This document shows positions 1 to 64,000 of a stretch of DNA of 64,000 nt, in pieces (position 1 is the first letter of the stretch; every line of letters begins with the position of its first letter). The notes below the pieces were generated by a model. It saw only the letters and a program-made list of their open reading frames with translations, did not search any database and had not been told where the DNA came from. Position numbers and translations under genes: made by a program. This DNA is from Alishewanella aestuarii B11 (GTDB taxonomy: Bacteria > Pseudomonadota > Gammaproteobacteria > Enterobacterales > Alteromonadaceae): contig NZ_ALAB01000010.1 in NCBI RefSeq assembly GCF_000280055.1, positions 62,001 to 126,000 of the forward strand, read 5' to 3'.

Positions 1-2
1 AA

Positions 3-2738
3 GGCCGGATTTGGGTCGGTACCAAAGCCGGTTTATCGGTGTTCCATCCGCAACAATGGCAATTTCAGCGTTTACCGCTCTACAACGAAGTCACGTCATT
101 ACTCGAGCTGGATAACGGTGAAATCTGGGTTGCTGCCGACCAACTGTTCAGTGTCAGTCAGGGCCAGGTGAAACGGGTGGAACATATCAAAGCCGTTGTC
201 AGCCAGCTAACGTATTTTCAGCAACAGCTGTGGGTTGCCGCGGCGGAATATTTGTATCAGCGGACCCCTGAGGGCGAGTGGTTACAACATGCGTTGCCAA
301 CAGAATTAATGCAAACCCCACTCTACGATCTCAGTGGTACCGATGAGGGCTTATTTCTGGCCAGTGAATCCGGGCTATACCGGCTGACTGAGCAGGGGGT
401 CAGAGCGCAGGCTCTGCCAGATGGCAGCGTGGCGCCGGTGTATCAGGTGTTGCAGGATGCCCATGGTGCAACCTGGATCTCAGCCTACCGCAAGTTGTTC
501 TACCGTTTTGGCCAGGAGCATTGGCAAACTGTTACGCTGGAGGAGTTAGGCAGTTCGCCATGGTTTAGCGCGCTGTATCAGGATCAACAACAACATCTGT
601 GGCTAAGCAGTTTTAGCGACGGTGTGTTTCGCGCCAGCCTGGCGCAGATCCGGCGATTACTGCCCGGTCATGAGCCGGTGGTACGTAGCCTCGGGTTGAC
701 ACCACAAGGACAATTGCTGATAGCGGCCCAGACTGAGTTAGGTATTCTCGATAAGGCCGGCTTCTACCGGCAATTACTGGCGGAAGAGGCGTTGCAGGCG
801 CAAACAGTCCATGACATGTTCTGGCCGGATGGTCAGACGCTGTGGTTGGCCATGGAGCGCGGATTGTATCAGCTGGATGAGGAGCAGGCGCGTTTACTGC
901 CGGTATTCCCGCAGTTACAGGGACAAACGGTGAGGGCTATTTTGCCGGATCAGCAGGGACAGATTTGGATCGCGGCCTTGCAGGGCCTGTATCAGGTTAT
1001 TGATGGCGAACTCCATTTCTCAGAGCTGAATCAGCAGCTTGAATCACGTCAGATCACCACCCTGAATCGTAACGAGCGGCAGCTATTATTGGGTACCAGT
1101 CGCGGTTTGTACCGCTGGCAGAATAACAGATTAAGCCGGCAGGGCTCAGGCACTGCGCTCTACAACGCCTATATACTGGCGGCGCTGCTACTACCGGATG
1201 ATACTATGCTGGTCAGTACTCTGGATGACGGGATCTTTATTATGTTACCAGGGCAGAGCTGGCAGCATTTGCACGGTGGTAATGGCCTGGTGCATGGTCC
1301 GGCAGTGAGTTTTTACTATCATCAACATAGTGGCTGGATTTGGGTTAGTACCCACAAGGGTATCTTTCGTTTGCAACGCGCCAGTCTGGAAGCCGCCCGC
1401 ACTGAGGGCTACCGGCTGGAAGAGATTTTATCGCCATTTGATCGGCAAATGGGCTCGCTGTCGAGTCGATGCTGCAATGGCGCTGGTGCAGCCAAGGTCG
1501 TCTACTGGCAGCAACAGCTTTGGTATCCGACGTTAAAAGGCGTCGTCAGTGTGCCTGAGCTGCCGGCAGTCAGTGCGTTACCAGAGCCAAGGCCGCACCT
1601 GAAATCGGTTAATGCGCAGCATTTTTACCCGGTTGCCGCCACGCAGCGTAGTGTGGTGCTGGAGCAATATGAGCGCAATATGCAGCTTAACTTTACCGCG
1701 CTGGAGTTTGACCGGCCGGAAAGTCTGGTATTTCGCTATAAGTTAGAGGGTTTTGATCAGGATTGGCAAGTCAGCCCGCTGCGCCGCGAAGCGGTGTACA
1801 CTAACCTGCCGCCGGGTAATTTTGAATTCTTATTGCAGGTAAAGTACCGGCATCAGCAATGGCAGGATGCGGCACAGACACAACTGCAGCTGGTGATCCC
1901 ACGCCGTTTTGATGAGACGCTGCTCTATCGTCTACTCTGGTTATTGCTATTTATCAGCACCCTTTACGGCTTGTTCTGGTTATACCGGCAGAACGCTCTG
2001 CTAAAACAAGAGCAATTGGCGCGTCTGGTGCAACAGCGCACGCAGGAGTTGGAGAACAGCAATCAGCGATTGAATGTGCTGAACGAACAACTGCAGCAAC
2101 TAACCCACCGTGATAGTCTGACCGGTTTACGCAATAGCCGTTTTCTGTCTGAGCAACTACCAAAAGACATTGAGCACTTTCAGCGCAATATCGACAGCCT
2201 GCAACAGCAAGGCAAGATTATTGCGTTGCTGGTGCTGCAAGCGGATGGGCTGGATCAGCTGCTGGCCACTCATGGTAAAGGTCTGGCGGATAGCCTGTTG
2301 CAACACTTTAGTGCGGTGTTAAGCCGCGAAACCCGCGGCTCAGACTATGTTGTGCGCTTAGACGACGGGCGTTTTGTTGTAGTGTTTCGGGAAATTTTGC
2401 AACAACAAGTAGGCCCCTATAGCCGGCGGCTGTTGGATTTATTGTCCGGTAGCGACTTAGCGCTGGGTGATGGTAGTCCGTTGACCTTATCCGTGTCGGG
2501 CGCTTATGCCTGGTATCCTTTGCCATTACTCGGTGGCAGCCTGTTAAGTTGGGAGTTTTCATTGCAGTTGGCCAGCCTGGCATTGCGACAATTGCAGCAG
2601 CATGGCCGGGTTGCCAGAGTCGCCAGTCTGCAGTTTGCCAGTCAGTTGGATGCATTTGAATTTGAAGAAACTGCAGATTTAGAGCAACAGGTCAATCGCT
2701 TGCAGGCTGAGGGCCTGATTTGGCTTAAGACCGAATAA
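3..2738 (+). CDS. Membrane sensor protein, propeller + Y_Y_Y + degenerate GGDEF (5' truncated by window)
   Basis: The frame is open to the left edge: the codons just before the first possible start (GTG at 39) encode GRIWVGTKAGLSVFHP, a typical two-component-regulator propeller repeat, so the true start lies upstream of the window. The visible part is a long repeat region with IWVA/LWLA-type blades, a Y_Y_Y domain (about 1640-1880), one transmembrane helix (about 1918-1985), a short coiled coil and a GGDEF-like domain (about 2100-2660). The GGDEF entry motif DSLTGLRNSRF is intact, but the signature reads RLDDGRF instead of RxGGDEF and the metal-binding DxD/FK region is lost. I infer a periplasmic ligand sensor whose cytoplasmic output is no longer a working diguanylate cyclase; it may bind nucleotide or partners. 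A hairpin terminator follows directly. Confidence 0.85.
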   Translation, partial: GRIWVGTKAGLSVFHPQQWQFQRLPLYNEVTSLLELDNGEIWVAADQLFSVSQGQVKRVEHIKAVVSQLTYFQQQLWVAAAEYLYQRTPEGEWLQHALPTELMQTPLYDLSGTDEGLFLASESGLYRLTEQGVRAQALPDGSVAPVYQVLQDAHGATWISAYRKLFYRFGQEHWQTVTLEELGSSPWFSALYQDQQQHLWLSSFSDGVFRASLAQIRRLLPGHEPVVRSLGLTPQGQLLIAAQTELGILDKAGFYRQLLAEEALQAQTVHDMFWPDGQTLWLAMERGLYQLDEEQARLLPVFPQLQGQTVRAILPDQQGQIWIAALQGLYQVIDGELHFSELNQQLESRQITTLNRNERQLLLGTSRGLYRWQNNRLSRQGSGTALYNAYILAALLLPDDTMLVSTLDDGIFIMLPGQSWQHLHGGNGLVHGPAVSFYYHQHSGWIWVSTHKGIFRLQRASLEAARTEGYRLEEILSPFDRQMGSLSSRCCNGAGAAKVVYWQQQLWYPTLKGVVSVPELPAVSALPEPRPHLKSVNAQHFYPVAATQRSVVLEQYERNMQLNFTALEFDRPESLVFRYKLEGFDQDWQVSPLRREAVYTNLPPGNFEFLLQVKYRHQQWQDAAQTQLQLVIPRRFDETLLYRLLWLLLFISTLYGLFWLYRQNALLKQEQLARLVQQRTQELENSNQRLNVLNEQLQQLTHRDSLTGLRNSRFLSEQLPKDIEHFQRNIDSLQQQGKIIALLVLQADGLDQLLATHGKGLADSLLQHFSAVLSRETRGSDYVVRLDDGRFVVVFREILQQQVGPYSRRLLDLLSGSDLALGDGSPLTLSVSGAYAWYPLPLLGGSLLSWEFSLQLASLALRQLQQHGRVARVASLQFASQLDAFEFEETADLEQQVNRLQAEGLIWLKTE

Positions 2739-2740
2739 CA

Positions 2741-2763
2741 AAGGCTCCGTCAGGAGCCTTTAG
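2741..2763 (+). terminator. Hairpin terminator after the sensor gene
   Basis: AAGGCTCC / GGAGCCTT forms a perfect 8-bp stem with a GTCA loop, starting two bases after the sensor stop codon. The T-tract is short (CCTTTAG), so strength is uncertain. dxs converges on it from the other side and could use it too. Confidence 0.65.
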
Positions 2764-2812
2764 TTGCAGTGCAGTATTATGGCCAGGTTTCGCCTGGCTT
2801 ACGTTGTCTTGC

Positions 2813-4690
2813 TCACTTTGCCTGGCTTAGCGCGGTCAGCGCTTGCGCCTGTGTCAGGATCCCCTGGCTATCCAGGCCCAGCTCCTGATAAATTTCCTGC
2901 TGGCTGCCATGTTTAATAAACTCGTCCGGCAGTCCCAGGTTCATCACCTTACCTTGATAGTGATGCTGCACCAGGTATTCATTCACTGCCGAACCGGCAC
3001 CACCCATCAGTGCATTGTCTTCCACGGTCAGGATCTGGCCATGGCTGCGCATCAGCTGCTGTAATAGCTGCTCATCCAGCGGTTTTACAAAACGCATATC
3101 TACCAGGGTTGCGTTAAGGGTGTCGGCCGCTAACTGACAGGCTGCCAATAAGGGGCCAAAGGCCAGGATCGCCAGCTGTTCGCCCTGACGCACCAGCCGG
3201 GCTTTACCGATAGGTAGTAATTCCATCTTTTCTTCTGCAGCAATACCGGTACCACTGCCTCTTGGATAGCGCACCGCTGCAACACCGGGATGTTGATAGC
3301 CGGTATACAACATCTGCCGGCATTCGTTTTCATCCGATGGCACCATAATGGTGATATTCGGGATGCAGCGCATAAAACTGATATCGAAGGCACCCTGATG
3401 CGTAGGGCCATCCGCGCCAACAATGCCGGCTCGGTCAATGGCGAATAACACATCCAGTTGCTGTAGAGCAACGTCGTGAATTAACTGATCATAGCCACGT
3501 TGTAAGAAACTGGAGTAAATAGCGACGACTGGCTTCAGACCCTCAATCGCCATCCCTGCGGCAAGGGTAACAGCATGCTGTTCGGCAATGGCGACATCGA
3601 AATAGCGTTTAGGAAAACGTCTGGAGTAGGCCACCAGATCTGACCCCTCGCGCATGGCCGGGGTTATTGCCTGCAGTCGTTCATCCTGCTCAGCCATATC
3701 GCAAATCCACTGGCCGAAAATATTCGAAAAGCTCGGTAAACCGGCTTTTTTGGCTGGTTGGCTGCTGGCACTGGGGTCAAACTTGGAGACTGCGTGATAG
3801 CCGATAGGATCGGCCTCGGCCGGGGCATAGCCTTTACCTTTTTTGGTGACTATATGCAGCAGTTGCGGCCCCTTTAGCTGACGCATATTGCGAATGGTGT
3901 CAACCAGCGACAGCACATCGTGACCGTCTATCGGGCCAATATAGTTAAAACCCAGCTCCTCAAAGAAGGTACCTGGTGTCACCATGCCTTTAAAATGTTC
4001 TTCAGCTTTGCTGGCCAGTTCATGCAACGGCGGCATACCACGCAGGATCTTTTTACCCCCTTCACGCAGGCTGGTGTAAAAACTGCCGGACAGAATGCGG
4101 GCAAAATACTGATTCAGCGCGCCAACGTTCTCAGAAATCGACATTTCGTTGTCGTTCAGGATCACCAGCATGTCGGGTTTGACCTCACCGGCATGATTTA
4201 GTGCTTCAAATGCCATACCGGCGGTAATGGCGCCATCACCAATTACGGCCACGACTTTACGCTGGCTTTTGGCTTGCTGTGCGGCAATAGCCATGCCCAG
4301 AGCCGCACTGATCGAGGTGCTGGAGTGACCGACGGATAATACGTCATACTCGCTTTCTTCGCGGTACGGAAACGGATGCAGGCCATCTTTTTGCCGGATG
4401 GTGTGCATCCGCTCACGACGACCAGTCAGGATTTTGTGTGGATAGGCCTGATGGCCGACATCCCAGATCACCCGATCAAAGGGGGTATTGTAGACATAAT
4501 GCAGGGCGACAGTTAACTCTACCGTACCCAGGCCTGAGGCGAAGTGACCACTGCTCTGGCTGACCGTTTTTAATAAAAACTGGCGCAATTCCTGACTCAG
4601 TTGCGGTAATTGCTCCTGCGGCAGCAACCTGAGTTGCTCCGGCAGGTTAGCCTTGTCCAGTAGCGGATAATCCGTCATATCAATATGCAT
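2813..4690 (-). CDS. dxs: 1-deoxy-D-xylulose-5-phosphate synthase
   Basis: Thiamine-diphosphate enzyme that condenses pyruvate and glyceraldehyde 3-phosphate to DXP, the entry step of the MEP isoprenoid pathway and a precursor of thiamine and pyridoxal. At 625 aa it is full length. The TPP-binding motif [19 protein letters not shown] lies near residue 150; the transketolase pyrimidine-domain segment [15 protein letters not shown] is near residue 420; [19 protein letters not shown] sequence marks the N-terminal substrate region (here [14 protein letters not shown]). It is the last gene of xseB-ispA-dxs, 23 bases after ispA, an order found in many gammaproteobacteria. Nothing unusual is seen. 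Confidence 0.97.
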
Positions 4691-4713
4691 AGCTTAGTTA
4701 CCAAATACCTTGG

Positions 4714-5601
4714 TTAAAACGTTCTGGCGATTATATAGTGGGCAAAGGCCCGCAGTTCAGTTGTCTCGAATGGTAAGCTGTCGAGAGCCCGCAGCGCCTG
4801 TTGATACAGTTCATCCGCTTTAGCTCTGGCGCCATCCAAACCTAACAGTGCCGGATAGGTTGCCTTGTTAGCCCGTAAATCTGAGCCTTGCGGCTTGCCG
4901 AGTGTCAGGGTGTCGCCCTCAATATCCAGAATATCGTCCTGAACCTGAAATGCCAGACCCAGAGCACCGGCGAAAGTGGTCAGATGATGCAGGATCTGCT
5001 CATCCTGCAGCGGACTGCAATAATAGGCCAGCTTTACACTACACTCAATTAAGGCGCCGGTTTTTAGCCGGTGCATTTGCTCCAGTCTGGCCAGACTGAT
5101 CTGCTGATTGGTTTGCGCTAAATCAATGGCTTGCCCACCACACATGCCGGCGGCACCCGCTGCGCTTGCCAGTGCCCGCATCATCTGCACTTGCCGCTCT
5201 GCAGCGAGGTGCTGATAAGGGTGTGAACTTAGCACCTCGAACGCCAGTGCCTGTAACGCATCACCGGCCAGGATAGCTGTGGCTTCATCAAAGGCCTTGT
5301 GGCAGGTTGGCTTGCCACGGCGTAAATCGTCATTATCCATGGCGGGTAGGTCGTCATGGATCAGCGAATAGGTATGCAGCATTTCGATGGCCATCGCCGG
5401 GCCATCCAGGTCCGCCAGACTGGCACCGAGTAACTGGCCACACTGATAAACCAGATAAGGGCGCACCCGCTTACCACCAAGCAACAGGCTGTATGCCATC
5501 GCCGGGCAGAGTTCGGGGCTGGACGACTTTCTGGCGTCCAACAAAAGGGTCAGTTGCTGCTCCAGACGTTGCTGGAACAGCGGCAGGCTGGCTGGGGTCA
5601 A
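4714..5601 (-). CDS. ispA: (2E,6E)-farnesyl diphosphate synthase (TTG start)
   Basis: Short-chain prenyl transferase that makes farnesyl diphosphate from IPP and DMAPP/GPP, feeding quinones and undecaprenyl phosphate. The first aspartate-rich motif is in LIHDDLPAMDNDDLRRGKPT and the second in FQVQDDILDIEGD. The longest frame starts at 5685, but that would overlap xseB by more than 80 bases. I chose TTG at 5601, preceded by CAGGAG seven bases upstream and one base after the xseB stop. This gives 295 aa, close to the 299 aa of E. coli IspA. The extra N-terminal residues of the longer frame ([10 protein letters not shown]...) resemble nothing in the family. Translation is probably coupled to xseB. 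Confidence 0.93.
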   Translation of the reverse strand: MTPASLPLFQQRLEQQLTLLLDARKSSSPELCPAMAYSLLLGGKRVRPYLVYQCGQLLGASLADLDGPAMAIEMLHTYSLIHDDLPAMDNDDLRRGKPTCHKAFDEATAILAGDALQALAFEVLSSHPYQHLAAERQVQMMRALASAAGAAGMCGGQAIDLAQTNQQISLARLEQMHRLKTGALIECSVKLAYYCSPLQDEQILHHLTTFAGALGLAFQVQDDILDIEGDTLTLGKPQGSDLRANKATYPALLGLDGARAKADELYQQALRALDSLPFETTELRAFAHYIIARTF

Positions 5602-5602
5602 A

Positions 5603-5848
5603 TTAGTCTCCTGTCTCCGGACTAAAGGCCGCCAGACTCTCTTGCTGCTGCTGTTGCAGTAAAATCTGGACTTTCTGTTCGGCACCTTGCAGTTGCAGTT
5701 GACTGTGTTTAACCAGCGCTATGCCACGTTCAAATTGGCTCAGCGCCTGCTCGAGCGACAGTTCGCCCTGCTCCAGTTGCTGGACAATAAGCTCCAGTTC
5801 CTGCATCGACTGTTCAAACGGCATGGTGTCTGCGTTTTTTTTATTCAT
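5603..5848 (-). CDS. xseB: Exodeoxyribonuclease VII small subunit
   Basis: Small helical subunit that binds the XseA large subunit to form exonuclease VII, which degrades single-stranded DNA in the cytoplasm. The core [20 protein letters not shown] followed by [15 protein letters not shown] is the family signature, and the protein is 81 aa, the usual size. An upstream in-frame TTG at 5860 exists, but ATG at 5848 has GGGGAG five bases before it and fits family length. It begins the xseB-ispA-dxs operon. The C-terminus is rich in glutamine (LLQQQQQES). Confidence 0.93.
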
Positions 5849-5872
5849 CCGACTCCCCAAAAACTGTGCGCA

Positions 5873-5901
5873 ACCTTATCCTAGCAGGCTATTATGGTCA
5901 A
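5873..5901 (-). promoter_or_regulatory. Candidate sigma-70 promoter for xseB-ispA-dxs
   Basis: On the minus strand TTGACC (-35) is followed after 17 bases by TAAGGT (-10). The -35 is good and the -10 poor (3 of 6). It sits about 25 bases upstream of the xseB start. Tentative. Confidence 0.3.
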
Positions 5902-5952
5902 TGCTGCACGACTTGGAAACGACTAAATTGGTATTTTGCGTTGAATTATTGC

Positions 5953-5979
5953 TTAATGTTCAGCAACTGAAGTCGATAA
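5953..5979 (+). promoter_or_regulatory. Candidate sigma-28 (FliA) promoter for pomAB
   Basis: TTAATGTT, an 11-base spacer, then GTCGATAA resembles the FliA consensus TAAAGTTT-N11-GCCGATAA: 7 of 8 at -10 and 5 of 8 at -35. The -10 and following bases (GTCGATAACAG) are identical to those of the much better sigma-28 site at 59895-59921. It lies 80 bases upstream of pomA, a class of gene often read by FliA. Confidence 0.45.
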
Positions 5980-6058
5980 CAGAGTGTTGGCTAAGGTAAA
6001 ATTAAGCTATACGTATAAAAGTTAGTCAGCACAATTTCTGTCGGTTAAGGAGTGAGAT

Positions 6059-6829
6059 GTGGATTTAGCGACGCTGATCGGAATGTTAGGCGCTATCGGC
6101 TTTGTGGTGATGGCGATGATTATCGGTAGTGCCGGTGATCCTGGGATGTTTGGCGATCTGGTCTCGGTGTTAATTGTGGTCGGGGGCTCGGTTTTTGTTG
6201 TACTGTCAAAGTTTACCCTGACACAGTTTCTCGGTGCCGGTAAGGCGGCGGTAAAAGCCTTTATGTTTAAGATTGAAGCCCCGGAAGAGCTGATTGAAAA
6301 GGCCGTGCAGCTGGGTGACTCAGCGCGCAAAGGTGGCTTCCTGGCGCTGGAAGAGGCGGAGATCCCGAATGCCTTTATGCAAAAAGGTATCAATATGCTG
6401 GTTGACGGCCACGATGCTGATGTGGTGCGGGCGACCTTGCAAAAAGATATTGCGCTGACCGAAAAACGGCATGAAAACGCTATCGGCGTATTTAAGAGTC
6501 TCGGCGATGTGGCGCCGGCGATGGGGATGATTGGTACTCTAATCGGTTTGGTGGCGATGCTATCCAATATGGACGATCCGAAAGCGATAGGCCCGGCGAT
6601 GGCGGTTGCACTGTTAACTACGCTTTATGGTGCCTTTATTGCCAACGTTATTGCCATCCCATTGGCCGATAAACTGGCCATTCGCAATCAACAGGAAAAG
6701 CTTAATAATATGCTGATTTTGGATGCCGTACTGGGGATCCAGGATGGCCAGAACCCGAAAGTGATCGAAGGGATCCTGCGCAATTATCTGGCTCAGGGTA
6801 AACGTGAGGTCGCCGGAGAAGCCGCATGA
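6059..6829 (+). CDS. pomA: Flagellar motor stator protein PomA
   Basis: Inner-membrane stator subunit that, with PomB, conducts ions (Na+ in the Pom type) and generates flagellar torque. At 256 aa it matches PomA/MotA length. TM1 starts at residue 4 (LATLIGMLGAIGFVVMAMII); the cytoplasmic loop carries DSARKGGFLALEEAEI, containing the conserved Arg-Lys and Glu that contact FliG; TM3/TM4 are near residues 150-205 with the conserved GDVAPAMGMIGTLIGLVAML block. The start is GTG at 6059 with TAAGGAG seven bases upstream. It overlaps pomB by ATGA. Expression is probably from the sigma-28-like site at 5953. Confidence 0.95.
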   Translation: MDLATLIGMLGAIGFVVMAMIIGSAGDPGMFGDLVSVLIVVGGSVFVVLSKFTLTQFLGAGKAAVKAFMFKIEAPEELIEKAVQLGDSARKGGFLALEEAEIPNAFMQKGINMLVDGHDADVVRATLQKDIALTEKRHENAIGVFKSLGDVAPAMGMIGTLIGLVAMLSNMDDPKAIGPAMAVALLTTLYGAFIANVIAIPLADKLAIRNQQEKLNNMLILDAVLGIQDGQNPKVIEGILRNYLAQGKREVAGEAA

Positions 6830-7767
6830 GTGATAGCGAGCAAGAGTGTAAATGCCCACCCCCTGGTTTACCCCAGTATATGGGCACCTTTGCCGATCTG
6901 ATGGCATTGTTAATGTGCTTCTTTGTGCTACTGCTGGCCTTTTCCGAAATGGATGTGTTGAAATTTAAGCAGATTGCCGGCTCCATGAAGTTTGCCTTTG
7001 GTGTGCAAAATAAAATTGAAGTGGATGATATTCCCAAGGGCACCAGTGTTATTGCGATGGAATTCCGGCCGGGGCGACCCGATCCGACGCCAATTGAAAC
7101 CATCCAGCAACAAACCATGGAAATGACGCAACAGGTGATTGAATTTCAGGCGGGCGAAGAAGATTCGGCCGGTGGACGCCAGGAACAGCGAGAAGATCAG
7201 ACTGGTGGCCAGTCTGCGTTAAATGCGGAAGAAACCGAAACCGCGGAAGCTATGGCTGAGGCTGCGCAGGAACAGATTAATGAAACGGTTAAGAAGATGG
7301 CGCAGGAGCTGGAGCAGCAGATTGTCGACGGAGCCATTGAACTGGAATCGCTGGGGCAGCAGATTATTATCCGTATTCGGGAAAATGGCTCTTTTCCGTC
7401 AGGCTCTTCCTTTCTACAACCCAGATTTAAACCCATTGTGCTGCAAATTGGCCGGATGCTGGTGGATATTCCGGGTGAGATTACTGTTAGTGGTCACACT
7501 GATGATTTCCAGGTCGCAGATGAGCTGCATCTGAACAACTGGGATTTATCGGCAAAACGCGCGGTGTCGGTTGCCAGTGAGTTGCTGCGGGCGCCCGGCT
7601 TTGACCGTAATCGCTTAATCGTGGTAGGACATGCCGATACCAGGCCCCTGGTACCCAATAATAGCGAGCTAAACCGGCGCCGGAACCGGCGGGTAGAAAT
7701 TGCCATTATGCAGGGTAAAGCCAAGGAGTCGGAGCCGGTCAGTTTACAACCGGTAAGCCCGCCTTAG
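6826..7767 (+). CDS. pomB: Flagellar motor stator protein PomB (OmpA-like C-terminus)
   Basis: Second stator subunit; anchors the stator to peptidoglycan and holds the ion-binding aspartate. The first 45 residues contain Cys8, Cys10 and Asp24 in FADLMALLMCFFVLLLAF, the same positions reported for Vibrio PomB, which supports the sodium-type assignment. A long acidic, Gln/Glu-rich linker follows (about 100-170), then an OmpA/MotB peptidoglycan-binding domain (about 180-300) with VSGHTDD and NRRRNRRVEI. The start overlaps the pomA stop (ATGA), so translation is coupled. A strong terminator follows 23 bases after the stop. Confidence 0.95.
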   Translation: MSDSEQECKCPPPGLPQYMGTFADLMALLMCFFVLLLAFSEMDVLKFKQIAGSMKFAFGVQNKIEVDDIPKGTSVIAMEFRPGRPDPTPIETIQQQTMEMTQQVIEFQAGEEDSAGGRQEQREDQTGGQSALNAEETETAEAMAEAAQEQINETVKKMAQELEQQIVDGAIELESLGQQIIIRIRENGSFPSGSSFLQPRFKPIVLQIGRMLVDIPGEITVSGHTDDFQVADELHLNNWDLSAKRAVSVASELLRAPGFDRNRLIVVGHADTRPLVPNNSELNRRRNRRVEIAIMQGKAKESEPVSLQPVSPP

Positions 7768-7790
7768 GCTAACCTACAATCAGCTACGCA

Positions 7791-7827
7791 GCCAGCATGT
7801 GCCTTGTTCGCACTTTGCTGGCTTTTT
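7791..7827 (+). terminator. Rho-independent terminator of pomAB
   Basis: GCCAGC-at-GTGC-loop-GCAC-ttt-GCTGGC followed by TTTTT: a two-part stem with a small internal bulge and a clean T-run, 23 bases after the pomB stop. Its T-run leads straight into the thiI -10 region. Confidence 0.85.
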
Positions 7828-7836
7828 CGCTATAAT
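7807..7836 (+). promoter_or_regulatory. Promoter of thiI
   Basis: A perfect TATAAT (7831-7836) lies 32 bases upstream of the thiI ATG. The best -35 at 18 bases is TTCGCA (7807-7812), which is moderate. It overlaps the descending arm of the pomB terminator. Confidence 0.5.
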
Positions 7837-7867
7837 GCGCGCCTTTTTTTGCTACCGACAAGCCATC

Positions 7868-9325
7868 ATGCTGGAATTTATTATCAAGCTGCACCCGGAA
7901 ATCTCGATCAAAAGTAAGTCAGTGCGAAAACGGCAGACCATGCTGTTGGAGCGCAACCTGAGAACCATCCTGAAACAACTGGATGAGCAGGTAGAAGTGC
8001 TGAATAACTTTGACCACCTTACCGTGCGCAGCCAGCAGGCAACGGCGTCATTGCGCAGCCAGATGATTGAACGTTTGAGCTGTATTCCCGGTATCGTCAG
8101 TTTTTCCCAGATGCAAACCCGGCAGTTTACCGATCTGCACGATATTTTTCTGCAGGTGGCGGCGGTTTATGAAGCTCAGTTGCCGGGCAAGACATTCTGT
8201 GTCCGGGTCAGGCGGCAGGGGAGCCACAGTTTTAGCTCGCTGGAAGCCGAGCGTTATATCGGTGGCGGGCTGAACCAGCGGGTCGGCAGTGCCAGGGTAC
8301 AACTGAAAAAGCCTGAGCTGACAATTAAGCTGGAAATTAAACAGGATCAGTTTTTACTGGTCAGCGAAAGCTTTGCTGGTATGGGCGGCTTCCCGCTACC
8401 GTCGCAATCTGATGTCTTGTCCTTGATCTCGGGCGGTTATGATTCAGCGGTAGCCAGCTATCTGATGATCCGCAAGGGGTTACGCACGCACTACCTGTTC
8501 TTCAATTTAGGTGGTGCCGCGCATGAAACTGGTGTGCGCGAAATGGCATTTTATCTGTGGCAAAAATACAGTTTGTCGCATCGGGTGAAATTTGTCAGTG
8601 TTGATTTTGCACCGGTAGTAACCGAAATTCTGGAGAGAGTGGAATCCGGCCTGATGGGCGTGGTGTTAAAACGGATGATGATGCGTGCCGCCAGTCAGGT
8701 AGCAGCAGATTTGGGTATCAAAGCGCTGGTGACCGGTGAGAGTATCGGTCAGGTTGCCAGCCAGACCATTGCCAACCTAGCGGTCATTGACCGGGTCACC
8801 GATACACTGATCCTGCGACCACTAATTTATCAGGATAAGCAAGAAATCATCAATCTGGCCAAGCAGATTGGTGCTGAGGAGTTATCCCGTACCATGCCGG
8901 AATACTGTGGCGTGATTTCAAAAAGCCCGACTGTCAATGCTGTGCTGTCTGAGGTGGAGGCGACGGAAGCGGCCTTTGACAGTGCCATCCTGCAGCAGGT
9001 GGTCCGGGAGGCGAAAATTCTGGATATTCGCACCGTCGAGTATCAGGCTGAGCAACAGGCCCGTACCGTGGCGGTAGAAGAGGTCTTGCCCGCGGATGCG
9101 GTGGTGCTGGATATCCGAGCACCGGATGAAACTGAGGCTAAACCTTTGCAATTGCATAGCCACCAGGTACAACAGATCCCCTTTTTCCGTCTGGCATCGC
9201 AATTCCCGCAACTGGATCAGAGCAAACAATATTACTGTTATTGTGAGCGCGGCGTAATGAGCCGGCTACAGGCCTTACTGCTGCAGGAAATGGGTTATCA
9301 AAATGTGGCGGTGTACCGGCCCTGA
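7868..9325 (+). CDS. thiI: tRNA 4-thiouridine synthase / thiazole biosynthesis sulfurtransferase
   Basis: Transfers sulfur to U8 of tRNA and, in thiamine synthesis, to ThiS. The start is ATG at 7868, giving MLEFIIKLHPEI, which matches the family N-terminus; the frame upstream of it is read-through of the promoter and terminator. Order: ferredoxin-like and THUMP domains (to about residue 165), adenylating PP-loop SGGYDS (188-193), conserved EYCGVISKSPTV (Cys near 345), and a C-terminal rhodanese domain (about 400-485) with active-site YCYCERGVMSR. At 485 aa it is the long E. coli-type form. No strong ribosome-binding site is visible. It converges with the PanE-like gene, leaving four bases. 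Confidence 0.96.
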   Translation: MLEFIIKLHPEISIKSKSVRKRQTMLLERNLRTILKQLDEQVEVLNNFDHLTVRSQQATASLRSQMIERLSCIPGIVSFSQMQTRQFTDLHDIFLQVAAVYEAQLPGKTFCVRVRRQGSHSFSSLEAERYIGGGLNQRVGSARVQLKKPELTIKLEIKQDQFLLVSESFAGMGGFPLPSQSDVLSLISGGYDSAVASYLMIRKGLRTHYLFFNLGGAAHETGVREMAFYLWQKYSLSHRVKFVSVDFAPVVTEILERVESGLMGVVLKRMMMRAASQVAADLGIKALVTGESIGQVASQTIANLAVIDRVTDTLILRPLIYQDKQEIINLAKQIGAEELSRTMPEYCGVISKSPTVNAVLSEVEATEAAFDSAILQQVVREAKILDIRTVEYQAEQQARTVAVEEVLPADAVVLDIRAPDETEAKPLQLHSHQVQQIPFFRLASQFPQLDQSKQYYCYCERGVMSRLQALLLQEMGYQNVAVYRP

Positions 9326-9329
9326 TAGC

Positions 9330-10226
9330 TCAGGCGGTATGACGAAGCGCCTGCCATAAGGCCAGGTTCTCTGGTACCGCCAAACCATGACGGGCTGCGC
9401 GTGAGACAATATAGCCGGTGATGGCGGCGATTTCCGTTTGACGCCCGGCGTTGACATCTTGCTGCATCGATGAATAGTTGTGCGCAGTATTGGCGATCAC
9501 CTGTTGTACTAACGCCAGTGTCGGCGCTGGCAACAGGCTGATACCTTCGGCCCCGGCTACCAGACAGACCTCATTCACAATAGCTGCCAATAAGGGTTGA
9601 TAGTCTGCTGCGGCCAAAGCGCCGTTGCGACACTGATGAATTGCCGTCAGTGGATTGATCGCTGCATTGACAGCCAGTTTGCGCCACAAAGCCGGCCGGA
9701 TATCGTCAGTCAAGGTCACCGGTCCCAGCGCCGTATCCAGCATCGCCACCACGCTCGTCGTGGCTTGCTGTGCCTTAGCGTTTAAAGGCGCCAGTACGCT
9801 TTGCCCCAAACCACTATGTTGCACCCCATCAGCGCTGCGCAAAGCCGCATGGCTGGTTGACAGAAACCACAATCCCTGGCCAGGAGCCAGCTGCTGTTGC
9901 AGCCACCCCAGATCCGGCATGCCGTTGTGGCTGACAATCAGCTGGGCATCGGCGGCAAGTACTGGCGCCAGTTGCCGCAAGCAGTTTTGCACGGCATAGG
10001 CTTTTACTGGGACTAGCAACAGCGTTAATGGTGCTTCGGCCGCGGGGAAATGCAGTGACCGTGGCTCTCCCTCTGCTGGTACAAAAATACAATCAAGGTT
10101 TGCTGCTTGTCGCAGCCAGAGATTGACCTGCCAGCCGGCTAGCTGCAACCGACTGGCAGCGAGCAAGCCGATGGCGCCACGGCCAACTATCTGACAGCGC
10201 GGCTGCGCGGACGGCAAAAGTGCCAT
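9330..10226 (-). CDS. panE: 2-dehydropantoate 2-reductase family protein
   Basis: NADPH-dependent ketopantoate reductase family (pantothenate/CoA synthesis). The N-terminal Rossmann fold is marked by CQIVGRGAIGLLAASRLQ, where the usual GxGxxG reads GRGAIG. The catalytic-domain segment WRKLAVNAAINPLTAI contains the family Lys and Asn, and SSMQQDVNAGRQTEI is the conserved substrate-binding stretch (usually SSMxQDxxxGRxTEID). Length 298 aa is normal. The family includes paralogues of unclear substrate, so ketopantoate specificity is inferred. The start lies 40 bases inside the upstream VanZ-like gene, so the two are probably co-translated. Confidence 0.87.
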   Translation of the reverse strand: MALLPSAQPRCQIVGRGAIGLLAASRLQLAGWQVNLWLRQAANLDCIFVPAEGEPRSLHFPAAEAPLTLLLVPVKAYAVQNCLRQLAPVLAADAQLIVSHNGMPDLGWLQQQLAPGQGLWFLSTSHAALRSADGVQHSGLGQSVLAPLNAKAQQATTSVVAMLDTALGPVTLTDDIRPALWRKLAVNAAINPLTAIHQCRNGALAAADYQPLLAAIVNEVCLVAGAEGISLLPAPTLALVQQVIANTAHNYSSMQQDVNAGRQTEIAAITGYIVSRAARHGLAVPENLALWQALRHTA

Positions 10227-10549
10227 AGCTTACGTCCAAGGTAAAATGCCAGGATGCCAGCGATATCTGCCAGCCAATCCCAGATATCGCCGTGGCGACG
10301 GGTGAAGTGCTCCTGCACGACTTCAATCAGCGCGCCATACAGTGCCAGCAAAAGAAACAATTTCCAGAATACCAGGCGAAAGCCTTTGAAAAACAGCCAA
10401 CTTAGTACAACAAAAATCAGAAAGTGCGCCAGTTTATCCAGGTTAGCAATACCGGCACCGACGCGGTGACCACTGATTTCAGCCAGAAAACCTACAGTAG
10501 AAACAATTAACACCAGCACGCATAACAGACGATAAAAGGATTGGGGCAC
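10187..10549 (-). CDS. VanZ-like family membrane protein
   Basis: Small integral membrane protein (120 aa) with four hydrophobic segments, of the VanZ-like family. The family core is visible in NLDKLAHFLIFVVLSW and LYGALIEVVQEHF...GDIWDWLADIAGILAF. Family members are widespread in proteobacteria, and their role outside teicoplanin resistance in Gram-positives is not established. The start is GTG at 10549 with GGAGG seven bases upstream. It overlaps the PanE-like gene by 40 bases and is divergent from yajQ. Confidence 0.85.
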   Translation of the reverse strand: MPQSFYRLLCVLVLIVSTVGFLAEISGHRVGAGIANLDKLAHFLIFVVLSWLFFKGFRLVFWKLFLLLALYGALIEVVQEHFTRRHGDIWDWLADIAGILAFYLGRKLWHFCRPRSRAVR

Positions 10550-10595
10550 GTTACAACCTCCGCGAAAGTCGCTCGGATTGTAACAGTTTTCTGGT

Positions 10596-10601
10596 TATAA
10601 T
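10596..10601 (+). promoter_or_regulatory. -10 element of yajQ
   Basis: A perfect TATAAT lies 30 bases before the yajQ ATG, with TGG upstream as a partial extended -10. No convincing -35 at 16-18 bases. A GTTACAA / TTGTAAC inverted repeat (10550-10556, 10578-10584) sits just upstream, between the divergent VanZ-like and yajQ genes. Confidence 0.5.
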
Positions 10602-10630
10602 CGCCAGTAAACCGCATACAGGAGAATAAG

Positions 10631-11113
10631 ATGCCGTCCTTTGATATTGTCTCAGAAGTCGATCAGCAGGAAGTGTTGAATGCTGTTGATAATGCCAATC
10701 GGGAATTACAAACCCGCTTTGACTTTCGCGGTGTCACCGCAGAATTTGCGTTAAAAGACAAAGTGGTGACCCTGACCGCTGATGCCGAGTTTCAGCTGCA
10801 GCAAATGGTGGAGATTTTTCTGACTAAGGCTGTGAAACGCGGTATTGATATCCGTTCATTCAAAGAGGGGAGTGTCACCTTCTCCGGTAAAACCTGTAGT
10901 AAGACCTTGAATCTGTTACAAGGTATTGAAACCGAGATGGCGAAAAAACTGGTTAAGCTGATTAAAGACAGCAAAGCCAAGGTACAGGCTTCGATCCAGG
11001 GCGAGCAGGTACGGGTGACCGGCAAAAAGCGCGACGACCTGCAGGAAGTCATTGCACTGGTGCGTGGCGCCGAGCTGGAGCAAGCGTTTCAGTTCACTAA
11101 CTTTCGCGATTAA
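10631..11113 (+). CDS. yajQ: YajQ family nucleotide/cyclic di-GMP binding protein
   Basis: Cytoplasmic YajQ/UPF0234 protein, 160 aa, full length. It starts [20 protein letters not shown] and contains [12 protein letters not shown], both family hallmarks. Members bind nucleotides and RNA; some Xanthomonas and Pseudomonas homologues bind cyclic di-GMP and act with transcription factors, but that is not shown here. Ribosome-binding site CAGGAG lies six bases before ATG. A TTCG-loop terminator follows 54 bases downstream. Confidence 0.95.
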
Positions 11114-11166
11114 GGTTCAGCCATCCAGAAGTCTGTTGACATTCTGAGAGAAGGGCGTAAACTGCG

Positions 11167-11204
11167 ACGGCTTTTATCTTCGGATAGACGCCGTTTTTAT
11201 TTTC
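11167..11204 (+). terminator. Terminator after yajQ (UUCG tetraloop)
   Basis: ACGGC-ttt-TATC-TTCG-GATA-gac-GCCGT followed by TTTTATTTT: a stem with a symmetric internal loop, a UUCG tetraloop and a long T-rich tail. It ends where the cobalamin riboswitch begins. Confidence 0.8.
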
Positions 11205-11393
11205 AGGTGCCCCGGCAGATGCTGCCGAGGGTTAAACGGGAATCTGGTGTAACACCAGAGCTGCCCCCGCAACGGTAAGTGACTGTACCTGTTTCTGATG
11301 CCACTGTCGCAAGATGGGAAGGTGAAGCAGGTGGTGGCCCACAGCTGCCAGGTAACAAGCCCGGAGACCGGCCTGACAATCCGACCAACCTGA
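11203..11393 (+). promoter_or_regulatory. Cobalamin (AdoCbl) riboswitch controlling btuB
   Basis: Conserved blocks occur in order: GGTTAAACGGGAATCTGGTG (11230 region), GCTGCCCCCGCAACGGTAA, and the B12 box AGCCCGGAGACCGGCC (about 11358-11373). P1 closes with TCAGGT (11203-11208) and ACCTGA (11388-11393), giving about 191 nt, a normal size. A 7-bp hairpin AATGTGC/GCACATT (11397-11415) lies directly before the GGGAG ribosome-binding site and is probably the expression platform. Because no T-run follows, I infer translational control: cobalamin binding hides the btuB start. Confidence 0.95.
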
Positions 11394-11425
11394 TGCAATG
11401 TGCGGTGGGCACATTGGGAGATGCT

Positions 11426-13201
11426 ATGTTGCAATTTCGTCTGGCAGCACCGCTGCTACTTACGCTTTGTTCAGCCACAACTATGGCTGAGTCTGTTGAA
11501 CGCATTAATATTCACGCCAGCCGCACTGCCTTAGCAGAAGCCGATGTATTGGCCAGTATCTCGGTGCTTGAGCGTGAAGATATTCTGGCCCGGCAAGCTG
11601 CCGACTTACCGGCCCTATTAGCACAGTTGCCGGGCATTAACCTGTCGCGGGATGGTGGCCGTGGCCAAAGTACTGGTCTTTATCTGCGCGGCGGTAATAC
11701 CGGTTACACCCTGGTGTTGATTGACGGCGTGCGCGCTGGCTCGGCCACCACCGGTGCCAAAGCCCTGAGTATGGTGCCGCTGGAATTAATTGAGCGGATT
11801 GAGGTGATCCGTGGACCCCGCGCGGCCTGGTATGGCGCCGATGCACTCGCTGGGGTGATCGTCATTAGTACCCGCCAGGGGCAGGGCGCTGAGCTGCAAC
11901 TGAATGCCGGCAGTTACGGACAGGCCGCTGCCGATCTGGCGCTGGGCCAGCAATTTGGGGCGCTGCAGTTAAACAGCGCTTTCGGCTACAGCCGGGCCGA
12001 CGGTTTTGACGTGCGGGATGGTCTGGATCCGGACCGGGATGGCTATCAACAGCGTTTTGCCAAATTTGCTGCTGCCCTGACCACGGTAGCGGGGGACTTT
12101 AATGCCCAGTTTGATATTAACTCCGGCACCTATCAGTATGATACCGCCTGGGGGAGTGAAGATCAGGGCGATGTATTGCATCGCAGCTATATTTTGGGTT
12201 GGCAGTATGCTGCCGACCAGCTGCAACAGCAGGCTCAGCTTAGCCGTAGCCTGGATGATGAGACCAGCTTTGGTCCAGACTCCCGCAGCCCCTTTGTCAC
12301 CGAGCGCGAGGAGTTTAACTATCAGGCCAACCTGGCATTGAGCGAGGCGCTGAATTGGTTAGCGGGTGTTAACTGGTATAGCGAAGATGTACAGCGCTCG
12401 GGTGTCGGTTATCTGGAAAGCCGGCGCATCAATCGGGCGCTATTCAGTGGTGTGCATCTGAAGCAGGATAGCTGGTTACTGGAGGGCTCGGCCAGGCGCG
12501 ATCTGACCGACCAATATGGCGCCAATAATACCTGGCAACTGGCGGCTGGTTATCGTTTTGCCGAACATTGGTTAGTACGGACCAGCCGTGGTGCGGCCTT
12601 TAAAGCGCCGACCTTTAATGATTTATACTATCCGGGCAGCGGCAATACAGAGCTTACGCCAGAGCGCAGTGTGGCGGATGAGATTGCGCTTAGCTATCAG
12701 GTTGCCAATGGTAGTTTTGAACTGGCCTGGTTCGAAACCCAGGTGCAGGATCTGATCCAGTTTGATATGACCAGTTTCCGGCCGGAAAATATCAGCCGGG
12801 CGCGTTTGTCCGGTGTCGAGTTCGCCGTGACCGCAGAGCTGGGCAGTTTGACCCAACAGCTGGCCTATACCTTGTTGAATACCAAAAATCAGTTAAGTGG
12901 TCAGCGTTTGGTGCGCCGGCCCAAACATACGTTACACTGGCGATTAGAGCAGCAATGGCAGGCGCTGAGCGCCTTTGTGACAGCGGATTATCAGAGTGAT
13001 ACCTATCAGGGCGATTTTGCCAGCCGCAGCGAGCTGGGCGGCTTTACGCTGTGGGGGCTGGGCCTGGCCTATCAGCTGCAACCTGCGCTGACGCTACGGG
13101 CCAAAGTGGATAACCTGCTGGATAAACAGTATCAAACCAGTGACGGTTACAATACCGCCGGTGTGAATCTGAATCTTAGCCTGCAATACCGCTTATTCTA
13201 A
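11426..13201 (+). CDS. btuB: TonB-dependent vitamin B12 outer-membrane receptor
   Basis: Outer-membrane transporter for cobalamin, energised by TonB. The longest frame starts inside the riboswitch; the real start is ATG at 11426, with GGGAG five bases upstream, giving 591 aa. A signal peptide spans about residues 1-22. A TonB-box-like stretch ERINIHASRT follows, then the plug domain (IERIEVIRGPRAAWYGADALAGVI) and a 22-strand barrel ending in the C-terminal signature LSLQYRLF with terminal Phe. Regulation by the riboswitch supports the B12 assignment over other siderophore-type receptors. Confidence 0.94.
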   Translation: MLQFRLAAPLLLTLCSATTMAESVERINIHASRTALAEADVLASISVLEREDILARQAADLPALLAQLPGINLSRDGGRGQSTGLYLRGGNTGYTLVLIDGVRAGSATTGAKALSMVPLELIERIEVIRGPRAAWYGADALAGVIVISTRQGQGAELQLNAGSYGQAAADLALGQQFGALQLNSAFGYSRADGFDVRDGLDPDRDGYQQRFAKFAAALTTVAGDFNAQFDINSGTYQYDTAWGSEDQGDVLHRSYILGWQYAADQLQQQAQLSRSLDDETSFGPDSRSPFVTEREEFNYQANLALSEALNWLAGVNWYSEDVQRSGVGYLESRRINRALFSGVHLKQDSWLLEGSARRDLTDQYGANNTWQLAAGYRFAEHWLVRTSRGAAFKAPTFNDLYYPGSGNTELTPERSVADEIALSYQVANGSFELAWFETQVQDLIQFDMTSFRPENISRARLSGVEFAVTAELGSLTQQLAYTLLNTKNQLSGQRLVRRPKHTLHWRLEQQWQALSAFVTADYQSDTYQGDFASRSELGGFTLWGLGLAYQLQPALTLRAKVDNLLDKQYQTSDGYNTAGVNLNLSLQYRLF

Positions 13202-13218
13202 GCGATATGGTGCGCCAG

Positions 13219-13247
13219 AGGCCGTCGTTATGACGGCCTTTGTTTTA
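13219..13247 (+). terminator. Terminator of btuB, overlapping the msrA 3' end
   Basis: AGGCCGTC-gttat-GACGGCCT followed by TTGTTTT: 8-bp stem plus T-rich tail, 18 bases after the btuB stop. The msrA stop codon lies inside this hairpin, so convergent transcripts overlap here. Confidence 0.8.
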
Positions 13248-13773
13248 GCTGAGCTAAAAACTGCTGGCGAAACTTCTGCAGCTTCGGGGTGATGATCCAG
13301 TGGCAATAGCCTTGTTGCGGATTCTGGCGGTAATAGCCCTGATGATAGGCCTCTGCCGGATAAAAGGTACTGGCCGGACTGAGCTCGGTGACGATAGCGG
13401 CATCGAACAGACCGGCCTGATTGAGCTCGCTAATAAAGGCCTCCGCCTGTTGCTGTTGGCTGCCGCTGTGATAAAAAATGACTGAGCGGTATTGGCTGCC
13501 AATATCATTGCCCTGGCGGTTTAGCTGGGTCGGGTCATGCAGGGCAAAAAATACCTGACAGAGCTCGGTAAAGCTGATGCGCTCCCGGTCATAGCTAACC
13601 TGCACCACTTCGGCATGACCTGTCTGGCCACTGCAGACACTCTGATAATCCGGCGCTGCGGTATGGCCGCCCATATAACCACTGAGCGCGCTGTGCACGC
13701 CCTCAAGTTCATTCAGTGCTGCCTCCAGACACCAAAAGCAGCCGGCACCAAAGGTTGCCACTTCGTTTGCCAT
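13228..13773 (-). CDS. msrA: Peptide-methionine (S)-S-oxide reductase MsrA
   Basis: Repairs methionine S-sulfoxide in oxidised proteins using thioredoxin. The catalytic GCFWCLEA motif is at residues 11-18 (Cys12). Later blocks VCSGQTGHAEVVQVSYD and HDPTQLNRQGNDIGSQYRS are standard, and a C-terminal Cys in GYCHWII is placed as a resolving cysteine. 181 aa. Start ATG with GGGAG eight bases upstream. Divergent from the FAD oxidoreductase gene. Confidence 0.95.
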   Translation of the reverse strand: MANEVATFGAGCFWCLEAALNELEGVHSALSGYMGGHTAAPDYQSVCSGQTGHAEVVQVSYDRERISFTELCQVFFALHDPTQLNRQGNDIGSQYRSVIFYHSGSQQQQAEAFISELNQAGLFDAAIVTELSPASTFYPAEAYHQGYYRQNPQQGYCHWIITPKLQKFRQQFLAQLKQRPS

Positions 13774-13861
13774 TTTTGATACTCCCTGCGCTGTGATTTG
13801 ATCATCTACCTTAAGTTTAACGTAAGTAACACATTATTAGTTTAGATGGGATCAGTAAAAG

Positions 13862-14830
13862 ATGACGATCGCTGTAGTCGGTACCGGTATCGCCGGCCTG
13901 GCTTGTGCTAACCGGCTGCAACAACTGGGCAAGCCGGTTAAGCTATTTGATAAAGCCCGCGGGCCGGGTGGGCGTATGACCAGTAAACGCAGCGCTGAGG
14001 GTTATCTGGATTTAGGTGCGCAGTATTTTACCGCCCGGCATCCGGCTTTTATGGCACAGGTTCAACAATGGCAACAGCAAGGCGTGGTTGCGCCCTGGTT
14101 GGCAGCCATGTCGCAGTTTGTGGCGGGTAAACTGCTGCCATCTCCGGACGCTCAGCTGCGTTTTGTCGGTGTGCCGGCGATGCATAGCCCACTGCGACAG
14201 CTGGCGCAGGGGCTGGATATCCACTATCAATGTCAACTGCAACGGATCTGGCAGCAAGATCATTATTGGTGGCTGCAGGATACAACAGGTCAGGACTATG
14301 GCCCTTTTAGCCAGGTCGTACTGACAGTACCACCTCAGCAAGCCGCAGCACTATTGCCAGCTGAGTTCAGCACACTATTACCGCAACAGATACTGACCCC
14401 CTGTTGGGCGGTTGATTTGCAATTGACAAGGCCAAGCGGTAGCAATGTTGGCGGGATCTTTGTCAAAGATCCGCAACTGCCGTTGTCGTGGCTTTGCCGG
14501 CAAAATAGTAAACCCGGGCGCGCAGGCCCGGAGCATTGGCTATTGCATTTTACGGCCGCCTTTAGTCAGCAGCATCTGGAGCAGCCGGCCAGCTTCTGGC
14601 AGGAGCTGGCTGCCGAATTGCTGGCTAGGGTTGTGGCACAGCCGGTCGAGGTTGCGGCTGCTATCTGCCATCGCTGGCGCTTTGCTCAGATTGCGGAGGT
14701 TGCACAGCCAGTACCGCCGGTTAGTCTTGCAGCTGGCCTTTGGCTGGCCGGTGACTGGTTGCGCGGCGGAAGGGTAGAAAATGCCTGGTTAAGTGGTACT
14801 GAGGTGGCGGAGCAGATACAAAATGACTGA
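13862..14830 (+). CDS. FAD-dependent oxidoreductase (renalase/amine-oxidase-like)
   Basis: 322-aa flavoprotein with an N-terminal dinucleotide motif VVGTGIAGLACANRLQQLG and a second conserved segment KARGPGGRMTSKR. DLGAQYFTARHPAF fits the bacterial renalase-like NAD/FAD-dependent oxidoreductase group (COG3380 type). The C-terminal AGLWLAGDWLRGGRVENAWLSG closes the FAD site. Substrate unknown. It overlaps the following SDR gene (ATG at 14823 inside its last codons), so both are probably made together. Such proteins are sometimes found near photolyase genes, but none is in this window. Confidence 0.82.
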   Translation: MTIAVVGTGIAGLACANRLQQLGKPVKLFDKARGPGGRMTSKRSAEGYLDLGAQYFTARHPAFMAQVQQWQQQGVVAPWLAAMSQFVAGKLLPSPDAQLRFVGVPAMHSPLRQLAQGLDIHYQCQLQRIWQQDHYWWLQDTTGQDYGPFSQVVLTVPPQQAAALLPAEFSTLLPQQILTPCWAVDLQLTRPSGSNVGGIFVKDPQLPLSWLCRQNSKPGRAGPEHWLLHFTAAFSQQHLEQPASFWQELAAELLARVVAQPVEVAAAICHRWRFAQIAEVAQPVPPVSLAAGLWLAGDWLRGGRVENAWLSGTEVAEQIQND

Positions 14831-15533
14831 ACACTGGTTAATTATTGGCGCCAGCGGCGGTATTGCGCAGGGCCTGCTACAGAATTTATTGGCTGCCGGG
14901 CATCAGGTGTCAGCCATCAGCCGCCAGCCGTTAGCTGAGCCGATATCCGGTGTGAGCTGGTACCAACTACAGAGTGCAGAGCAGGGCGCAGCGGACGCGG
15001 TTTTGGCCAGGATTTTTCAGCTGCCCGTTACCGCCGTTGTGATATGCCAGGGCTGGTTGCATGGCGATGGGCATTTGCCGGAGAAAAGTCTGCAGCAAGT
15101 AAGCCGAGAGGCGCTGCAGCAGAGTATGGAGATTAATCTGTTTAGTCCGGTTTTCTATTTGCAGGCGCTGCAGCCCTGGCTACAGAAAAAACCGGGGATC
15201 CGGGTGGCGGTACTCAGTGCTAAGGTCGGGAGTATCAATGATAATCAGCTCGGTGGTTGGTACAGTTACCGGATGGCGAAAGCGGCGCTGAATATGCTGG
15301 TACGCTGCACCAGTATTGAGCTTGGCCGTGTGAATAAAACCGCAGCGCTGTTTAGCCTGCATCCGGGCACTACCGACAGCGCTTTGTCGGCACCTTTTCA
15401 GCAGCGGCTGCCGGCTGGGCAGTTGCAAAGCGCAGCGGCAACGGCCGAACGTTTGCTAAGCGTGATCCGGCAAAGTCAGCCGATGGACTCCGGTTTGCTG
15501 CTGAATTGGGACGGGCAGCCGATCCCTTTTTAA
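14823..15533 (+). CDS. Short-chain dehydrogenase/reductase (SDR) family protein
   Basis: 236-aa Rossmann-fold oxidoreductase. The nucleotide motif is IIGASGGIAQGLLQ at the N-terminus, and the catalytic Tyr-x-x-x-Lys is in WYSYRMAKAALNML. Serine in VAVLSAKVGSI completes the triad. A longer frame exists from 14793, but ATG at 14823 overlaps the upstream stop and is preceded by GGCGGAG. It resembles CsgA/C-factor-type SDRs; substrate unknown. Pairing with the FAD oxidoreductase suggests successive or linked redox steps. A bidirectional terminator follows. Confidence 0.85.
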   Translation: MTEHWLIIGASGGIAQGLLQNLLAAGHQVSAISRQPLAEPISGVSWYQLQSAEQGAADAVLARIFQLPVTAVVICQGWLHGDGHLPEKSLQQVSREALQQSMEINLFSPVFYLQALQPWLQKKPGIRVAVLSAKVGSINDNQLGGWYSYRMAKAALNMLVRCTSIELGRVNKTAALFSLHPGTTDSALSAPFQQRLPAGQLQSAAATAERLLSVIRQSQPMDSGLLLNWDGQPIPF

Positions 15534-15549
15534 TGCTCTGATGCGGCAC

Positions 15550-15586
15550 AATAAAAAACGGGAGCACCAGGCTCCCGTTTTTTATT
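15550..15586. terminator. Bidirectional terminator between SDR gene and RND operon
   Basis: AATAAAAAACGGGAGC / GCTCCCGTTTTTTATT: a perfect 16-bp dyad with an ACCAG loop and T-runs on both strands. It can end the SDR transcript on the plus strand and the RND transcript on the minus strand. Confidence 0.92.
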
Positions 15587-15595
15587 GTCGTTCTT

Positions 15596-15620
15596 AATCC
15601 ACCTCCTATGGAGGTGGATT
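15596..15620. repeat. Perfect 11-bp inverted repeat downstream of RND gene
   Basis: AATCCACCTCC-tat-GGAGGTGGATT, lying 15 bases beyond the RND stop and ahead of the terminator. No T-run on either strand. It may protect the mRNA 3' end; function not known. Confidence 0.7.
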
Positions 15621-15634
15621 GTTACTTACGCCAG

Positions 15635-18600
15635 TTAGGGCTTTGCAGGCGAGTTATCGCTATCGATAGCGCCTGGTACCACCTCATCAGCCGCATGTTC
15701 GTCCGGCGCTGCCGCCTCCAGCCGTTCCAGCTCACGACTTAATGCTTTCGGTGAGCCAGTGTTACGGGCAATCGCAATATAGGTCACAGGCACTACGTAG
15801 AGCGTTAGCAGGGTCGCAAAGGCGACACCGCTTAAAATCACCATACCAATTACCATCCGGCTTTCTGAGCCCGGGCCTGTTGCCAGTACTAACGGCAAGC
15901 TACTCATCACGGTTGTAAAGGCAGTCATCACGATAGGGCGCAGCCGCTGCGCCGCAGCGCGCTTTACCGCCTCTTCAAAGGCGATCCCGGCATCACGCAG
16001 CTGGTTGGCGAACTCCACAATCAGGATGCCGTTCTTCGCCACTAAGCCTATCAGCATCACGAGTCCGATTTGACTGTAGATATTCAGTGTCATACCAGAG
16101 AAATACAGACCTGACAGGGCACCAACCAGACCAAGTGGCACGGTGATCATAATGACCAGCGGATGGATAAAGCTTTCAAACTGAGCCGCCAGTACCAGAT
16201 AGGTGATAATCAATGCCAGTACAAATACCAGTGTTGTCGATTTACCACTTTCCTGGAACAGTAACGACTCGCCTTTGTAATCAATACCGACCGGCTCATC
16301 AATTTCGGTTCGGACAATCGTCTCCAGATACTCCAGTGCTTCCCCCAGACTGTAGCCGGGCGCCAGACCACCAGTGATAGTAATGGCACGCATCCGGTTG
16401 TAGCGGTTCAGGCTTGAAGCCGTAGCTTCTTCACGCAAGGTCACCAGGTTATCCAGCGGAATTAACTCCCGGCTGCTGTCTGAGCGAATATAGACATTGC
16501 TGATTTTACCAGGGGCGCGGAAGTCATCATCCAGGCCCTCGATAATCACATCATATTCCCGGCCACGATCGAGGAAGGTGGTCACCCGACGGCCACCCAG
16601 CATCGCTTCCAGCGCCCGACCAATGGCGCCGACCGAGACACCTAAATCACCGGCACGGTCGGTATCGATTTCTACCAATACCTGCGGTACCGTTTCTTTG
16701 TAATCGTGATCCAGCATCAATAAATTCGGATTCTCTGCTGCTCGGCGTAAAATAATATCGCGCCACTGTGCCAGTTCCTCATAGGTATTGCCCTGAATCA
16801 CGAACTGCACCGGCCGGTTACCGCCGCCACCGCCGCCTAATCCACCACGCATAAAGGTGAAGGCCCTAACATCTGGCAGTTCGTTAATTTTTTGGCCAAT
16901 TTCAGTCACTAGCTCCTGAGTCGGTCGTTTACCGTTATACCAATTCTCGGTACCCACTATGGCAATACCACCGCTGTTGCCCCAGCCTGGTACCCGGATC
17001 AGCATTCGCGTCAACTGACCGTCCTGGTAATAAGGGGTCAGGATATCTTCAATTAACCGCATATTGCGGCTATTGCTCTGATAGCTGGCGCCTTCAGCCG
17101 GACTCATCATTACAAAGAAGGTACCACGATCCTCTTGTGGGGCCAGTTCGCTTGGCAGCATTCGCACCAGTTGATAGCTGGCCATAAAACACAGCGCCAC
17201 GACGATTAACACCGGCCAACGGGTGTTGCAGACCACGGCTAACTGGCTCTTATAGGCGGCTTCCAGCTTAGCAAAAGCAGCGTGCAGCCAGGTACCCAGC
17301 TTGCTCTCGCGTTTGCGGTGACTCAGGATTTTTGAGCACAGCATAGGTGATAACGTCAGCGCCACCACACTGGAAAACGCCACCGCTGCTGCCACCGCCA
17401 GCGCAAACTCAGTGAATAGCTTACCCAACTGGCCCTGCATAAAGACCAGTGGCACAAAGACGGAAATCAGTACCAGGGTCGTGGCAACCACCGCAAAACC
17501 GACTTCCCGGGCACCGCGATAGGCTGCCAACAGCGGTGCTTCACCCTGTTCTATCCGGCGGTAGATATTTTCTAATACCACGATAGAGTCATCTACCACC
17601 AGACCAATCGCCAGTACCATTGCCAGCAAGGTCAACAGGTTAATAGAGAAATCCAGAGCGAAGAGTACTGTTACCGCAGAGACCAGCGCCACCGGTACGG
17701 TAATAGCCGGAATAAAGGTGGCTCTGATATTGCCGAGGAATAGGAAAATCACCAGTATAACCATGCACATGGCGATGCCAAGGGTGTTATAAACCTCTTT
17801 AATCGACTGAGCGATAAATACTGAGGAATCGTAACCTGGTTCTATTGTCATGCCGGCTGGCAGATTAGCTTTAATTCGCTCCATTTCCGCCCGGGCATTC
17901 CGTACTACTTCCAGGGTATTAGCCTTGGACTGCTTGATGATACCGATACCCAGAATATTCTTGCCATCGCTTCTGAACTCGCCTTCTTCATCTTCGGCTG
18001 TCAGCATAACATCAGCGATTTCCGATAATCTAACCAGATAATTATTGGCGCCCCGTTTAACGACCAGTCGCTCGAAATCCTGTTGAGTGCGGAAAGAGCG
18101 TACTACCCTGACGGTAAAGTCACGGTCAAAAGATTTGATATTACCGGCGGGAAGTTCGACATTCTCTGCACGGAGAACCGCCTCTACATCCTGAACTGTC
18201 ACGCCACGGGCGGCCATTGCATCTCGATCTAGCCAGACCCGCATTGCATAGTCTCTGGCACCACCAAACTGCAAACGGGCTACACCATCGACGACTGAAA
18301 AGCGTTCTGCAATGTAGCGGTTGGCATAATCAGTCAGTTCAAGCGTGGTCATATTGTCGCTATTCAGCAAAAACCAGGCAATGGTGTCTTCGTCAGCATT
18401 GGCTTTAAATACCTCTGGCGGATCGGCCTGATCCGGTAGGTTATTCAGCGCCCGGGAGACCCGCTCGCGCACATCGTTAGCAGCTGCGTCGATGTCTCGC
18501 TCAACGTTAAACTCAATAGTAATGCTAGAGCGGCCATTGCGGCTGCTGGAGTTAATATTTTTAATGCCTTCAACGCCACTGATTCGGTCTTCCAGCATTT

Positions 18601-18793
18601 GGGTGATTTTGCTTTCGACAATTTCAGCAGAGGCGCCAGGATAATTGGTATTAATACTGACTATCGGAGAGTCGATATCCGGATATTCCCGTAGCGGTAG
18701 CATAGTGAAGCAAACAATGCCGAAAATCACCAGTAACAGGTTGATTACAGTAGCAAAAACCGGGCGTTTGACTGAGGTATCAGATAACCACAT
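15635..18793 (-). CDS. RND efflux transporter permease (HAE1/AcrB family), pump 1
   Basis: Inner-membrane proton-driven drug exporter, 1052 aa, twelve predicted transmembrane helices and two large periplasmic loops. It starts MWLSDTSVKRPVFATVINLL, typical of HAE1 permeases. The proton-relay pair is in AIGLVVDDSIVVLENIYRR (Asp-Asp near residue 405), and LVMLIGLVAKNGILIVEFAN is the second-half TM10 signature. The C-terminal 40 residues are acidic and probably disordered. It follows its adaptor gene by two bases (ATG preceded by GAGGG). No outer-membrane TolC-like gene or regulator is next to it, so it likely uses a TolC encoded elsewhere. Substrate not predictable. Confidence 0.94.
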   Translation of the reverse strand: MWLSDTSVKRPVFATVINLLLVIFGIVCFTMLPLREYPDIDSPIVSINTNYPGASAEIVESKITQMLEDRISGVEGIKNINSSSRNGRSSITIEFNVERDIDAAANDVRERVSRALNNLPDQADPPEVFKANADEDTIAWFLLNSDNMTTLELTDYANRYIAERFSVVDGVARLQFGGARDYAMRVWLDRDAMAARGVTVQDVEAVLRAENVELPAGNIKSFDRDFTVRVVRSFRTQQDFERLVVKRGANNYLVRLSEIADVMLTAEDEEGEFRSDGKNILGIGIIKQSKANTLEVVRNARAEMERIKANLPAGMTIEPGYDSSVFIAQSIKEVYNTLGIAMCMVILVIFLFLGNIRATFIPAITVPVALVSAVTVLFALDFSINLLTLLAMVLAIGLVVDDSIVVLENIYRRIEQGEAPLLAAYRGAREVGFAVVATTLVLISVFVPLVFMQGQLGKLFTEFALAVAAAVAFSSVVALTLSPMLCSKILSHRKRESKLGTWLHAAFAKLEAAYKSQLAVVCNTRWPVLIVVALCFMASYQLVRMLPSELAPQEDRGTFFVMMSPAEGASYQSNSRNMRLIEDILTPYYQDGQLTRMLIRVPGWGNSGGIAIVGTENWYNGKRPTQELVTEIGQKINELPDVRAFTFMRGGLGGGGGGNRPVQFVIQGNTYEELAQWRDIILRRAAENPNLLMLDHDYKETVPQVLVEIDTDRAGDLGVSVGAIGRALEAMLGGRRVTTFLDRGREYDVIIEGLDDDFRAPGKISNVYIRSDSSRELIPLDNLVTLREEATASSLNRYNRMRAITITGGLAPGYSLGEALEYLETIVRTEIDEPVGIDYKGESLLFQESGKSTTLVFVLALIITYLVLAAQFESFIHPLVIMITVPLGLVGALSGLYFSGMTLNIYSQIGLVMLIGLVAKNGILIVEFANQLRDAGIAFEEAVKRAAAQRLRPIVMTAFTTVMSSLPLVLATGPGSESRMVIGMVILSGVAFATLLTLYVVPVTYIAIARNTGSPKALSRELERLEAAAPDEHAADEVVPGAIDSDNSPAKP

Positions 18794-18795
18794 AG

Positions 18796-19851
18796 TTAGC
18801 CCTCAATTTTGCTGATAGTGACGCCGGTGCGGACCTTTTGCACCCCTTCGACAATAATTTCATCGCCCTCAGCTAAGCCTGATTCCACTTCTACCCAGCC
18901 AGGGATCCGCTGGCCAATTTGCACTTCCCGTTGTTGCACACGGTTTTCGGCATCGACAACAAACACATATTGCCGGTTCTGTTGCGGCACTAAAGCTTTT
19001 TCAGAGATTTGCAGCACCTGCCGGTTATCCAGTTGCAAACGGACATTGAGCAGCATACCTGGTCTTAACATCAGGTTATCGTTCGCAATCCGGCCATGAA
19101 TAGTCACTGAGCGGGTCACCGGATCTAATCGGGTATCAATGGCGGTCACTTCACCTTCAAAAGGTAATTTGCCGTAAGCAACGTTAGTTACAGTAAGCGG
19201 CATACCGACGGCCACATCGGCCAGATGCCGCTCAGCGATCCGAAATTCTACCCGTAACTGTTGAATATCATCCAGCGTAGTGATCACGGTGCCAGCATTA
19301 ACGAAGGCGCCGCGGCTAATTTGACGCAAGCCGAGAAAACCACTGAATGGGGCGCGGATAGTCATGTCATTGAGCTGTTGTCTGGCAATATCCAGTTGTG
19401 CCAGGGTGCTGTTAACCCGGGTCTGTTGCTCATCCAGCAAGGATTGGGCGGTAGCCTGGGTGGTAGCCAGATTTTTTAAACGGTCAAGTTGCCGGCGCTG
19501 CTCGGTTAGTACAGCTTCCAGTTCGGCGACCCTGGCTTTTTGCTGCACGTTATTTAAACGTGCTATCACATCGCCGGCATTCACTTTCTGGCCTTCGCTA
19601 ACATTGAGTTCGATTAAAAATTCGCTGCTTGGTGCAATTAGCTGTACCGAGTTATTGGCGATACCGGTACCTATGGCACTGACTTCGCGCATCATTTGCT
19701 GAGTGCTAACGGTGGCAGTTTTAACGGCAACAGCACCGCCAGGCCCACGGCTATTGCCATTGCTTTGTTGAGATTGCCAGTACAAAAAGCCAACAAAACA
19801 CAATAATGCCAATAAAATGAACCATATCAAGCGAGAGTGTAAAGGCGCCAA
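18796..19851 (-). CDS. RND efflux periplasmic adaptor (membrane fusion protein), pump 1
   Basis: HlyD/AcrA-type adaptor, 351 aa, anchored by an N-terminal helix (LIWFILLALLCFVGFLYW). The biotinyl-lipoyl half-motifs flank a helical hairpin (about 95-165): LNVSEGQKVNAGDVIARL and APFSGFLGLRQISRGAFVNAG. The beta-barrel and C-terminal domain end in VEGVQKVRTGVTISKIEG. The start is TTG at 19851 with GGAG six bases upstream. First gene of a two-gene operon with the permease. Divergent from the DUF2982 gene across a 190-bp region where I see no clear operator. Confidence 0.92.
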   Translation of the reverse strand: MAPLHSRLIWFILLALLCFVGFLYWQSQQSNGNSRGPGGAVAVKTATVSTQQMMREVSAIGTGIANNSVQLIAPSSEFLIELNVSEGQKVNAGDVIARLNNVQQKARVAELEAVLTEQRRQLDRLKNLATTQATAQSLLDEQQTRVNSTLAQLDIARQQLNDMTIRAPFSGFLGLRQISRGAFVNAGTVITTLDDIQQLRVEFRIAERHLADVAVGMPLTVTNVAYGKLPFEGEVTAIDTRLDPVTRSVTIHGRIANDNLMLRPGMLLNVRLQLDNRQVLQISEKALVPQQNRQYVFVVDAENRVQQREVQIGQRIPGWVEVESGLAEGDEIIVEGVQKVRTGVTISKIEG

Positions 19852-20039
19852 GGGAACTCCAATTTAATCAAAAAATAAACTCAGGGTATTGTATGGAAAG
19901 AATCGCCGTTCAGATTTCCTGTTATCGCACTCATCCTGCGGTCTGTCGTATCAGTCTAGCTGGTTCATGACGGTTAACCCAGAAGCGGTGAAATAACGTA
20001 AGATAATACAACAAGATTATGACAACGCGAGGTCGCAGT

Positions 20040-20699
20040 ATGAAACAGGGGTTTGCTGGTTCTGCCAGTAGTGGCGGTGCCAGATTATTATTGAGTAGTT
20101 TGGCTGTATTACTGTTACTGCTGTTGTACACCCTGTTGTTCGCCAGCCAGTTTAGCTGGTGGTTGGGTATTGCTTATATGGCGTCTTTATTGGCAGCATT
20201 TCTGGGTTGGGCAAAATTGGCTGAGCCCAAATATAGTTTGGAACTTGATGAGTATGGCATCCGCTACTGTCACCGGGCAGGCAGTTGCCGTCTGGATTTT
20301 AGTGCCTTTGCTTATTGTGCGGTGCCGGAGCTGGATGGTAAGCCTCTGGCTTTTATCGGCTTTAAGATCACAGATTTCGATGCGTTACTGCAGCAATTGC
20401 CGTTGCGGTTAGCGGTCAGAATGATGACAGAGCAGCGACCGCTGTATCTGGAAGCGATCCGGCAAAGCTGTGCCAGCGGCCAGTGTGCCACTGAGTTGTT
20501 AAAAGAAAAGGACTTTTTCAACAGTGGTAAACAGCGCTATGACGGTGTTCGCGCCGCCTTTGCGCAGCGTATGCAACGTCTGGCAGAGGCTTGTAGCTTT
20601 GAGTTTATGGTGCCGGTTAATGTACCGGCAGAGGTAGCCCAGCAATGGTGTCAGGCGATAAACAAGCAGCGGTTGGCCAGCTTACAAACAGGGAACTAG
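20040..20699 (+). CDS. DUF2982 family membrane protein
   Basis: 219-aa protein with two adjacent N-terminal hydrophobic helices (about 15-60) and a soluble C-terminal part, matching the DUF2982 proteins of Shewanella/Alteromonas-type bacteria by layout and residues (WLGIAYMASLLAAFLGWAKL; EYGIRYCHRAGSC). Function unknown. An ATG at 20019 is in frame, but ATG at 20040 has GAGG about nine bases upstream and gives the expected N-terminus. The family call comes from memory of the family rather than an alignment. Confidence 0.75.
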   Translation: MKQGFAGSASSGGARLLLSSLAVLLLLLLYTLLFASQFSWWLGIAYMASLLAAFLGWAKLAEPKYSLELDEYGIRYCHRAGSCRLDFSAFAYCAVPELDGKPLAFIGFKITDFDALLQQLPLRLAVRMMTEQRPLYLEAIRQSCASGQCATELLKEKDFFNSGKQRYDGVRAAFAQRMQRLAEACSFEFMVPVNVPAEVAQQWCQAINKQRLASLQTGN

Positions 20700-20756
20700 A
20701 CAGTGCTAAACTGCTGTATCATAATAACCTTAATCTAAACAACCGGCAGAGTAGTA

Positions 20757-21092
20757 ATGAATAATTATGAAAAAGCTTTTCTGGTCAGTGGCCGGAATAC
20801 CATCATTCATAAAAATAAAAAGCTGGACCTGGTGATTATTAACGATGATCAGGACCCGCCAATTTTGGTATCTCGACACGGCGTAAAAGTTTTTGAGGAC
20901 GCAGTGCCATCTAGTCGCAGCGAAGCGAAAGAGCGCTACCTGGAGTTGGTGGACGTATCGAGTGTCGATGTGTTCGGTGAGACTAAGACGTTGTTGTTTA
21001 TTCAGGCGCTTAACAACAAAGAATATAAAATCGAGTATACTAAAAAAGGTACGGATATGTTTATCCGGGTTCACCAGGATAACTATATTTAG
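20757..21092 (+). CDS. Hypothetical protein, 111 aa
   Basis: I do not recognise this gene. It encodes a soluble, charged protein without signal peptide or membrane helix, starting MNNYEKAFLVSGRNTIIHKN. Predicted pattern is mainly beta strands (KLDLVIIND, ILVSRHGVKVF, KTLLFIQAL, EYKIEYT, DMFIRVHQD). It sits 57 bases after the DUF2982 gene and about 210 bases before the FapA-like gene, all on the plus strand. Ribosome-binding site is weak (AGAG six bases before ATG). Composition is somewhat richer in A/T than neighbours. Length and uninterrupted frame make it a likely real gene. Confidence 0.65.
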   Translation: MNNYEKAFLVSGRNTIIHKNKKLDLVIINDDQDPPILVSRHGVKVFEDAVPSSRSEAKERYLELVDVSSVDVFGETKTLLFIQALNNKEYKIEYTKKGTDMFIRVHQDNYI

Positions 21093-21124
21093 CTACCCTT
21101 GGTGAGGTAGATAGCCAGAATAAC

Positions 21125-21154
21125 GCGCTGACCAGCAGACAGCGCTTGCTTTTA
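21125..21154 (+). terminator. Possible terminator after the 111-aa gene
   Basis: GCGCTG / CAGCGC 6-bp stem with a 9-base loop, followed by TTGCTTTT. Moderate quality; 32 bases after the stop codon. Confidence 0.4.
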
Positions 21155-21303
21155 TGTAAAAAATTTGGTTCAGTAACGGCATCTTGTCTCAGGTAATGCT
21201 TTTTTCTTATAACGGATAGTGAAATCCGGCCAACACAGGGTGATAGCAGGAAGTAACTGACAAAAGCAATACCTGATAACTCCCTGAAGTAATGGGAATA
21301 TTT

Positions 21304-22959
21304 ATGGAATTTACTGAGCACGACCTCAATATAATAATCAAAGTGCCGGTTTCTGCTGCACCTCTGACTGCTGACGCCTTAAAACAAGCCATCATTGATG
21401 CCGGTTTCGGTCGCTGTTTTCTAAACCAGAATAATCTGGCTAATCTCGTCGCAGAATATCAGGAATATCAACAAAAAGTTAAAGCCATGACTTTGGCCGA
21501 AAACGCCAGGGTATTGACCTATCCGATTGCTGAGAAACGCCCTGCTCAGCTGGCATTTGAGATCGCCGAAGATAAGATGGCCGCCTATGCGATTATTACT
21601 GCAGCCTGGGGCGGCGCACCCATCTCCGCTAACGAGCTGGTGAAGGGCGCACAGCAGGCAGGTATCGTCTTTGGTTTTCAAAAAGAAAATATAATCCGTT
21701 TGGTGCAACAAGCCAGCCGGGCAGAACCCGGTAGTCGCCTGAAAGTAGAAGTTGCGACCGGGCGAGTCCAGGCCAATGGTATGAACTCGCGTTTTGAACC
21801 ATTGATTCCGGATATGCTGCGGCGTCGTAATCAACCCTTGGTGGAGTCGGAGGCGAAAGCCGACCTACGTGACTTTGGCGCTATTCCGGCGGTTGCTGCG
21901 GGCCAGCCACTCATGCGCCGCTTTCCACCTACTTCAGGTGAGCCCGGAATCAACGTTATTGGGGAAGCGTTGCCGGCAGAACCCGGCGTATTGATAGACT
22001 GGCAATTAGGACCGGGGGTCGGCTTGAGTGCCGAAGATCCGGACCTGTTGCTGGCAACTCAAGACGGTTTACCCCGAGCCATCGATAATGGCGCGACTGT
22101 TGATGAAGTCTTTACCGTTAAGAATGTCGATTTGACCACTGGTCATATAATTTTCAAGGGGTCAGTGGTTGTCACCGGTAATGTGATTTCTGGTATGAAA
22201 GTGGTCGCGGGCGGTAATGTCATTATTCAAGGTGTTATGGAAGGCGACTTAGTCGAAGCGGGTGGTGATATTAATATTGTCGGCTCCATTATCGGTCATC
22301 AACTTAATCCGCAAAGCGAGACCCCTGAATACAGCACAGTGATTAGAGCGCAGGGCGATATTAACTGCAATATTGCGCAGTATTCCGCCTTTATCTGTGG
22401 TGGCCAACTGATGGCGACTAAGTATCTGATGCATTGTTCGGTAGAGGCCGAAACCGTGTTAGCAGGCACTGCGGAGAAAGTCACCGGAAAAATTGTTGGT
22501 GGTCACTATCTGCTTGGTAAAACCTTAACTTGCGGGCAACTGGGTTCTCCTTCCAGCGGTGTCGTGGTGATTAAAGTCAACCGTCATCTGACGCCATTAT
22601 TGCAGCAACAAGAGTTAATGCGTAGTCAATTGAGCCAGGCCAGAGCGGTTTTGGATGAGCTTAAGCAGCGTATTGATAAGCAACGTAAATTACTGGCTGG
22701 CCAGACCGACGAGTTAATTCAGAAGCTCGAGCAGGAGTTTGCTGAGCAAAAAGAGCTGGCTAAAGCGCTGATTGAAGAGGTGCGTGCTCAGGAAGAGCAA
22801 CGACTCTTGCTGTTGCCTGAGTTAAAGGTAAAAGCGACTCAGCAGCTGTTCTCGGCAGTTGAAGTGCAATTTGGTAAAGAAATTATCCGCAGTCGCCGTG
22901 AGTACGGGCCTTCAGTGATCGAGATTCAGGATGGTCATCCGGCGATCAATCCACTGTAG
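21304..22959 (+). CDS. FapA family protein (DUF342, flagellar assembly protein A-like)
   Basis: 551-aa cytoplasmic protein with an N-terminal region, a central DUF342 beta-helix (about 260-400; repeats such as FKGSVVVTGNVISGMKVVAGG and GDLVEAGGDINIVGSIIG) and a C-terminal coiled coil (about 425-505). FapA-type proteins have been linked to polar flagellar assembly or placement in Vibrio and Shewanella, probably by localising partner proteins. The start may be ATG at 21292 or 21304; I prefer 21304 because ATGGGAATATTT places GGGA at a normal distance. It lies outside any flagellar gene cluster here. Confidence 0.85.
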   Translation: MEFTEHDLNIIIKVPVSAAPLTADALKQAIIDAGFGRCFLNQNNLANLVAEYQEYQQKVKAMTLAENARVLTYPIAEKRPAQLAFEIAEDKMAAYAIITAAWGGAPISANELVKGAQQAGIVFGFQKENIIRLVQQASRAEPGSRLKVEVATGRVQANGMNSRFEPLIPDMLRRRNQPLVESEAKADLRDFGAIPAVAAGQPLMRRFPPTSGEPGINVIGEALPAEPGVLIDWQLGPGVGLSAEDPDLLLATQDGLPRAIDNGATVDEVFTVKNVDLTTGHIIFKGSVVVTGNVISGMKVVAGGNVIIQGVMEGDLVEAGGDINIVGSIIGHQLNPQSETPEYSTVIRAQGDINCNIAQYSAFICGGQLMATKYLMHCSVEAETVLAGTAEKVTGKIVGGHYLLGKTLTCGQLGSPSSGVVVIKVNRHLTPLLQQQELMRSQLSQARAVLDELKQRIDKQRKLLAGQTDELIQKLEQEFAEQKELAKALIEEVRAQEEQRLLLLPELKVKATQQLFSAVEVQFGKEIIRSRREYGPSVIEIQDGHPAINPL

Positions 22960-22994
22960 TGCGACCAGGGGTAGCGTCTATGCGGTATTGAGTA

Positions 22995-23813
22995 ATGCGC
23001 TCTGCTGGCTTTTTCTCTAAGCTAGTCTCAGGTTTGGTTGGTAGGTGTCTGGTTGTGCGAGTTCTCTGTTTTTTATTACTGCTGGTCAGTTCACCGCTGC
23101 TTGCCGACTGTAATATGGCCTTCCGCTATGGTGTGCTGATCTCACCGGATCAGATCCGCATTATGCAAAATAACCGCACCTTCGTTCAAATCAATGAAGA
23201 TAAACAACTTTTTATCAAAGGCGAATGGTTTGAGCTGGAAGATGATTCGCAACAGTTACTGCAGCTCTACGCCCAGGGCTTACGCCGTTTTGTGCCGGAA
23301 ATTGTTAGCCTGGCGGTGGATGGCGTTGAAGTTGGCTTATCCAGTATCGAGGCGATGTTGGCTGGTGTGGGTAATAAGTCGCAGCAAGCCGAGTGGCGCG
23401 CTCTGATCCGGGAAACCACCTTTCAATTTTTATCGCGCTTTGTGCGCACCGGCGATCATTTTTATCTGGCACCACAAAGCTTAAACGAGCTGGATAACTT
23501 CCTTAACGGCGAACTAAAGCCGCAGCTGACGATGCTGGCGCGGCATACCGTCGGGGCGGTTTGGGGCGCGTTGCGCGATGCACTGCGGCAATCTGACAGC
23601 AACTTTGAAAAGGCCGATAGTCAGGACTGGCAGGCAGTGAATCAGCTGATGGATAAAATTACTCTGGGTATGGATCAGAAAATGGTCGAGTTGGAAGCTA
23701 AATCAGCGCTGTTTTGTCAGCGAATGCGCGAGCTCGACGACATCGAAACCAAGCTGCAGCAGCAACTACCTGAGCTGGCTGAATTTGATGTAGTGGTCGA
23801 AAAAGCGCCCTAG
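22995..23813 (+). CDS. YggN-like periplasmic protein (DUF2884)
   Basis: 272-aa exported protein. A hydrophobic segment VLCFLLLLVSSPLLA ends in a signal-peptidase site before DCNMAFRYGVLISPDQ. The mature part matches the DUF2884/YggN layout: short N-terminal domain with a Cys, the VxISPxxI-type stretch, then long helices and a late Cys (ALFCQRMRELDDIE). The two cysteines may form a disulfide. Function of YggN is unknown. The start could be ATG at 22995 or a downstream GTG (before RVLCFLL) that would give a more normal signal peptide. It follows the FapA-like gene by 35 bases and converges on the deacylase gene. Confidence 0.78.
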   Translation: MRSAGFFSKLVSGLVGRCLVVRVLCFLLLLVSSPLLADCNMAFRYGVLISPDQIRIMQNNRTFVQINEDKQLFIKGEWFELEDDSQQLLQLYAQGLRRFVPEIVSLAVDGVEVGLSSIEAMLAGVGNKSQQAEWRALIRETTFQFLSRFVRTGDHFYLAPQSLNELDNFLNGELKPQLTMLARHTVGAVWGALRDALRQSDSNFEKADSQDWQAVNQLMDKITLGMDQKMVELEAKSALFCQRMRELDDIETKLQQQLPELAEFDVVVEKAP

Positions 23814-23832
23814 CTCGTGTTGAATTTTTAGC

Positions 23833-24885
23833 TTAGACCACACCATACTCATCGGTCAGCGATAACGGCATCGCATTGTCCACTTCGTCACTGATTGCAT
23901 CCAGCGTCTTCTCGGCCTCTTCCAACGAGCTGACCTCTGCAATATGGAACAGCGCCTCGCCTTCATTCACCAGCGGCAGGTTAGTGCGGCCGATAATCAC
24001 CCCGGATAGCGTCGCCGTAACCGCAACCTCAAAGTCGGAATAAGGCGAATAGATATGCGCCAGCAGATCGCCCTGCTGTACCGTCTGCCCCAAACTGACA
24101 TAATAACGGGCGATGCCATCATGCTCGGCCCGCACCCAGCTGCTTTTCTTCGAAAACAGCGAGCGGGTTTTACCGAGTCGTTTGCCGCGACTTAGCATAC
24201 CCAACTGCTGCATCACATTGACGATACCGCGTACCCCAATCTTAATGGATTGCTCATCAAAGCGCAGTGCTTCGCCGGCTTCATAGAGTAAAATCGGGAT
24301 CCCTAAATTGTTGGCGGTACCACGCATGGTACCATCGCGGCTGGCCGCCTTGATAATAATCGGCGCGTTAAAGCTTTCCGCCATACTCAGTGCTACCTTA
24401 TCCTTGGCACTGGCTCTTACCTGTGGCAGGTTGCTGCGATGAATGGCTCCAGTATGTAAGTCTATGGCATGAGTACATTTACTGAGGATTTGTTCGGTAA
24501 ACTGAAACGCCATCCGGCTGCCCAGGGAGCCTTTCTCACTGCCAGGAAAACTGCGATTCAGATCCCGTCGGTCCGGTAAATAACGCGACTGCTGCACAAA
24601 GCCGTAAGTATTAACAATGGGTACCACCACCAAAGTACCGCGCAGCCGGTTCAGGCGGGGGACCTTCAGTAAGCGGCGGCAAATTTCGACACCGTTAATT
24701 TCGTCACCATGTAGCGCGGCTGTAACCAGTAATACAGGGCCATCCTGACGGCCATGCACCACATGAGCGCCGATATTCAATTCGGTATGGGTATAGAGCT
24801 TACCAAAAGGGATGTCTACTACCGCCCGGCTGCCGGCCGGGATCTGACTTTCACCGAGGAAAAAGGGGGCGCGTAGTTCGGACAT
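23833..24885 (-). CDS. Succinylglutamate desuccinylase/aspartoacylase family zinc hydrolase
   Basis: 350-aa M14-like zinc amidohydrolase. Zinc ligands appear in LHGDEINGVE (His and Glu) and IDLHTGAIH (His), with the DRRDLNRSFPGS substrate-binding segment between. A C-terminal lipoyl-like beta domain (about 255-320) is present, as in the COG3608 subgroup. It is not the arginine-catabolic AstE, since no ast genes are nearby. The start codon overlaps the rimK stop (TAATG), so it is coupled to an ATP-grasp amino-acid ligase. I infer that the hydrolase removes or processes the residue added by its partner ligase, or acts on a related N-acyl amino acid. Confidence 0.85.
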   Translation of the reverse strand: MSELRAPFFLGESQIPAGSRAVVDIPFGKLYTHTELNIGAHVVHGRQDGPVLLVTAALHGDEINGVEICRRLLKVPRLNRLRGTLVVVPIVNTYGFVQQSRYLPDRRDLNRSFPGSEKGSLGSRMAFQFTEQILSKCTHAIDLHTGAIHRSNLPQVRASAKDKVALSMAESFNAPIIIKAASRDGTMRGTANNLGIPILLYEAGEALRFDEQSIKIGVRGIVNVMQQLGMLSRGKRLGKTRSLFSKKSSWVRAEHDGIARYYVSLGQTVQQGDLLAHIYSPYSDFEVAVTATLSGVIIGRTNLPLVNEGEALFHIAEVSSLEEAEKTLDAISDEVDNAMPLSLTDEYGVV

Positions 24886-25802
24886 TAGCCGGTTCCTTTT
24901 GTTCTGGCCGGTTTGCGGCTTTTTTGGCTGAGCACCCGCTTCTCCAGATGCTGGATAATGGCAGCGGCAACGTCTTTGTTGGTCGCCGCTTCAATACCTT
25001 CCAGGCCGGGTGAACTGTTGACTTCCATCACTACAGGGCCGTGATTTGAGCGTAATAAATCGACTCCGGCAACATCCAGCCCCATGGTTTTCGCGGCAGC
25101 CAAGGCGGTACGCCGCTCCTCTGGGGTCAGACTGACTTTGGTTGCGGTACCGCCACGATGCAGATTAGAGCGGAACTCGCCGGCTTTCGCCTGGCGCTTC
25201 ATCGCTGCAACCACCTTGTCGCCAACGACAAAGCAGCGGATATCAGCGCCATTGGCTTCTTTAATATACTCCTGCACCAGAATATGTGCATTAAGCCCCA
25301 TAAAGGCATCAATCACACTCTCGGCCGCGGTACGGGTCTCGGCCAGCACCACACCGATGCCCTGAGTTCCCTCCAGTAATTTAATCACTAAGGGTGCACC
25401 GCCAACCATCTCAATCAGATCCGGAATATCGCCGGGCTTATCGGCAAAACCGGTGATTGGCAAGCCAATACCCTGGCGCGCTAACAGCTGCATTGAGCGC
25501 AGCTTATCGCGGGCGCGGCCAATGGCGACAGATTCATTTAGCGCGTACACGCCCATCATTTCAAACTGCCGCAGTACCGCAGTGCCGTAAAAGGTAATAG
25601 AGGCGCCAATACGGGGGATCACCGCATCAAAGCCTTCTAACACTTCCCCTTTGTAGTGAATCGAAGAGCTAATGCGGTTAATATTCATATAACACATCAG
25701 GGGATCGATAACCCGTACTTCGTGCCCGGCTGACGTTGCCGCTTCAACCAGACGTTTAGTGGAGTAGAGTTCAGCATTGCGCGATAAAATCGCTATTTTC
25801 AT
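24885..25802 (-). CDS. rimK: RimK family alpha-L-glutamate ligase (ATP-grasp)
   Basis: ATP-grasp ligase that in E. coli adds glutamates to the C-terminus of ribosomal protein S6. The start at ATG 25802 (GGAG five bases upstream) gives [20 protein letters not shown], the family N-terminus; the longer frame from 25871 adds an unrelated peptide. Landmarks: [33 protein letters not shown] (ATP loop), [15 protein letters not shown], and the metal-binding [15 protein letters not shown]. Length 305 aa versus 300 aa in E. coli; an Arg/Lys-rich tail ([12 protein letters not shown]) is extra. It is translationally coupled to the downstream deacylase-family gene. Confidence 0.92.
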
Positions 25803-25895
25803 ATGGGCTCCGACGCGGCCGGTAATAATGGCCAATAGCGGCATTATTATGCGGCCGTGGGAGCGCCGCAAGAGATCATAAGATTATATTCGTTA

Positions 25896-26858
25896 TTACC
25901 ACCATTTCAGATGTTTAAACCAGATCAGACTGCCAAGGCCCACCGCCAGCATAAAACCCAGGGTAAGATAATACCCCCATTCCAGCTCCAGTTCCGGCAT
26001 ATTGCTAAAGTTCATGCCATAGATCCCGGCGACAAAGGTTAGCGGGATAAAGATACTACTCACCATAGTCAGTACCTTCATCCGCTCGTTGATTTGATGT
26101 GAGGTGGTCGACAGATAGCCCTGAACCAGATCGCTAAGCTGGTCATAATACATCTCGGTCATCGAATGCAGCCGTTCAAACTTTTCATAAAAGTCGCGCA
26201 AATCGGCCAGCGCAAAACGCCGCAGCAGACTATGCTGCTCCTCGAACAGGGCATCAGCAAAGAGATCTTTTTGATAGGCCAGGTTGCGACTGACTTTACG
26301 CAATACGGAGCGATAACGCATCATCATCGTCATCAGCTCGTCATTACCTTTGTGTAACATCCGATCTTCCAGCTCACCCAATTCATCCTCAAACACCAGT
26401 AATTTTTCCAGATAACTGGCGGATACAGTCAGGGTCAGCTGTTTTACCCAGTCACTGATTGGGTTATTACCGGGCTGTGTTAACTGCGGCTGTAGTTGAC
26501 TACGCAGCAGCTGCTGGCTGCAATGCAGCTTAGTGATTAGAATATCCTGACTAAAGAGCAGGTTAAGCTGGGCATTTTCAGTCAATTCGCTGAAATCAGC
26601 GTCGGCATAAGCGCGCAAAATCAGTAAATTAAAATCACCCACCGCTTCAAATTTTGGCGGGTGCCGCGTTTTGCTAAAGTCTTCGGCCATGGTAGCGGCG
26701 ATGCCCAGGTCCTGCAGCAGTTGTTGCTCTTCTGCTGCGCTGGCTTGTTGTAAATCAAGCCACAGCGGCGGCGTATGCCGCGCATTCGCTGGCAGGCGGC
26801 TGACCTGCTGTTGTTGCCAGCCTCCCAGCTCGGGATCATAATAATTGACGCTGATCAT
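25896..26858 (-). CDS. corA: CorA-family divalent-cation transporter
   Basis: 320-aa inner-membrane Mg2+/Co2+ channel of the CorA/MIT family. A large N-terminal cytoplasmic funnel with long helices precedes two C-terminal transmembrane helices. The signature YGMNFSNMPEL sits between them (GMN near residue 282), and MVSSIFIPLTFVAGIYGMNF is the typical TM1. The C-terminus KHLKWW is basic. Whether the main cargo is Mg2+, Co2+ or Zn2+ export cannot be told from sequence. It lies 60 bases after the DUF885 gene, with a small hairpin between. Confidence 0.92.
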   Translation of the reverse strand: MISVNYYDPELGGWQQQQVSRLPANARHTPPLWLDLQQASAAEEQQLLQDLGIAATMAEDFSKTRHPPKFEAVGDFNLLILRAYADADFSELTENAQLNLLFSQDILITKLHCSQQLLRSQLQPQLTQPGNNPISDWVKQLTLTVSASYLEKLLVFEDELGELEDRMLHKGNDELMTMMMRYRSVLRKVSRNLAYQKDLFADALFEEQHSLLRRFALADLRDFYEKFERLHSMTEMYYDQLSDLVQGYLSTTSHQINERMKVLTMVSSIFIPLTFVAGIYGMNFSNMPELELEWGYYLTLGFMLAVGLGSLIWFKHLKWW

Positions 26859-26879
26859 CCGTTATCCTCCATGGCGAGT

Positions 26880-26902
26880 GCCGTACCACCAGGCAGTACG
26901 GC
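26880..26902 (-). other. Intercistronic hairpin between DUF885 gene and corA
   Basis: GCCGTAC / GTACGGC 7-bp stem with a 9-base loop, just downstream of the DUF885 stop on the minus strand. No T-run, so it is more likely an mRNA-stabilising or attenuating structure than a full terminator. Confidence 0.4.
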
Positions 26903-26918
26903 TGATGCCCACTGCTAT

Positions 26919-28766
26919 TTAGGCGCGTTTGCTGGCGATATAATCTTTTACCAGTTGCTCTAATACATCGAGCGGTACAGCGCCATTTTTTAGCACCACA
27001 TTGTGAAACTCGCGGATATCAAAGCGCTCACCCAGTTCGGTTTTCGCCAGCTCGCGCAGTTCCAGCAGTTTGATCATGCCCACCATATAGGCGGTGGCCT
27101 GGCCCGGCATCACAATATAACGCTCAATGGCTTTTACCGCATCGCCTTCTGGATTAGGGGTATTGTCGACCAGATACTGGATCGCTTGTTCACGGCTCCA
27201 CTTTTTAGCGTGAATACCGGTATCGACCACTAAGCGGGCGGCACGCCATAATTCCATCGCCAGCCGGCCAAAATCAGAGTAGGGGTCCTGATAAAGGCCA
27301 ATTTCTTTCGGTAGCAATTCAGAATACAGGCCCCAACCCTCAATATAGGCGGTTGCACCACCAAAGCGGCGGAATTTCGGAATGCCGTCCAGCTCCTGCG
27401 CAATAGCCAGTTGCATATGGTGGCCCGGAATGCCTTCATGATAGGCCAGCGCTTCCAACTGATACTTTGGCATATCGCTCATGCGGTACAAATTGGCGTA
27501 ATACACGCCGGGGCGGCTGCCATCCATCGAAGGGCGTTGGTAAAAGGCTTTACCCGCGGTTTGTTCGCGAAATGGCTCAACCGCTTTGACTATCATCTCT
27601 GCCTTGGGTTTAACCAAAAACAGCTCGTCCAGCCGGGTACGCATATGGTCAATTACGGCAGTGGCTTCAGCCAGATAAGCCGCACGGCCTTCCTCGGTAT
27701 CCGGATAGTAAAACTGTGGCGCTTCGCGCATAAACACAAAAAACTCCGCCAGATCGCCGGCAAAGCCCACCTGCTGCATAATTTGCCGCATCTCGCCATG
27801 AATGCGCTCAACCTGTTGGAGTCCCAGCTGGTGGATCTGCTCGGCACTATAATCGGTGGTGGTCATCCGGGCCAGGCGGTTTTGATAAAAGGCGGCGCCT
27901 TCAGGGAAACGCCAGACGCCATCATCGGTACCAGCTTGCTGCTCTAATTGCTGTAAAAAGCTGATCAGGCTGCGATAGGCCGGCCCGACACTGGTAATGA
28001 GTGCCACTCTGGCTTCATCCTGCAGCAGTTTTTGCTCATGCTCTGTTAACGGCAGGGCTGCCACCTTGCTACTAAAATCTGCCAGCAGAGTACTGTCACC
28101 TTGCTCTGAAAACGGTGCGCCCTGCAGTAGATTTTCGCTGGCCGAATATAGGTGTGGAAACACAAATTTCGGCACTATGATGCCGGCTTCAGCACTTTGC
28201 GTGAGCAGGTGCTGTAACTGACGGAATAATTCCGGCACCGCATTTAGCCGGGCGATATAGGCTTTGGCATCGTCGACGGAGTCGATTTTATGTTGATTGA
28301 TCAATAGCGCCGGCACCTGCGAATGCACGCCAAACATCTGATTCACCGGATAGCTGTACAGGCGCCAGCGCGCATCTGCCAGCATTTCCTGTAGCTGCTT
28401 GTGCATTAGCTGATAACTTAAACGGCTTTGTGGATCCAGGGCGGCAACATCAATCGCTTCCAGTAAGGCCAGATGCTGGCGGGTGAGTGCCAGTTCTGCT
28501 TCGAACGCCGCATCCGACAGATCCTGCCATTTGTCATAGTCGTCTTTTATGCCGAGGCTGGTTTGTAATACCGGATTGCGCTGCACCCGCTCGTTAAAGA
28601 TTTGCTCAAACAGCTGGTTCGCCCGTTCATTCATATCCACCTGTTGCTGTGCAACCGTTGGCACTACGGCGCTGGGTTCAGCCGTTTTCGGGCCGCAGCC
28701 ACTGATTAGCAGACTACCGAGTAGCAGCGGCAGCGTGGCAGTTCGGAAAGTCAAATGTTGTCGCAT
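26919..28766 (-). CDS. DUF885 family putative metallopeptidase lipoprotein
   Basis: 615-aa exported lipoprotein: hydrophobic signal followed by lipobox LISGCGP with Cys at about residue 24. The DUF885 family is a thermolysin-like group of zinc hydrolases; the expected zinc motif HEGIPGHHMQ is present near residues 441-450, and a downstream YIEGWGLYSE supplies the conserved Glu. Biochemical substrates are poorly known; a peptidase role in the periplasm or outer-membrane inner leaflet is inferred. Ribosome-binding site AGAGGT before ATG. It begins 21 bases after the hemW stop and may share its transcript. Confidence 0.9.
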   Translation of the reverse strand: MRQHLTFRTATLPLLLGSLLISGCGPKTAEPSAVVPTVAQQQVDMNERANQLFEQIFNERVQRNPVLQTSLGIKDDYDKWQDLSDAAFEAELALTRQHLALLEAIDVAALDPQSRLSYQLMHKQLQEMLADARWRLYSYPVNQMFGVHSQVPALLINQHKIDSVDDAKAYIARLNAVPELFRQLQHLLTQSAEAGIIVPKFVFPHLYSASENLLQGAPFSEQGDSTLLADFSSKVAALPLTEHEQKLLQDEARVALITSVGPAYRSLISFLQQLEQQAGTDDGVWRFPEGAAFYQNRLARMTTTDYSAEQIHQLGLQQVERIHGEMRQIMQQVGFAGDLAEFFVFMREAPQFYYPDTEEGRAAYLAEATAVIDHMRTRLDELFLVKPKAEMIVKAVEPFREQTAGKAFYQRPSMDGSRPGVYYANLYRMSDMPKYQLEALAYHEGIPGHHMQLAIAQELDGIPKFRRFGGATAYIEGWGLYSELLPKEIGLYQDPYSDFGRLAMELWRAARLVVDTGIHAKKWSREQAIQYLVDNTPNPEGDAVKAIERYIVMPGQATAYMVGMIKLLELRELAKTELGERFDIREFHNVVLKNGAVPLDVLEQLVKDYIASKRA

Positions 28767-28787
28767 AACAGACCTCTGTTTGGTTAT

Positions 28788-29930
28788 TTAAATAAAGAGT
28801 GTCAGTAAATCATTCAGATAGCGGGCACCTTTGGCCGTAATTTGCCAATGCTCGTGGCTTACCGTTATAAGTTGTTTTTGCTCGGCTTCAGCTAGGGGGC
28901 TACTGATAACACTTAGCGGCAAACCGGTCAGGGCGCTAAAGTCACTGATTGGGCAGGGCTCCAGTAAGCGAAAGCGGTTCATAAAAAACTCAAAGGGCCG
29001 GTCTTCCGGCTCAACCTGAGTGCGCTCGTCCAGATAACCACGGCTTAAATCCATATAGCCCTTCGGGTGTTTAATCTTTACTGTACGCAAAATACTATTG
29101 CGGCTGGGCAGGGTGATTTTACCGTGGGCACCACAGCCAATGCCCAAATAATCGCCATAGCGCCAGTAATTCAGGTTATGCCGGCACTGATGGCCGGCTT
29201 TACTGTAGGCTGAGGTTTCATATTGTTGATAACCGGCTGCAGCCAGCAGCTCAGCGCCGTGCTGCTGAATATCCCATAACAGCTCATCCTCAGGTAACAC
29301 TGGTGGCCGGCTGGCAAAGGCAGTATTCGGCTCAATCGTCAGCTGATACCAGGATAAATGCGGAGGGTTAAGGTCGATGGCTTGCTGTAAATCAGCCAGA
29401 GCGCCTGTTAGTGTCTGACCAGGCAAACCATGCATCAGATCCAGATTAAAGCTCTGTAGTGGCAGGGTCGCAGCCAGCCGCGCCGCGGCTTTGGCTTCTT
29501 CGGCATTATGAATGCGCCCCAGCGCGCTCAGTTGCTGCGTTTGAAAACTCTGCACCCCAATCGAAAAACGCGTCACTCCGCCAGCGACATAGCCGGCAAA
29601 GCGCTCCGCTTCAAAGGTGCCCGGATTGGCCTCCATTGTCACTTCTAAATCCGCAGCGACAGGGAGCCGCTGTTTAACCCCGTCCAGAATTTGGGTGATG
29701 CCGGCCGCGCTAAATACACTGGGGGTGCCGCCGCCGATAAAAATGCTGCTAAGTTGGCGGCCAGCGACCAGTGGCAGATCCTGATCTAAATCGGCCAGCA
29801 GGTGCGCAATATATTCCTGCTCCGGGATCCCTTGTTTCACAGCATGGGAATTAAAATCACAGTAAGGACATTTCTGAATACACCAGGGAATATGGATATA
29901 AAGTGATAGCGGCGGCAGGCTTAAACTCAA
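28788..29930 (-). CDS. hemW: Radical SAM heme chaperone HemW (TTG start)
   Basis: 380-aa radical SAM protein that binds heme and delivers it to target enzymes; long misnamed as an anaerobic coproporphyrinogen III oxidase. The start segment [20 protein letters not shown] holds the CxxxCxxC iron-sulfur motif in the HemW form. GGGTPSVF and a C-terminal HemN-like domain complete it. The start is TTG at 29930, overlapping the rdgB stop, with AAGGAG eight bases upstream. The order rdgB-hemW matches E. coli. Confidence 0.95.
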
Positions 29931-30532
29931 AGCGCGCGCTCCTTAACCTGCAGCGCGGCCACCAGTTGTCGCAGTGCCTGCCCACGATGGCTTAGCTGTT
30001 GCTTTTCTGCTTTGGTCAGTTCGGCTGCGGTTTTGCCAAGCTCAGGCAAATAAAACACCGGATCATAACCAAAGCCGTCATTGCCGCTTTGCGTCAAGGC
30101 AATTTCGCCTTGCCAGCTACCGTGGCAAATTAGCGGTGTCGGGTCTGCAGCATGTTGCAAATACACCAAAACACAATGAAAAGCAGCTTGCCGATCACTG
30201 GCAGTGATGCCGGTCATTGCCTGCAGCAGTTTGTCGATGTTGGCCTGATCGCCAGCGCCAACACCGGCATAGCGGGCAGAGTAAATACCGGGGGCGCCGC
30301 CCAGGGCCGCAACCGCCAGGCCTGAATCGTCGGCAATTGCCGGCAAGCCGGTGATCCGGGCAGCATGGCGGGCTTTTAAGATGGCATTTTCAACAAAGGT
30401 CAAACCGGTTTCGTCGGCATCGCTTACGCCCAGTGCGGTTTGTGGCACAATGTCCAGCGCAAAGGGCGCCAGCATTGCCGACAGTTCTGCGACCTTACCG
30501 GCATTACCGGTGGCCAATACCACTTTTTGCAT
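29927..30532 (-). CDS. rdgB: XTP/dITP diphosphatase (RdgB/HAM1)
   Basis: House-cleaning pyrophosphatase that removes dITP, dXTP and ITP from nucleotide pools. Residues [20 protein letters not shown] contain the SxNxxK/TGNxxK nucleotide-binding motif; [36 protein letters not shown] and HGSWQGEI...[11 protein letters not shown] are all standard. ATG at 30532 gives the E. coli-like start and 201 aa; a TTG at 30538 is less likely. Overlaps hemW by three bases and follows the DUF4426 gene. Confidence 0.96.
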
Positions 30533-30541
30533 CAGCAAGTC

Positions 30542-30973
30542 CTATTCGGTATAGAGTTTTTGTTCAAAGTTCAGTTGCTGACGCTGATTACCCTGGCGGA
30601 TATCCAGGCTAAAGCGGAACTGCTCTTCATTACGAAATGGCATGACGGCGATATAGTAAATGGCCTCGCCATCTTTAATTTCGCGAAAGGTCAATTCACG
30701 TTGCTGACCGAGTAAGTTGCGGGCAATACCACTGATCACCACTTGCTGTGCCTGCTGGCTTTGGCTATCCAGTACCGAAATATTAATAATGGCGTTGCTT
30801 TTGTTGCGGCTTAAATTGGCGGCCCGCGCCACTTCCGGCGTTAAGAAGGTTGAGTTAAACGCGATATAATGCACATCCCAGTTACCCAACTGTTTCTTTT
30901 GTTCAGCCTGGGCGTTCGGGGTTAACAGCAGAGCAAGCAGCAAAGCGCTAATCAGCTTAAGTAGTGGGTGCAT
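30542..30973 (-). CDS. DUF4426 domain-containing periplasmic protein
   Basis: 143-aa exported protein with a signal peptide (HPLLKLISALLLALLLTP, cleavage near QAEQ). The mature domain begins KKQLGNWDVHYIAFNSTFLT, typical of DUF4426, a family found between yggT and rdgB in several gammaproteobacteria. Function unknown. Start chosen at ATG 30973 with AGGAG eight bases upstream; the earlier in-frame ATG at 30994 lies inside yggT. Confidence 0.88.
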   Translation of the reverse strand: MHPLLKLISALLLALLLTPNAQAEQKKQLGNWDVHYIAFNSTFLTPEVARAANLSRNKSNAIINISVLDSQSQQAQQVVISGIARNLLGQQRELTFREIKDGEAIYYIAVMPFRNEEQFRFSLDIRQGNQRQQLNFEQKLYTE

Positions 30974-30986
30974 AATGGGACTCCTG

Positions 30987-31526
30987 TTAAACAAATCTTA
31001 ACCAGTCGCTGAGCAGAATATTAATAAACTGCAAGGCGACCAGTACCACCAATACTGACAAATCCAGGCCGCCCAGTGGCGGAATAATCCGACGAACCGG
31101 CGCTAAAAAGGGTTCAGTTAACTGATGGAACACCCGTTCCATCGGGTTTCGGCCCTGACTAAACCAACTCATAATGGCCCGGATCACCAACACCCAAAAC
31201 AACAGGTTCAAGGCTTCTTTTAGTAATAACAGACCACCTAACACAAAGCTGACGCCAAGATTAAGTGACGGTGAAAATACCAGTTGCAGCACAATAAATT
31301 TGGCCGTGGCAATCAGATAGGCTAGCAGCAGGGTGGCAGTATCTAACTGACCGAGGCTGGGGATCACCTTGCGTAATGGCAGTACCAGCGGGTTAGTGGC
31401 CTTGACCACAAACTGGCTAAACGGATTATAAAAGTCGGCCCGCGCCAGCTGTAACCACAGACGGAGCATTACCACCATCAGATAGAGCGTAAAGGCGGTA
31501 TTAATAAGAAAAATTACTGCATTCAT
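30987..31526 (-). CDS. yggT: YggT family membrane protein
   Basis: 179-aa integral membrane protein with two copies of the YggT unit, each with two helices and a conserved NP/RRIIPPLGG-type loop (FNPFSQFVV...PLRKVIPSLG near residues 35-60; GRNPMERVFHQLTEPFLAPV, then RRIIPPLGGLDLS, near 125-160). Proposed roles include osmotic or cation-related tolerance and membrane organisation, but the function is not settled. In the classical yggS-proC-yggT cluster, 15 bases after proC. Confidence 0.92.
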   Translation of the reverse strand: MNAVIFLINTAFTLYLMVVMLRLWLQLARADFYNPFSQFVVKATNPLVLPLRKVIPSLGQLDTATLLLAYLIATAKFIVLQLVFSPSLNLGVSFVLGGLLLLKEALNLLFWVLVIRAIMSWFSQGRNPMERVFHQLTEPFLAPVRRIIPPLGGLDLSVLVVLVALQFINILLSDWLRFV

Positions 31527-31541
31527 CAGATCACTCCCTGC

Positions 31542-32366
31542 TTAAAGCGTTTTCGCCATTTCTTCTGCACGGTCAATTGCCGCCTGCATCGCCGCAGCGA
31601 CCATCTGTTCTAGGCCGGCAGCGCTGAAGCTGCTTATGGCTTCATGCGTGGTGCCGCCTTTTGACGTCACTTGTTGCCGTAATTCGTCGAAGCTGTGGTC
31701 GCTTTGTAGCGCCATGGTGGCAGCACCGAGCGCGGTTTGAGCGATCATCGCTTTCGCCTCGCTGCTGCTAAAACCGAGTTGCTCGGCTTTTTGCTGCATG
31801 GCTTGCATAAAATAGAAAAAGTAAGCCGGGGCACTGCCGGTCGCGGCGATAATATGATTAATCTGTGCTTCGTGCTCTAACCAGACCCGCAAACCGGTGC
31901 CGCTGAAAATATGGTCAACAAAGGCGCGCTCGTAGTTGGAGCAGCGACTGGGGAAGAGCCCTGTTACGCCCAGGCTCACCAGCGCCGGCGTATTCGGCAT
32001 CGCCCGTACCAGGCGGATATCACCTAACCACTGTTCATAGCGCGCTACCGGTAAACCCGCCGCCAGGGTGATAAACAGCTTCTCCTGACATTCTGGTGCT
32101 TCGGCCAACAGTTGTTCGCACACCTGCTGCATCATTTGTGGTTTGACCGCCAGCACTATCACATCAGCCCAGCGGGCGGCCTCAATATTGCTGAGGCTGG
32201 TGGCAATCGCAAAGTCAGCCTTAAGCGCAGTCAGCTTGGGTTCACTGCGATTGGCTGCCAGAATATTTTCCGCCGGATAGCCGGCTTTTACCATAGCGGC
32301 GATGACACAACGTGCCATATTACCTGCGCCGATAAAGGCGACCCTGTTGTCATTCATGCTTGTCAT
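31542..32366 (-). CDS. proC: Pyrroline-5-carboxylate reductase
   Basis: NAD(P)H-dependent last step of proline synthesis. The Rossmann motif is VAFIGAGNMARCVIAAM; VKPQMMQQV, RAMPNTPALVSLGVTGL and ATGSAPAYFFYFMQAM are family blocks, with TSKGGTTHEAISSF near the C-terminus. 274 aa from ATG 32366, which has AAGGA just upstream and overlaps the end of yggS by 17 bases; ATG 32357 is the alternative. Confidence 0.95.
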   Translation of the reverse strand: MTSMNDNRVAFIGAGNMARCVIAAMVKAGYPAENILAANRSEPKLTALKADFAIATSLSNIEAARWADVIVLAVKPQMMQQVCEQLLAEAPECQEKLFITLAAGLPVARYEQWLGDIRLVRAMPNTPALVSLGVTGLFPSRCSNYERAFVDHIFSGTGLRVWLEHEAQINHIIAATGSAPAYFFYFMQAMQQKAEQLGFSSSEAKAMIAQTALGAATMALQSDHSFDELRQQVTSKGGTTHEAISSFSAAGLEQMVAAAMQAAIDRAEEMAKTL

Positions 32367-33048
32367 AATTCCTTGCGCCAAAAATAGCCGTACCTAATCT
32401 TATCATAGTTGCGCCATATCGCAGAGCCAGTGGCCAGTCATCGGACATTCCCATCGATAATTCAACAGCTTGAGGATAGTGCTGCTGCAATAAGCGCGAG
32501 AGTTGTTGCATTTGGGCAAAGTCCGCTTCCAGTCGTGCCGGGTCGGGCTCCGGAATCGCCATCAGTCCACTGAGTGTCAGGCCAGGCAGAGTGGCGACGA
32601 CAGCTGCCAGCGGCAGCATCTGCTCTGCAGTGATACCTGCTTTACTGGCTGCGGCGCTGATATTAATTTGCAGTAACACCTTTAACGGCGGCAGATGCGC
32701 CGGGCGCTGCTCGGACAGGCGGCGGGCGATTTTCTCGCGCTCAAGGCTGTGTACCCAGCTGGCGGTTTCTGCCACCAGTTTGGTCTTATTTGACTGTAAC
32801 GGCCCGATAAAGTGCCACTCCAGCTCACCCAAATGGGTAAGCGCAGTGGCTTTAGTGGCCAGTTCCTGCGGATAATTTTCGCCAAAGCGCCGCTGACCGG
32901 CTGCATAGGCCGTTTCAATATCTGCCGCAGTCTTGGTTTTACTGACCGCAATCAATTTTGGCGCCGGCCATTCGCTGGGCCGGCTTTCGCTGAATTTGTG
33001 CAGTTGCTGATAGGCGAGGGCCAGTTGTTCTGCTATGTTATTCATCAT
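32350..33048 (-). CDS. yggS: YggS family pyridoxal phosphate homeostasis protein
   Basis: 232-aa PLP-binding TIM-barrel protein that buffers pyridoxal phosphate. The PLP lysine is in LIAVSKTKTAADIETAY; FGENYPQELATKA, WHFIGPLQSNKTKLV and LSMGMSDDWPLALRYG followed by IRLGTAIFG are diagnostic. It is the first gene of the minus-strand run yggS-proC-yggT-DUF4426-rdgB-hemW and is divergent from pilT, the same arrangement seen in Pseudomonas and many relatives. Confidence 0.95.
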   Translation of the reverse strand: MMNNIAEQLALAYQQLHKFSESRPSEWPAPKLIAVSKTKTAADIETAYAAGQRRFGENYPQELATKATALTHLGELEWHFIGPLQSNKTKLVAETASWVHSLEREKIARRLSEQRPAHLPPLKVLLQINISAAASKAGITAEQMLPLAAVVATLPGLTLSGLMAIPEPDPARLEADFAQMQQLSRLLQQHYPQAVELSMGMSDDWPLALRYGATMIRLGTAIFGARNYDKHE

Positions 33049-33074
33049 AAATAGGTAAATTGGAGAGCCTGGTA

Positions 33075-34127
33075 GTGGATATTACCGAATTATTAGCCTT
33101 TAGTGTTGAACATAAAGCCTCAGATTTGCACCTTTCTGCCGGTGTACCGCCGTTGATCCGCGTTGATGGCGATGTGCGCAAACTGAATATTCCACCGCTA
33201 ACCCATAAAGAAGTCCATGCGCTGGTTTATGAAATTATGACCGACAAGCAGCGTAAAGAATACGAAGAACGGCTGGAAGCGGATTTCTCATTTGAAATCC
33301 CCAATTTAGCCCGCTTCCGGGTTAATGCTTTTGTGCAAAACCGCGGTGCGGCGGCGGTATTTCGCACCATCCCCAGCGAAGTCCTGACGCTGGATGATTT
33401 GGGCGCGCCGGATATTTTTAAAACCATTGCTGAGAATCCACGCGGACTGGTGCTGGTTACCGGGCCCACAGGCTCAGGTAAAAGTACCACCCTGGCGGCG
33501 ATGATCGACTATATCAACAGTACTCGCTTTGACCATATTCTGACTATCGAAGATCCGATTGAATTCGTACATAGCAACAAGTTCAGCCTGATTAATCAGC
33601 GTGAAGTGCATCGCGATACCCATAGTTTCAGTAATGCCCTGCGCTCAGCGCTGCGCGAGGATCCGGATGTGATCCTGGTCGGTGAGTTGCGGGATCTGGA
33701 AACCATTCGTCTGGCAATGACGGCAGCAGAAACCGGTCACCTGGTATTCGGTACTCTGCACACCACCTCAGCGCCTAAAACTATCGACCGGATTATCGAC
33801 GTCTTCCCTGGTGAAGAGAAAGATATGGTGCGCTCGATGTTGTCTGAATCATTAAGAGCCGTTATTTCGCAGACGCTGCTGAAAAAGGTCGGTGGCGGTC
33901 GGATCGCGGCACATGAAATTATGGTTGGGGTCCCGGCGATCCGCAACCTGATCCGTGAAGATAAAATTGCCCAGATGTATTCGGTGATTCAAACCGGCGC
34001 CGCCCATGGCATGCAAACCATGGATCAATGCTTGGTAAACCTGGTAAACCGTGGTTTGGTCACACAGAAAGACGCAGCGGCCAAAGCCCAGGATAAGAAT
34101 ACCTTTGGCGCCATGGGCCGAATCTAG
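33075..34127 (+). CDS. pilT: Type IV pilus retraction ATPase PilT
   Basis: Hexameric ATPase that powers pilus retraction for twitching, DNA uptake and surface sensing. GTG at 33075 gives the family start MDITELLAFSVEHKASDLHL and has GGAG nine bases upstream; the TTG at 33060 is rejected. Walker A GPTGSGKST is at about 130-138; Asp box EDPIEF, Walker B DVILVGELRD, His box ETGHLVFGTLHT, and the PilT-specific AIRNLIRE motif are all present. 350 aa. Followed by pilU after eight bases. Confidence 0.97.
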   Translation: MDITELLAFSVEHKASDLHLSAGVPPLIRVDGDVRKLNIPPLTHKEVHALVYEIMTDKQRKEYEERLEADFSFEIPNLARFRVNAFVQNRGAAAVFRTIPSEVLTLDDLGAPDIFKTIAENPRGLVLVTGPTGSGKSTTLAAMIDYINSTRFDHILTIEDPIEFVHSNKFSLINQREVHRDTHSFSNALRSALREDPDVILVGELRDLETIRLAMTAAETGHLVFGTLHTTSAPKTIDRIIDVFPGEEKDMVRSMLSESLRAVISQTLLKKVGGGRIAAHEIMVGVPAIRNLIREDKIAQMYSVIQTGAAHGMQTMDQCLVNLVNRGLVTQKDAAAKAQDKNTFGAMGRI

Positions 34128-34135
34128 AGGTAGGT

Positions 34136-35254
34136 ATGCAACTAGTTGATTATTTGAAAAAAATGGTTGAAGTGAAAGCTTCAGACCTTTTTGTTACCGC
34201 AGGCATGCCGGTGGCGGCCAAAATCAATGGCGAGCTGACACCGCTGGATGACAAGGCGCTGACCGAGATGGACTCGCTGGCGCTGGTGTTGTCAGCGATG
34301 AATGAAAAACAGCAGCACGAATTTAATACGCAGAAAGAATGTAACTTTGCCATTCATAACGATGCCGGTCGTTTCCGGGTGTCGGCTTTCTGGCAGCGTG
34401 ATAAGGCCGGTATGGTGATGCGGCGCATTGTGACCACCATCCCCAATGTCGAAGATCTGGGGCTGCCACCGATCATGAAAGAAGTGATCATGACCAAAAG
34501 GGGCCTGGTACTCTTTGTTGGCGGCACCGGTACCGGTAAGTCGACGTCTCTGGCCGCCCTGATTGGTTATCGCAACAAAAATGCCCGTGGTCATATCCTG
34601 ACCATTGAAGACCCGATAGAATTCGTGCACGAACATGGTCGCAGTTTAATTACGCAACGTGAAGTGGGTATTGATACCGAATCCTTTGATGCTGCGCTGA
34701 AAAGCTCACTGCGTCAGGCGCCGGATGTGATCCTGATCGGTGAAATCCGTTCGCAGGAAACGATGGAGTTTGCGCTCTCTTTCGCCGAAACCGGCCATCT
34801 TTGTATTGCAACCCTGCACGCCAACAATGCGAACCAGGCCATTGACCGTATTATGCACCTGGTTCCAAAAGAGATGCACGATAAGCTACTGTTTGACCTG
34901 TCGTTAAATCTTAGGGCTATCGTTGCTCAGCAACTGGTACCGACTGCAGACGGCCATGGCCGGGTAGCGGCGATAGAGGTGTTACTGAATTCGCCGTTCG
35001 TGGCGGACTTAATTAGCAAGGGCGAAGTCGGAGAGATTAAGAGCGTGATGGCTAAGTCACGCGAGCTTGGTATGCAAACCTTTGACCAGGCACTGTATGA
35101 CCTGTATCAACGCGGCACCATTAGCTACACCGACGCTATCCACCATGCTGATTCTCCGAACGATTTACGTTTGATGATTAAACTGCGCAATAACGAGGTT
35201 AAGGGTTCGGGTTTCCTGTCTGGTGTGACGCTGGATGGGATGGATAAAGAATAG
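34136..35254 (+). CDS. pilU: PilT-like accessory retraction ATPase PilU
   Basis: Accessory ATPase that works with PilT during pilus retraction under load. 372 aa. Walker A GGTGTGKSTS near 129-138, EDPIEFVHEHGRSLITQREV, Walker B DVILIGEIR and His-box ETGHLCIATLHANNANQAID. The extended C-terminal tail after FDQALYDLYQRGTI is PilU-like, with no AIRNLIRE motif. RBS GAGGTAGGT just before ATG. Middle gene of pilT-pilU-CBS. Confidence 0.95.
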   Translation: MQLVDYLKKMVEVKASDLFVTAGMPVAAKINGELTPLDDKALTEMDSLALVLSAMNEKQQHEFNTQKECNFAIHNDAGRFRVSAFWQRDKAGMVMRRIVTTIPNVEDLGLPPIMKEVIMTKRGLVLFVGGTGTGKSTSLAALIGYRNKNARGHILTIEDPIEFVHEHGRSLITQREVGIDTESFDAALKSSLRQAPDVILIGEIRSQETMEFALSFAETGHLCIATLHANNANQAIDRIMHLVPKEMHDKLLFDLSLNLRAIVAQQLVPTADGHGRVAAIEVLLNSPFVADLISKGEVGEIKSVMAKSRELGMQTFDQALYDLYQRGTISYTDAIHHADSPNDLRLMIKLRNNEVKGSGFLSGVTLDGMDKE

Positions 35255-35266
35255 TGAGGTAAGCAG

Positions 35267-35707
35267 ATGTCTTTACTGGCTATTATGACCCCAAGAACCA
35301 GACTGGTGACGACAACCGGGGAGGCTAATCTGGCATCATTGCGGGCGGTCTTTAGCCAGGCCCGTTTCCAGCATGTGCCAGTGGTGGACAGTATGGATCG
35401 TGTGGTCGGCATAGTGTCCGTTAAAGACTACTTTAAAGAGTTAAGCCCGATGATGGAGGCGGCCAGCGAACAGGCGATTGGTTTGATGATGCGCAGCCGT
35501 AAAGTGAGTCAGGTGATGTCGGCTCCGGTGTTTACCGTTGCACCTGAAACCAGTATCAGGCAAGCGGCCAGCACGTTGGTGGAGCGCAATATCAGTTGTT
35601 TACTGGTTACCGATGCGCAGCAACGCCTGTTGGGGCTGGTATCCTGGAAAGATTTGCTCAAAGCCGCCTTACTGGCTAAACCAAAGCCGGCTCAGCCACC
35701 GGCATAA
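35267..35707 (+). CDS. CBS-domain protein in the pilTU operon
   Basis: 146-aa cytoplasmic protein made of two CBS domains (about 5-60 and 80-135; FQHVPVVDSMDRVVGIVSVKDY is split across the first, ISCLLVTDAQQRLLGLVSWKDL the second). CBS pairs bind adenine nucleotides or related ligands. It begins 12 bases after pilU with GAGGTAAGC before ATG, so it is probably co-transcribed. A link between nucleotide state and pilus retraction is only an inference. Its 3' end overlaps the convergent transglycosylase gene by 16 bases. Confidence 0.88.
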   Translation: MSLLAIMTPRTRLVTTTGEANLASLRAVFSQARFQHVPVVDSMDRVVGIVSVKDYFKELSPMMEAASEQAIGLMMRSRKVSQVMSAPVFTVAPETSIRQAASTLVERNISCLLVTDAQQRLLGLVSWKDLLKAALLAKPKPAQPPA

Positions 35708-36366
35708 CGCTGCTTTAAAATCATGACCCGTTCGATATAGGCGGTCGTTTCGGCGTAGGGCGGTACACCGCCAAAACGCCGGACTGCACCTGGTCCGGCA
35801 TTGTAGGCGGCCAGCGCCAGTCTGAGATCGCCATCAAAGCTCTGCAGTAACTGTTGCAGATATAAGCTGCCGCCACGAATATTCTGTTCTGGCTGGCTGG
35901 GGTCCTGCACTCCAAGCATAGCGGCCGTTTCTGGCATCAGCTGCATTAGGCCCTGGGCACCACGACGCGAAATGGCTTGCGGATTAAAGGCCGACTCGGC
36001 ATGGATCACGGCCCGGATTAAAGCCGGCTCAAGCACCAACTCGGCAGCAACCTGCTCAATCACCCGCGCAAAGCGGCGCTGGAACAAGGGCGTAGTATGC
36101 CAGTTGATTGGCGAACGCACCGCACAGGCAAAGCAATCAAACCGTAGCAGCTCATACTGCTGATCAACAGGTGGCCGGTCGGAAAAAACGGCAGAACCAT
36201 CCTGGCGTAGGCTTTTATACACCAGGATCTGTGGTGCCGTTGGCTTGCTAACAGGCATAGCGGTGCTGTGCGGACTTAACCGCTGTACCGGTTTTGCGTC
36301 ATCTGCTGCTAATGGCTGCACCAGCAGTGCCAACAGCAAAGGGGACCACTTCAGATTGCTAATCAA
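35692..36366 (-). CDS. Lytic transglycosylase with N-terminal DUF4124-like region
   Basis: 224-aa exported murein lytic transglycosylase, SLT fold. The signal peptide is short (LLLALLVQPLAA). A DUF4124-like stretch (YKSLRQDGSAVFSDRPP) precedes the catalytic domain (about 110-215): catalytic Glu in IHAESAFNPQAISRRGAQG, then LMQLMPETAAMLGV and AYNAGPGAVRRFGGVPPY. It cleaves peptidoglycan glycan strands to 1,6-anhydro products. The start is TTG at 36366 with AGGAAAGGG upstream, so start confidence is moderate. It follows the DUF3422 gene by 12 bases on the minus strand. Confidence 0.88.
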   Translation of the reverse strand: MISNLKWSPLLLALLVQPLAADDAKPVQRLSPHSTAMPVSKPTAPQILVYKSLRQDGSAVFSDRPPVDQQYELLRFDCFACAVRSPINWHTTPLFQRRFARVIEQVAAELVLEPALIRAVIHAESAFNPQAISRRGAQGLMQLMPETAAMLGVQDPSQPEQNIRGGSLYLQQLLQSFDGDLRLALAAYNAGPGAVRRFGGVPPYAETTAYIERVMILKQRYAGG

Positions 36367-36378
36367 GCTACCCTTTCC

Positions 36379-37656
36379 TTAAAGACTCCGTTTTAAGCGG
36401 GCCGCCTGATAGCGCAGCAGCACCGCCACGCCAATAATAATGACAGGAATAGCGAGACTTTGCCAGCGCTCGGCGTTAAGCCCAGGCCACCAATATTGCA
36501 AGCTACTCAGCAGTTTAGCCGCCAACTGCACGGCGTAATAACTGATGGCAACCAGCGAAAACCCCTCCACCATCTGTTGTAGTTTTAGCTGCAGCTTGGC
36601 TTTCTGCTCCATTGAGCTTAGCAGTTGCTGATTTTGTTGCTCCAGCTTCAGATTCAGCCGGGTGCGCAACAACTCAGTACAACGCCCCAGGCGGCTGGAG
36701 AGCAGTTGTTGTCGGCGCTGTACTGCCTCACTGGTTCGGTAGGCCGGGGTGAGGCGTTTTTCGGTAAAGTCCTGCAATGACAAATGATCCGGCAGTGGGC
36801 TTTCCTGCAACGCCTTTAGCCTGTCCAGCGTCAGCTGATAATAGGCTGCGGTAGCCTGTAAGCGGTTGCTGTTCTCGGCGATCAGCCGCTCGGTGGCAGC
36901 GGCCAGACCCGTGATATCATGCAGCAACTGCTCATCGCTGCGTTTTTGCAACTCGATACTCTGGGTTAGGCCTGCCAGCTGCAATTCCAGTTCGCTTAAT
37001 TTTTGCAGGCTCTGGCGGGCCAGCGGCCAGCCGAGCAGTGACAGCTTACGGTAATTACCGAGATCAAACAGCTGTTGTGCCAGTCGGCCAAGGGCATCGC
37101 CGGTTAAGCCTTTACTTAACAGTAGCATCCGGCCGGCACCTTCTGCATGCTTTTGAAAGTCAGTCCAGATCCGCGCCCGCCCAGCCGCTAACTCGCTGCT
37201 GATACAGTTATCGGCATTAAAACTTTGCCGGATCAAGCTCTCAGCGGGTGGCTGCTCTGCGGTCAGAATAGTAAGCTGCACAATGCGGAAAATCTGTCCG
37301 GGCAGCTCGCTGAACCAGTCGCGACTGGGCAAAAAGCTAAGTGGATCATCAAACCAGGGTTCGGCCATGCCAGGGCGGATAAAGGTATAGCTGGAGAATT
37401 CGCCATGCCGCTCCCAGCGCAGCCATAAACCGTACAGCGGCAGCGTCAAATCCTGGGCATTGTCACTCAGCTGCTGACCTTGCTGCTGTGCCAGTTGTTG
37501 CATTTGCGACAGCTCCAGACTACGTAGCGCCGGGCTAACGGTCAGCATAAAATGGCACAGCCGGCAGGGGGCGCTAACTGAGCCAAAGGTTCGCTGCTGT
37601 AATTCTTTATCCAGTACATCGCGTAACGGATGATTACGGCGGGATAAGCTTTCCAT
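36379..37656 (-). CDS. DUF3422 family membrane-anchored protein
   Basis: 425-aa protein with the DUF3422 opening RRNHPLRDVLDKELQQRTFG, a soluble core, a long helical/coiled-coil section (about 225-365) and C-terminal transmembrane helices (AIPVIIIGVAVLLRY). Function unknown. ATG at 37656 with GGAG seven bases upstream is preferred over the earlier in-frame ATG at 37683. It is followed by the lytic transglycosylase gene, an operon-like spacing that could place it in envelope biology, though that is only contextual. Confidence 0.83.
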   Translation of the reverse strand: MESLSRRNHPLRDVLDKELQQRTFGSVSAPCRLCHFMLTVSPALRSLELSQMQQLAQQQGQQLSDNAQDLTLPLYGLWLRWERHGEFSSYTFIRPGMAEPWFDDPLSFLPSRDWFSELPGQIFRIVQLTILTAEQPPAESLIRQSFNADNCISSELAAGRARIWTDFQKHAEGAGRMLLLSKGLTGDALGRLAQQLFDLGNYRKLSLLGWPLARQSLQKLSELELQLAGLTQSIELQKRSDEQLLHDITGLAAATERLIAENSNRLQATAAYYQLTLDRLKALQESPLPDHLSLQDFTEKRLTPAYRTSEAVQRRQQLLSSRLGRCTELLRTRLNLKLEQQNQQLLSSMEQKAKLQLKLQQMVEGFSLVAISYYAVQLAAKLLSSLQYWWPGLNAERWQSLAIPVIIIGVAVLLRYQAARLKRSL

Positions 37657-37815
37657 AGTGCACTCCGCTGTGGCTGAGATCATTAGCTTAACAGTAGGTA
37701 TCGAAGCAGGTACTGTGCCAGCTTGCTTATGCTGACGCTTGGTGATGACAACGCCTTAACAAAACGATGAATTTGCCAAGACAATGGCCTGGCTCAGTGC
37801 CGGTTGACTGTTGCC

Positions 37816-37840
37816 TGCCTGCGCCAGAAGCAGGCATTTT
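37816..37840 (+). terminator. Terminator-like hairpin in the rhtA leader region
   Basis: TGCCTGC-gccagaa-GCAGGCA followed by TTTTG, 103 bases upstream of rhtA. A second dyad GGCCCTG/CAGGGCC (37869-37896) lies between it and the start codon. No plus-strand gene precedes it, so it may be a leader attenuator or the end of a small RNA. The rest of 37657-37942 shows nothing else I can support. Confidence 0.45.
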
Positions 37841-37942
37841 GCCTGATTTCGGTGCAATCTGGTCAATAGGCCCTGGCAAACCCAACACGCAGGGCCGGGA
37901 ATGGCGTAAAATAATGCTAATCAGGTAATAAACAGGGCAGTT

Positions 37943-38800
37943 ATGCAAAGCAACAAGGCCGTTTGGCTGGCAGTCGCCAGCGTATTATTGGCGATGGTCA
38001 CCATTCAAAGTGGGGCCTCAATTGCCAAACAACTGTTTCCGCTGATTGGTCCGGCGGGGACTACAGCGCTGCGGGTCGGATTCTCTGCTCTGATGCTGTG
38101 GCTGGTATTCCGGCCCTGGCGGCAGTTACCACAGGGGCGCAGTTGGCGCGCGGTGATCGTCTATGGTGCTTGCCTCGGCGGCATGAATCTGTTGTTTTAC
38201 CTGGCGATTGCCCGTATTCCGCTGGGGATTGGCGTGGCACTGGAGTTTACCGGCCCTTTGGCGGTGGCATTATTCACCTCGCGGCGCAAATTAGACTTAG
38301 TTTGGGTCGCGCTGGCGCTGGGCGGTATTTTGTTACTGTTACCGGATATGACCAGTGTCGATGCGTTGGATCCGGTTGGGGTGATGTTAGCGCTTGCCGC
38401 CGGTGCCTGTTGGGCCGGTTATATTCTATTTGGTCAGCGCGCTGGTAATCTGGCCTCGGGTGGCATTACGGTCGCCCTCGGCATGACAGTAGCCGCAGCC
38501 TTTTTAGTGCCGATTGGCCTGGTCAGTGCCGGTAGCAGTTTATTCAGCTGGCAGGTGATCCCACTGGCTATCGCCGTAGCGGCGCTGTCCAGTGCCTTGC
38601 CCTATAGTCTGGAGATGGTGGCATTAAAGGCGCTGCCGGCCAAAAGTTTTAGTGTACTGATGAGTATGGAGCCAGCGATCGCTGCCTTGGCCGGTTTTTT
38701 ATTGCTGGCGGAGTTGCTCAGTGTCACACAGTGGTTAGCGATCTTACTGGTGATCAGTGCCTCTTTGGGTAGCACCCTAAGTAAAACGAAAGAGAGCTAA
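37943..38800 (+). CDS. rhtA: Threonine/homoserine exporter RhtA (EamA family)
   Basis: 285-aa inner-membrane exporter with ten transmembrane helices in two EamA repeats. It tracks E. coli RhtA closely: MVTIQSGASIAKQLFPLIGP near the start, GGMNLLFYLAIARIPLGIGV, ALEFTGPLAVALFTSRRKLD, ALPYSLEMVALKALPAKSF and LMSMEPAIAALAGFLLL. RhtA exports threonine and homoserine. Preceded by a 286-bp region with two hairpins, which may form a regulated leader. Confidence 0.93.
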   Translation: MQSNKAVWLAVASVLLAMVTIQSGASIAKQLFPLIGPAGTTALRVGFSALMLWLVFRPWRQLPQGRSWRAVIVYGACLGGMNLLFYLAIARIPLGIGVALEFTGPLAVALFTSRRKLDLVWVALALGGILLLLPDMTSVDALDPVGVMLALAAGACWAGYILFGQRAGNLASGGITVALGMTVAAAFLVPIGLVSAGSSLFSWQVIPLAIAVAALSSALPYSLEMVALKALPAKSFSVLMSMEPAIAALAGFLLLAELLSVTQWLAILLVISASLGSTLSKTKES

Positions 38801-38860
38801 CCGCGTTATCCACTTTAAGGCTGCAGTGGCGCATCGCTGAACTCAGCTAAGGCGCTAGCA

Positions 38861-38885
38861 TAAAAAAGCGGCCCGAGGGCCGCTT
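38861..38885 (-). terminator. Terminator of RND operon 2
   Basis: On the minus strand AAGCGGCCC/GGGCCGCTT is followed by a run of six T, 28 bases past the RND stop. It lies 60 bases after rhtA, but the T-run favours the minus strand. Confidence 0.85.
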
Positions 38886-38912
38886 AGTTGAATTAGTCGA
38901 ATGATATACGAC

Positions 38913-41900
38913 TTAATGCGCAGCGGTCTGATCAGCGGCGACGACCGCATCCGGTTGTTGCCGGTAGTCACGGGCCAACAGCAAATACATCGCCGGTACC
39001 ACATAGAGGGTAAAGAAGGTACCAATGGTCATACCGCTGGCAATCACCACCCCCATTGCATAGCGCGAGGCGGCGCCGGCACCGGTGGCAACCAACAGCG
39101 GGATCACGGCCAGTACTGTTGCCGCTGTGGTCATCAGAATAGGACGTAGCCGCAGCGCAGTCGCTTCCTCAATGGCATCGCGTTTTGATTTGCCTTCCTG
39201 CTGCAGCTGGTTGGCAAATTCAACAATCAGGATCCCGTGCTTGGCAATCAGACCGACCAGTGTCAGCAGACCGACCTGGGTGTAGATATTGATACTGGTA
39301 AAACCCAGACTGGTAAAGATCAGGGCGCCACAGACACTCATCGGTACTGTTACCATAATAATAATGGCATTTTTGTATGATTCGAACTGGGCTGCCAGTA
39401 CCAGGAAAATCACTATCAGCGCAAAGAAGAAGGTAATCACCAGTTGCTGGCCTTCCTGCTTGTACTGCCGCGACTGGCCGGCGTAATCAATGCTAAAACC
39501 TGCCGGCATCACTTCAGCCGCGATATTATCCAGCACCGCTAAGGCCTCACCCAGGGGCACGCCAGGACGCGGCACCCCGGAGATTTTCACCGCATTCAGC
39601 TGCTGAAAACCGCGCAGGGCTTGCGGCTGTACCGATTCCTGTAGGGTTACCAGCGTCGATAACGGGATCAGTTCGCCTTGCTGGTTACGGGTATAGTAGT
39701 CCTTTAACTGCGCCGGATTTAGCCGCTCACTGCGCTCAATTTGCGGAATAACCCGGTAGGAGCGGTTATCCAGCGCAAAGCGGCCGGCGTCGGCACCGGC
39801 CAGTAACGAGCCCAAATCTGCCGCCAGTTGCTGCATTGATACACCCATTAAAGCGGCCTTTTCCCGGTCGACCAGCACAGTTTGCTTCGGTTTATCGATC
39901 TTTAAATCGCTATCGACAAAGATAAAGCGACCTGACGCCATCGCCCGGCCCAGCACTTCCTGTACCACTTCCTGCAGCGCAGCAAAGGGTTGGGTCGAGC
40001 CAATAATAAATTCAATCGGGGTACCATCACCGGAAGAGGGCAGCGAAGGTGGTACCAACGCAAAGGCATTCAGGCCCGGAATACCGGCCAGATGCGGCTG
40101 AATATTCTGCTCCAGTACCTGAGCGGTAGTGCGCTGGCGCTGATCCCAGGGCGCCAGGACAAAGCCGGCGATAGCGGTATTGGTACCGCCCATGCCGTTA
40201 ATGATAAAGACGTTGCGGATCTCCGGTGCCTGCTCCGGTAATTGATTCAGCTTAGCGGTATTACGCTCCAGATAATCCAGGGTGGCAAAGCTGTCCGCTT
40301 GTAAAATCGAGAACACAAAACCCTGATCTTCAGCCGGTTCCAGCTCGGACGGGCTGGTAACAAACAGGAAGTAGCAGGATACCAGCACTATGGCAGCAAA
40401 GGTCAGTACCACCGGCATCGTATTCAGTGTGTTGTGTAACTGGCGCTGGTAAGCGGTGCGCAACTGCTCAAAGCGCGCATCCAGCCAGGCTTCGAGGGAT
40501 TTTTCTTTTTTACCGTCAACGCTGTGTGGTTTCAGAATATAGGCACACATTACCGGTGATAGTGTGAGCGCCACCACGCCAGAGAGGATCACCGACGCGG
40601 CCAGTGTAAAGGCAAACTCAACAAACAACACCCCGGTTAAACCGCCAACAAAACCTATCGGCAGGAATACCGCCACCAGCGTGGTCGACATTGAGATAAT
40701 CGGCCAGGCCAGTTGTCGCGCGCCCATAATGGCAGCATCGATGCGGGAGTGGCCCTCTTCGATAAAGCGGTGAATATTTTCCAACATAATGATCGCATCA
40801 TCGACCACGATACCGATTGCCAATACCATCGCCAGCAACGTCAGCAGGTTAATCGAGAAACCCAGGATCCACATCAGAAAGAAGGTGCCGACCAGTGACA
40901 CCGGAATGGCCACGGCGGGGATAATGACGCTGCGGATCGAGCCTAAGAAGGCGTAAATCACCAGTACGACAATCACCAGTGCCAGCACGATAGAGATCAC
41001 TACCTCGTCAATGGCGTTTTCAATATACTCGGTTGAGTCATACGGAATATCGGCGTCCAGACCCTGCGGCAGCTGCGGGATAATATCGCGATCCCAGACC
41101 TTGCGCACCTCAGCAATTACATCCAGGGCGTTAGCATCCGGCGAAATCTCAATACCCATAAAGGTCGCTGCCAGACCATTAAAACTCACGGAGCTGTCAT
41201 AACTTTCCGCGCCGAGTTCGACAGTGGCGACATCGCTTAACCTTACTACCGCCTTACCGTCGCTGCTGATAATCAGCTGTTTAAATTCTTCCGGTGAGCG
41301 CAGATCAGTTGCTGCATTCAGATCGACGGCGACCATTTGCCCTTTGGTGGAACCCAGCGCCGCCAGCACATTGTTACCACGCAGCGCAGCATTAACATCC
41401 GAGCCGGTCAGGTTGTAGGCGGCCAGTTTCACCGGATCCAGCCAAATCCGCATCGCAAAGGTGCGGGCACCCAGAATTTCGGCGCGTTGCACCCCCGGAA
41501 TCGTCGCCAGCTGGGGTTCCACGACCCGCACCAGATAGTCGGTGATCTGGTTATTACCCAGTACTTCGGAATAAAACGACAGATACATCGCCGCCACATT
41601 CTGGCCGACTTTGAGTGAAATCACCGGATCGCGGGCGTTTTCCGGCAGTTCCGAGCGAATTTTATTCACCTGGGCGGCGATCTGGGTCAGTGCCTCGTTC
41701 GGGTCATAATCGAGCCGTAAAAAGGCCTGAATAGTACTGACCCCGGATACCGAGGTGGAAACCAGATAATCAATGCCTTCAGCCGCAGCGATTTCCCGCT
41801 CCAGCGGCGTGGTAATAAAGCCCTGGATCAGGTCGGCATCGGCACCGACATAGACAGTGCTGACGGTAACGACGGCATTTTTAATTTCCGGGAACTGCCG

Positions 41901-42002
41901 CACATTCATCTCTGAGATTGCACGCAGGCCCAGTAGCAGGATCAGCAGACTGACCACACTGGCCAGGATCGGCTTTTTAATAAAGATATCGGTAAAGCGC
42001 AT
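38913..42002 (-). CDS. RND efflux transporter permease (HAE1 family), pump 2
   Basis: 1029-aa proton-driven inner-membrane efflux permease. It starts MRFTDIFIKKPILASVVSLL; the proton-relay Asp pair is in LAIGIVVDDAIIMLENIHRF (near residue 400) and the second-half signature is LTLVGLIAKHGILIVEFANQ. It shares family but only modest identity with pump 1. The gene follows its adaptor by 10 bases and ends in a strong terminator. The operon tetR-MFP-RND indicates inducible control. Cargo unknown; no TolC-type outer-membrane gene is adjacent. Confidence 0.95.
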   Translation of the reverse strand: MRFTDIFIKKPILASVVSLLILLLGLRAISEMNVRQFPEIKNAVVTVSTVYVGADADLIQGFITTPLEREIAAAEGIDYLVSTSVSGVSTIQAFLRLDYDPNEALTQIAAQVNKIRSELPENARDPVISLKVGQNVAAMYLSFYSEVLGNNQITDYLVRVVEPQLATIPGVQRAEILGARTFAMRIWLDPVKLAAYNLTGSDVNAALRGNNVLAALGSTKGQMVAVDLNAATDLRSPEEFKQLIISSDGKAVVRLSDVATVELGAESYDSSVSFNGLAATFMGIEISPDANALDVIAEVRKVWDRDIIPQLPQGLDADIPYDSTEYIENAIDEVVISIVLALVIVVLVIYAFLGSIRSVIIPAVAIPVSLVGTFFLMWILGFSINLLTLLAMVLAIGIVVDDAIIMLENIHRFIEEGHSRIDAAIMGARQLAWPIISMSTTLVAVFLPIGFVGGLTGVLFVEFAFTLAASVILSGVVALTLSPVMCAYILKPHSVDGKKEKSLEAWLDARFEQLRTAYQRQLHNTLNTMPVVLTFAAIVLVSCYFLFVTSPSELEPAEDQGFVFSILQADSFATLDYLERNTAKLNQLPEQAPEIRNVFIINGMGGTNTAIAGFVLAPWDQRQRTTAQVLEQNIQPHLAGIPGLNAFALVPPSLPSSGDGTPIEFIIGSTQPFAALQEVVQEVLGRAMASGRFIFVDSDLKIDKPKQTVLVDREKAALMGVSMQQLAADLGSLLAGADAGRFALDNRSYRVIPQIERSERLNPAQLKDYYTRNQQGELIPLSTLVTLQESVQPQALRGFQQLNAVKISGVPRPGVPLGEALAVLDNIAAEVMPAGFSIDYAGQSRQYKQEGQQLVITFFFALIVIFLVLAAQFESYKNAIIIMVTVPMSVCGALIFTSLGFTSINIYTQVGLLTLVGLIAKHGILIVEFANQLQQEGKSKRDAIEEATALRLRPILMTTAATVLAVIPLLVATGAGAASRYAMGVVIASGMTIGTFFTLYVVPAMYLLLARDYRQQPDAVVAADQTAAH

Positions 42003-42012
42003 ACTGCAATCC

Positions 42013-43131
42013 TTACTGGTTAGCCGGCGTTGGGTTTAATTCAGCGCTGGGCGCGGCCGAACTGTTTTCCACAATATTTACCACGGCGCCATTGCGCAGC
42101 TTCAATAAGCCTGAGGTCGCCACCTGCTCACCAGGCTCCAGACCTGCGGTCACGGCAATCAAATCACCACGGGCTTCGCCGGTGCGGATAAAGCGCTGTT
42201 GCGCCACCTGTTGACCGTCCTGTTCGGTAATCACAAACACTGAGTTGCCATAAGGATTAAACTGCACTGCTGTTTGTGGGATCAGGGTAACAGTGTTGGG
42301 TTCACCTGTGGTCATGCTGACGCGCGCGAACATACCTGGACGCAGTAACTGCTCTGGGTTAGCAAAGGTGGCCTGCACTTCGATACTGCGGCTTGACTCG
42401 CGAATACCCGGTGCCACCGCAGTGATTTCACCTACAAATGCCTGTTCAGCATAGGCATCCACCCGCACTGTTAACGGCTTACCGACTTCAATCAACGCCA
42501 ATTGCTGCTCGGGCAGGGTAAAGTTCAGATAGATAGGATCCAGCGATTGCAAACTGACAACAGGGGTGCCGCCAGTGAGTAACTGCCCGAGACTGACCTG
42601 ACGAATACCGGCCACACCATCAAAGGGCGCATACAGCGATTTTTGCGCAATCCGTGCCTGCTGTGAGGCGACAGCAGCGCTCGCCTGAGCGGCTTCACTT
42701 TCGCGCCGACGCAGATCCAGCTCCGAGACGCCTTTATCGCGGAACAGCCGTTCCAGACGGCTTTGCTCCAGCTTTGCCAATTGCTCAGCGGCCTTTAACC
42801 GTGCCAGCTCGGCCTGATCAACGCTGTCGTCCAGTTGCACTAACAGCTCACCTTTTTTAATCAGGGCGCCATTCTCAAAGCGAATGCTGCGGATAATGCC
42901 ACTGGCTTCGGTGGTAAGCTCGGTGCTGTTAACTGCGGCAAAGCTGCCGATGGCATTGACGGCAGGTTGCCAGGCATCACGGCTAACAGTGGCTGCGGTA
43001 ATAGCAGCCGGTGGCATCGGCATATTGTCGAAGAATTGATTCATAAAATAATTACCGACGGCTTTAAAACCAAAGATACCGCCGAACAGCACTGTTACCA
43101 GGACAAGCATAATAATCATACGCTTAAGCAT
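42013..43131 (-). CDS. RND efflux periplasmic adaptor (membrane fusion protein), pump 2
   Basis: 372-aa HlyD/AcrA-type adaptor with an N-terminal anchor (MIIMLVLVTVLFGGIFGFKA). Lipoyl-domain halves IRFENGALIKKGELLVQLDD and YAPFDGVAGIRQVSLGQLLT flank a helical hairpin (about 110-165). A C-terminal domain ending in GLLKLRNGAVVNIVE precedes a Pro/Ala-rich tail. AAGGAG lies five bases before ATG. Located between tetR and the permease gene. Confidence 0.93.
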   Translation of the reverse strand: MLKRMIIMLVLVTVLFGGIFGFKAVGNYFMNQFFDNMPMPPAAITAATVSRDAWQPAVNAIGSFAAVNSTELTTEASGIIRSIRFENGALIKKGELLVQLDDSVDQAELARLKAAEQLAKLEQSRLERLFRDKGVSELDLRRRESEAAQASAAVASQQARIAQKSLYAPFDGVAGIRQVSLGQLLTGGTPVVSLQSLDPIYLNFTLPEQQLALIEVGKPLTVRVDAYAEQAFVGEITAVAPGIRESSRSIEVQATFANPEQLLRPGMFARVSMTTGEPNTVTLIPQTAVQFNPYGNSVFVITEQDGQQVAQQRFIRTGEARGDLIAVTAGLEPGEQVATSGLLKLRNGAVVNIVENSSAAPSAELNPTPANQ

Positions 43132-43181
43132 GATGTCTCCTTACAAGGGCAGGCGCCCGATTAACTAAAACTAAAAATCTG

Positions 43182-43937
43182 TTATACATTTAGCGGGTCC
43201 ACATTAAGCGGGCACAGGTTATGAAATAACTGCTCAACGCGTTGTTTTAAATCCTGAATTTGCGCGGTCAAGGTTGCTGTATCGGTAATATCCAACAAGG
43301 GTTGCCACTGCATACCATTTAATAGCAGATGCATATGGCGATAACGTTGCAACGAATCTTTGTTTAAGCCAAAGGCTTCAAACAGGCCAGCGGTTTGTTC
43401 CAGATTGTGACTGCCACAGCAGAGCGCCCAGGGCGCGATTGACAGTTCCAGTGCTGAGCACTGATGATCGGGTAGTTCACCGGCGTCAATGGCCGCGCGC
43501 ACTATGCCGCTTACCAGCGCGGACAGCGGCTTGCTATTATCCAGGATCAGCTGCCGGCGACTAGCAGAGGCGTTTTCCCAGACCACCTCGGTAAAGACAT
43601 ATTGTTCCAGCCTGGCATGGCTGGGGTGATACTGGCGCGCCAAATCTTCTGCGACACAAAGTGCCAGGATTTTGTTGCGGTGTGGGATCGCCAGTGCCGC
43701 TATCTGTTCAAATAACCGCAGTTGGTTGCAACCGTTGCGGGCCACTAATGCCAGCAATAAATCTTCTTTCGAACTGAAATGCTGATACAGGGTGCCGGTC
43801 GCGTATTCACAGGCTTTCGCCAGTGGCGCCATCTGCAGTTGCAAAATACCATCGCGGGCAATCAACTCAGCGGCTTTATCCAAAAACAATTGTTCACGGG
43901 CGGCGCGCTGGCGTTCTTTACGTTCGTTTACCGTCAT
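43182..43937 (-). CDS. TetR/AcrR family transcriptional regulator
   Basis: 251-aa one-component regulator with an N-terminal helix-turn-helix (about 10-60): AAREQLFLDKAAELIARDGI, LAKACEYATGTLYQHFSSKE, DLLLALV. The C-terminal ligand domain is variable. Starting at ATG 43937 leaves a conventional 5' UTR downstream of a good promoter whose -10 lies inside a palindrome; the longest frame (from 44003) would run through both and is rejected. It likely represses itself and the downstream MFP-RND genes. Confidence 0.88.
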   Translation of the reverse strand: MTVNERKERQRAAREQLFLDKAAELIARDGILQLQMAPLAKACEYATGTLYQHFSSKEDLLLALVARNGCNQLRLFEQIAALAIPHRNKILALCVAEDLARQYHPSHARLEQYVFTEVVWENASASRRQLILDNSKPLSALVSGIVRAAIDAGELPDHQCSALELSIAPWALCCGSHNLEQTAGLFEAFGLNKDSLQRYRHMHLLLNGMQWQPLLDITDTATLTAQIQDLKQRVEQLFHNLCPLNVDPLNV

Positions 43938-43958
43938 AGGATCTGTAGCTCTTATAAA

Positions 43959-43979
43959 CAGGTTCGAATTATGAACCTG
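43959..43979. promoter_or_regulatory. Palindromic operator, probable TetR-family binding site
   Basis: CAGGTTC-gaattat-GAACCTG is a perfect 7+7 inverted repeat placed 22 bases upstream of the tetR start and covering its -10 element. Such sites are typical for autorepression by TetR-type dimers. Confidence 0.7.
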
Positions 43980-43996
43980 ATTCAAAAAATGAGCAA
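43968..43996 (-). promoter_or_regulatory. Promoter of the tetR-MFP-RND operon
   Basis: TTGCTC (-35, 43991-43996) and CATAAT (-10, 43968-43973), 17-base spacer, on the minus strand. The -10 lies inside the palindrome at 43959-43979, so repressor binding would block RNA polymerase. Confidence 0.65.
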
Positions 43997-44097
43997 GGCT
44001 CAAATTATCTACCGCGTAAAAAGTTGATCCAGCTTGCTACCCAGAGCTGAAAAATTCGCTATAACTATCAACAACACTTTCAAGCCAAGGAGTAGTA

Positions 44098-44529
44098 ATG
44101 ACTATTAACACTGTCGCTGAATTGATGACGCCCGATCCGTTATCGGTAAAACGGGATGCCACCCTAAAAGACGCGCATGATCTGATGCGGGAGAAAAATA
44201 TTCGCCATATCCCGGTGATTGATAGTAATGGTGAATTGATTGGTATGTTGACACAAAAAGTCATGATTGCCGCAGTGATGAGCCTGCTGGCGAAGTATGG
44301 CGCCACTGCGCTGGAGCGCAAGGAGAAGCAGCAATTAGTAGCAGAATTAATGCTTACTGATTTTGCTACCGTTACCCCGGAGCAAAGTCTGCAGCAGGTG
44401 GCCAGTTTCTTCGTACAAAACCGCCATGGTTGCTTGCCGGTGGTGAACAGTCATAACAAATTGCTGGGCATTTTGACCTCATCGGATTTTGTGCGCCTGG
44501 CCGCAGAATTGCTGGAACAACGCACATAA
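44098..44529 (+). CDS. CBS-domain protein
   Basis: 143-aa protein with two CBS domains (about 5-58 and 80-138): NIRHIPVIDSNGELIGMLTQ and HGCLPVVNSHNKLLGILTSS. The linker between them (LAKYGATALERKEKQQLVAE) is charged and helical. Ligand unknown. RBS AAGGAG seven bases before ATG. Single gene bounded by the tetR promoter and a bidirectional terminator. It is similar in size to the CBS protein after pilU but only loosely alike in sequence. Confidence 0.9.
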   Translation: MTINTVAELMTPDPLSVKRDATLKDAHDLMREKNIRHIPVIDSNGELIGMLTQKVMIAAVMSLLAKYGATALERKEKQQLVAELMLTDFATVTPEQSLQQVASFFVQNRHGCLPVVNSHNKLLGILTSSDFVRLAAELLEQRT

Positions 44530-44530
44530 A

Positions 44531-44556
44531 AAAACCTCTGCCGCGGCAGAGGTTTT
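44531..44556. terminator. Bidirectional terminator between CBS gene and S46 peptidase gene
   Basis: AAAACCTCTGCC-gc-GGCAGAGGTTTT, a 12-bp perfect dyad with T-runs in both directions, immediately after the CBS stop and 48 bases from the S46 stop. Confidence 0.9.
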
Positions 44557-44603
44557 ACTGTTAAGTTAGCGCAACAGGCTTAGCCTGAGCGGTGAGTGTT
44601 TGC

Positions 44604-46760
44604 TTATAGTACACCCATTTCCTGCAGCAAATTGTCGGCTTTGTCGACGATTTGCATCTGCCACAACATAAAGCGCAGATCGACCTGGATTGAACGGGTA
44701 TTTGCCGGGTTGAAATCCCAATCTGAGATAATCGAATCCAGGGTACCATCAAAGGCTAAGCCAACAAATTCACCCTTGCTATTCAGGATCGCCGAGCCGC
44801 TGTTACCACCGGTAATATCCAAAGTAGCCAGATAGTTTACCGGTACCGAGTTCAGGCTGTCTTTGCCATAAGCACCATAGTTTTTCGCTTTGATCGCATC
44901 CAGCTGATTTTGTGGCGCATTAAACTCGCCCTCGCCGGTGGCTTTGGCGGTGATACCACGCAAAGTGGTAAAGGCGGTCCAGGCATTACCATCTTCGTTA
45001 CCATGACCACGGCCCTTAACATTACCAAAGGTCACCCGCAGGGTGCTGTTGGCATCCGGATAAACGGCTTTGCCCTGCGATTGCATAAAGGCAATTTTTG
45101 CACGCATATAGCTGGCGTATGCTTGCTGGATCTTACCGGCTAGCTCTTCCTGCTCGGCTTCACGTTTCAGATCCGCTTTATACAAGGCCACGGCAGCGTT
45201 AACAAAAGGATCCTGTTTGCCAGCAAAGTCCAGTGGGCTGGCGCTTAACAGTGCCAGTCGCTCAGCCTGTTCGGTCAGCTTAGTATTGGCATACCAGCTG
45301 TCGATCAGCGCAATTAAGGCAGCTTCTGACATATTGTCCTGAATACCCATAGCTTTATCAAAGTCAGCATTACGCTGCTTTTTCGGCTGGGCGGCATATT
45401 TTTTCAGGTTATGCAGATCCAGGGCTTTTTCAACCTTAACGTCAAAGGTTCTGTCCATACCGGCCATAAAAGCCTGGAAGCGCGGCAGATCGCGTTGTTG
45501 GAAGCCTGCTTTACGTTCTGCGTCTGGTTTAGTGCTCTCATTAGCCAGCCGGTAAAGGCTGCGGGCTGTGCCCAGCAAACGTGGCGTGGCATTAGCCAGT
45601 AAGAAATTACTGCGGCCTTCCGTTTGCTGTTGCTCTAACAGCTTTTCGATGGCGGCTAAATCTTTGGCATAGGCTTGCTTGTTGGCACGATCACCGTTGA
45701 CCCAGTTTTTTAGCGCCTGATGTTCGGCCTGCTTACGCTGTAAAAAGTCGCTTTGTGCATAGCTATCCAGCATACCCTGGCGATTTTTCAGCACGTTATT
45801 TAAACCAGCGACCCGACTGGCATATTTCAGCGCCGCATCGCGATCATTGGCGGTTTCACGGCCGATAATCTCTAACAACTCACCCAGATACTGCACCGTA
45901 GTGGGGTAGCTCCAGTCAAAGGTGTCGGCAACTTCTGACGGTAAGCGGTGGCGGTTGGTGCGGCCGGGATAGCCCAGTGCCATCACAAAATCGCCTTCTT
46001 TTAAGCCGTCTTTAGCCAGTTTCAGGTGGAAGTCTGGGGTGTAAGGCACGTTATCTTTATGGAAGTCGGCAGACTTACCATCCGGGCTGACATAGGCGCG
46101 CAGGAAGCTGTAATCGCCGGTATGGCGTGGCCACATCCAGTTGTCGGTATCGCCACCGAATTTACCAACGCCTTCAGCCGGGGCATGCACCAGGCGGACA
46201 TCTTTAATTTCCAGCTGTTTAATCAGGTAGTATTCCAGCGAGCCATAAAACGCTGCCACGGTGCAGCGGTGACCGGCATCTTGCTCACAGTCAGCAACGA
46301 TGGCTTTCTGATTTGCTTCGATAGCATCAAGGCGTTTTTTACCGGTTAATTTTGCGGTCTTGGCATCGATAACGCGCTCAGTCACCTTGTCTACGGCCTT
46401 GGTGACAAAGATCCGGCTACCTGGTGCCGCTGGCACTTCGTCGGCCAGGGTTTTGGCTAGAAAGCCATTTTTTAGCAGGTCATTTTCAGCGGTGGAATTA
46501 TGCGCAATGCTGTTATAAACACAGTGATGGTTAGTGGCAACTAAACCCTGTGGTGAAACAAAAGACGCTGAACAGCCGCCCAGGCTAACAATAGCCGCCA
46601 TCGGGAATTCGGTCAGTTTAGTCAGGTTAGCCGGATCCAGTTCAAGGCCAGCCGCTTTTAATTCCGAGGCAATTTCTGGCAATTGTTGTGGCATCCACAT
46701 GCCTTCATCAGCAAAGGCCAGGCTGCTGGTCATTGCCAGTAACAGTAAGGTTTTTTTCAT
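44604..46760 (-). CDS. S46 family dipeptidyl-peptidase (DPP7/DPP11-like)
   Basis: 718-aa secreted serine exopeptidase that removes N-terminal dipeptides in the periplasm or at the surface. Signal peptide KKTLLLLAMTSSLAFA, mature start DEGMWMPQQLPEIASELKA. The chymotrypsin-like triad is visible: His in LVATNHHCVYNSIAHNS, Asp in GGDTDNWMWPRHTGDYSFL, and Ser in ITGGNSGSAILNSKGEFVGL. Specificity (DPP7 versus DPP11) rests on a residue near position 673 that I cannot align with certainty. ATG 46760 is chosen because it yields the signal peptide; the longest frame adds an unrelated 40 residues. The 281-bp upstream space is shared with the divergent porin gene. Confidence 0.93.
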   Translation of the reverse strand: MKKTLLLLAMTSSLAFADEGMWMPQQLPEIASELKAAGLELDPANLTKLTEFPMAAIVSLGGCSASFVSPQGLVATNHHCVYNSIAHNSTAENDLLKNGFLAKTLADEVPAAPGSRIFVTKAVDKVTERVIDAKTAKLTGKKRLDAIEANQKAIVADCEQDAGHRCTVAAFYGSLEYYLIKQLEIKDVRLVHAPAEGVGKFGGDTDNWMWPRHTGDYSFLRAYVSPDGKSADFHKDNVPYTPDFHLKLAKDGLKEGDFVMALGYPGRTNRHRLPSEVADTFDWSYPTTVQYLGELLEIIGRETANDRDAALKYASRVAGLNNVLKNRQGMLDSYAQSDFLQRKQAEHQALKNWVNGDRANKQAYAKDLAAIEKLLEQQQTEGRSNFLLANATPRLLGTARSLYRLANESTKPDAERKAGFQQRDLPRFQAFMAGMDRTFDVKVEKALDLHNLKKYAAQPKKQRNADFDKAMGIQDNMSEAALIALIDSWYANTKLTEQAERLALLSASPLDFAGKQDPFVNAAVALYKADLKREAEQEELAGKIQQAYASYMRAKIAFMQSQGKAVYPDANSTLRVTFGNVKGRGHGNEDGNAWTAFTTLRGITAKATGEGEFNAPQNQLDAIKAKNYGAYGKDSLNSVPVNYLATLDITGGNSGSAILNSKGEFVGLAFDGTLDSIISDWDFNPANTRSIQVDLRFMLWQMQIVDKADNLLQEMGVL

Positions 46761-47041
46761 AGGTTTGTTCTTTATGGTTATGGGGAAAAAAGCACGCCAT
46801 CTTCCGCTCTGCCAGCGCGCCTTGTCAAGGGACAGACATTTTCTGTTACAAAATGTCTGCTGAACCGGAATGTCGAACATTAGATTGGCTTGATATATGA
46901 TAACTTTCGGTGCAAAAAATCCGTCATTATTTTCGCTGGCCTGCGGTTTTCAGCTACACTAGAAAAAGTAAATAAAAGACAAGTGCTTAGTTTTTTATTT
47001 CGGTACTTTCGATTGTATTAGCCCCGTTATATGAGGTCTTT

Positions 47042-48196
47042 ATGAAAAAAACCGCTGTTGCGCTCGCGATTCTGACCGCCAGTGTTGCTGCCCCGGTGTG
47101 GGCAGACGTTACCATCAATGGCTTTGCGTCAATCAAAGCCGGGATGACTACCGGTAGTGATGAATCTTTATATGGTTATGATAAAGATATTGATTTTAAA
47201 AATGAAAGTTTATTCGCATTACAGATAAAGTCAGATCTGGGCGAGAAATTATCGATAACGGGGCAGCTGGTTGGCCGTGGTAGCAAAGACTTTGATGTTG
47301 GCTTTGAGTGGGCGTTTTTGACCTATCAGCTGGCGGATAATATGCATATTAATGCCGGCCGTTTACGTACACCGTTTTTTAAATTCTCTGATTTTAAAGA
47401 TGTCGGTTATGCCTACGACTGGTTGCGGGTGCCGCAGGGCGTTTACGGGCTGGGTTTTGACAATATCGAAGGGATTTCATTTTATCGTACTGCACAGCTT
47501 GGTAGTGTTGAGTCAACGTTACAGGTAGTAGCGGGTGGTTATGATGGTAAGGCGACCATCAGTGGCGTAGAGGTCGATGCCGAAATAAAAAATATTCTCG
47601 GTTTAAGCTGGGAATTGACGCAGGGTAATCTGAGTGGCCGGGCGGCTTATTTAGTCGGTAAAATGACGGCTGCAGCCGAACAAGTGAGTTTGGCGCCGAA
47701 TTTTACCATTGGTAATCTGTTTACTACGCTCAACAGTATTGGCCGCAACGATATTGTAAAAAGTGTGGATATTCAACGTGAAGATGGCAGCTTTCTGGGA
47801 CTGGGTCTGGCCTATGATGACGGCGACTGGATCCTAGTCAGTGAATATACCAAGGTTAAGGTGAAAGATACCTTTATTGCCGATCAAAATAATTACTATG
47901 TCTCGGTGGGGAAGCGCTTTAATAGTTTCACTCCGTACCTCTCGTATGAAGTTGAAGATAACAACAGCCGCGATCAGATTTATCTGCCTTACCAAGGTGT
48001 TTTGCCGCCTCAGTTATTGGTACCGCTGCAAGGATTAGTGCGTACGCAGGAGCGCGACGCCAAGACCTGGAATCTGGGGTTGCGCTATGATTTCCATCCG
48101 GCGGCAGCCTTCAAAGCACAGTACTCTTCTGAGAAAAATGACACTACGGGTCAGCGCGCCGGTGTAGTGGCTGTTGGTGTTGATTTAGTGTTTTAA
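47042..48196 (+). CDS. Outer-membrane porin-like beta-barrel protein
   Basis: 384-aa outer-membrane protein. Signal peptide (KKTAVALAILTASVAAPVWA) then DVTINGFASIKAGMTTG, a typical first porin strand. The C-terminus GVVAVGVDLVF ends in Phe, the BAM recognition mark. Repeated Tyr/Trp/Asp-rich strands span the length, as in DcaP/short-chain-type porins of marine gammaproteobacteria; the exact family is unsure. GAGG eight bases before ATG. It is followed by a PstS-like gene after nine bases and a chemoreceptor gene, probably one transcript. Confidence 0.85.
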   Translation: MKKTAVALAILTASVAAPVWADVTINGFASIKAGMTTGSDESLYGYDKDIDFKNESLFALQIKSDLGEKLSITGQLVGRGSKDFDVGFEWAFLTYQLADNMHINAGRLRTPFFKFSDFKDVGYAYDWLRVPQGVYGLGFDNIEGISFYRTAQLGSVESTLQVVAGGYDGKATISGVEVDAEIKNILGLSWELTQGNLSGRAAYLVGKMTAAAEQVSLAPNFTIGNLFTTLNSIGRNDIVKSVDIQREDGSFLGLGLAYDDGDWILVSEYTKVKVKDTFIADQNNYYVSVGKRFNSFTPYLSYEVEDNNSRDQIYLPYQGVLPPQLLVPLQGLVRTQERDAKTWNLGLRYDFHPAAAFKAQYSSEKNDTTGQRAGVVAVGVDLVF

Positions 48197-48205
48197 GAGG
48201 TTGTT

Positions 48206-48601
48206 ATGATTAAAAAACTGATAATAATTGCCGCAACAGTCTTTGCTTTGCCGGCACTGGCACAAATCGCGGTGATCGTGCATCCATCTAATAGCGCCAA
48301 TCTGACCAATGAAGAGTTAGTGCGGATTTACACCGGACGCTCCAATGCCTTTAATGCCGTTAATCTGGCGGAGACTGTGCCACTTCGGGCTCAGTTCGAC
48401 GAAAAGGGCGTGGGCCGTACCTCGGCGCAGTTAAAAGCGCACTGGTCTAAGTTGGTTTTTACCGGCAAGGGTACACCGCCGACAGAGCTGGCGAGTGAGC
48501 AGGAGGTGCTTAATTTTGTTGCCAGTAATCCGCAGGCTATTGGCTATATCAGTGCCGCCAGTGTATCTGATGCAGTAAAAGTTGCGCTAACCATCAACTA
48601 A
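48206..48601 (+). CDS. Small PstS-like periplasmic substrate-binding protein
   Basis: 131-aa exported protein: signal peptide KKLIIIAATVFALPALA followed by QIAVIVHPSNSANLTNEELV and RIYTGRSNAF, the start of PstS/PBP-like-2 domains. FDEKGVGRTSAQLKAHWSKL and ASNPQAIGYISAASV match later PstS segments. It is about half the length of a full PstS, so it has a single compact domain and may bind phosphate or another anion with a partner. It has no associated ABC permease genes here. Nine bases after the porin and 44 bases before the chemoreceptor gene. Confidence 0.85.
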   Translation: MIKKLIIIAATVFALPALAQIAVIVHPSNSANLTNEELVRIYTGRSNAFNAVNLAETVPLRAQFDEKGVGRTSAQLKAHWSKLVFTGKGTPPTELASEQEVLNFVASNPQAIGYISAASVSDAVKVALTIN

Positions 48602-48607
48602 CTGATC

Positions 48608-48630
48608 GTCCGGCGCCATTGGCGCCGGAC
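48608..48630 (+). other. Strong intercistronic stem-loop between PstS-like and chemoreceptor genes
   Basis: GTCCGGCGCC-att-GGCGCCGGAC, a perfect 10-bp GC-rich stem, six bases after the stop and 15 bases before the MCP start. No T-run follows. It may stabilise the upstream porin/PstS-like mRNA or reduce read-through into the chemoreceptor gene. Confidence 0.75.
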
Positions 48631-48645
48631 TAAAGAGTCGTACCG

Positions 48646-50256
48646 ATGAAGAATTTATCCATAGTGGCAAAAATCTGGCTGGTAATAGGGTTGGCAGTGA
48701 TCGCCTTTTCGACAGTTGTAGCGGTCAGTTTGTTTTTTACCAGCAAAAATAATGCAACGACCCACAATATGCGTGACTTTATGTATGAGACCGCCAAACT
48801 ATCTTCGCAGGCTCGTACCAGTTTTGTCTCATTGGATGAGTTTTTTACCCAGGCCGTGACGCTGTCTGATCCGGATTTGTTAGCCACTGCCAAACAAAAT
48901 CAGCAAAGGATCAGCGATATGCTGACCCGGTTACAAAACCTGAACCCGGAGCGCAGCACGACCTTACAGCAGCTGCAACAGGAAGCCCAAAGCTACGCCG
49001 AATTATCTTCGGCGATTGCGCAACAATTTATTGATGGTGACGCCGATTTTGAGCAGATCCAGCAGCAGGTCAGTCGCAAAACCGCACTGTATGAAAAAGT
49101 CTATGCCGAGTTAACACAATTTGAGCAGCAGTCCGATCAGCGTTTTGCGCAATCTATTGATGCGGTGTCAGATAATTCCGAGCGAGCTCTGACCGTGATT
49201 TTATTGCTTGGCGGGGTTTTACTGGTAACCACGGCTGGCCTCGGGCACTTTATCGCCAACCGCATTAGCCAGTCAGCGAAAACCTTAGGCAGCTCATTAG
49301 CAGAATTGGCGAGTGGCAAGGGCAATTTAGCCAGCCGTTTGCCGGTGCAGGGCGATGACGAGCTGGCAGTGGTAGCGCGGGAGTTTAATATTTTTATCAA
49401 GATGTTGCAGTCGTCTTTTAATGAGCTGGCACAGGCTATAGATCCCTTGACACAGAGCTCTGATCATTTATCGACTGGCATGAAGGCATTAGAAGGACGC
49501 ACAGCGGAGCAGAGTGCTGATTCGGAAACCGTAAGTCAGAGTATGGCCGAACTGCAATTGTCGGTGAAGGATATCAGTCAATCAGCCAATGAGGCGGCTA
49601 ACTCGGCCGAAAAAGCCAGTCAGTTGGCGAAACAGGGTTTTGATAAAACCAGTAATGCGGTCAATTTTTCCCGTGGTTTATCCAGTGAGATTACTCAGGC
49701 GCAGAGTGTAATTACTGAACTGGCGGAAAAAACCAAAAATGTGACCCAGATCCTCAGTAGTATTAATGCCATAGCGGACCAAACCAACCTGCTGGCATTG
49801 AACGCAGCCATTGAGGCGGCACGAGCCGGTGAACATGGACGGGGATTTTCGGTGGTTGCTGATGAAGTTCGCAATTTGTCGGGTAAAACGGCACAGTCAG
49901 TGGTTGAAGTACAGCAGGTAGTCGGCGAACTGACACAAAATGTCAGTAAAGCGGTAAGTATTATGCAGCAAGCGGTAAAGAATGCCGCTCACTCGGCTGA
50001 GTTGGCGTCAGATGCAGGCAGCTCTATTGAGCAGATCAGCGGTGAAGTGCAGCAAATCAGTTTACTTAACGCGCAGATCGCTGCAGCCACCGAAGAGCAA
50101 ACCATGGTTGCGGAGCAAATTGTCGCTAATACTGCGAAGATGCTCAGTTCCTTCAGTAGCTCGAAAGCCATTCAACAGGATGTGCATGGTATTGCTGCTG
50201 AGTTGCAGGCACTGGCGCAGTCATTGCAAACCATCAGCAGTAAATTTGAGACCTAA
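48646..50256 (+). CDS. Methyl-accepting chemotaxis protein
   Basis: 536-aa chemoreceptor: TM1 (about 8-31), a periplasmic four-helix-type ligand domain (about 32-178), TM2 (about 181-203), HAMP (about 204-258) and the cytoplasmic signalling domain. The hairpin tip [20 protein letters not shown] then [16 protein letters not shown] lies near 376-412 and contacts CheA/CheW. Methylation helices flank it. No NWETF-like tether for CheR is present at the C-terminus (ends ISSKFET). It likely reports on a ligand linked to the co-oriented porin and PstS-like protein. Its stop overlaps the convergent cyclase gene by four bases. Confidence 0.95.
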
Positions 50257-51943
50257 CCGTTATACCAGCAGAGCTGTTGTCCGCTTTGCTGTTTAGCTTG
50301 ATACATCGCGTTGTCGGCCCGGAGCAGGATTTCCTCAGCGAAATCCAGCTCACCATGAAACAGCACCATGCCGATACTGCAGGTGCACTGATAACTAGTA
50401 TTACTCTGGTCGGTCAGGGTGAAGGGTAAATTCAGTTGCTCAGTAATTTTTTCTGCCAGTTGCTGTGCTTGTTCTCTTGCTTCTGCATATTCAGCAAGTA
50501 ATTCCGGTAATAAAACAATAAATTCATCGCCACCCAGGCGGGCCACGGTATCGGTTTGCCTAACCAGGCTTTGTAACCTTATGCCAAATGCCGCAACAGC
50601 ATATCACCGGTTTTATGTCCATAAACATCATTTACGGGTTTAAAATTATTCAGGTCCAGAAACATCAATGCACCATACCGCTTGCTTCGTTTACTTAATG
50701 CTAATGCTTGCTGTATCCGCTCATCTAATAACCTGCGATTCGCGAGCCCTGTTAATTGGTCATAAAACGCCATGTGACGGATTTTCTCTGCAGCGTTAAA
50801 GCGACTAATGGCCAACTCAGCCAGATTACTGAAAACCCGCATTTTTTCAGTAAAGGTTTGATCGGGTTTAGCGGGTTGGCGCTGGTAAATACCAAAGGTG
50901 CCCAACACCCGTTGCCCGGCATCTTTAATCGGAATCGACCAACAGGAGCGAATGCTGGCCAAATCGACCAGTTCACGATAAGCCTGCCAGTTGGGGTGGG
51001 TGTACAGATCTTCGGCAATTAAAATCTCACCGCTATGCGCTGCAGCACCGCAGGAACCAGCCATCGGGCCGAGTTTTAAACCATCAACTGCTCTGTTATA
51101 AGCTTCAGGTAAGGACGGCGCTGCACCATGTTGTAGCCGGCCGGTTTTGTCATCCAACAACAACACCGAGCAAATTAACCCCGGATATTGTTGTTCAATC
51201 TGTAGTACCAACTGCTCCAGAATATAGGGTAGGGGCGCGTTCTGACTAATTAAACTGAGGATCTGATTCTGCATCTGCAGCTCAAGAGTGCGGCGTTTGA
51301 CTTCCTGTTCAACCCGCTCCAATAGTTGCTGGCTTTGCGAATGGTTATAACTGAGTTCAGCTATCTGCTCCGCCATAGTACTGATTAAATCCAGCATCGG
51401 CTTAACTTTCTGTGCCGGAATAATCGGTATTCTAGTTATCGCATCCAGATAACCAGCCTGATCAAAGTCATTTTCTGCTGCCTGCTGCCGGAAAGACGCC
51501 AAATCCGGTGGTTCCTGAAAAAACTGCCCGATAAACACATTCGCCAGATGGCGGCCGTTAATACGAATTGGCGCCGCACAGTCGGTTAAACCATTATGAC
51601 AACGGTAGACAGCTTGCTGTTGTTGTTGCAGCAGCTGATTTGCTAATACCGTGTCACTTTGCAGACAATTATGCAGGGTGCCAGGTTGTTGGCGATGAAA
51701 ATTTAAACAAGCATGTTGCCATTCGGAGGAGGCTAAGACTTTGCCCTGTAAATCGATCAGCGCTATGGTGACACCGAGTGCCTGTTGAAAGTTAGCAAAA
51801 ATCGTATTCAGACGGGGTAAATCGAGCGAGCAGGCAAAAGTATGGGAGGCCACAGTGTCTTCACCGGCGCTGAGATTCCACTTCGCAATCAGCGGCGGCT
51901 GAACAGCCTGATCTGATGCCTTGGGAGATTCAGAGTGTGACAT
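50253..51943 (-). pseudogene. PocR-GAF-GGDEF diguanylate cyclase, frameshifted within GGDEF domain
   Basis: The first part (to 50579) carries an N-terminal PocR-type sensory domain (about 30-190 of the protein; conserved Cys residues in YRCHNGLTDCAAPIRING), a coiled coil, a GAF domain (about 225-380) and the front of a GGDEF domain (DQLTGLANRRLLDERIQQAL, LDLNNFKPVNDVYGHKTGDM). It stops at TAA (50581-50579) after LLRHLA. One base shift restores RLQSLVRQTDTVARLGGDEF and the rest of the domain (50253-50576). A single-base deletion, such as GCAATAAGG to GCATAAGG, explains it. The intact signature GGDEF is thus lost from the main product. Sequencing error or programmed shift cannot be excluded. 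Start ATG 51943 is uncertain (GGAGG lies 19 bases upstream). Confidence 0.85.
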
Positions 51944-52045
51944 GTTTTGCTGTGAACTACAGCCTCCGTTAACAGCGGCACTGGGCCTAGACGCAGCAAG
52001 AGACAATCTCTGTGCCAGTCTAGCTTTAGGTATAGCACAAGATTA

Positions 52046-52091
52046 TTAGGGCGCCAGTTCTGAACCGCGCCCTAACGCCAGTCTTTCTGGC
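52046..52091. other. Two hairpins downstream of the his operon
   Basis: TTAGGGCGC/GCGCCCTAA (9-bp stem, 12-base loop) and GCCAG-tcttt-CTGGC lie between hisIE and the cyclase gene. Neither has a strong T-run; they may still end or protect the his transcript. Confidence 0.5.
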
Positions 52092-52121
52092 TTATTAACG
52101 TTGTTGCAGACGGTGCTGTGT

Positions 52122-52736
52122 CTAACGATGCCGTTGCTTTAAAATCGCAATCACATCGGCCAGCTCCAACTGCTGGCTGCGTAGCAGTACCAGCAGATGG
52201 AACAGTAGATCAGCGGCTTCGTTTTTCAGCTCTTCGCGATCACCAGCCATCGCTGCCAAAGCCGACTCGACGCCTTCTTCACCGACTTTCTGCGCGATAC
52301 GTTTCACGCCCTTGGTAAATAAACTGGCGGTATAGCTGCTTTTCGGATCGGCACCCTCACGGCTTTTAATCACTTGCTCTAAGTCATATAAAAACGCCAG
52401 CTGTGGGCTATTGGCGTCATTATCGTGCCAGCAGGTTTCTGTGCCAACGTGGCAGGTTGGCCCTTGCGGCAGCGCCAATACTAACAGGCTGTCACTGTCA
52501 CAATCGCTGTCGATGCTGACCAGCTGCAGGGTGTGACCCGAGCTCTCGCCTTTGGTCCACAGTCGCTGCTTGCTGCGGCTAAAGAAGGTGACATTGCCGC
52601 TTTGTAATGTATGCTGCAGCGCATCCGGATTCATATAGCCTTGCATTAGCACCTTGCCGGAGATGGCATGTTGCACTATCGCCGGTAACAGTTGGCTATC
52701 GGGCCAGCTAAGCTGGCTGATTTGTTGTTGGTTCAT
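52122..52736 (-). CDS. hisI: Bifunctional phosphoribosyl-AMP cyclohydrolase / phosphoribosyl-ATP pyrophosphatase
   Basis: 204-aa HisIE fusion. The N-terminal PRA-CH domain (about 1-110) has the zinc-binding Asp/Cys set in [12 protein letters not shown] and [12 protein letters not shown]; the C-terminal PRA-PH domain (about 115-204) has [20 protein letters not shown] and the MazG-like helices [13 protein letters not shown]. It performs steps 2 and 3 of histidine synthesis. Last gene of the operon but separated from hisF by 231 bases that hold an inverted-repeat element, and with no clear ribosome-binding site, unlike its tightly packed neighbours. Confidence 0.95.
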
Positions 52737-52824
52737 TCAAGTGTCTCTTATTTCGGAGTCGACTAAGGTTATTGCGAAAAGAGCCTACACCAATGCTCTG
52801 CACTCCGTTACCCGCTAAGACTCC

Positions 52825-52911
52825 GTACATTTTTTCTGCGACACGCCATAAACCATCCCTGGGGCTCGATTCCGGCCATCCATGGCCTCCAACGGTCGCA
52901 GAAAAAAGTAC
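52825..52911. repeat. MITE-like inverted-repeat element between hisF and hisIE
   Basis: Outer arms GTACATTTTTTCTGCGAC (52825-52842) and GTCGCAGAAAAAAGTAC (52895-52911) pair over about 17 bases with one bulge. The interior holds a smaller palindrome GGCCATCCATGGCC and CCATCCCTGGGG, giving a cruciform-like structure of 87 bp. No open frame inside is credible. It looks like a small mobile or REP-type intergenic repeat. Confidence 0.75.
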
Positions 52912-52967
52912 ATACGCCTTAGCTTTTTACCGGTTTATGCTCGGGTTTTGCTGCTTCGTTCAAACGC

Positions 52968-53741
52968 TCAAGGCCGAATACTAATCCCATCCGCAATTAA
53001 CTTCGCTTTTAGCTCGCTGATCTGAATAATACCCTTATGAAACACACTGGCCGCCAGGGCGCCATCGACATCTGCGGTGCTAAACACCTCGGTAAAATGC
53101 TGCATAGTACCGGCGCCGCCACTGGCAATCAGCGGTACCCGACAAAGATCCCGGATACTTTTTAGCTGTGCTAAATCATAACCCTGCCGCACGCCATCCT
53201 GATTCATACAGTTCAGCACAATTTCACCGGCACCTAAGCGCTGTACCTCGGCGACCCAATCGCGGGTCAGCCACTGGGTTTTTTGGGTGCGGCTTTCATC
53301 ACCGGTAAACTGATACACCTGATACTGGCCGGAGGCGACATCAAAAAAGCTGTCGATACCGACCACCACGCATTGCTGGCCAAAGGTTGCATTCAGTTCG
53401 GCTATCAGCTGTGGGTTGGCCAGGGCCGGGCTGTTAATCGACACCTTATCGGCGCCCATTTCCAGAATTTTGCCGGCATCGGCAACCGACTTAATACCGC
53501 CCGCGACGCAAAACGGGATATCAATGACCTCGGCTATGCGCCGGACCCAGCTTTTATCGACTACCCGGCCATCACTGGAGGCGGTAATATCATAAAACAC
53601 CAGCTCATCGGCACCGGCTTCAGCATAGCGCTGCGCCAGCGGCACGATATCGCCGATAATTTCATGGTTACGAAACTGTACGCCTTTGACCACCTTGCCA
53701 TCGCGCACATCTAAACAGGGAATTAACCGTTTTGCCAGCAT
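52968..53741 (-). CDS. hisF: Imidazole glycerol phosphate synthase cyclase subunit
   Basis: 257-aa (beta/alpha)8 barrel that, with HisH, converts PRFAR and ammonia to imidazole-glycerol phosphate and AICAR. It starts [20 protein letters not shown]; catalytic Asp residues are in CLDVRDG (Asp11) and in [10 protein letters not shown] (Asp130 region). [11 protein letters not shown] and [14 protein letters not shown] are the phosphate-binding turns. Overlaps hisA by 19 bases. Confidence 0.97.
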
Positions 53742-54469
53742 GCGATCGCCTCCTGCAGTGTAAATTTACCTTCCAACAGCGAGCGGCCTAAGATCACGCC
53801 GGCCACACCGGAGCCAATCAGCGCCTGGATATCACTGAGCGCACCAATACCGCCCGATGCCTGCCAGGCCAGTTGTGGGTACTTGCTGCATAGCTCACGA
53901 TATAAGGCAACATTAGAGCCGCTCAGGGTACCGTCTTTACTGATATCGGTACACAGCACATGTTTAGCGCCGGCCGCGATATAACCATCTAACACCTGTT
54001 CCAGGGTGACACCGGACTCTTCAATCCAGCCATGGCTGGGCAGGGTTTTTTCGCCTTTGGCGTTAATGGCGACATCCAGCGCCAGCACGATCCTCTCACC
54101 GCCGTAAGTTTTGATCCAGCTTTGCACCAGTGCCGGTTCGCGAATGGCTAAGCTACCAATCACGACGCGGCTGGCACCGGCTGCCAGTAAATCTTTTACG
54201 TCCTGCTCAGTACGCACTCCGCCGCCGACCTGAATTTGCAACGGCGAGTCGGTCATCAGTTGTGTTAATAGTGTAAGTTGGCGTTTGCTGGCATCTTTGG
54301 CACCGGACAAGTCCACCACATGTAATAGCGGCGAGCCGGCTGCGGCGTAGCTGTCGCGCAGGCTAATGGGGCTAAACTCGTACTCGGTGGTTTTATCATA
54401 AGCGCCCTGATACAGGCGGACGACTTTGCCGTCGATTAAATCTATGGCCGGAATAATCACAGCTGCCAC
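53723..54469 (-). CDS. hisA: ProFAR isomerase (phosphoribosylformimino-AICAR ribotide isomerase)
   Basis: 248-aa barrel enzyme catalysing step 4. Starts [20 protein letters not shown] with the first catalytic Asp; [15 protein letters not shown] and [16 protein letters not shown] carry the phosphate-binding and second catalytic Asp regions. Length is standard. Overlaps hisF (19 bases) and hisH (13 bases), indicating coupled translation. Confidence 0.97.
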
Positions 54470-55053
54470 TCCAAAAAGTTTTGTAATAAACGCGCCCCAA
54501 CTTTGCCCGAACGCTCGGGGTGAAACTGGGCACCGGCGACATTATCTTTACCAATTACCGCAGCAAAGTCAGAACCATAGTGGCACTGTGCTAAGCTGTA
54601 TTGGCTGGGAACCACCGCAAAGCTGTGCACAAAATACAGATAATCTTGCGCAGTAAAGCCCTTTAACAGCGGATGCTGGCTAATGCTATGCAAGGTATTC
54701 CAGCCCATATGCGGTAAGCGTAAACCGGCGGCGTTAAGCGGTGCCACTTCGCCCGGAATTAACCCAAGACAAGCAACATCGCCTTCCATGCTATGGGCGG
54801 TCAGCAGTTGCATGCCCAGACAAATGCCCAGTACCGGCTGTTGTAAGCCTTGTAAGGTGCTGATTAAATCACGCTCAGCTAGATTATGCATCGCCGCCTT
54901 AGCGGTACCGACGCCGGGTAAAATTACCCGCTCAGCTTGTTTGATTATTGCAGCGTCAGCACTGATCACCGGCTCCACGCCAAGGCGTTTTATGGCAAAA
55001 TACACCGAGCTGATATTGGCACAGCCGGTGTCGACAATAACCAGCTCAGCCAT
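54457..55053 (-). CDS. hisH: Imidazole glycerol phosphate synthase glutamine amidotransferase subunit
   Basis: 198-aa class I glutaminase that supplies ammonia to HisF. Nucleophile Cys is in [12 protein letters not shown], and the His-Glu pair in [13 protein letters not shown]. The N-terminal [19 protein letters not shown] is typical. Its ATG overlaps the hisB stop by one base (TAATG). Confidence 0.97.
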
Positions 55054-56123
55054 TACAGCACTCCTTTTGAGCTTGGCAGCGCTTCACCGCTAACGGTAAT
55101 GGCCTGGCGCAGGGCGCGGCCAAAGGCTTTAAATAAGCCTTCCACCATATGATGCTTATTGCCCGGCGTAATGCTCAGGTGTAGTGACATCGCCATCGCA
55201 TCGCTCAGTGAGCGGAAAAAGTGCGGTACCATCTCAAGGTTCAAACCACCGACACTGCCTTCGCCCAGTTCGGCGTTAAAGACAAACAGCGGCCGGCCGG
55301 ATAAATCCATTACGCATTCTGCCCGGCACTCGTCCATTGGCAGCACAAAGCCAAAACGGTTAATGCCACGCTTATTGCCCAGCGCCTGCTTTAATGCCTG
55401 ACCCAGCGCCAGGGCGGTATCTTCCACGCTGTGATGATCGTCAATATGCAAATCGCCTTTTACCGCAACCTGCAACGAAAAGCCGCCATGGGTGGCAATT
55501 TGCTCCAGCATATGGTCAAAAAAGCCCACGCCGGTGTTAAAGCTGTTGTTGCCGCTATTATCCAAATCAACCTTAACCTTAATATCGGTTTCGCGCGTCA
55601 CCCGGCTGACTTCAGCTTTGCGGCCACGGCTTAACAGTTGTTTGGTGATGTCGGCCCAGCCCAGCGTGTCGCGGTTATATTGAAATGACGGTAGACCCAT
55701 ATTTTCGGCCAGCTGCACATCAGTTAGCCTATCGCCAATCACATAGGAATTGGTAAAGTCGATTTTGCCTTGCTGCAGATAGTCTTTTACCAGGCCCAGT
55801 TTCGGCTTGCGGCAGCTGCAGTTATCACTGTCAAAGTGCGGGCAAATCAGCACATCGTCAAACTGGATCCCTTGCGAGGTTAACAGCTGCATCATCTTAT
55901 TGTGCGGCGCGTCGAAGGTATCACGCGGGAAGCTGCTGGTACCCAGACCATCCTGATTGGTCACCATCACCAGCCGATAACCGGCCGCCTGTAATTTTAA
56001 CAAGGCCGGCACCAGACCTGGCTCATAAGCCAGTTTTTCCAGACTATCCAGTTGCTTATCAATTGGCGGCTCTTCCACCATGGTGCCATCGCGGTCGATA
56101 AATAAAATAGGTTGGCCACTCAT
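55053..56123 (-). CDS. hisB: Bifunctional histidinol-phosphatase / imidazoleglycerol-phosphate dehydratase
   Basis: 356-aa fusion of E. coli type. The N-terminal HAD phosphatase (about 1-165) has [13 protein letters not shown] with two catalytic Asp residues and a structural zinc loop [15 protein letters not shown]. The C-terminal dehydratase (about 167-356) has paired metal sites [14 protein letters not shown] and [15 protein letters not shown]. It performs steps 6 and 8. Overlaps hisC by four bases (ATGA). Confidence 0.97.
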
Positions 56124-57247
56124 GCGCTTACTCTCTTATTCGCTGAAAAATAGTTAAGCATTGCCTGTTTAAGGCGCTGCATCTCATCCGGGTTGCCAAT
56201 GGATACCCGCACCACCTGGCTTAAACCCAGCTGCGAGGATTGGTTGCGGATCAGGATATCCTCGTTAATTAGCGCGGCGACGCAGGCCGCGGCATCAGCC
56301 ACCTGCAACAGCACATAGTTGGCATTGCTGGGCCAGACTTTTTGTACACCCTCTAAGCCTCGGGCAAACTGGCAAAACTCCTGGCGCAGCTGATTAATGG
56401 TCGCCACGCTTTGCTGCATTTGTGCAATACCCGCCGGAGCTAAAGCCTGAGCGGCGATTTGCGCAACCGGCTCGGCGATAGGATAAGGCGCAATGAGCTT
56501 TTTCAGGGCGTTAATTACCTCAGGGGCGGCCAGGGTAAAGCCACAGCGTAACCCGGCCAGGCCAAAGGCTTTGGACAGGGTACGCAGTATTACCAAATGC
56601 GGGTAACGGCTTAGCAGTGGCACCACAGAAGCACTGGGCGCAAATTCAATATAGGCTTCATCGACGACAACCAGCGCCTTACCCTGAAACTGTTCCAGCA
56701 CGGCGATAATTTGCTCGCGCGGGATCAGGTCGCCGGTCGGGTTATTCGGGCTACAGATAAATACCAGCTTAGGCGTGGTGGCAAAGATACCGGCCAGATC
56801 CAGCTGCTCGTTATTCACCAGTAATACCTTGTTAACGGCGGTTTGATTACTCTCGGCGCTAATCGCATACATGCCATAAGTGGGTGGACAAATGGTAATG
56901 CTATCTTGTTTTGGTTCACAAAAGCTGCGGATCAAAAGCTCAATACCTTCATCGGCCCCCCGGCTGACCAGTACCTGCTCTGGCGCGACACCGGCATAGG
57001 CGGCATAGGCATCAATGACGGCTTTGGGCTGACAGGACGGATAACGGTTAAAAGTGCCATCCAGCTGATAGGCCGGTGCCAGCGCATTTTCATTGGCATT
57101 AAGCCAAACCGCACCGCCACTCATGCTGCTACGGGCTGAGGCATAAGGCACTAAGTCCTGTACCAGTTGCCGGGCCAGATCGCTGACGCTGTTATTTTTG
57201 CTGTCTTTGGTGTTAGTGCTATTGATCGTATTTGTTGTGCTCATCAT
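56120..57247 (-). CDS. hisC: Histidinol-phosphate aminotransferase
   Basis: 375-aa PLP aminotransferase (fold type I) for step 7. The Schiff-base lysine is in [40 protein letters not shown] and [11 protein letters not shown] are conserved. The first 20 residues are an Asn/Thr/Ser-rich extension ([17 protein letters not shown]) with no alternative internal start, longer than in typical HisC. Two ATG codons begin it. Lies 11 bases after hisD. Confidence 0.96.
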
Positions 57248-57258
57248 GCTGCTCTGCC

Positions 57259-58584
57259 TTAATTCTGTTCTTGTGCTGCGCTTTCTAAAGCCGCTAAGCG
57301 CAGCCGTACGGCGTTGGCGTGCGCTTCTAAGCTCTCTGCTTCGGCCAGCGTAACAATCGCCGGGCCAATATTGCGCATACCGGTGGCCGACAAGCGCTGC
57401 ACTGTGTAGCGGCGGAAAAAATCACTCAGCGACAAGCTCGACACGGTACGGCTATAGCCATAGGTTGGCAGCACATGGTTGGTGCCGCTGGCATAGTCAC
57501 CGGCCGACTCCGGCGTCCACTGACCAACAAAGATGCTGGCGGCGCTGGTAAATTGCGCGGTTAAGGCTTCGGCATTGGCGGTTTGCACAATTAAGTGCTC
57601 CGGCGCATAGGCATTAGTCACGGCTACTGCCGTGGCCTGATCCGGCGTTAAAATAGCGCGGCTGTGCGCCAGTGCCTTGGCGGCAATCTCTTTACGTGGT
57701 AAGGCCGCCAGCTGTGCTGAGAGCTGCAACTCCACCTGATCGATCAGGCTCTGGCTATCGCTAACTAAAATGACCTGTGAATCCGGGCCATGTTCGGCCT
57801 GTGATAACAAGTCGGCAGCAATAAAGGCCGGATTGGCCAGCGCATCGGCCAGCACCAGCACTTCAGACGGGCCAGCAGGCATATCAATCATTGCACCACG
57901 CGGATCCTGACTTACCTGCTGCTTGGCTTCGGTAACATAACGATTGCCGGGGCCATAGATTTTATCTACTTTGGCAATCGTCTCAGTGCCATAGGCCAGC
58001 GCGGCGATCGCCTGGGCGCCGCCAATAGTATAGATCTCGGTAATACCACAGAGGTTAGCGGCATAGATAATTTCCGGTGCAATATCCGTCGCAGCCGGTT
58101 TGCCCGGCGGAGTGACCAGCACCGCACGCGGACAAGCCGCTAATTGTGCCGGTACGCCAAGCATCAGTACTGTGGAGGGCAGCGGGGCGCTGCCGCCGGG
58201 AATATAGAGGCCAACACTTTGGATCGGTTGATTCTTTAGCTCACAAATCACGCCAGCGCTGGTTTCAACTTCGATATCGCGCGGCAGCTGGGCGGCGTGA
58301 AACTTGCGGATATTGTCGTAGGCCAGTTCAATCGCGGCTTTGCGCTCCTGACTTAGCAGACTTAACAGCCGTTGTTGCTCATCGAGACTGAGCTTAAGCG
58401 GGTTATTATCCAGTTTGTCAAAGCTGGCACTGTAAGCCCGTAAGGCCACATCACCTTCGCTTTGTACCTTAGCAATAATCTCACGCACCTGGGGTGCCAG
58501 AGCTGCGGCATCCGGCAGCGCCGGGCGGGCTAATGCCTGTTGCTGTGCGGAAGAGTCTAACGTCGCCCAATCGATACGTTGCAT
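57259..58584 (-). CDS. hisD: Histidinol dehydrogenase
   Basis: 441-aa zinc enzyme oxidising histidinol to histidine with NAD+, the last two steps. The substrate and catalytic segments are IDMPAGPSEVLVLAD, LLSQAEHGPDSQ (zinc-binding Gln/His) and the catalytic Glu-His in APEHLIV. SAGDYASGTNHVLPTYGYSR is a signature of the family. Four bases after hisG. Confidence 0.97.
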   Translation of the reverse strand: MQRIDWATLDSSAQQQALARPALPDAAALAPQVREIIAKVQSEGDVALRAYSASFDKLDNNPLKLSLDEQQRLLSLLSQERKAAIELAYDNIRKFHAAQLPRDIEVETSAGVICELKNQPIQSVGLYIPGGSAPLPSTVLMLGVPAQLAACPRAVLVTPPGKPAATDIAPEIIYAANLCGITEIYTIGGAQAIAALAYGTETIAKVDKIYGPGNRYVTEAKQQVSQDPRGAMIDMPAGPSEVLVLADALANPAFIAADLLSQAEHGPDSQVILVSDSQSLIDQVELQLSAQLAALPRKEIAAKALAHSRAILTPDQATAVAVTNAYAPEHLIVQTANAEALTAQFTSAASIFVGQWTPESAGDYASGTNHVLPTYGYSRTVSSLSLSDFFRRYTVQRLSATGMRNIGPAIVTLAEAESLEAHANAVRLRLAALESAAQEQN

Positions 58585-58588
58585 GATG

Positions 58589-59497
58589 TTACTCCATCAT
58601 CTTCTCAATCGGCAGCACCAGAATAGAGCTGGCGCCAAGTGCTTTTAACTGCTCCATGGTTTCCCAGAACAGGGTTTCGCTACTGACCACGTGAATGGCG
58701 ACCACATCGTTATTCCCCGCCAGCGGCAACAGTGTTGGGTTTTCGGCGCCAGGTAACAGTGCAATCACTTCATCTAAGCGGGAGCGTGGTGCGTGCAGCA
58801 TAATGTATTTACTTTCATTTGCCTGCATCACGCCCTGAATGCGTGGCATCAGTTTTCTAATCAGTTTTAGCTGACCGGCATCTGTCAGGCCTTTGCGCTG
58901 AATCAGTACTGCTTTGCTGCGGTAAATCACTTCGGCCTCTTTTAAACCATTGGCTTCCAGCGTGGCGCCGGTAGAGACCAGATCGCAGATCGCATCGGCC
59001 AGGCCAGCGCGCGGTGCCACTTCTACTGAGCCGGTGAGCATCACGATGCGGGCATTGACGCCTTGTTGTTTTAAAAAGCGTGCCAGTAAGCGCGGGTAAG
59101 TAGTGGCAATCGTTTTGCCATCGAGGCTTTGTACACCCTGGTAGTTTTCCTCTTGCGGCACGGCAATTGATAAGCGGCAGCCGCCAAAATCCAGTCGTGC
59201 CAGCACCTCATAGTCGAAGTTTTCCTGATCTAACTGGCGCTGTAGTGATACTTCTTCCAGCACGTTTTCGCCGATAATGCCAAGATCACAGACGCCATCC
59301 ATTACCAAGCCCGGAATATCGTCATCGCGCACCCGCAAAATATCAATCGGCATATTTTCGACATGAGCAATTAAGCGCTGTTCACGTAAGTTAATTTTTA
59401 AGCCACAGCTGCTAAGCAGGGCTTGCGAGTCCACGGACAGTCGCCCGGATTTTTGCATCGCGATACGTAAACGTTTACTTTCAATGGCCGGACTCAT
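58589..59497 (-). CDS. hisG: ATP phosphoribosyltransferase (long form)
   Basis: First committed step of histidine synthesis: ATP + PRPP. At 302 aa it is the long, hexameric HisG with a C-terminal ACT-like regulatory domain, normally feedback inhibited by histidine, so no HisZ partner is needed. [23 protein letters not shown], and the PRPP-binding segment [18 protein letters not shown] are present. AGGAG lies six bases before ATG. Directly downstream of the leader peptide and attenuator. Confidence 0.97.
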
Positions 59498-59536
59498 ACG
59501 TCACTCCTGATAGTCGAAAAATAAAAAACCTGAAAA

Positions 59537-59570
59537 CAAAAAACCCCGTGGCACTGGCCTGCGGGGTTTG
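59537..59570 (-). terminator. his operon attenuator terminator
   Basis: On the minus strand AAACCCCG and CGGGGTTT pair, followed by a T-run (TTTTTTG), between hisL and hisG. A competing stem CGGAGG/CCTCCG (59587-59592, 59606-59611) and a small stem GCCT/AGGC (59611-59626) just after the leader give the alternative folds needed for attenuation. Confidence 0.9.
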
Positions 59571-59625
59571 ATATGACAGTATCCACCGGAGGCCTTAGCA
59601 ATAGCCCTCCGCCTAAGCCGGAAGG

Positions 59626-59670
59626 CTAGGTGCTATGATGATGGTGCAGTGATACAGTGAACAGTGTCAT
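59626..59670 (-). CDS. hisL: his operon leader peptide (14 aa, four consecutive His)
   Basis: ATG at 59670 opens a 14-codon frame MTLFTVSLHHHHST ending in TAG at 59628-59626. Four His codons in a row near its end are the sensing element: ribosomes stall when charged tRNA-His is scarce, letting the antiterminator form. E. coli HisL has seven. Position, strand and the adjacent attenuator make the call firm, although the frame is too short for gene finders. Confidence 0.92.
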   Translation of the reverse strand: MTLFTVSLHHHHST

Positions 59671-59894
59671 GGGTTAATCCTGTACGTTAGATGCTATACA
59701 AGTTACTCCTGGCAAGCCTTGGTTGCAACTATTATTTTCAGTGGCAAATACGGCAATGTTTTTTAATTTATTTATTAATCAGTGATTTGTATTTTTTCGG
59801 CTTGTTTCGCATTAAAGTTTATCAGTGTTTAAAGTTCAAGACTGGCAACTAATTGCTTGTTTTATGGTCAGGTTGTATAGTCAATATTGCTGAT

Positions 59895-59921
59895 TAAAGT
59901 TTAGGCTAATGCAGTCGATAA
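59895..59921 (+). promoter_or_regulatory. Sigma-28 (FliA) promoter for the small protein gene
   Basis: TAAAGTTT (8 of 8), an 11-base spacer, then GTCGATAA (7 of 8 to GCCGATAA), 64 bases upstream of the ATG at 59985. This is a near-perfect flagellar class 3 promoter. The rest of 59671-59981 is AT-rich divergent promoter space for the his operon, whose own promoter I could not place confidently. Confidence 0.82.
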
Positions 59922-59984
59922 CAGTATGGTATTGCAACTTAACACTTTACGGCGGCCACGTTTTTAACACAGGCAGGAGGAATG

Positions 59985-60230
59985 ATGGACGTTTTTATGC
60001 CCTTTATTCAACGCACCCCGGGAACCCCTGTCGAACAGGATCCACGGCAGGTGCTGCCTGTGTTTAAAGAAGCCCGGCTGGAGCCGCTAAAACGCAATGA
60101 GCAAAAGTTTTTAATTCTGCGCCGCTTTGCCAAAAAAGCGCCGTCAGATGACTATCCGCCAGCACCCTACACCACGCCAGAGGAAGAGCAGCACGTCGAT
60201 AAAGATGGCCATGTGGATATTTTTATCTGA
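59985..60230 (+). CDS. Small hypothetical protein, probable flagellar-regulon member
   Basis: I do not recognise this 81-aa soluble, charged, proline-rich protein. It begins MDVFMPFIQRTPGTPVEQDP, has a basic middle (EPLKRNEQKFLILRRFAKKA) and an acidic, Pro/Tyr-rich end (YPPAPYTTPEEEQHVDKDGH then VDIFI). No signal peptide or membrane helix. ATG 59982 and 59985 are adjacent; AGGAGG sits at a normal distance from the second. A near-perfect sigma-28 promoter lies upstream, so I infer a motility or chemotaxis-linked role. It is divergent from the his operon and precedes yoaA by about 130 bases. Confidence 0.8.
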   Translation: MDVFMPFIQRTPGTPVEQDPRQVLPVFKEARLEPLKRNEQKFLILRRFAKKAPSDDYPPAPYTTPEEEQHVDKDGHVDIFI

Positions 60231-60362
60231 TTTTTGGCGCTGACAAGGCATAATAGCCGGCAATTGCTTTGTATTTTGCTTCTTTCTTCGTCTGGTTGAA
60301 GCCTTATTACTATTCTGGAGCTGCTGTGCTGCGTTTTTGTGATGCCGTTACCCGAGGTACTG

Positions 60363-62288
60363 ATGTCGGCTAAGGTCAAACATGCCTTTGCCGAACAGGG
60401 CACCCTGGCAAAACAGATCCCGGGCTTTAAGCCGCGTGCGGCGCAGCTGGAGATGGCACAGGCCGTAGCAGAAAGTATCTCGGCCAATGGTGTTTTGGTG
60501 GTGGAAGCGGGTACCGGTACCGGTAAAACTTACGCCTATCTGGTGCCGGCACTGCTGTCCGGTAAAAAGGTGATTTTATCAACCGGCACCAAAAACCTGC
60601 AGGAGCAGCTGTACTTTCGCGATCTGCCAACGGTATTACAGGCGCTGGCCCTGCCGGTAAAGACTGCGCTGTTAAAAGGGCGCGCAAATTATTTATGTCT
60701 GTTTCGCTTAGAGCAGCATTATCAACATATCCCTAGTGCTGATCCTGAGCTGATTAATGACCTAAGCCTGATCAAAAAATGGGCCGCGGAAACGCAAAGC
60801 GGTGATATCGGTGAGCTCAGTTATATCGCCGAAGACTCGCGGGCGCTGCCTTATGTCACCAGTACCACCGATAACTGCCTGGGTAAAGACTGCCCGGTGT
60901 ATGAAGACTGCCATCTGCTAAAGGCGCGCAAAGAGGCACAGGCAGCTGATCTGGTGGTAGTCAATCATCATTTATTTTTTGCCGATCTGGCGCTGAAAGA
61001 TACCGGCTTTGGTGAGCTGTTACCTGACATGGAAGTGGTGATCTTCGACGAAGCGCATCAGATCCCGGATATCGCCAGCGATTATTTTGGTGAGCATTTC
61101 TCCAGCCGGGTGTTGCTGGATCTGTGTAAAGACTTAGAGCAAATCGGCAAAACCGAACTGAAAGATCTGATCCAGCTAAGTAAAGCCGCCGATAAACTCT
61201 ACAGCCTGACCCGCGACTGGCGGTTGCAGTTTGCCGCCGAGCCAGCGCGTGGCAACTGGCGGCAGGCCTATCAGCAAAGCAATATGCAAACGGCAGTGAT
61301 CCGCATTAATGATGCGCTGGAGATGTTGTATCAGATTGTAAAAAGCAGTCTTGGACGCAGTCAGGCGCTGGATAACTGCTATGAGCGGCTGGCGCAGCTA
61401 AAAAGTCAGTTACCGAAATTGCTGCAAACCGAGCAAAGCGGTGTCAGCCTGTGGTTTGAAACCAGCCGCTTGCACGTGACATTGCATTTAACGCCGCTGA
61501 GTATTGCCGATAAATTTCAAAAACTGGTATTTGCCGCTGAACGCAGCTGGATCTTCACCTCGGCCACGTTGTCAGTAGATGAAGGCTTTGCTCATTATCA
61601 ACAGCAAATGGGCCTAGACGGTGCCCGTACGCTGTTGCTGGAAAGCCCTTTTGACTATGCGCAGCAGGCACTGCTCTGTGTGCCACGGTTTTTACCCGAG
61701 CCACATGAGCCGGCGATGGCGCATGCTTTGCTCAGTTTAGCTGTTCAGTTGATCCAGGCGAATAACGGCCGCTGTTTCTTTCTGTTTACCAGCCATCGTA
61801 TGCTGCAGTGGATGGCGGGCGCCTTGCCGGAGCAGATCCGTCAGCCGGTGCTGGTGCAGGGCAGTACCGGTAAACGTTTGTTATTAGAGCAGTTTGTGCA
61901 GCTGGAAAATGCGGTGTTATTGGGTACCGGCAGTTTCTGGGAAGGGGTGGATGTACGGGGCGATACCTTAAGCTGTGTCATTATCGACAAGCTGCCCTTC
62001 GCTTCGCCGGACGATCCCTTGCTGCAGGCACGCAGTGAAGACTGTACAATGCGCGGCAAAGATCCGTTCGCCGAGGTCCAGTTACCCCAGGCGGTGATTA
62101 CGTTAAAGCAGGGCGTCGGGCGGCTAATTCGCGATGTCAGCGACCGCGGTGTGCTGGTGATCTGTGATAACCGGCTTGTGACTAAGCCCTATGGCGCCAC
62201 GTTTTTAAAGAGCCTGCCACCGATGCGCCGCAGCCGCGATCTGGCTGAGGCCTGTCAGTTTTTACATGCTATGCAACAGGATAAATGA
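60363..62288 (+). CDS. yoaA: ATP-dependent DNA helicase, DinG/YoaA family
   Basis: 641-aa XPD-like superfamily 2 helicase with an iron-sulfur cluster. Walker A EAGTGTGKTYAY is near residues 48-59; cluster cysteines fall in NYLCLFRL and NCLGKDCPVYEDC (about 111-184); DEAH box VVIFDEAHQIPD near 228-239; motif VI-type GVGRLIRDVSDRG near the end. YoaA takes part in replication-fork repair with HolC in E. coli. ATG at 60363 with GAGG five bases upstream is chosen over the longer frame at 60339. Overlaps tsaB by four bases, the order yoaA-tsaB also being that of E. coli. Confidence 0.94.
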   Translation: MSAKVKHAFAEQGTLAKQIPGFKPRAAQLEMAQAVAESISANGVLVVEAGTGTGKTYAYLVPALLSGKKVILSTGTKNLQEQLYFRDLPTVLQALALPVKTALLKGRANYLCLFRLEQHYQHIPSADPELINDLSLIKKWAAETQSGDIGELSYIAEDSRALPYVTSTTDNCLGKDCPVYEDCHLLKARKEAQAADLVVVNHHLFFADLALKDTGFGELLPDMEVVIFDEAHQIPDIASDYFGEHFSSRVLLDLCKDLEQIGKTELKDLIQLSKAADKLYSLTRDWRLQFAAEPARGNWRQAYQQSNMQTAVIRINDALEMLYQIVKSSLGRSQALDNCYERLAQLKSQLPKLLQTEQSGVSLWFETSRLHVTLHLTPLSIADKFQKLVFAAERSWIFTSATLSVDEGFAHYQQQMGLDGARTLLLESPFDYAQQALLCVPRFLPEPHEPAMAHALLSLAVQLIQANNGRCFFLFTSHRMLQWMAGALPEQIRQPVLVQGSTGKRLLLEQFVQLENAVLLGTGSFWEGVDVRGDTLSCVIIDKLPFASPDDPLLQARSEDCTMRGKDPFAEVQLPQAVITLKQGVGRLIRDVSDRGVLVICDNRLVTKPYGATFLKSLPPMRRSRDLAEACQFLHAMQQDK

Positions 62289-62983
62289 TGAAGTTTTTAG
62301 CCCTGGATACCTCTACCGAAGCCTGTTCGGTCGCTTTAGCTCTGGATGACCAGATCTTAGCGCTGGATGAAGTTTGCCCGCAGCAACACAGCAAACGCAT
62401 TTTACCTATGGTACAGCAGCTGTTAAGCGATGCTGGCGTCAGCCTTTATCAGTTAGACGGTATTATCTTTGGCCGTGGCCCCGGCAGTTTTACTGGCGTC
62501 AGGATTGGCGTGTCCGTTGCCCAGGGCCTGGCTTTTGGCGCAGATTTGCCGGTATTCGGGGTGTCAACCCTGGCGGCGATGGCACAGGCGGCAGTACAGC
62601 AAAACGCCACAGAGGTGATTGCCGCTATTGATGCCAGAATGGCGGAAGTCTATATCGCAGCTTATGCGTTAGATGAAGCAGGGTTAATGCAAGCGATAAC
62701 GCCGGAAATTGCGGCTAAACCGGCCGCTTTACCTGAGGTTTTGACCTCACTGTCTTTTACCTCACAGCTGTTGGGGGTGGGTACCGGTTGGCAAACTTAT
62801 CCGCAGGCACTGCAGCAACTGGCCCCAGCACTGATTTCTGAGACGATTCTGTATCCATCAGCGCAGTTTATGCTGCCATTTGCCAGCCGAGCCTGGCAGC
62901 AACAGTTATTTGTCAGCGCCGAGCAGGCCGAGCCGGTCTACGTACGCGATGACGTCACTTGGCAAAAACTCCCTGGCCGTTGA
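62285..62983 (+). CDS. tsaB: tRNA threonylcarbamoyladenosine biosynthesis protein TsaB
   Basis: 232-aa ASKHA-fold partner of TsaD and TsaE in making t6A37 of ANN-decoding tRNAs. MMKFLALDTSTEACSVALAL and FGRGPGSFTGVRIGVSVAQG are signature stretches; the protein lacks the metal ligands of TsaD, as expected. ATG at 62285 overlaps the yoaA stop (ATGA); an adjacent ATG follows. Ends two bases before the convergent CPBP gene. Confidence 0.96.
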   Translation: MMKFLALDTSTEACSVALALDDQILALDEVCPQQHSKRILPMVQQLLSDAGVSLYQLDGIIFGRGPGSFTGVRIGVSVAQGLAFGADLPVFGVSTLAAMAQAAVQQNATEVIAAIDARMAEVYIAAYALDEAGLMQAITPEIAAKPAALPEVLTSLSFTSQLLGVGTGWQTYPQALQQLAPALISETILYPSAQFMLPFASRAWQQQLFVSAEQAEPVYVRDDVTWQKLPGR

Positions 62984-62985
62984 GA

Positions 62986-63951
62986 TTACAGAAAGAGCTG
63001 TTGAAACAGATAATACAGGCATAAGGATGTAAGATTAAAGGCAACATGAAAAGCAACAGATGCAGATAAACCGCCCTTAACATAGGCGAAACAAAGCATG
63101 AGGCTGGTGATATAGCTAATTGAAAACATAAAAATATTAAAACTAAGGTCTATCTTTATTCCAATGTGAAAAAGGGCAAAAAGTGATGAGATTATTATGG
63201 CTCCCAGCACTTTTGCATTTTTGGTCTCACTCATCCAAATCTGGTAACCAAGGCGTCTGAAAATGAGCTCTTCAGCGAAAGGACCAATCAAAATTACCAT
63301 CAATAAAACTGAAAATGTGAAATCAGGGAACACTGATGAGCTGGTATGCACTGATGATACCAAGCCGAAATAATGCACTGCAATATTGGTGATCATGGCA
63401 AGCAGTGAAGAACAACCACCAATAAAGAAAAACAGTAAAACATATTTTTTATCTGGAACGGGTACTTTTTTATGCCAGATGTCATAGATTTTACCCGTTG
63501 ACTTACTTGATAAAAAGTAGAATGTATGTGACAGGATTATTGCAAAAACGAAAAATATAAGCTGATCATTAATCCCGAAAAACTCAAGCTTCTTTGATAC
63601 TGAGCTGGCTAAAATATTGCATCCATGTTCATTTAAAATATTTATTAGCTCAAGCGAATGTTCAAACTCTTGATTAAAAGTATATTTGAAAGGGGTTTTT
63701 CGATAGAAATCAATGCTATATGTCGAGTCATCAGACATGATTAGCCGAGCGCTCTGTTCAAAGTCGTAAAGTGCTGTTACGTTTTTTGCGTCGCAGTGTT
63801 GCACAGTAAAATTGAAATTTATCTTACTGCTAAATGATGAGCCTGACTTGTTCAATAAAGAAAATTGAATGACTGTTGCCAAAATAATTATAGATAAAAC
63901 AATTAAGTAACTCATAATTATTTTTTTTGCACAACCTGTCAGGCTCATCAT
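62986..63951 (-). CDS. CPBP family intramembrane metalloprotease (AT-rich, possibly acquired)
   Basis: 321-aa membrane protein with an N-terminal helix, a soluble periplasmic-type stretch (about 40-115) and several C-terminal helices. The CPBP/Abi motifs are present: PFAEELIFRR (Glu-Glu-x3-Arg near 226-231), SLFALFHIGI (His near 261) and SVAFHVAFNLTSL (His and Asn near 300). CPBP proteases act in prenyl-protein-like processing, bacteriocin self-immunity or stress; the role here is unknown. Codon use and base composition are clearly more A/T-rich than in the flanking genes, which suggests recent acquisition. Two bases separate its stop from that of tsaB. The start has two ATG codons in a row. 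Confidence 0.82.
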   Translation of the reverse strand: MMSLTGCAKKIIMSYLIVLSIIILATVIQFSLLNKSGSSFSSKINFNFTVQHCDAKNVTALYDFEQSARLIMSDDSTYSIDFYRKTPFKYTFNQEFEHSLELINILNEHGCNILASSVSKKLEFFGINDQLIFFVFAIILSHTFYFLSSKSTGKIYDIWHKKVPVPDKKYVLLFFFIGGCSSLLAMITNIAVHYFGLVSSVHTSSSVFPDFTFSVLLMVILIGPFAEELIFRRLGYQIWMSETKNAKVLGAIIISSLFALFHIGIKIDLSFNIFMFSISYITSLMLCFAYVKGGLSASVAFHVAFNLTSLCLYYLFQQLFL

Positions 63952-64000
63952 GCTGCATTTCCTATTAAATTATTTATTGAGCTGAGGTATAGGGCTGACC

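Follow-up and report, generated by a model that had tools for sequence, protein, structure and literature searches.

Why does a near-consensus promoter for FliA (sigma-28) stand before a small gene of no named family, beside the his operon and away from the flagellar genes, and what might the product do? The locus lies in the window, by which we mean the whole 64,000-nucleotide stretch of DNA analysed. The promoter, the coding status of the gene, the conservation of both, the tie between promoter and gene, and the terminal motifs of the protein were computed here. The main interpretation holds: as judged from sequence, the gene represents an overlooked, conserved, FliA-linked family of small proteins encoded outside the flagellar cluster.

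The FliA-type site and the 81-residue gene

The site consists of a -35 element, TAAAGTTT (59895..59902, forward strand), and a -10 element, GTCGATAA (59914..59921, forward strand). The FliA consensus is TAAAGTTT-N11-GCCGATAA, and the window sequence TAAAGTTT-N11-GTCGATAA at 59895-59921 agrees with it at 15 of 16 positions; in a pattern scan of the 64-kb window it is the sole match with at most one mismatch. In the whole genome (3.59 Mb), TMAAGTTT-N11-GCCGATAW is matched with one mismatch or none at nine sites, the window site included, against approximately 0.5 predicted by scaling from a control in which the pattern was reversed (with up to three mismatches allowed, 140 sites for the reversed pattern vs. 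169 for the real one). FliA itself is present in this genome (267.6 bits by profile, with a cut-off of 189.6). Contig C39 holds fliA, fliG, and four of the eight other FliA sites, and the window belongs to contig C10; thus, the gene lies outside the C39 flagellar cluster.

Sixty-three bases separate the site from the start codon (59985) of an 81-residue gene on the forward strand (59985..60230, stop included, with TGA at 60228-60230), so that consensus match, N11 spacing, and distance to the start are all as expected for a member of the sigma-28 regulon. The open reading frame (ORF) has two adjacent ATG codons, at 59982 and 59985; the second was taken as the start because it lies four bases past a Shine-Dalgarno sequence, AGGAGG (59975..59980, forward strand), and fits the Met-Asp start of the family. 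Purifying selection on the ORF (pN/pS 0.12-0.37 against 14 homologues) identifies it as coding. The window protein has no match in Pfam or NCBIfam, and profile searches with a 35-member alignment gave no credible match in Pfam, NCBIfam, or the PDB; the weak hits in Pfam and NCBIfam, none better than E 0.0067 and each confined to one of the 35 members, were taken as chance. An Rfam search of 59400-60400 found nothing. The first-pass annotation, which had described a near-perfect FliA promoter before an 81-residue gene with a ribosome-binding site, the protein belonging to no named family and the gene lying apart from the flagellar cluster, is therefore sustained on each of these counts, except that the distance it gave, 64 bases, is one too many.

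Distribution of the family and conservation of the promoter

Homologues occur on 14 genome contigs that bear the names Alishewanella, Rheinheimera, and Arsukibacterium, and every one of the 31 genus genomes has one. A single-sequence search recovered them from 65 of 395 family genomes, and a profile search from 43 of 394 genomes at order level. A class-wide sample yielded matches in 4 of 369 genomes, namely that of the window, two more from the family, and a weak, partial match (L167, E 6e-4), the sole one from outside the family, which was left uncounted; a search of plasmids returned no homologue. Within a sample of 80 family genomes, made up of 40 without a FliG match and 40 FliG-positive genomes picked by hand, 36 matches were spread over 29 of 37 genera. 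Duplicate loci of one genome (L002-L015 vs. L016 onward, L115-L120, L153-L165, and L170) and L167 were dropped before counting.

Promoters were scored with a weight matrix built from eight sites at flagellar-type genes of the window genome, with the gene under study excluded. The highest-scoring N11 site in the 250 bases upstream was set against 1300 dinucleotide shuffles, for which the 99th percentile (12.35 bits) served as the threshold and the largest score was 15.8 bits. All 48 close homologues (31 of the genus, 5 of g42, and 12 of g45) have a FliA site that exceeds the threshold and lies 17-63 bases ahead of the start codon, vs. 2/48 on the opposite strands and 0/48 in downstream stretches; the lowest score in this close set, 13.7 bits, falls within the tail of the shuffles. 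More distant members exceeded the threshold in 30 of 65 cases (5/17 plus 25/48; the two controls gave 1/65 and 4/65) and fell below it in the other 35. The NCGATA core of the -10 element is more widely kept: 115 of 126 loci have it no more than 130 bases from the start, compared with 11-16% of shuffled sequences. From the consensus match and this conservation, FliA very probably regulates the small gene.

Family f25, probably Shewanella, retains the NCGATA (-10) core in 13/13 loci and passes the threshold in 1/13. A -35 element at N11 spacing was looked for in f25 and is absent from most of these loci, which have TAAAGT at a spacing of 16, next to a conserved palindrome, AGAAAACGGTTTTCT. In f25 loci such as L137 and L140, this palindrome lies approximately 30-60 bases 5' of the start, at the place of the FliA -35 element and spacer, with GTCGATAA kept. 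Another regulator has possibly taken over in this family.

Terminal motifs and proposed role

The 121 distinct members of the family are 72 to 144 residues long, rich in disorder-promoting residues, and free of cysteine, and the window protein has no membrane-helix-like stretch; going by composition, the protein is probably disordered. The family alignment places conservation at both ends and in a short internal motif. The N-terminal motif (codons at 59985..60014, forward strand) reads MDVFMPFIQR in the window protein and resembles DLLFPILPR in distant members, and the C-terminal motif (codons at 60210..60227, forward strand) reads HVDIFI-COOH. All 121 distinct members have Asp at position -4 from the C-terminus, despite varying linker length, and V, I, or A as the last residue, the profile that found the family being one that includes the C-terminus, such that members without Asp at -4 would be harder to find. 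The exact placement of this Asp behind a linker of variable length suggests that the free C-terminus is recognised.

Two other groups of small proteins have similar endings, a likeness that was noticed after the fact. FlaG (PF03646), a filament-length regulator of polar flagellates, resembles the new family in being small, in having a FliA site in the window genome, in lacking cysteine (in the window genome and in four others), and in its C-terminus, which fits [LIVF]-[DN]-x-x-[VI] in five of six cases. Across six genomes the FlaG endings are LLIDKTV, LLVNRKV, IFLDEKV (twice), IFLEEKV, and NFIDSKI, with D or N at -4 in five and Glu in one. Among 325 ORFs of at least 110 residues from 20 flagellar regions, only four have the ending [LIVF][DN]xx[VIA], every one of them a FlaG. 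The FlaG genes found adjoin flagellin genes in the flagellar cluster; the small gene does not. A FliA site of its own was found for flaG only in the window genome, four other FlaG genes scoring below threshold (2.2, 6.4, 12.1, and 6.3 bits); four listed flagellin ORFs near FlaG genes score 18.8-22.8 bits (three) and 16.4 bits (one).

The second group comprises proteins like YjfB_motility (PF14070), small putative motility proteins of approximately 60-70 residues that, similarly to the new family, stand outside families of known function and are linked to FliA. Their FliA site is above threshold in 17 of 19 cases, and all 19 end in [IV]-[DN]-x-x-[AV], although the profile by which they were collected includes the C-terminus, so that the sample leans towards a shared ending. 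Some of the endings (IDTFA, IDTYA) are identical to those of the new family, whereas the N-terminal part, compared by eye, is unlike. Most of the YjfB-like proteins used fall below the Pfam cut-off for PF14070, which was passed in 2 of 50 genomes. L197 and L216 yielded no protein, L217 contains internal stops, and the scan of L209 and L210 started from a Met far upstream, the probable cause of their low promoter scores. Membership of the new family in FlaG, YjfB_motility, or FlgM was rejected, there being no match to the PF03646, PF14070, or PF04316 profile.

A role in the flagellum or in swimming is likely. We consider it reasonably probable that the gene is a late flagellar gene under sigma-28 and that its product, probably disordered, is an accessory protein whose C-terminus serves for docking. 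Once the hook is complete and FlgM has been exported, free FliA would transcribe the small gene along with flagellin, flaG, and flgM. The product would be a small cytosolic protein composed of a hydrophobic N-terminal motif, a variable charged linker, and the ending [LIVF]-D-x-x-[VIA]-COOH, and would act as a linear-motif adaptor whose free C-terminus docks on a flagellar partner common to FlaG and the YjfB-like proteins. In Campylobacter jejuni, FlaG is secreted, limits filament length, binds the export gate component FlhA, and antagonises FliS there, according to the part of the study available (PMC12445086). Because FlaG and the YjfB-like proteins end like the new family and C. jejuni FlaG binds FlhA, the cytoplasmic domain of FlhA would be the most economical candidate for the partner; docking of the small protein on the export gate is nevertheless a tentative proposal, suggested by analogy. 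Equally speculative is the broader idea that at least three families (this one, FlaG, and the YjfB-like proteins) share a docking signal, hydrophobic-[DN]-x-x-[VIA]-COOH, that might be read by one export-gate receptor, either FlhA or a chaperone-binding site on it.

The gene may instead be FliA-regulated to serve another need of motile cells, such as leaving a biofilm or turning over protein; the C-terminus would then act as a protease or PDZ-type tag. FliA regulons include non-structural genes, and a hydrophobic free C-terminus is also a ligand of PDZ-type domains and some proteases. Within the genus, FliA occurs in 31/31 genomes and the gene in the same 31, and in a set of 80 genomes chosen mainly for carrying the gene, FliA exceeds the cut-off in 71. 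Three of the nine FliA-lacking genomes keep the gene, as this explanation would allow: G107 (80% complete), G189 (93%), and G260 (99%), with promoter scores of 9.1, 14.0, and 6.5 bits, respectively. Against it, FlaG and the FliA-linked YjfB-like proteins have endings of the same kind, and the gene occurs far less often in genomes without FliG, a match to which is absent from 40 of 395 family genomes (20 listed as such, and 20 inferred from gaps among the matching genomes). The gene was found in 30 of 40 FliG-positive and 6 of 40 FliG-negative genomes, one of the six being a probable chance match; the Fisher test for 5/40 vs. 30/40 gives p = 2e-8, a value confounded by phylogeny and by the hand-picking of the FliG-positive genomes. 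That chance match, in G197 (E 0.0035, in a 379-residue frame), was counted apart. On balance, we regard this other-need explanation as unlikely.

The FliG comparison is further blurred in that two genera, g26 and g52, lack the gene throughout the sample and several FliG-negative genomes have FliA. The G260 genome (L107, L170), with neither a FliG nor a FliA match, is a possible case of recent flagella loss.

A feedback regulator resembling FlgM or FliT, with FliA or the flagellar transcription hierarchy as its target, is a less credible candidate still. Similarly to FlgM (PF04316), the anti-sigma-28 factor, which in the window genome is small, Cys-free, and the product of a FliA-driven late gene, the protein is small, lacks cysteine, is linked to FliA, and is rich in disorder-promoting residues. 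However, none of the 35 aligned members matches FlgM or has another credible Pfam match, the C-terminal motif does not occur in FlgM, and the window genome has a separate FlgM, which matches PF04316 and has its own FliA site. We consider such a regulatory role improbable and retain the flagellar accessory protein as the preferred reading.

Flagellar parts lists derive mostly from flagellar clusters and enteric bacteria; the small gene lies outside the flagellar cluster and was not found beyond a limited set of lineages. The locus-tag stems SO206 and SO207 lie near hisG. Neither stem was found in the accessible part of PMC3219624. For S. oneidensis, sigma-28 sites were predicted at motY, flaB, flgM, and pomA, among 169 putative sites, and the accessible text on these predictions does not name the small gene (PMC3120886); the same article cites work from 2007 that predicted sigma-28 promoters in Gammaproteobacteria. 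Literature searches brought up no description of the gene, and a bare Shewanella prediction may exist in supplementary tables or in the 2007 work.

A sigma-28-linked protein family that is present in 29 of the 37 genera sampled from its taxonomic family, yet has no credible profile in Pfam or NCBIfam, has the look of a late flagellar component that was overlooked. If its ending were a docking signal, one receptor would link three sets of small flagellar proteins about which little is understood, which would offer a handle on the control of filament growth in polar flagellates; the family would then represent a new regulator of filament growth in Alteromonadales-type bacteria, either exported itself or competing at the gate.

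Neighbouring genes and other FliA sites

The gene is flanked by hisG (58589..59497, reverse strand; Pfam HisG and HisG_C) and by a downstream DinG-type helicase gene (60339..62288, forward strand; Pfam Helicase_C_2 and DEAD), which we take to be dinG. Across 126 loci (one per genome), hisG is the divergent neighbour in 103, a dinG-like gene follows in 92, and both are present in 77, where a neighbour can be missed on short flanks. The promoter might accordingly serve dinG-tsaB, with the small gene merely in between, as the frequency of the downstream dinG-like gene would allow; furthermore, a pattern scan of the window detected no terminator-like site between the small gene and dinG. Yet the small gene is under purifying selection in its own right, and the site stays where the next gene is convergent or is not dinG (L150 and L156, 19.7 bits each; L159 and L172, 14.5 bits each; and L194, 22.0 bits), which makes this arrangement very improbable. 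A chance site before a spurious ORF is scarcely conceivable. When up to three mismatches are allowed, a single window holds no more matches than chance would give: besides the promoter site it has one further match, with exactly three mismatches, where 0.66 matches are expected in shuffles and 17 of 100 shuffles had at least two. But the site recurs in 48/48 close homologues and the ORF is conserved as a protein.

On the his side, 13 of the 48 close loci are not beside hisG, and the FliA site is present in all 13. Elsewhere, its neighbours are transporter genes (L112), or it follows a gene resembling metK (L156), both named by eye. Because the site is kept without hisG and can be strong without dinG, it belongs to the small gene and not to his or dinG; by the same token, the hisG neighbourhood is old synteny and not a functional clue, and a his-related role was rejected. 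The first-pass annotation was thus right about the position beside the his operon, and the conservation of gene and promoter that it had named as its test was found (in all 31 genus genomes and all 48 closest homologues, respectively), whereas the his setting carries no functional link.

The stretch from the FliA site to the his leader contains a conserved element, GTTGTATAGTCAA, in all 35 close-set loci with a hisG neighbour and in none of the 13 without; it is probably a his promoter or operator. In the window it reads GTTGTATAGTCAAT (59872..59885, reverse strand), outside the FliA site. In g45 loci the element abuts the FliA -35 element, and his transcription there could therefore be hindered when FliA binds. 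Farther downstream, at L157 and L164, a second small, Gln-rich, and probably disordered protein is encoded after tsaB, approximately 3.0-3.4 kb from the gene.

Elsewhere in the window genome, six of the eight other sites with at most one mismatch precede flagellar or flagellum-type genes, namely those for FlgM, flagellin, FlaG, FlgO, a protein that resembles YjfB but falls short of the Pfam cut-off (E 0.009), and a DUF5610 protein (L052, G000:C20:22110; one mismatch). The remaining two precede genes for a VC2046-family protein (L058, G000:C43:63039; one mismatch; Pfam PF11993, 97 bits) and for a 91-residue protein that begins MNERDCLQK and has no Pfam match (L050, G000:C26:42825). The L050 site is the only perfect FliA site of the genome, and the 91-residue protein is another candidate FliA target.
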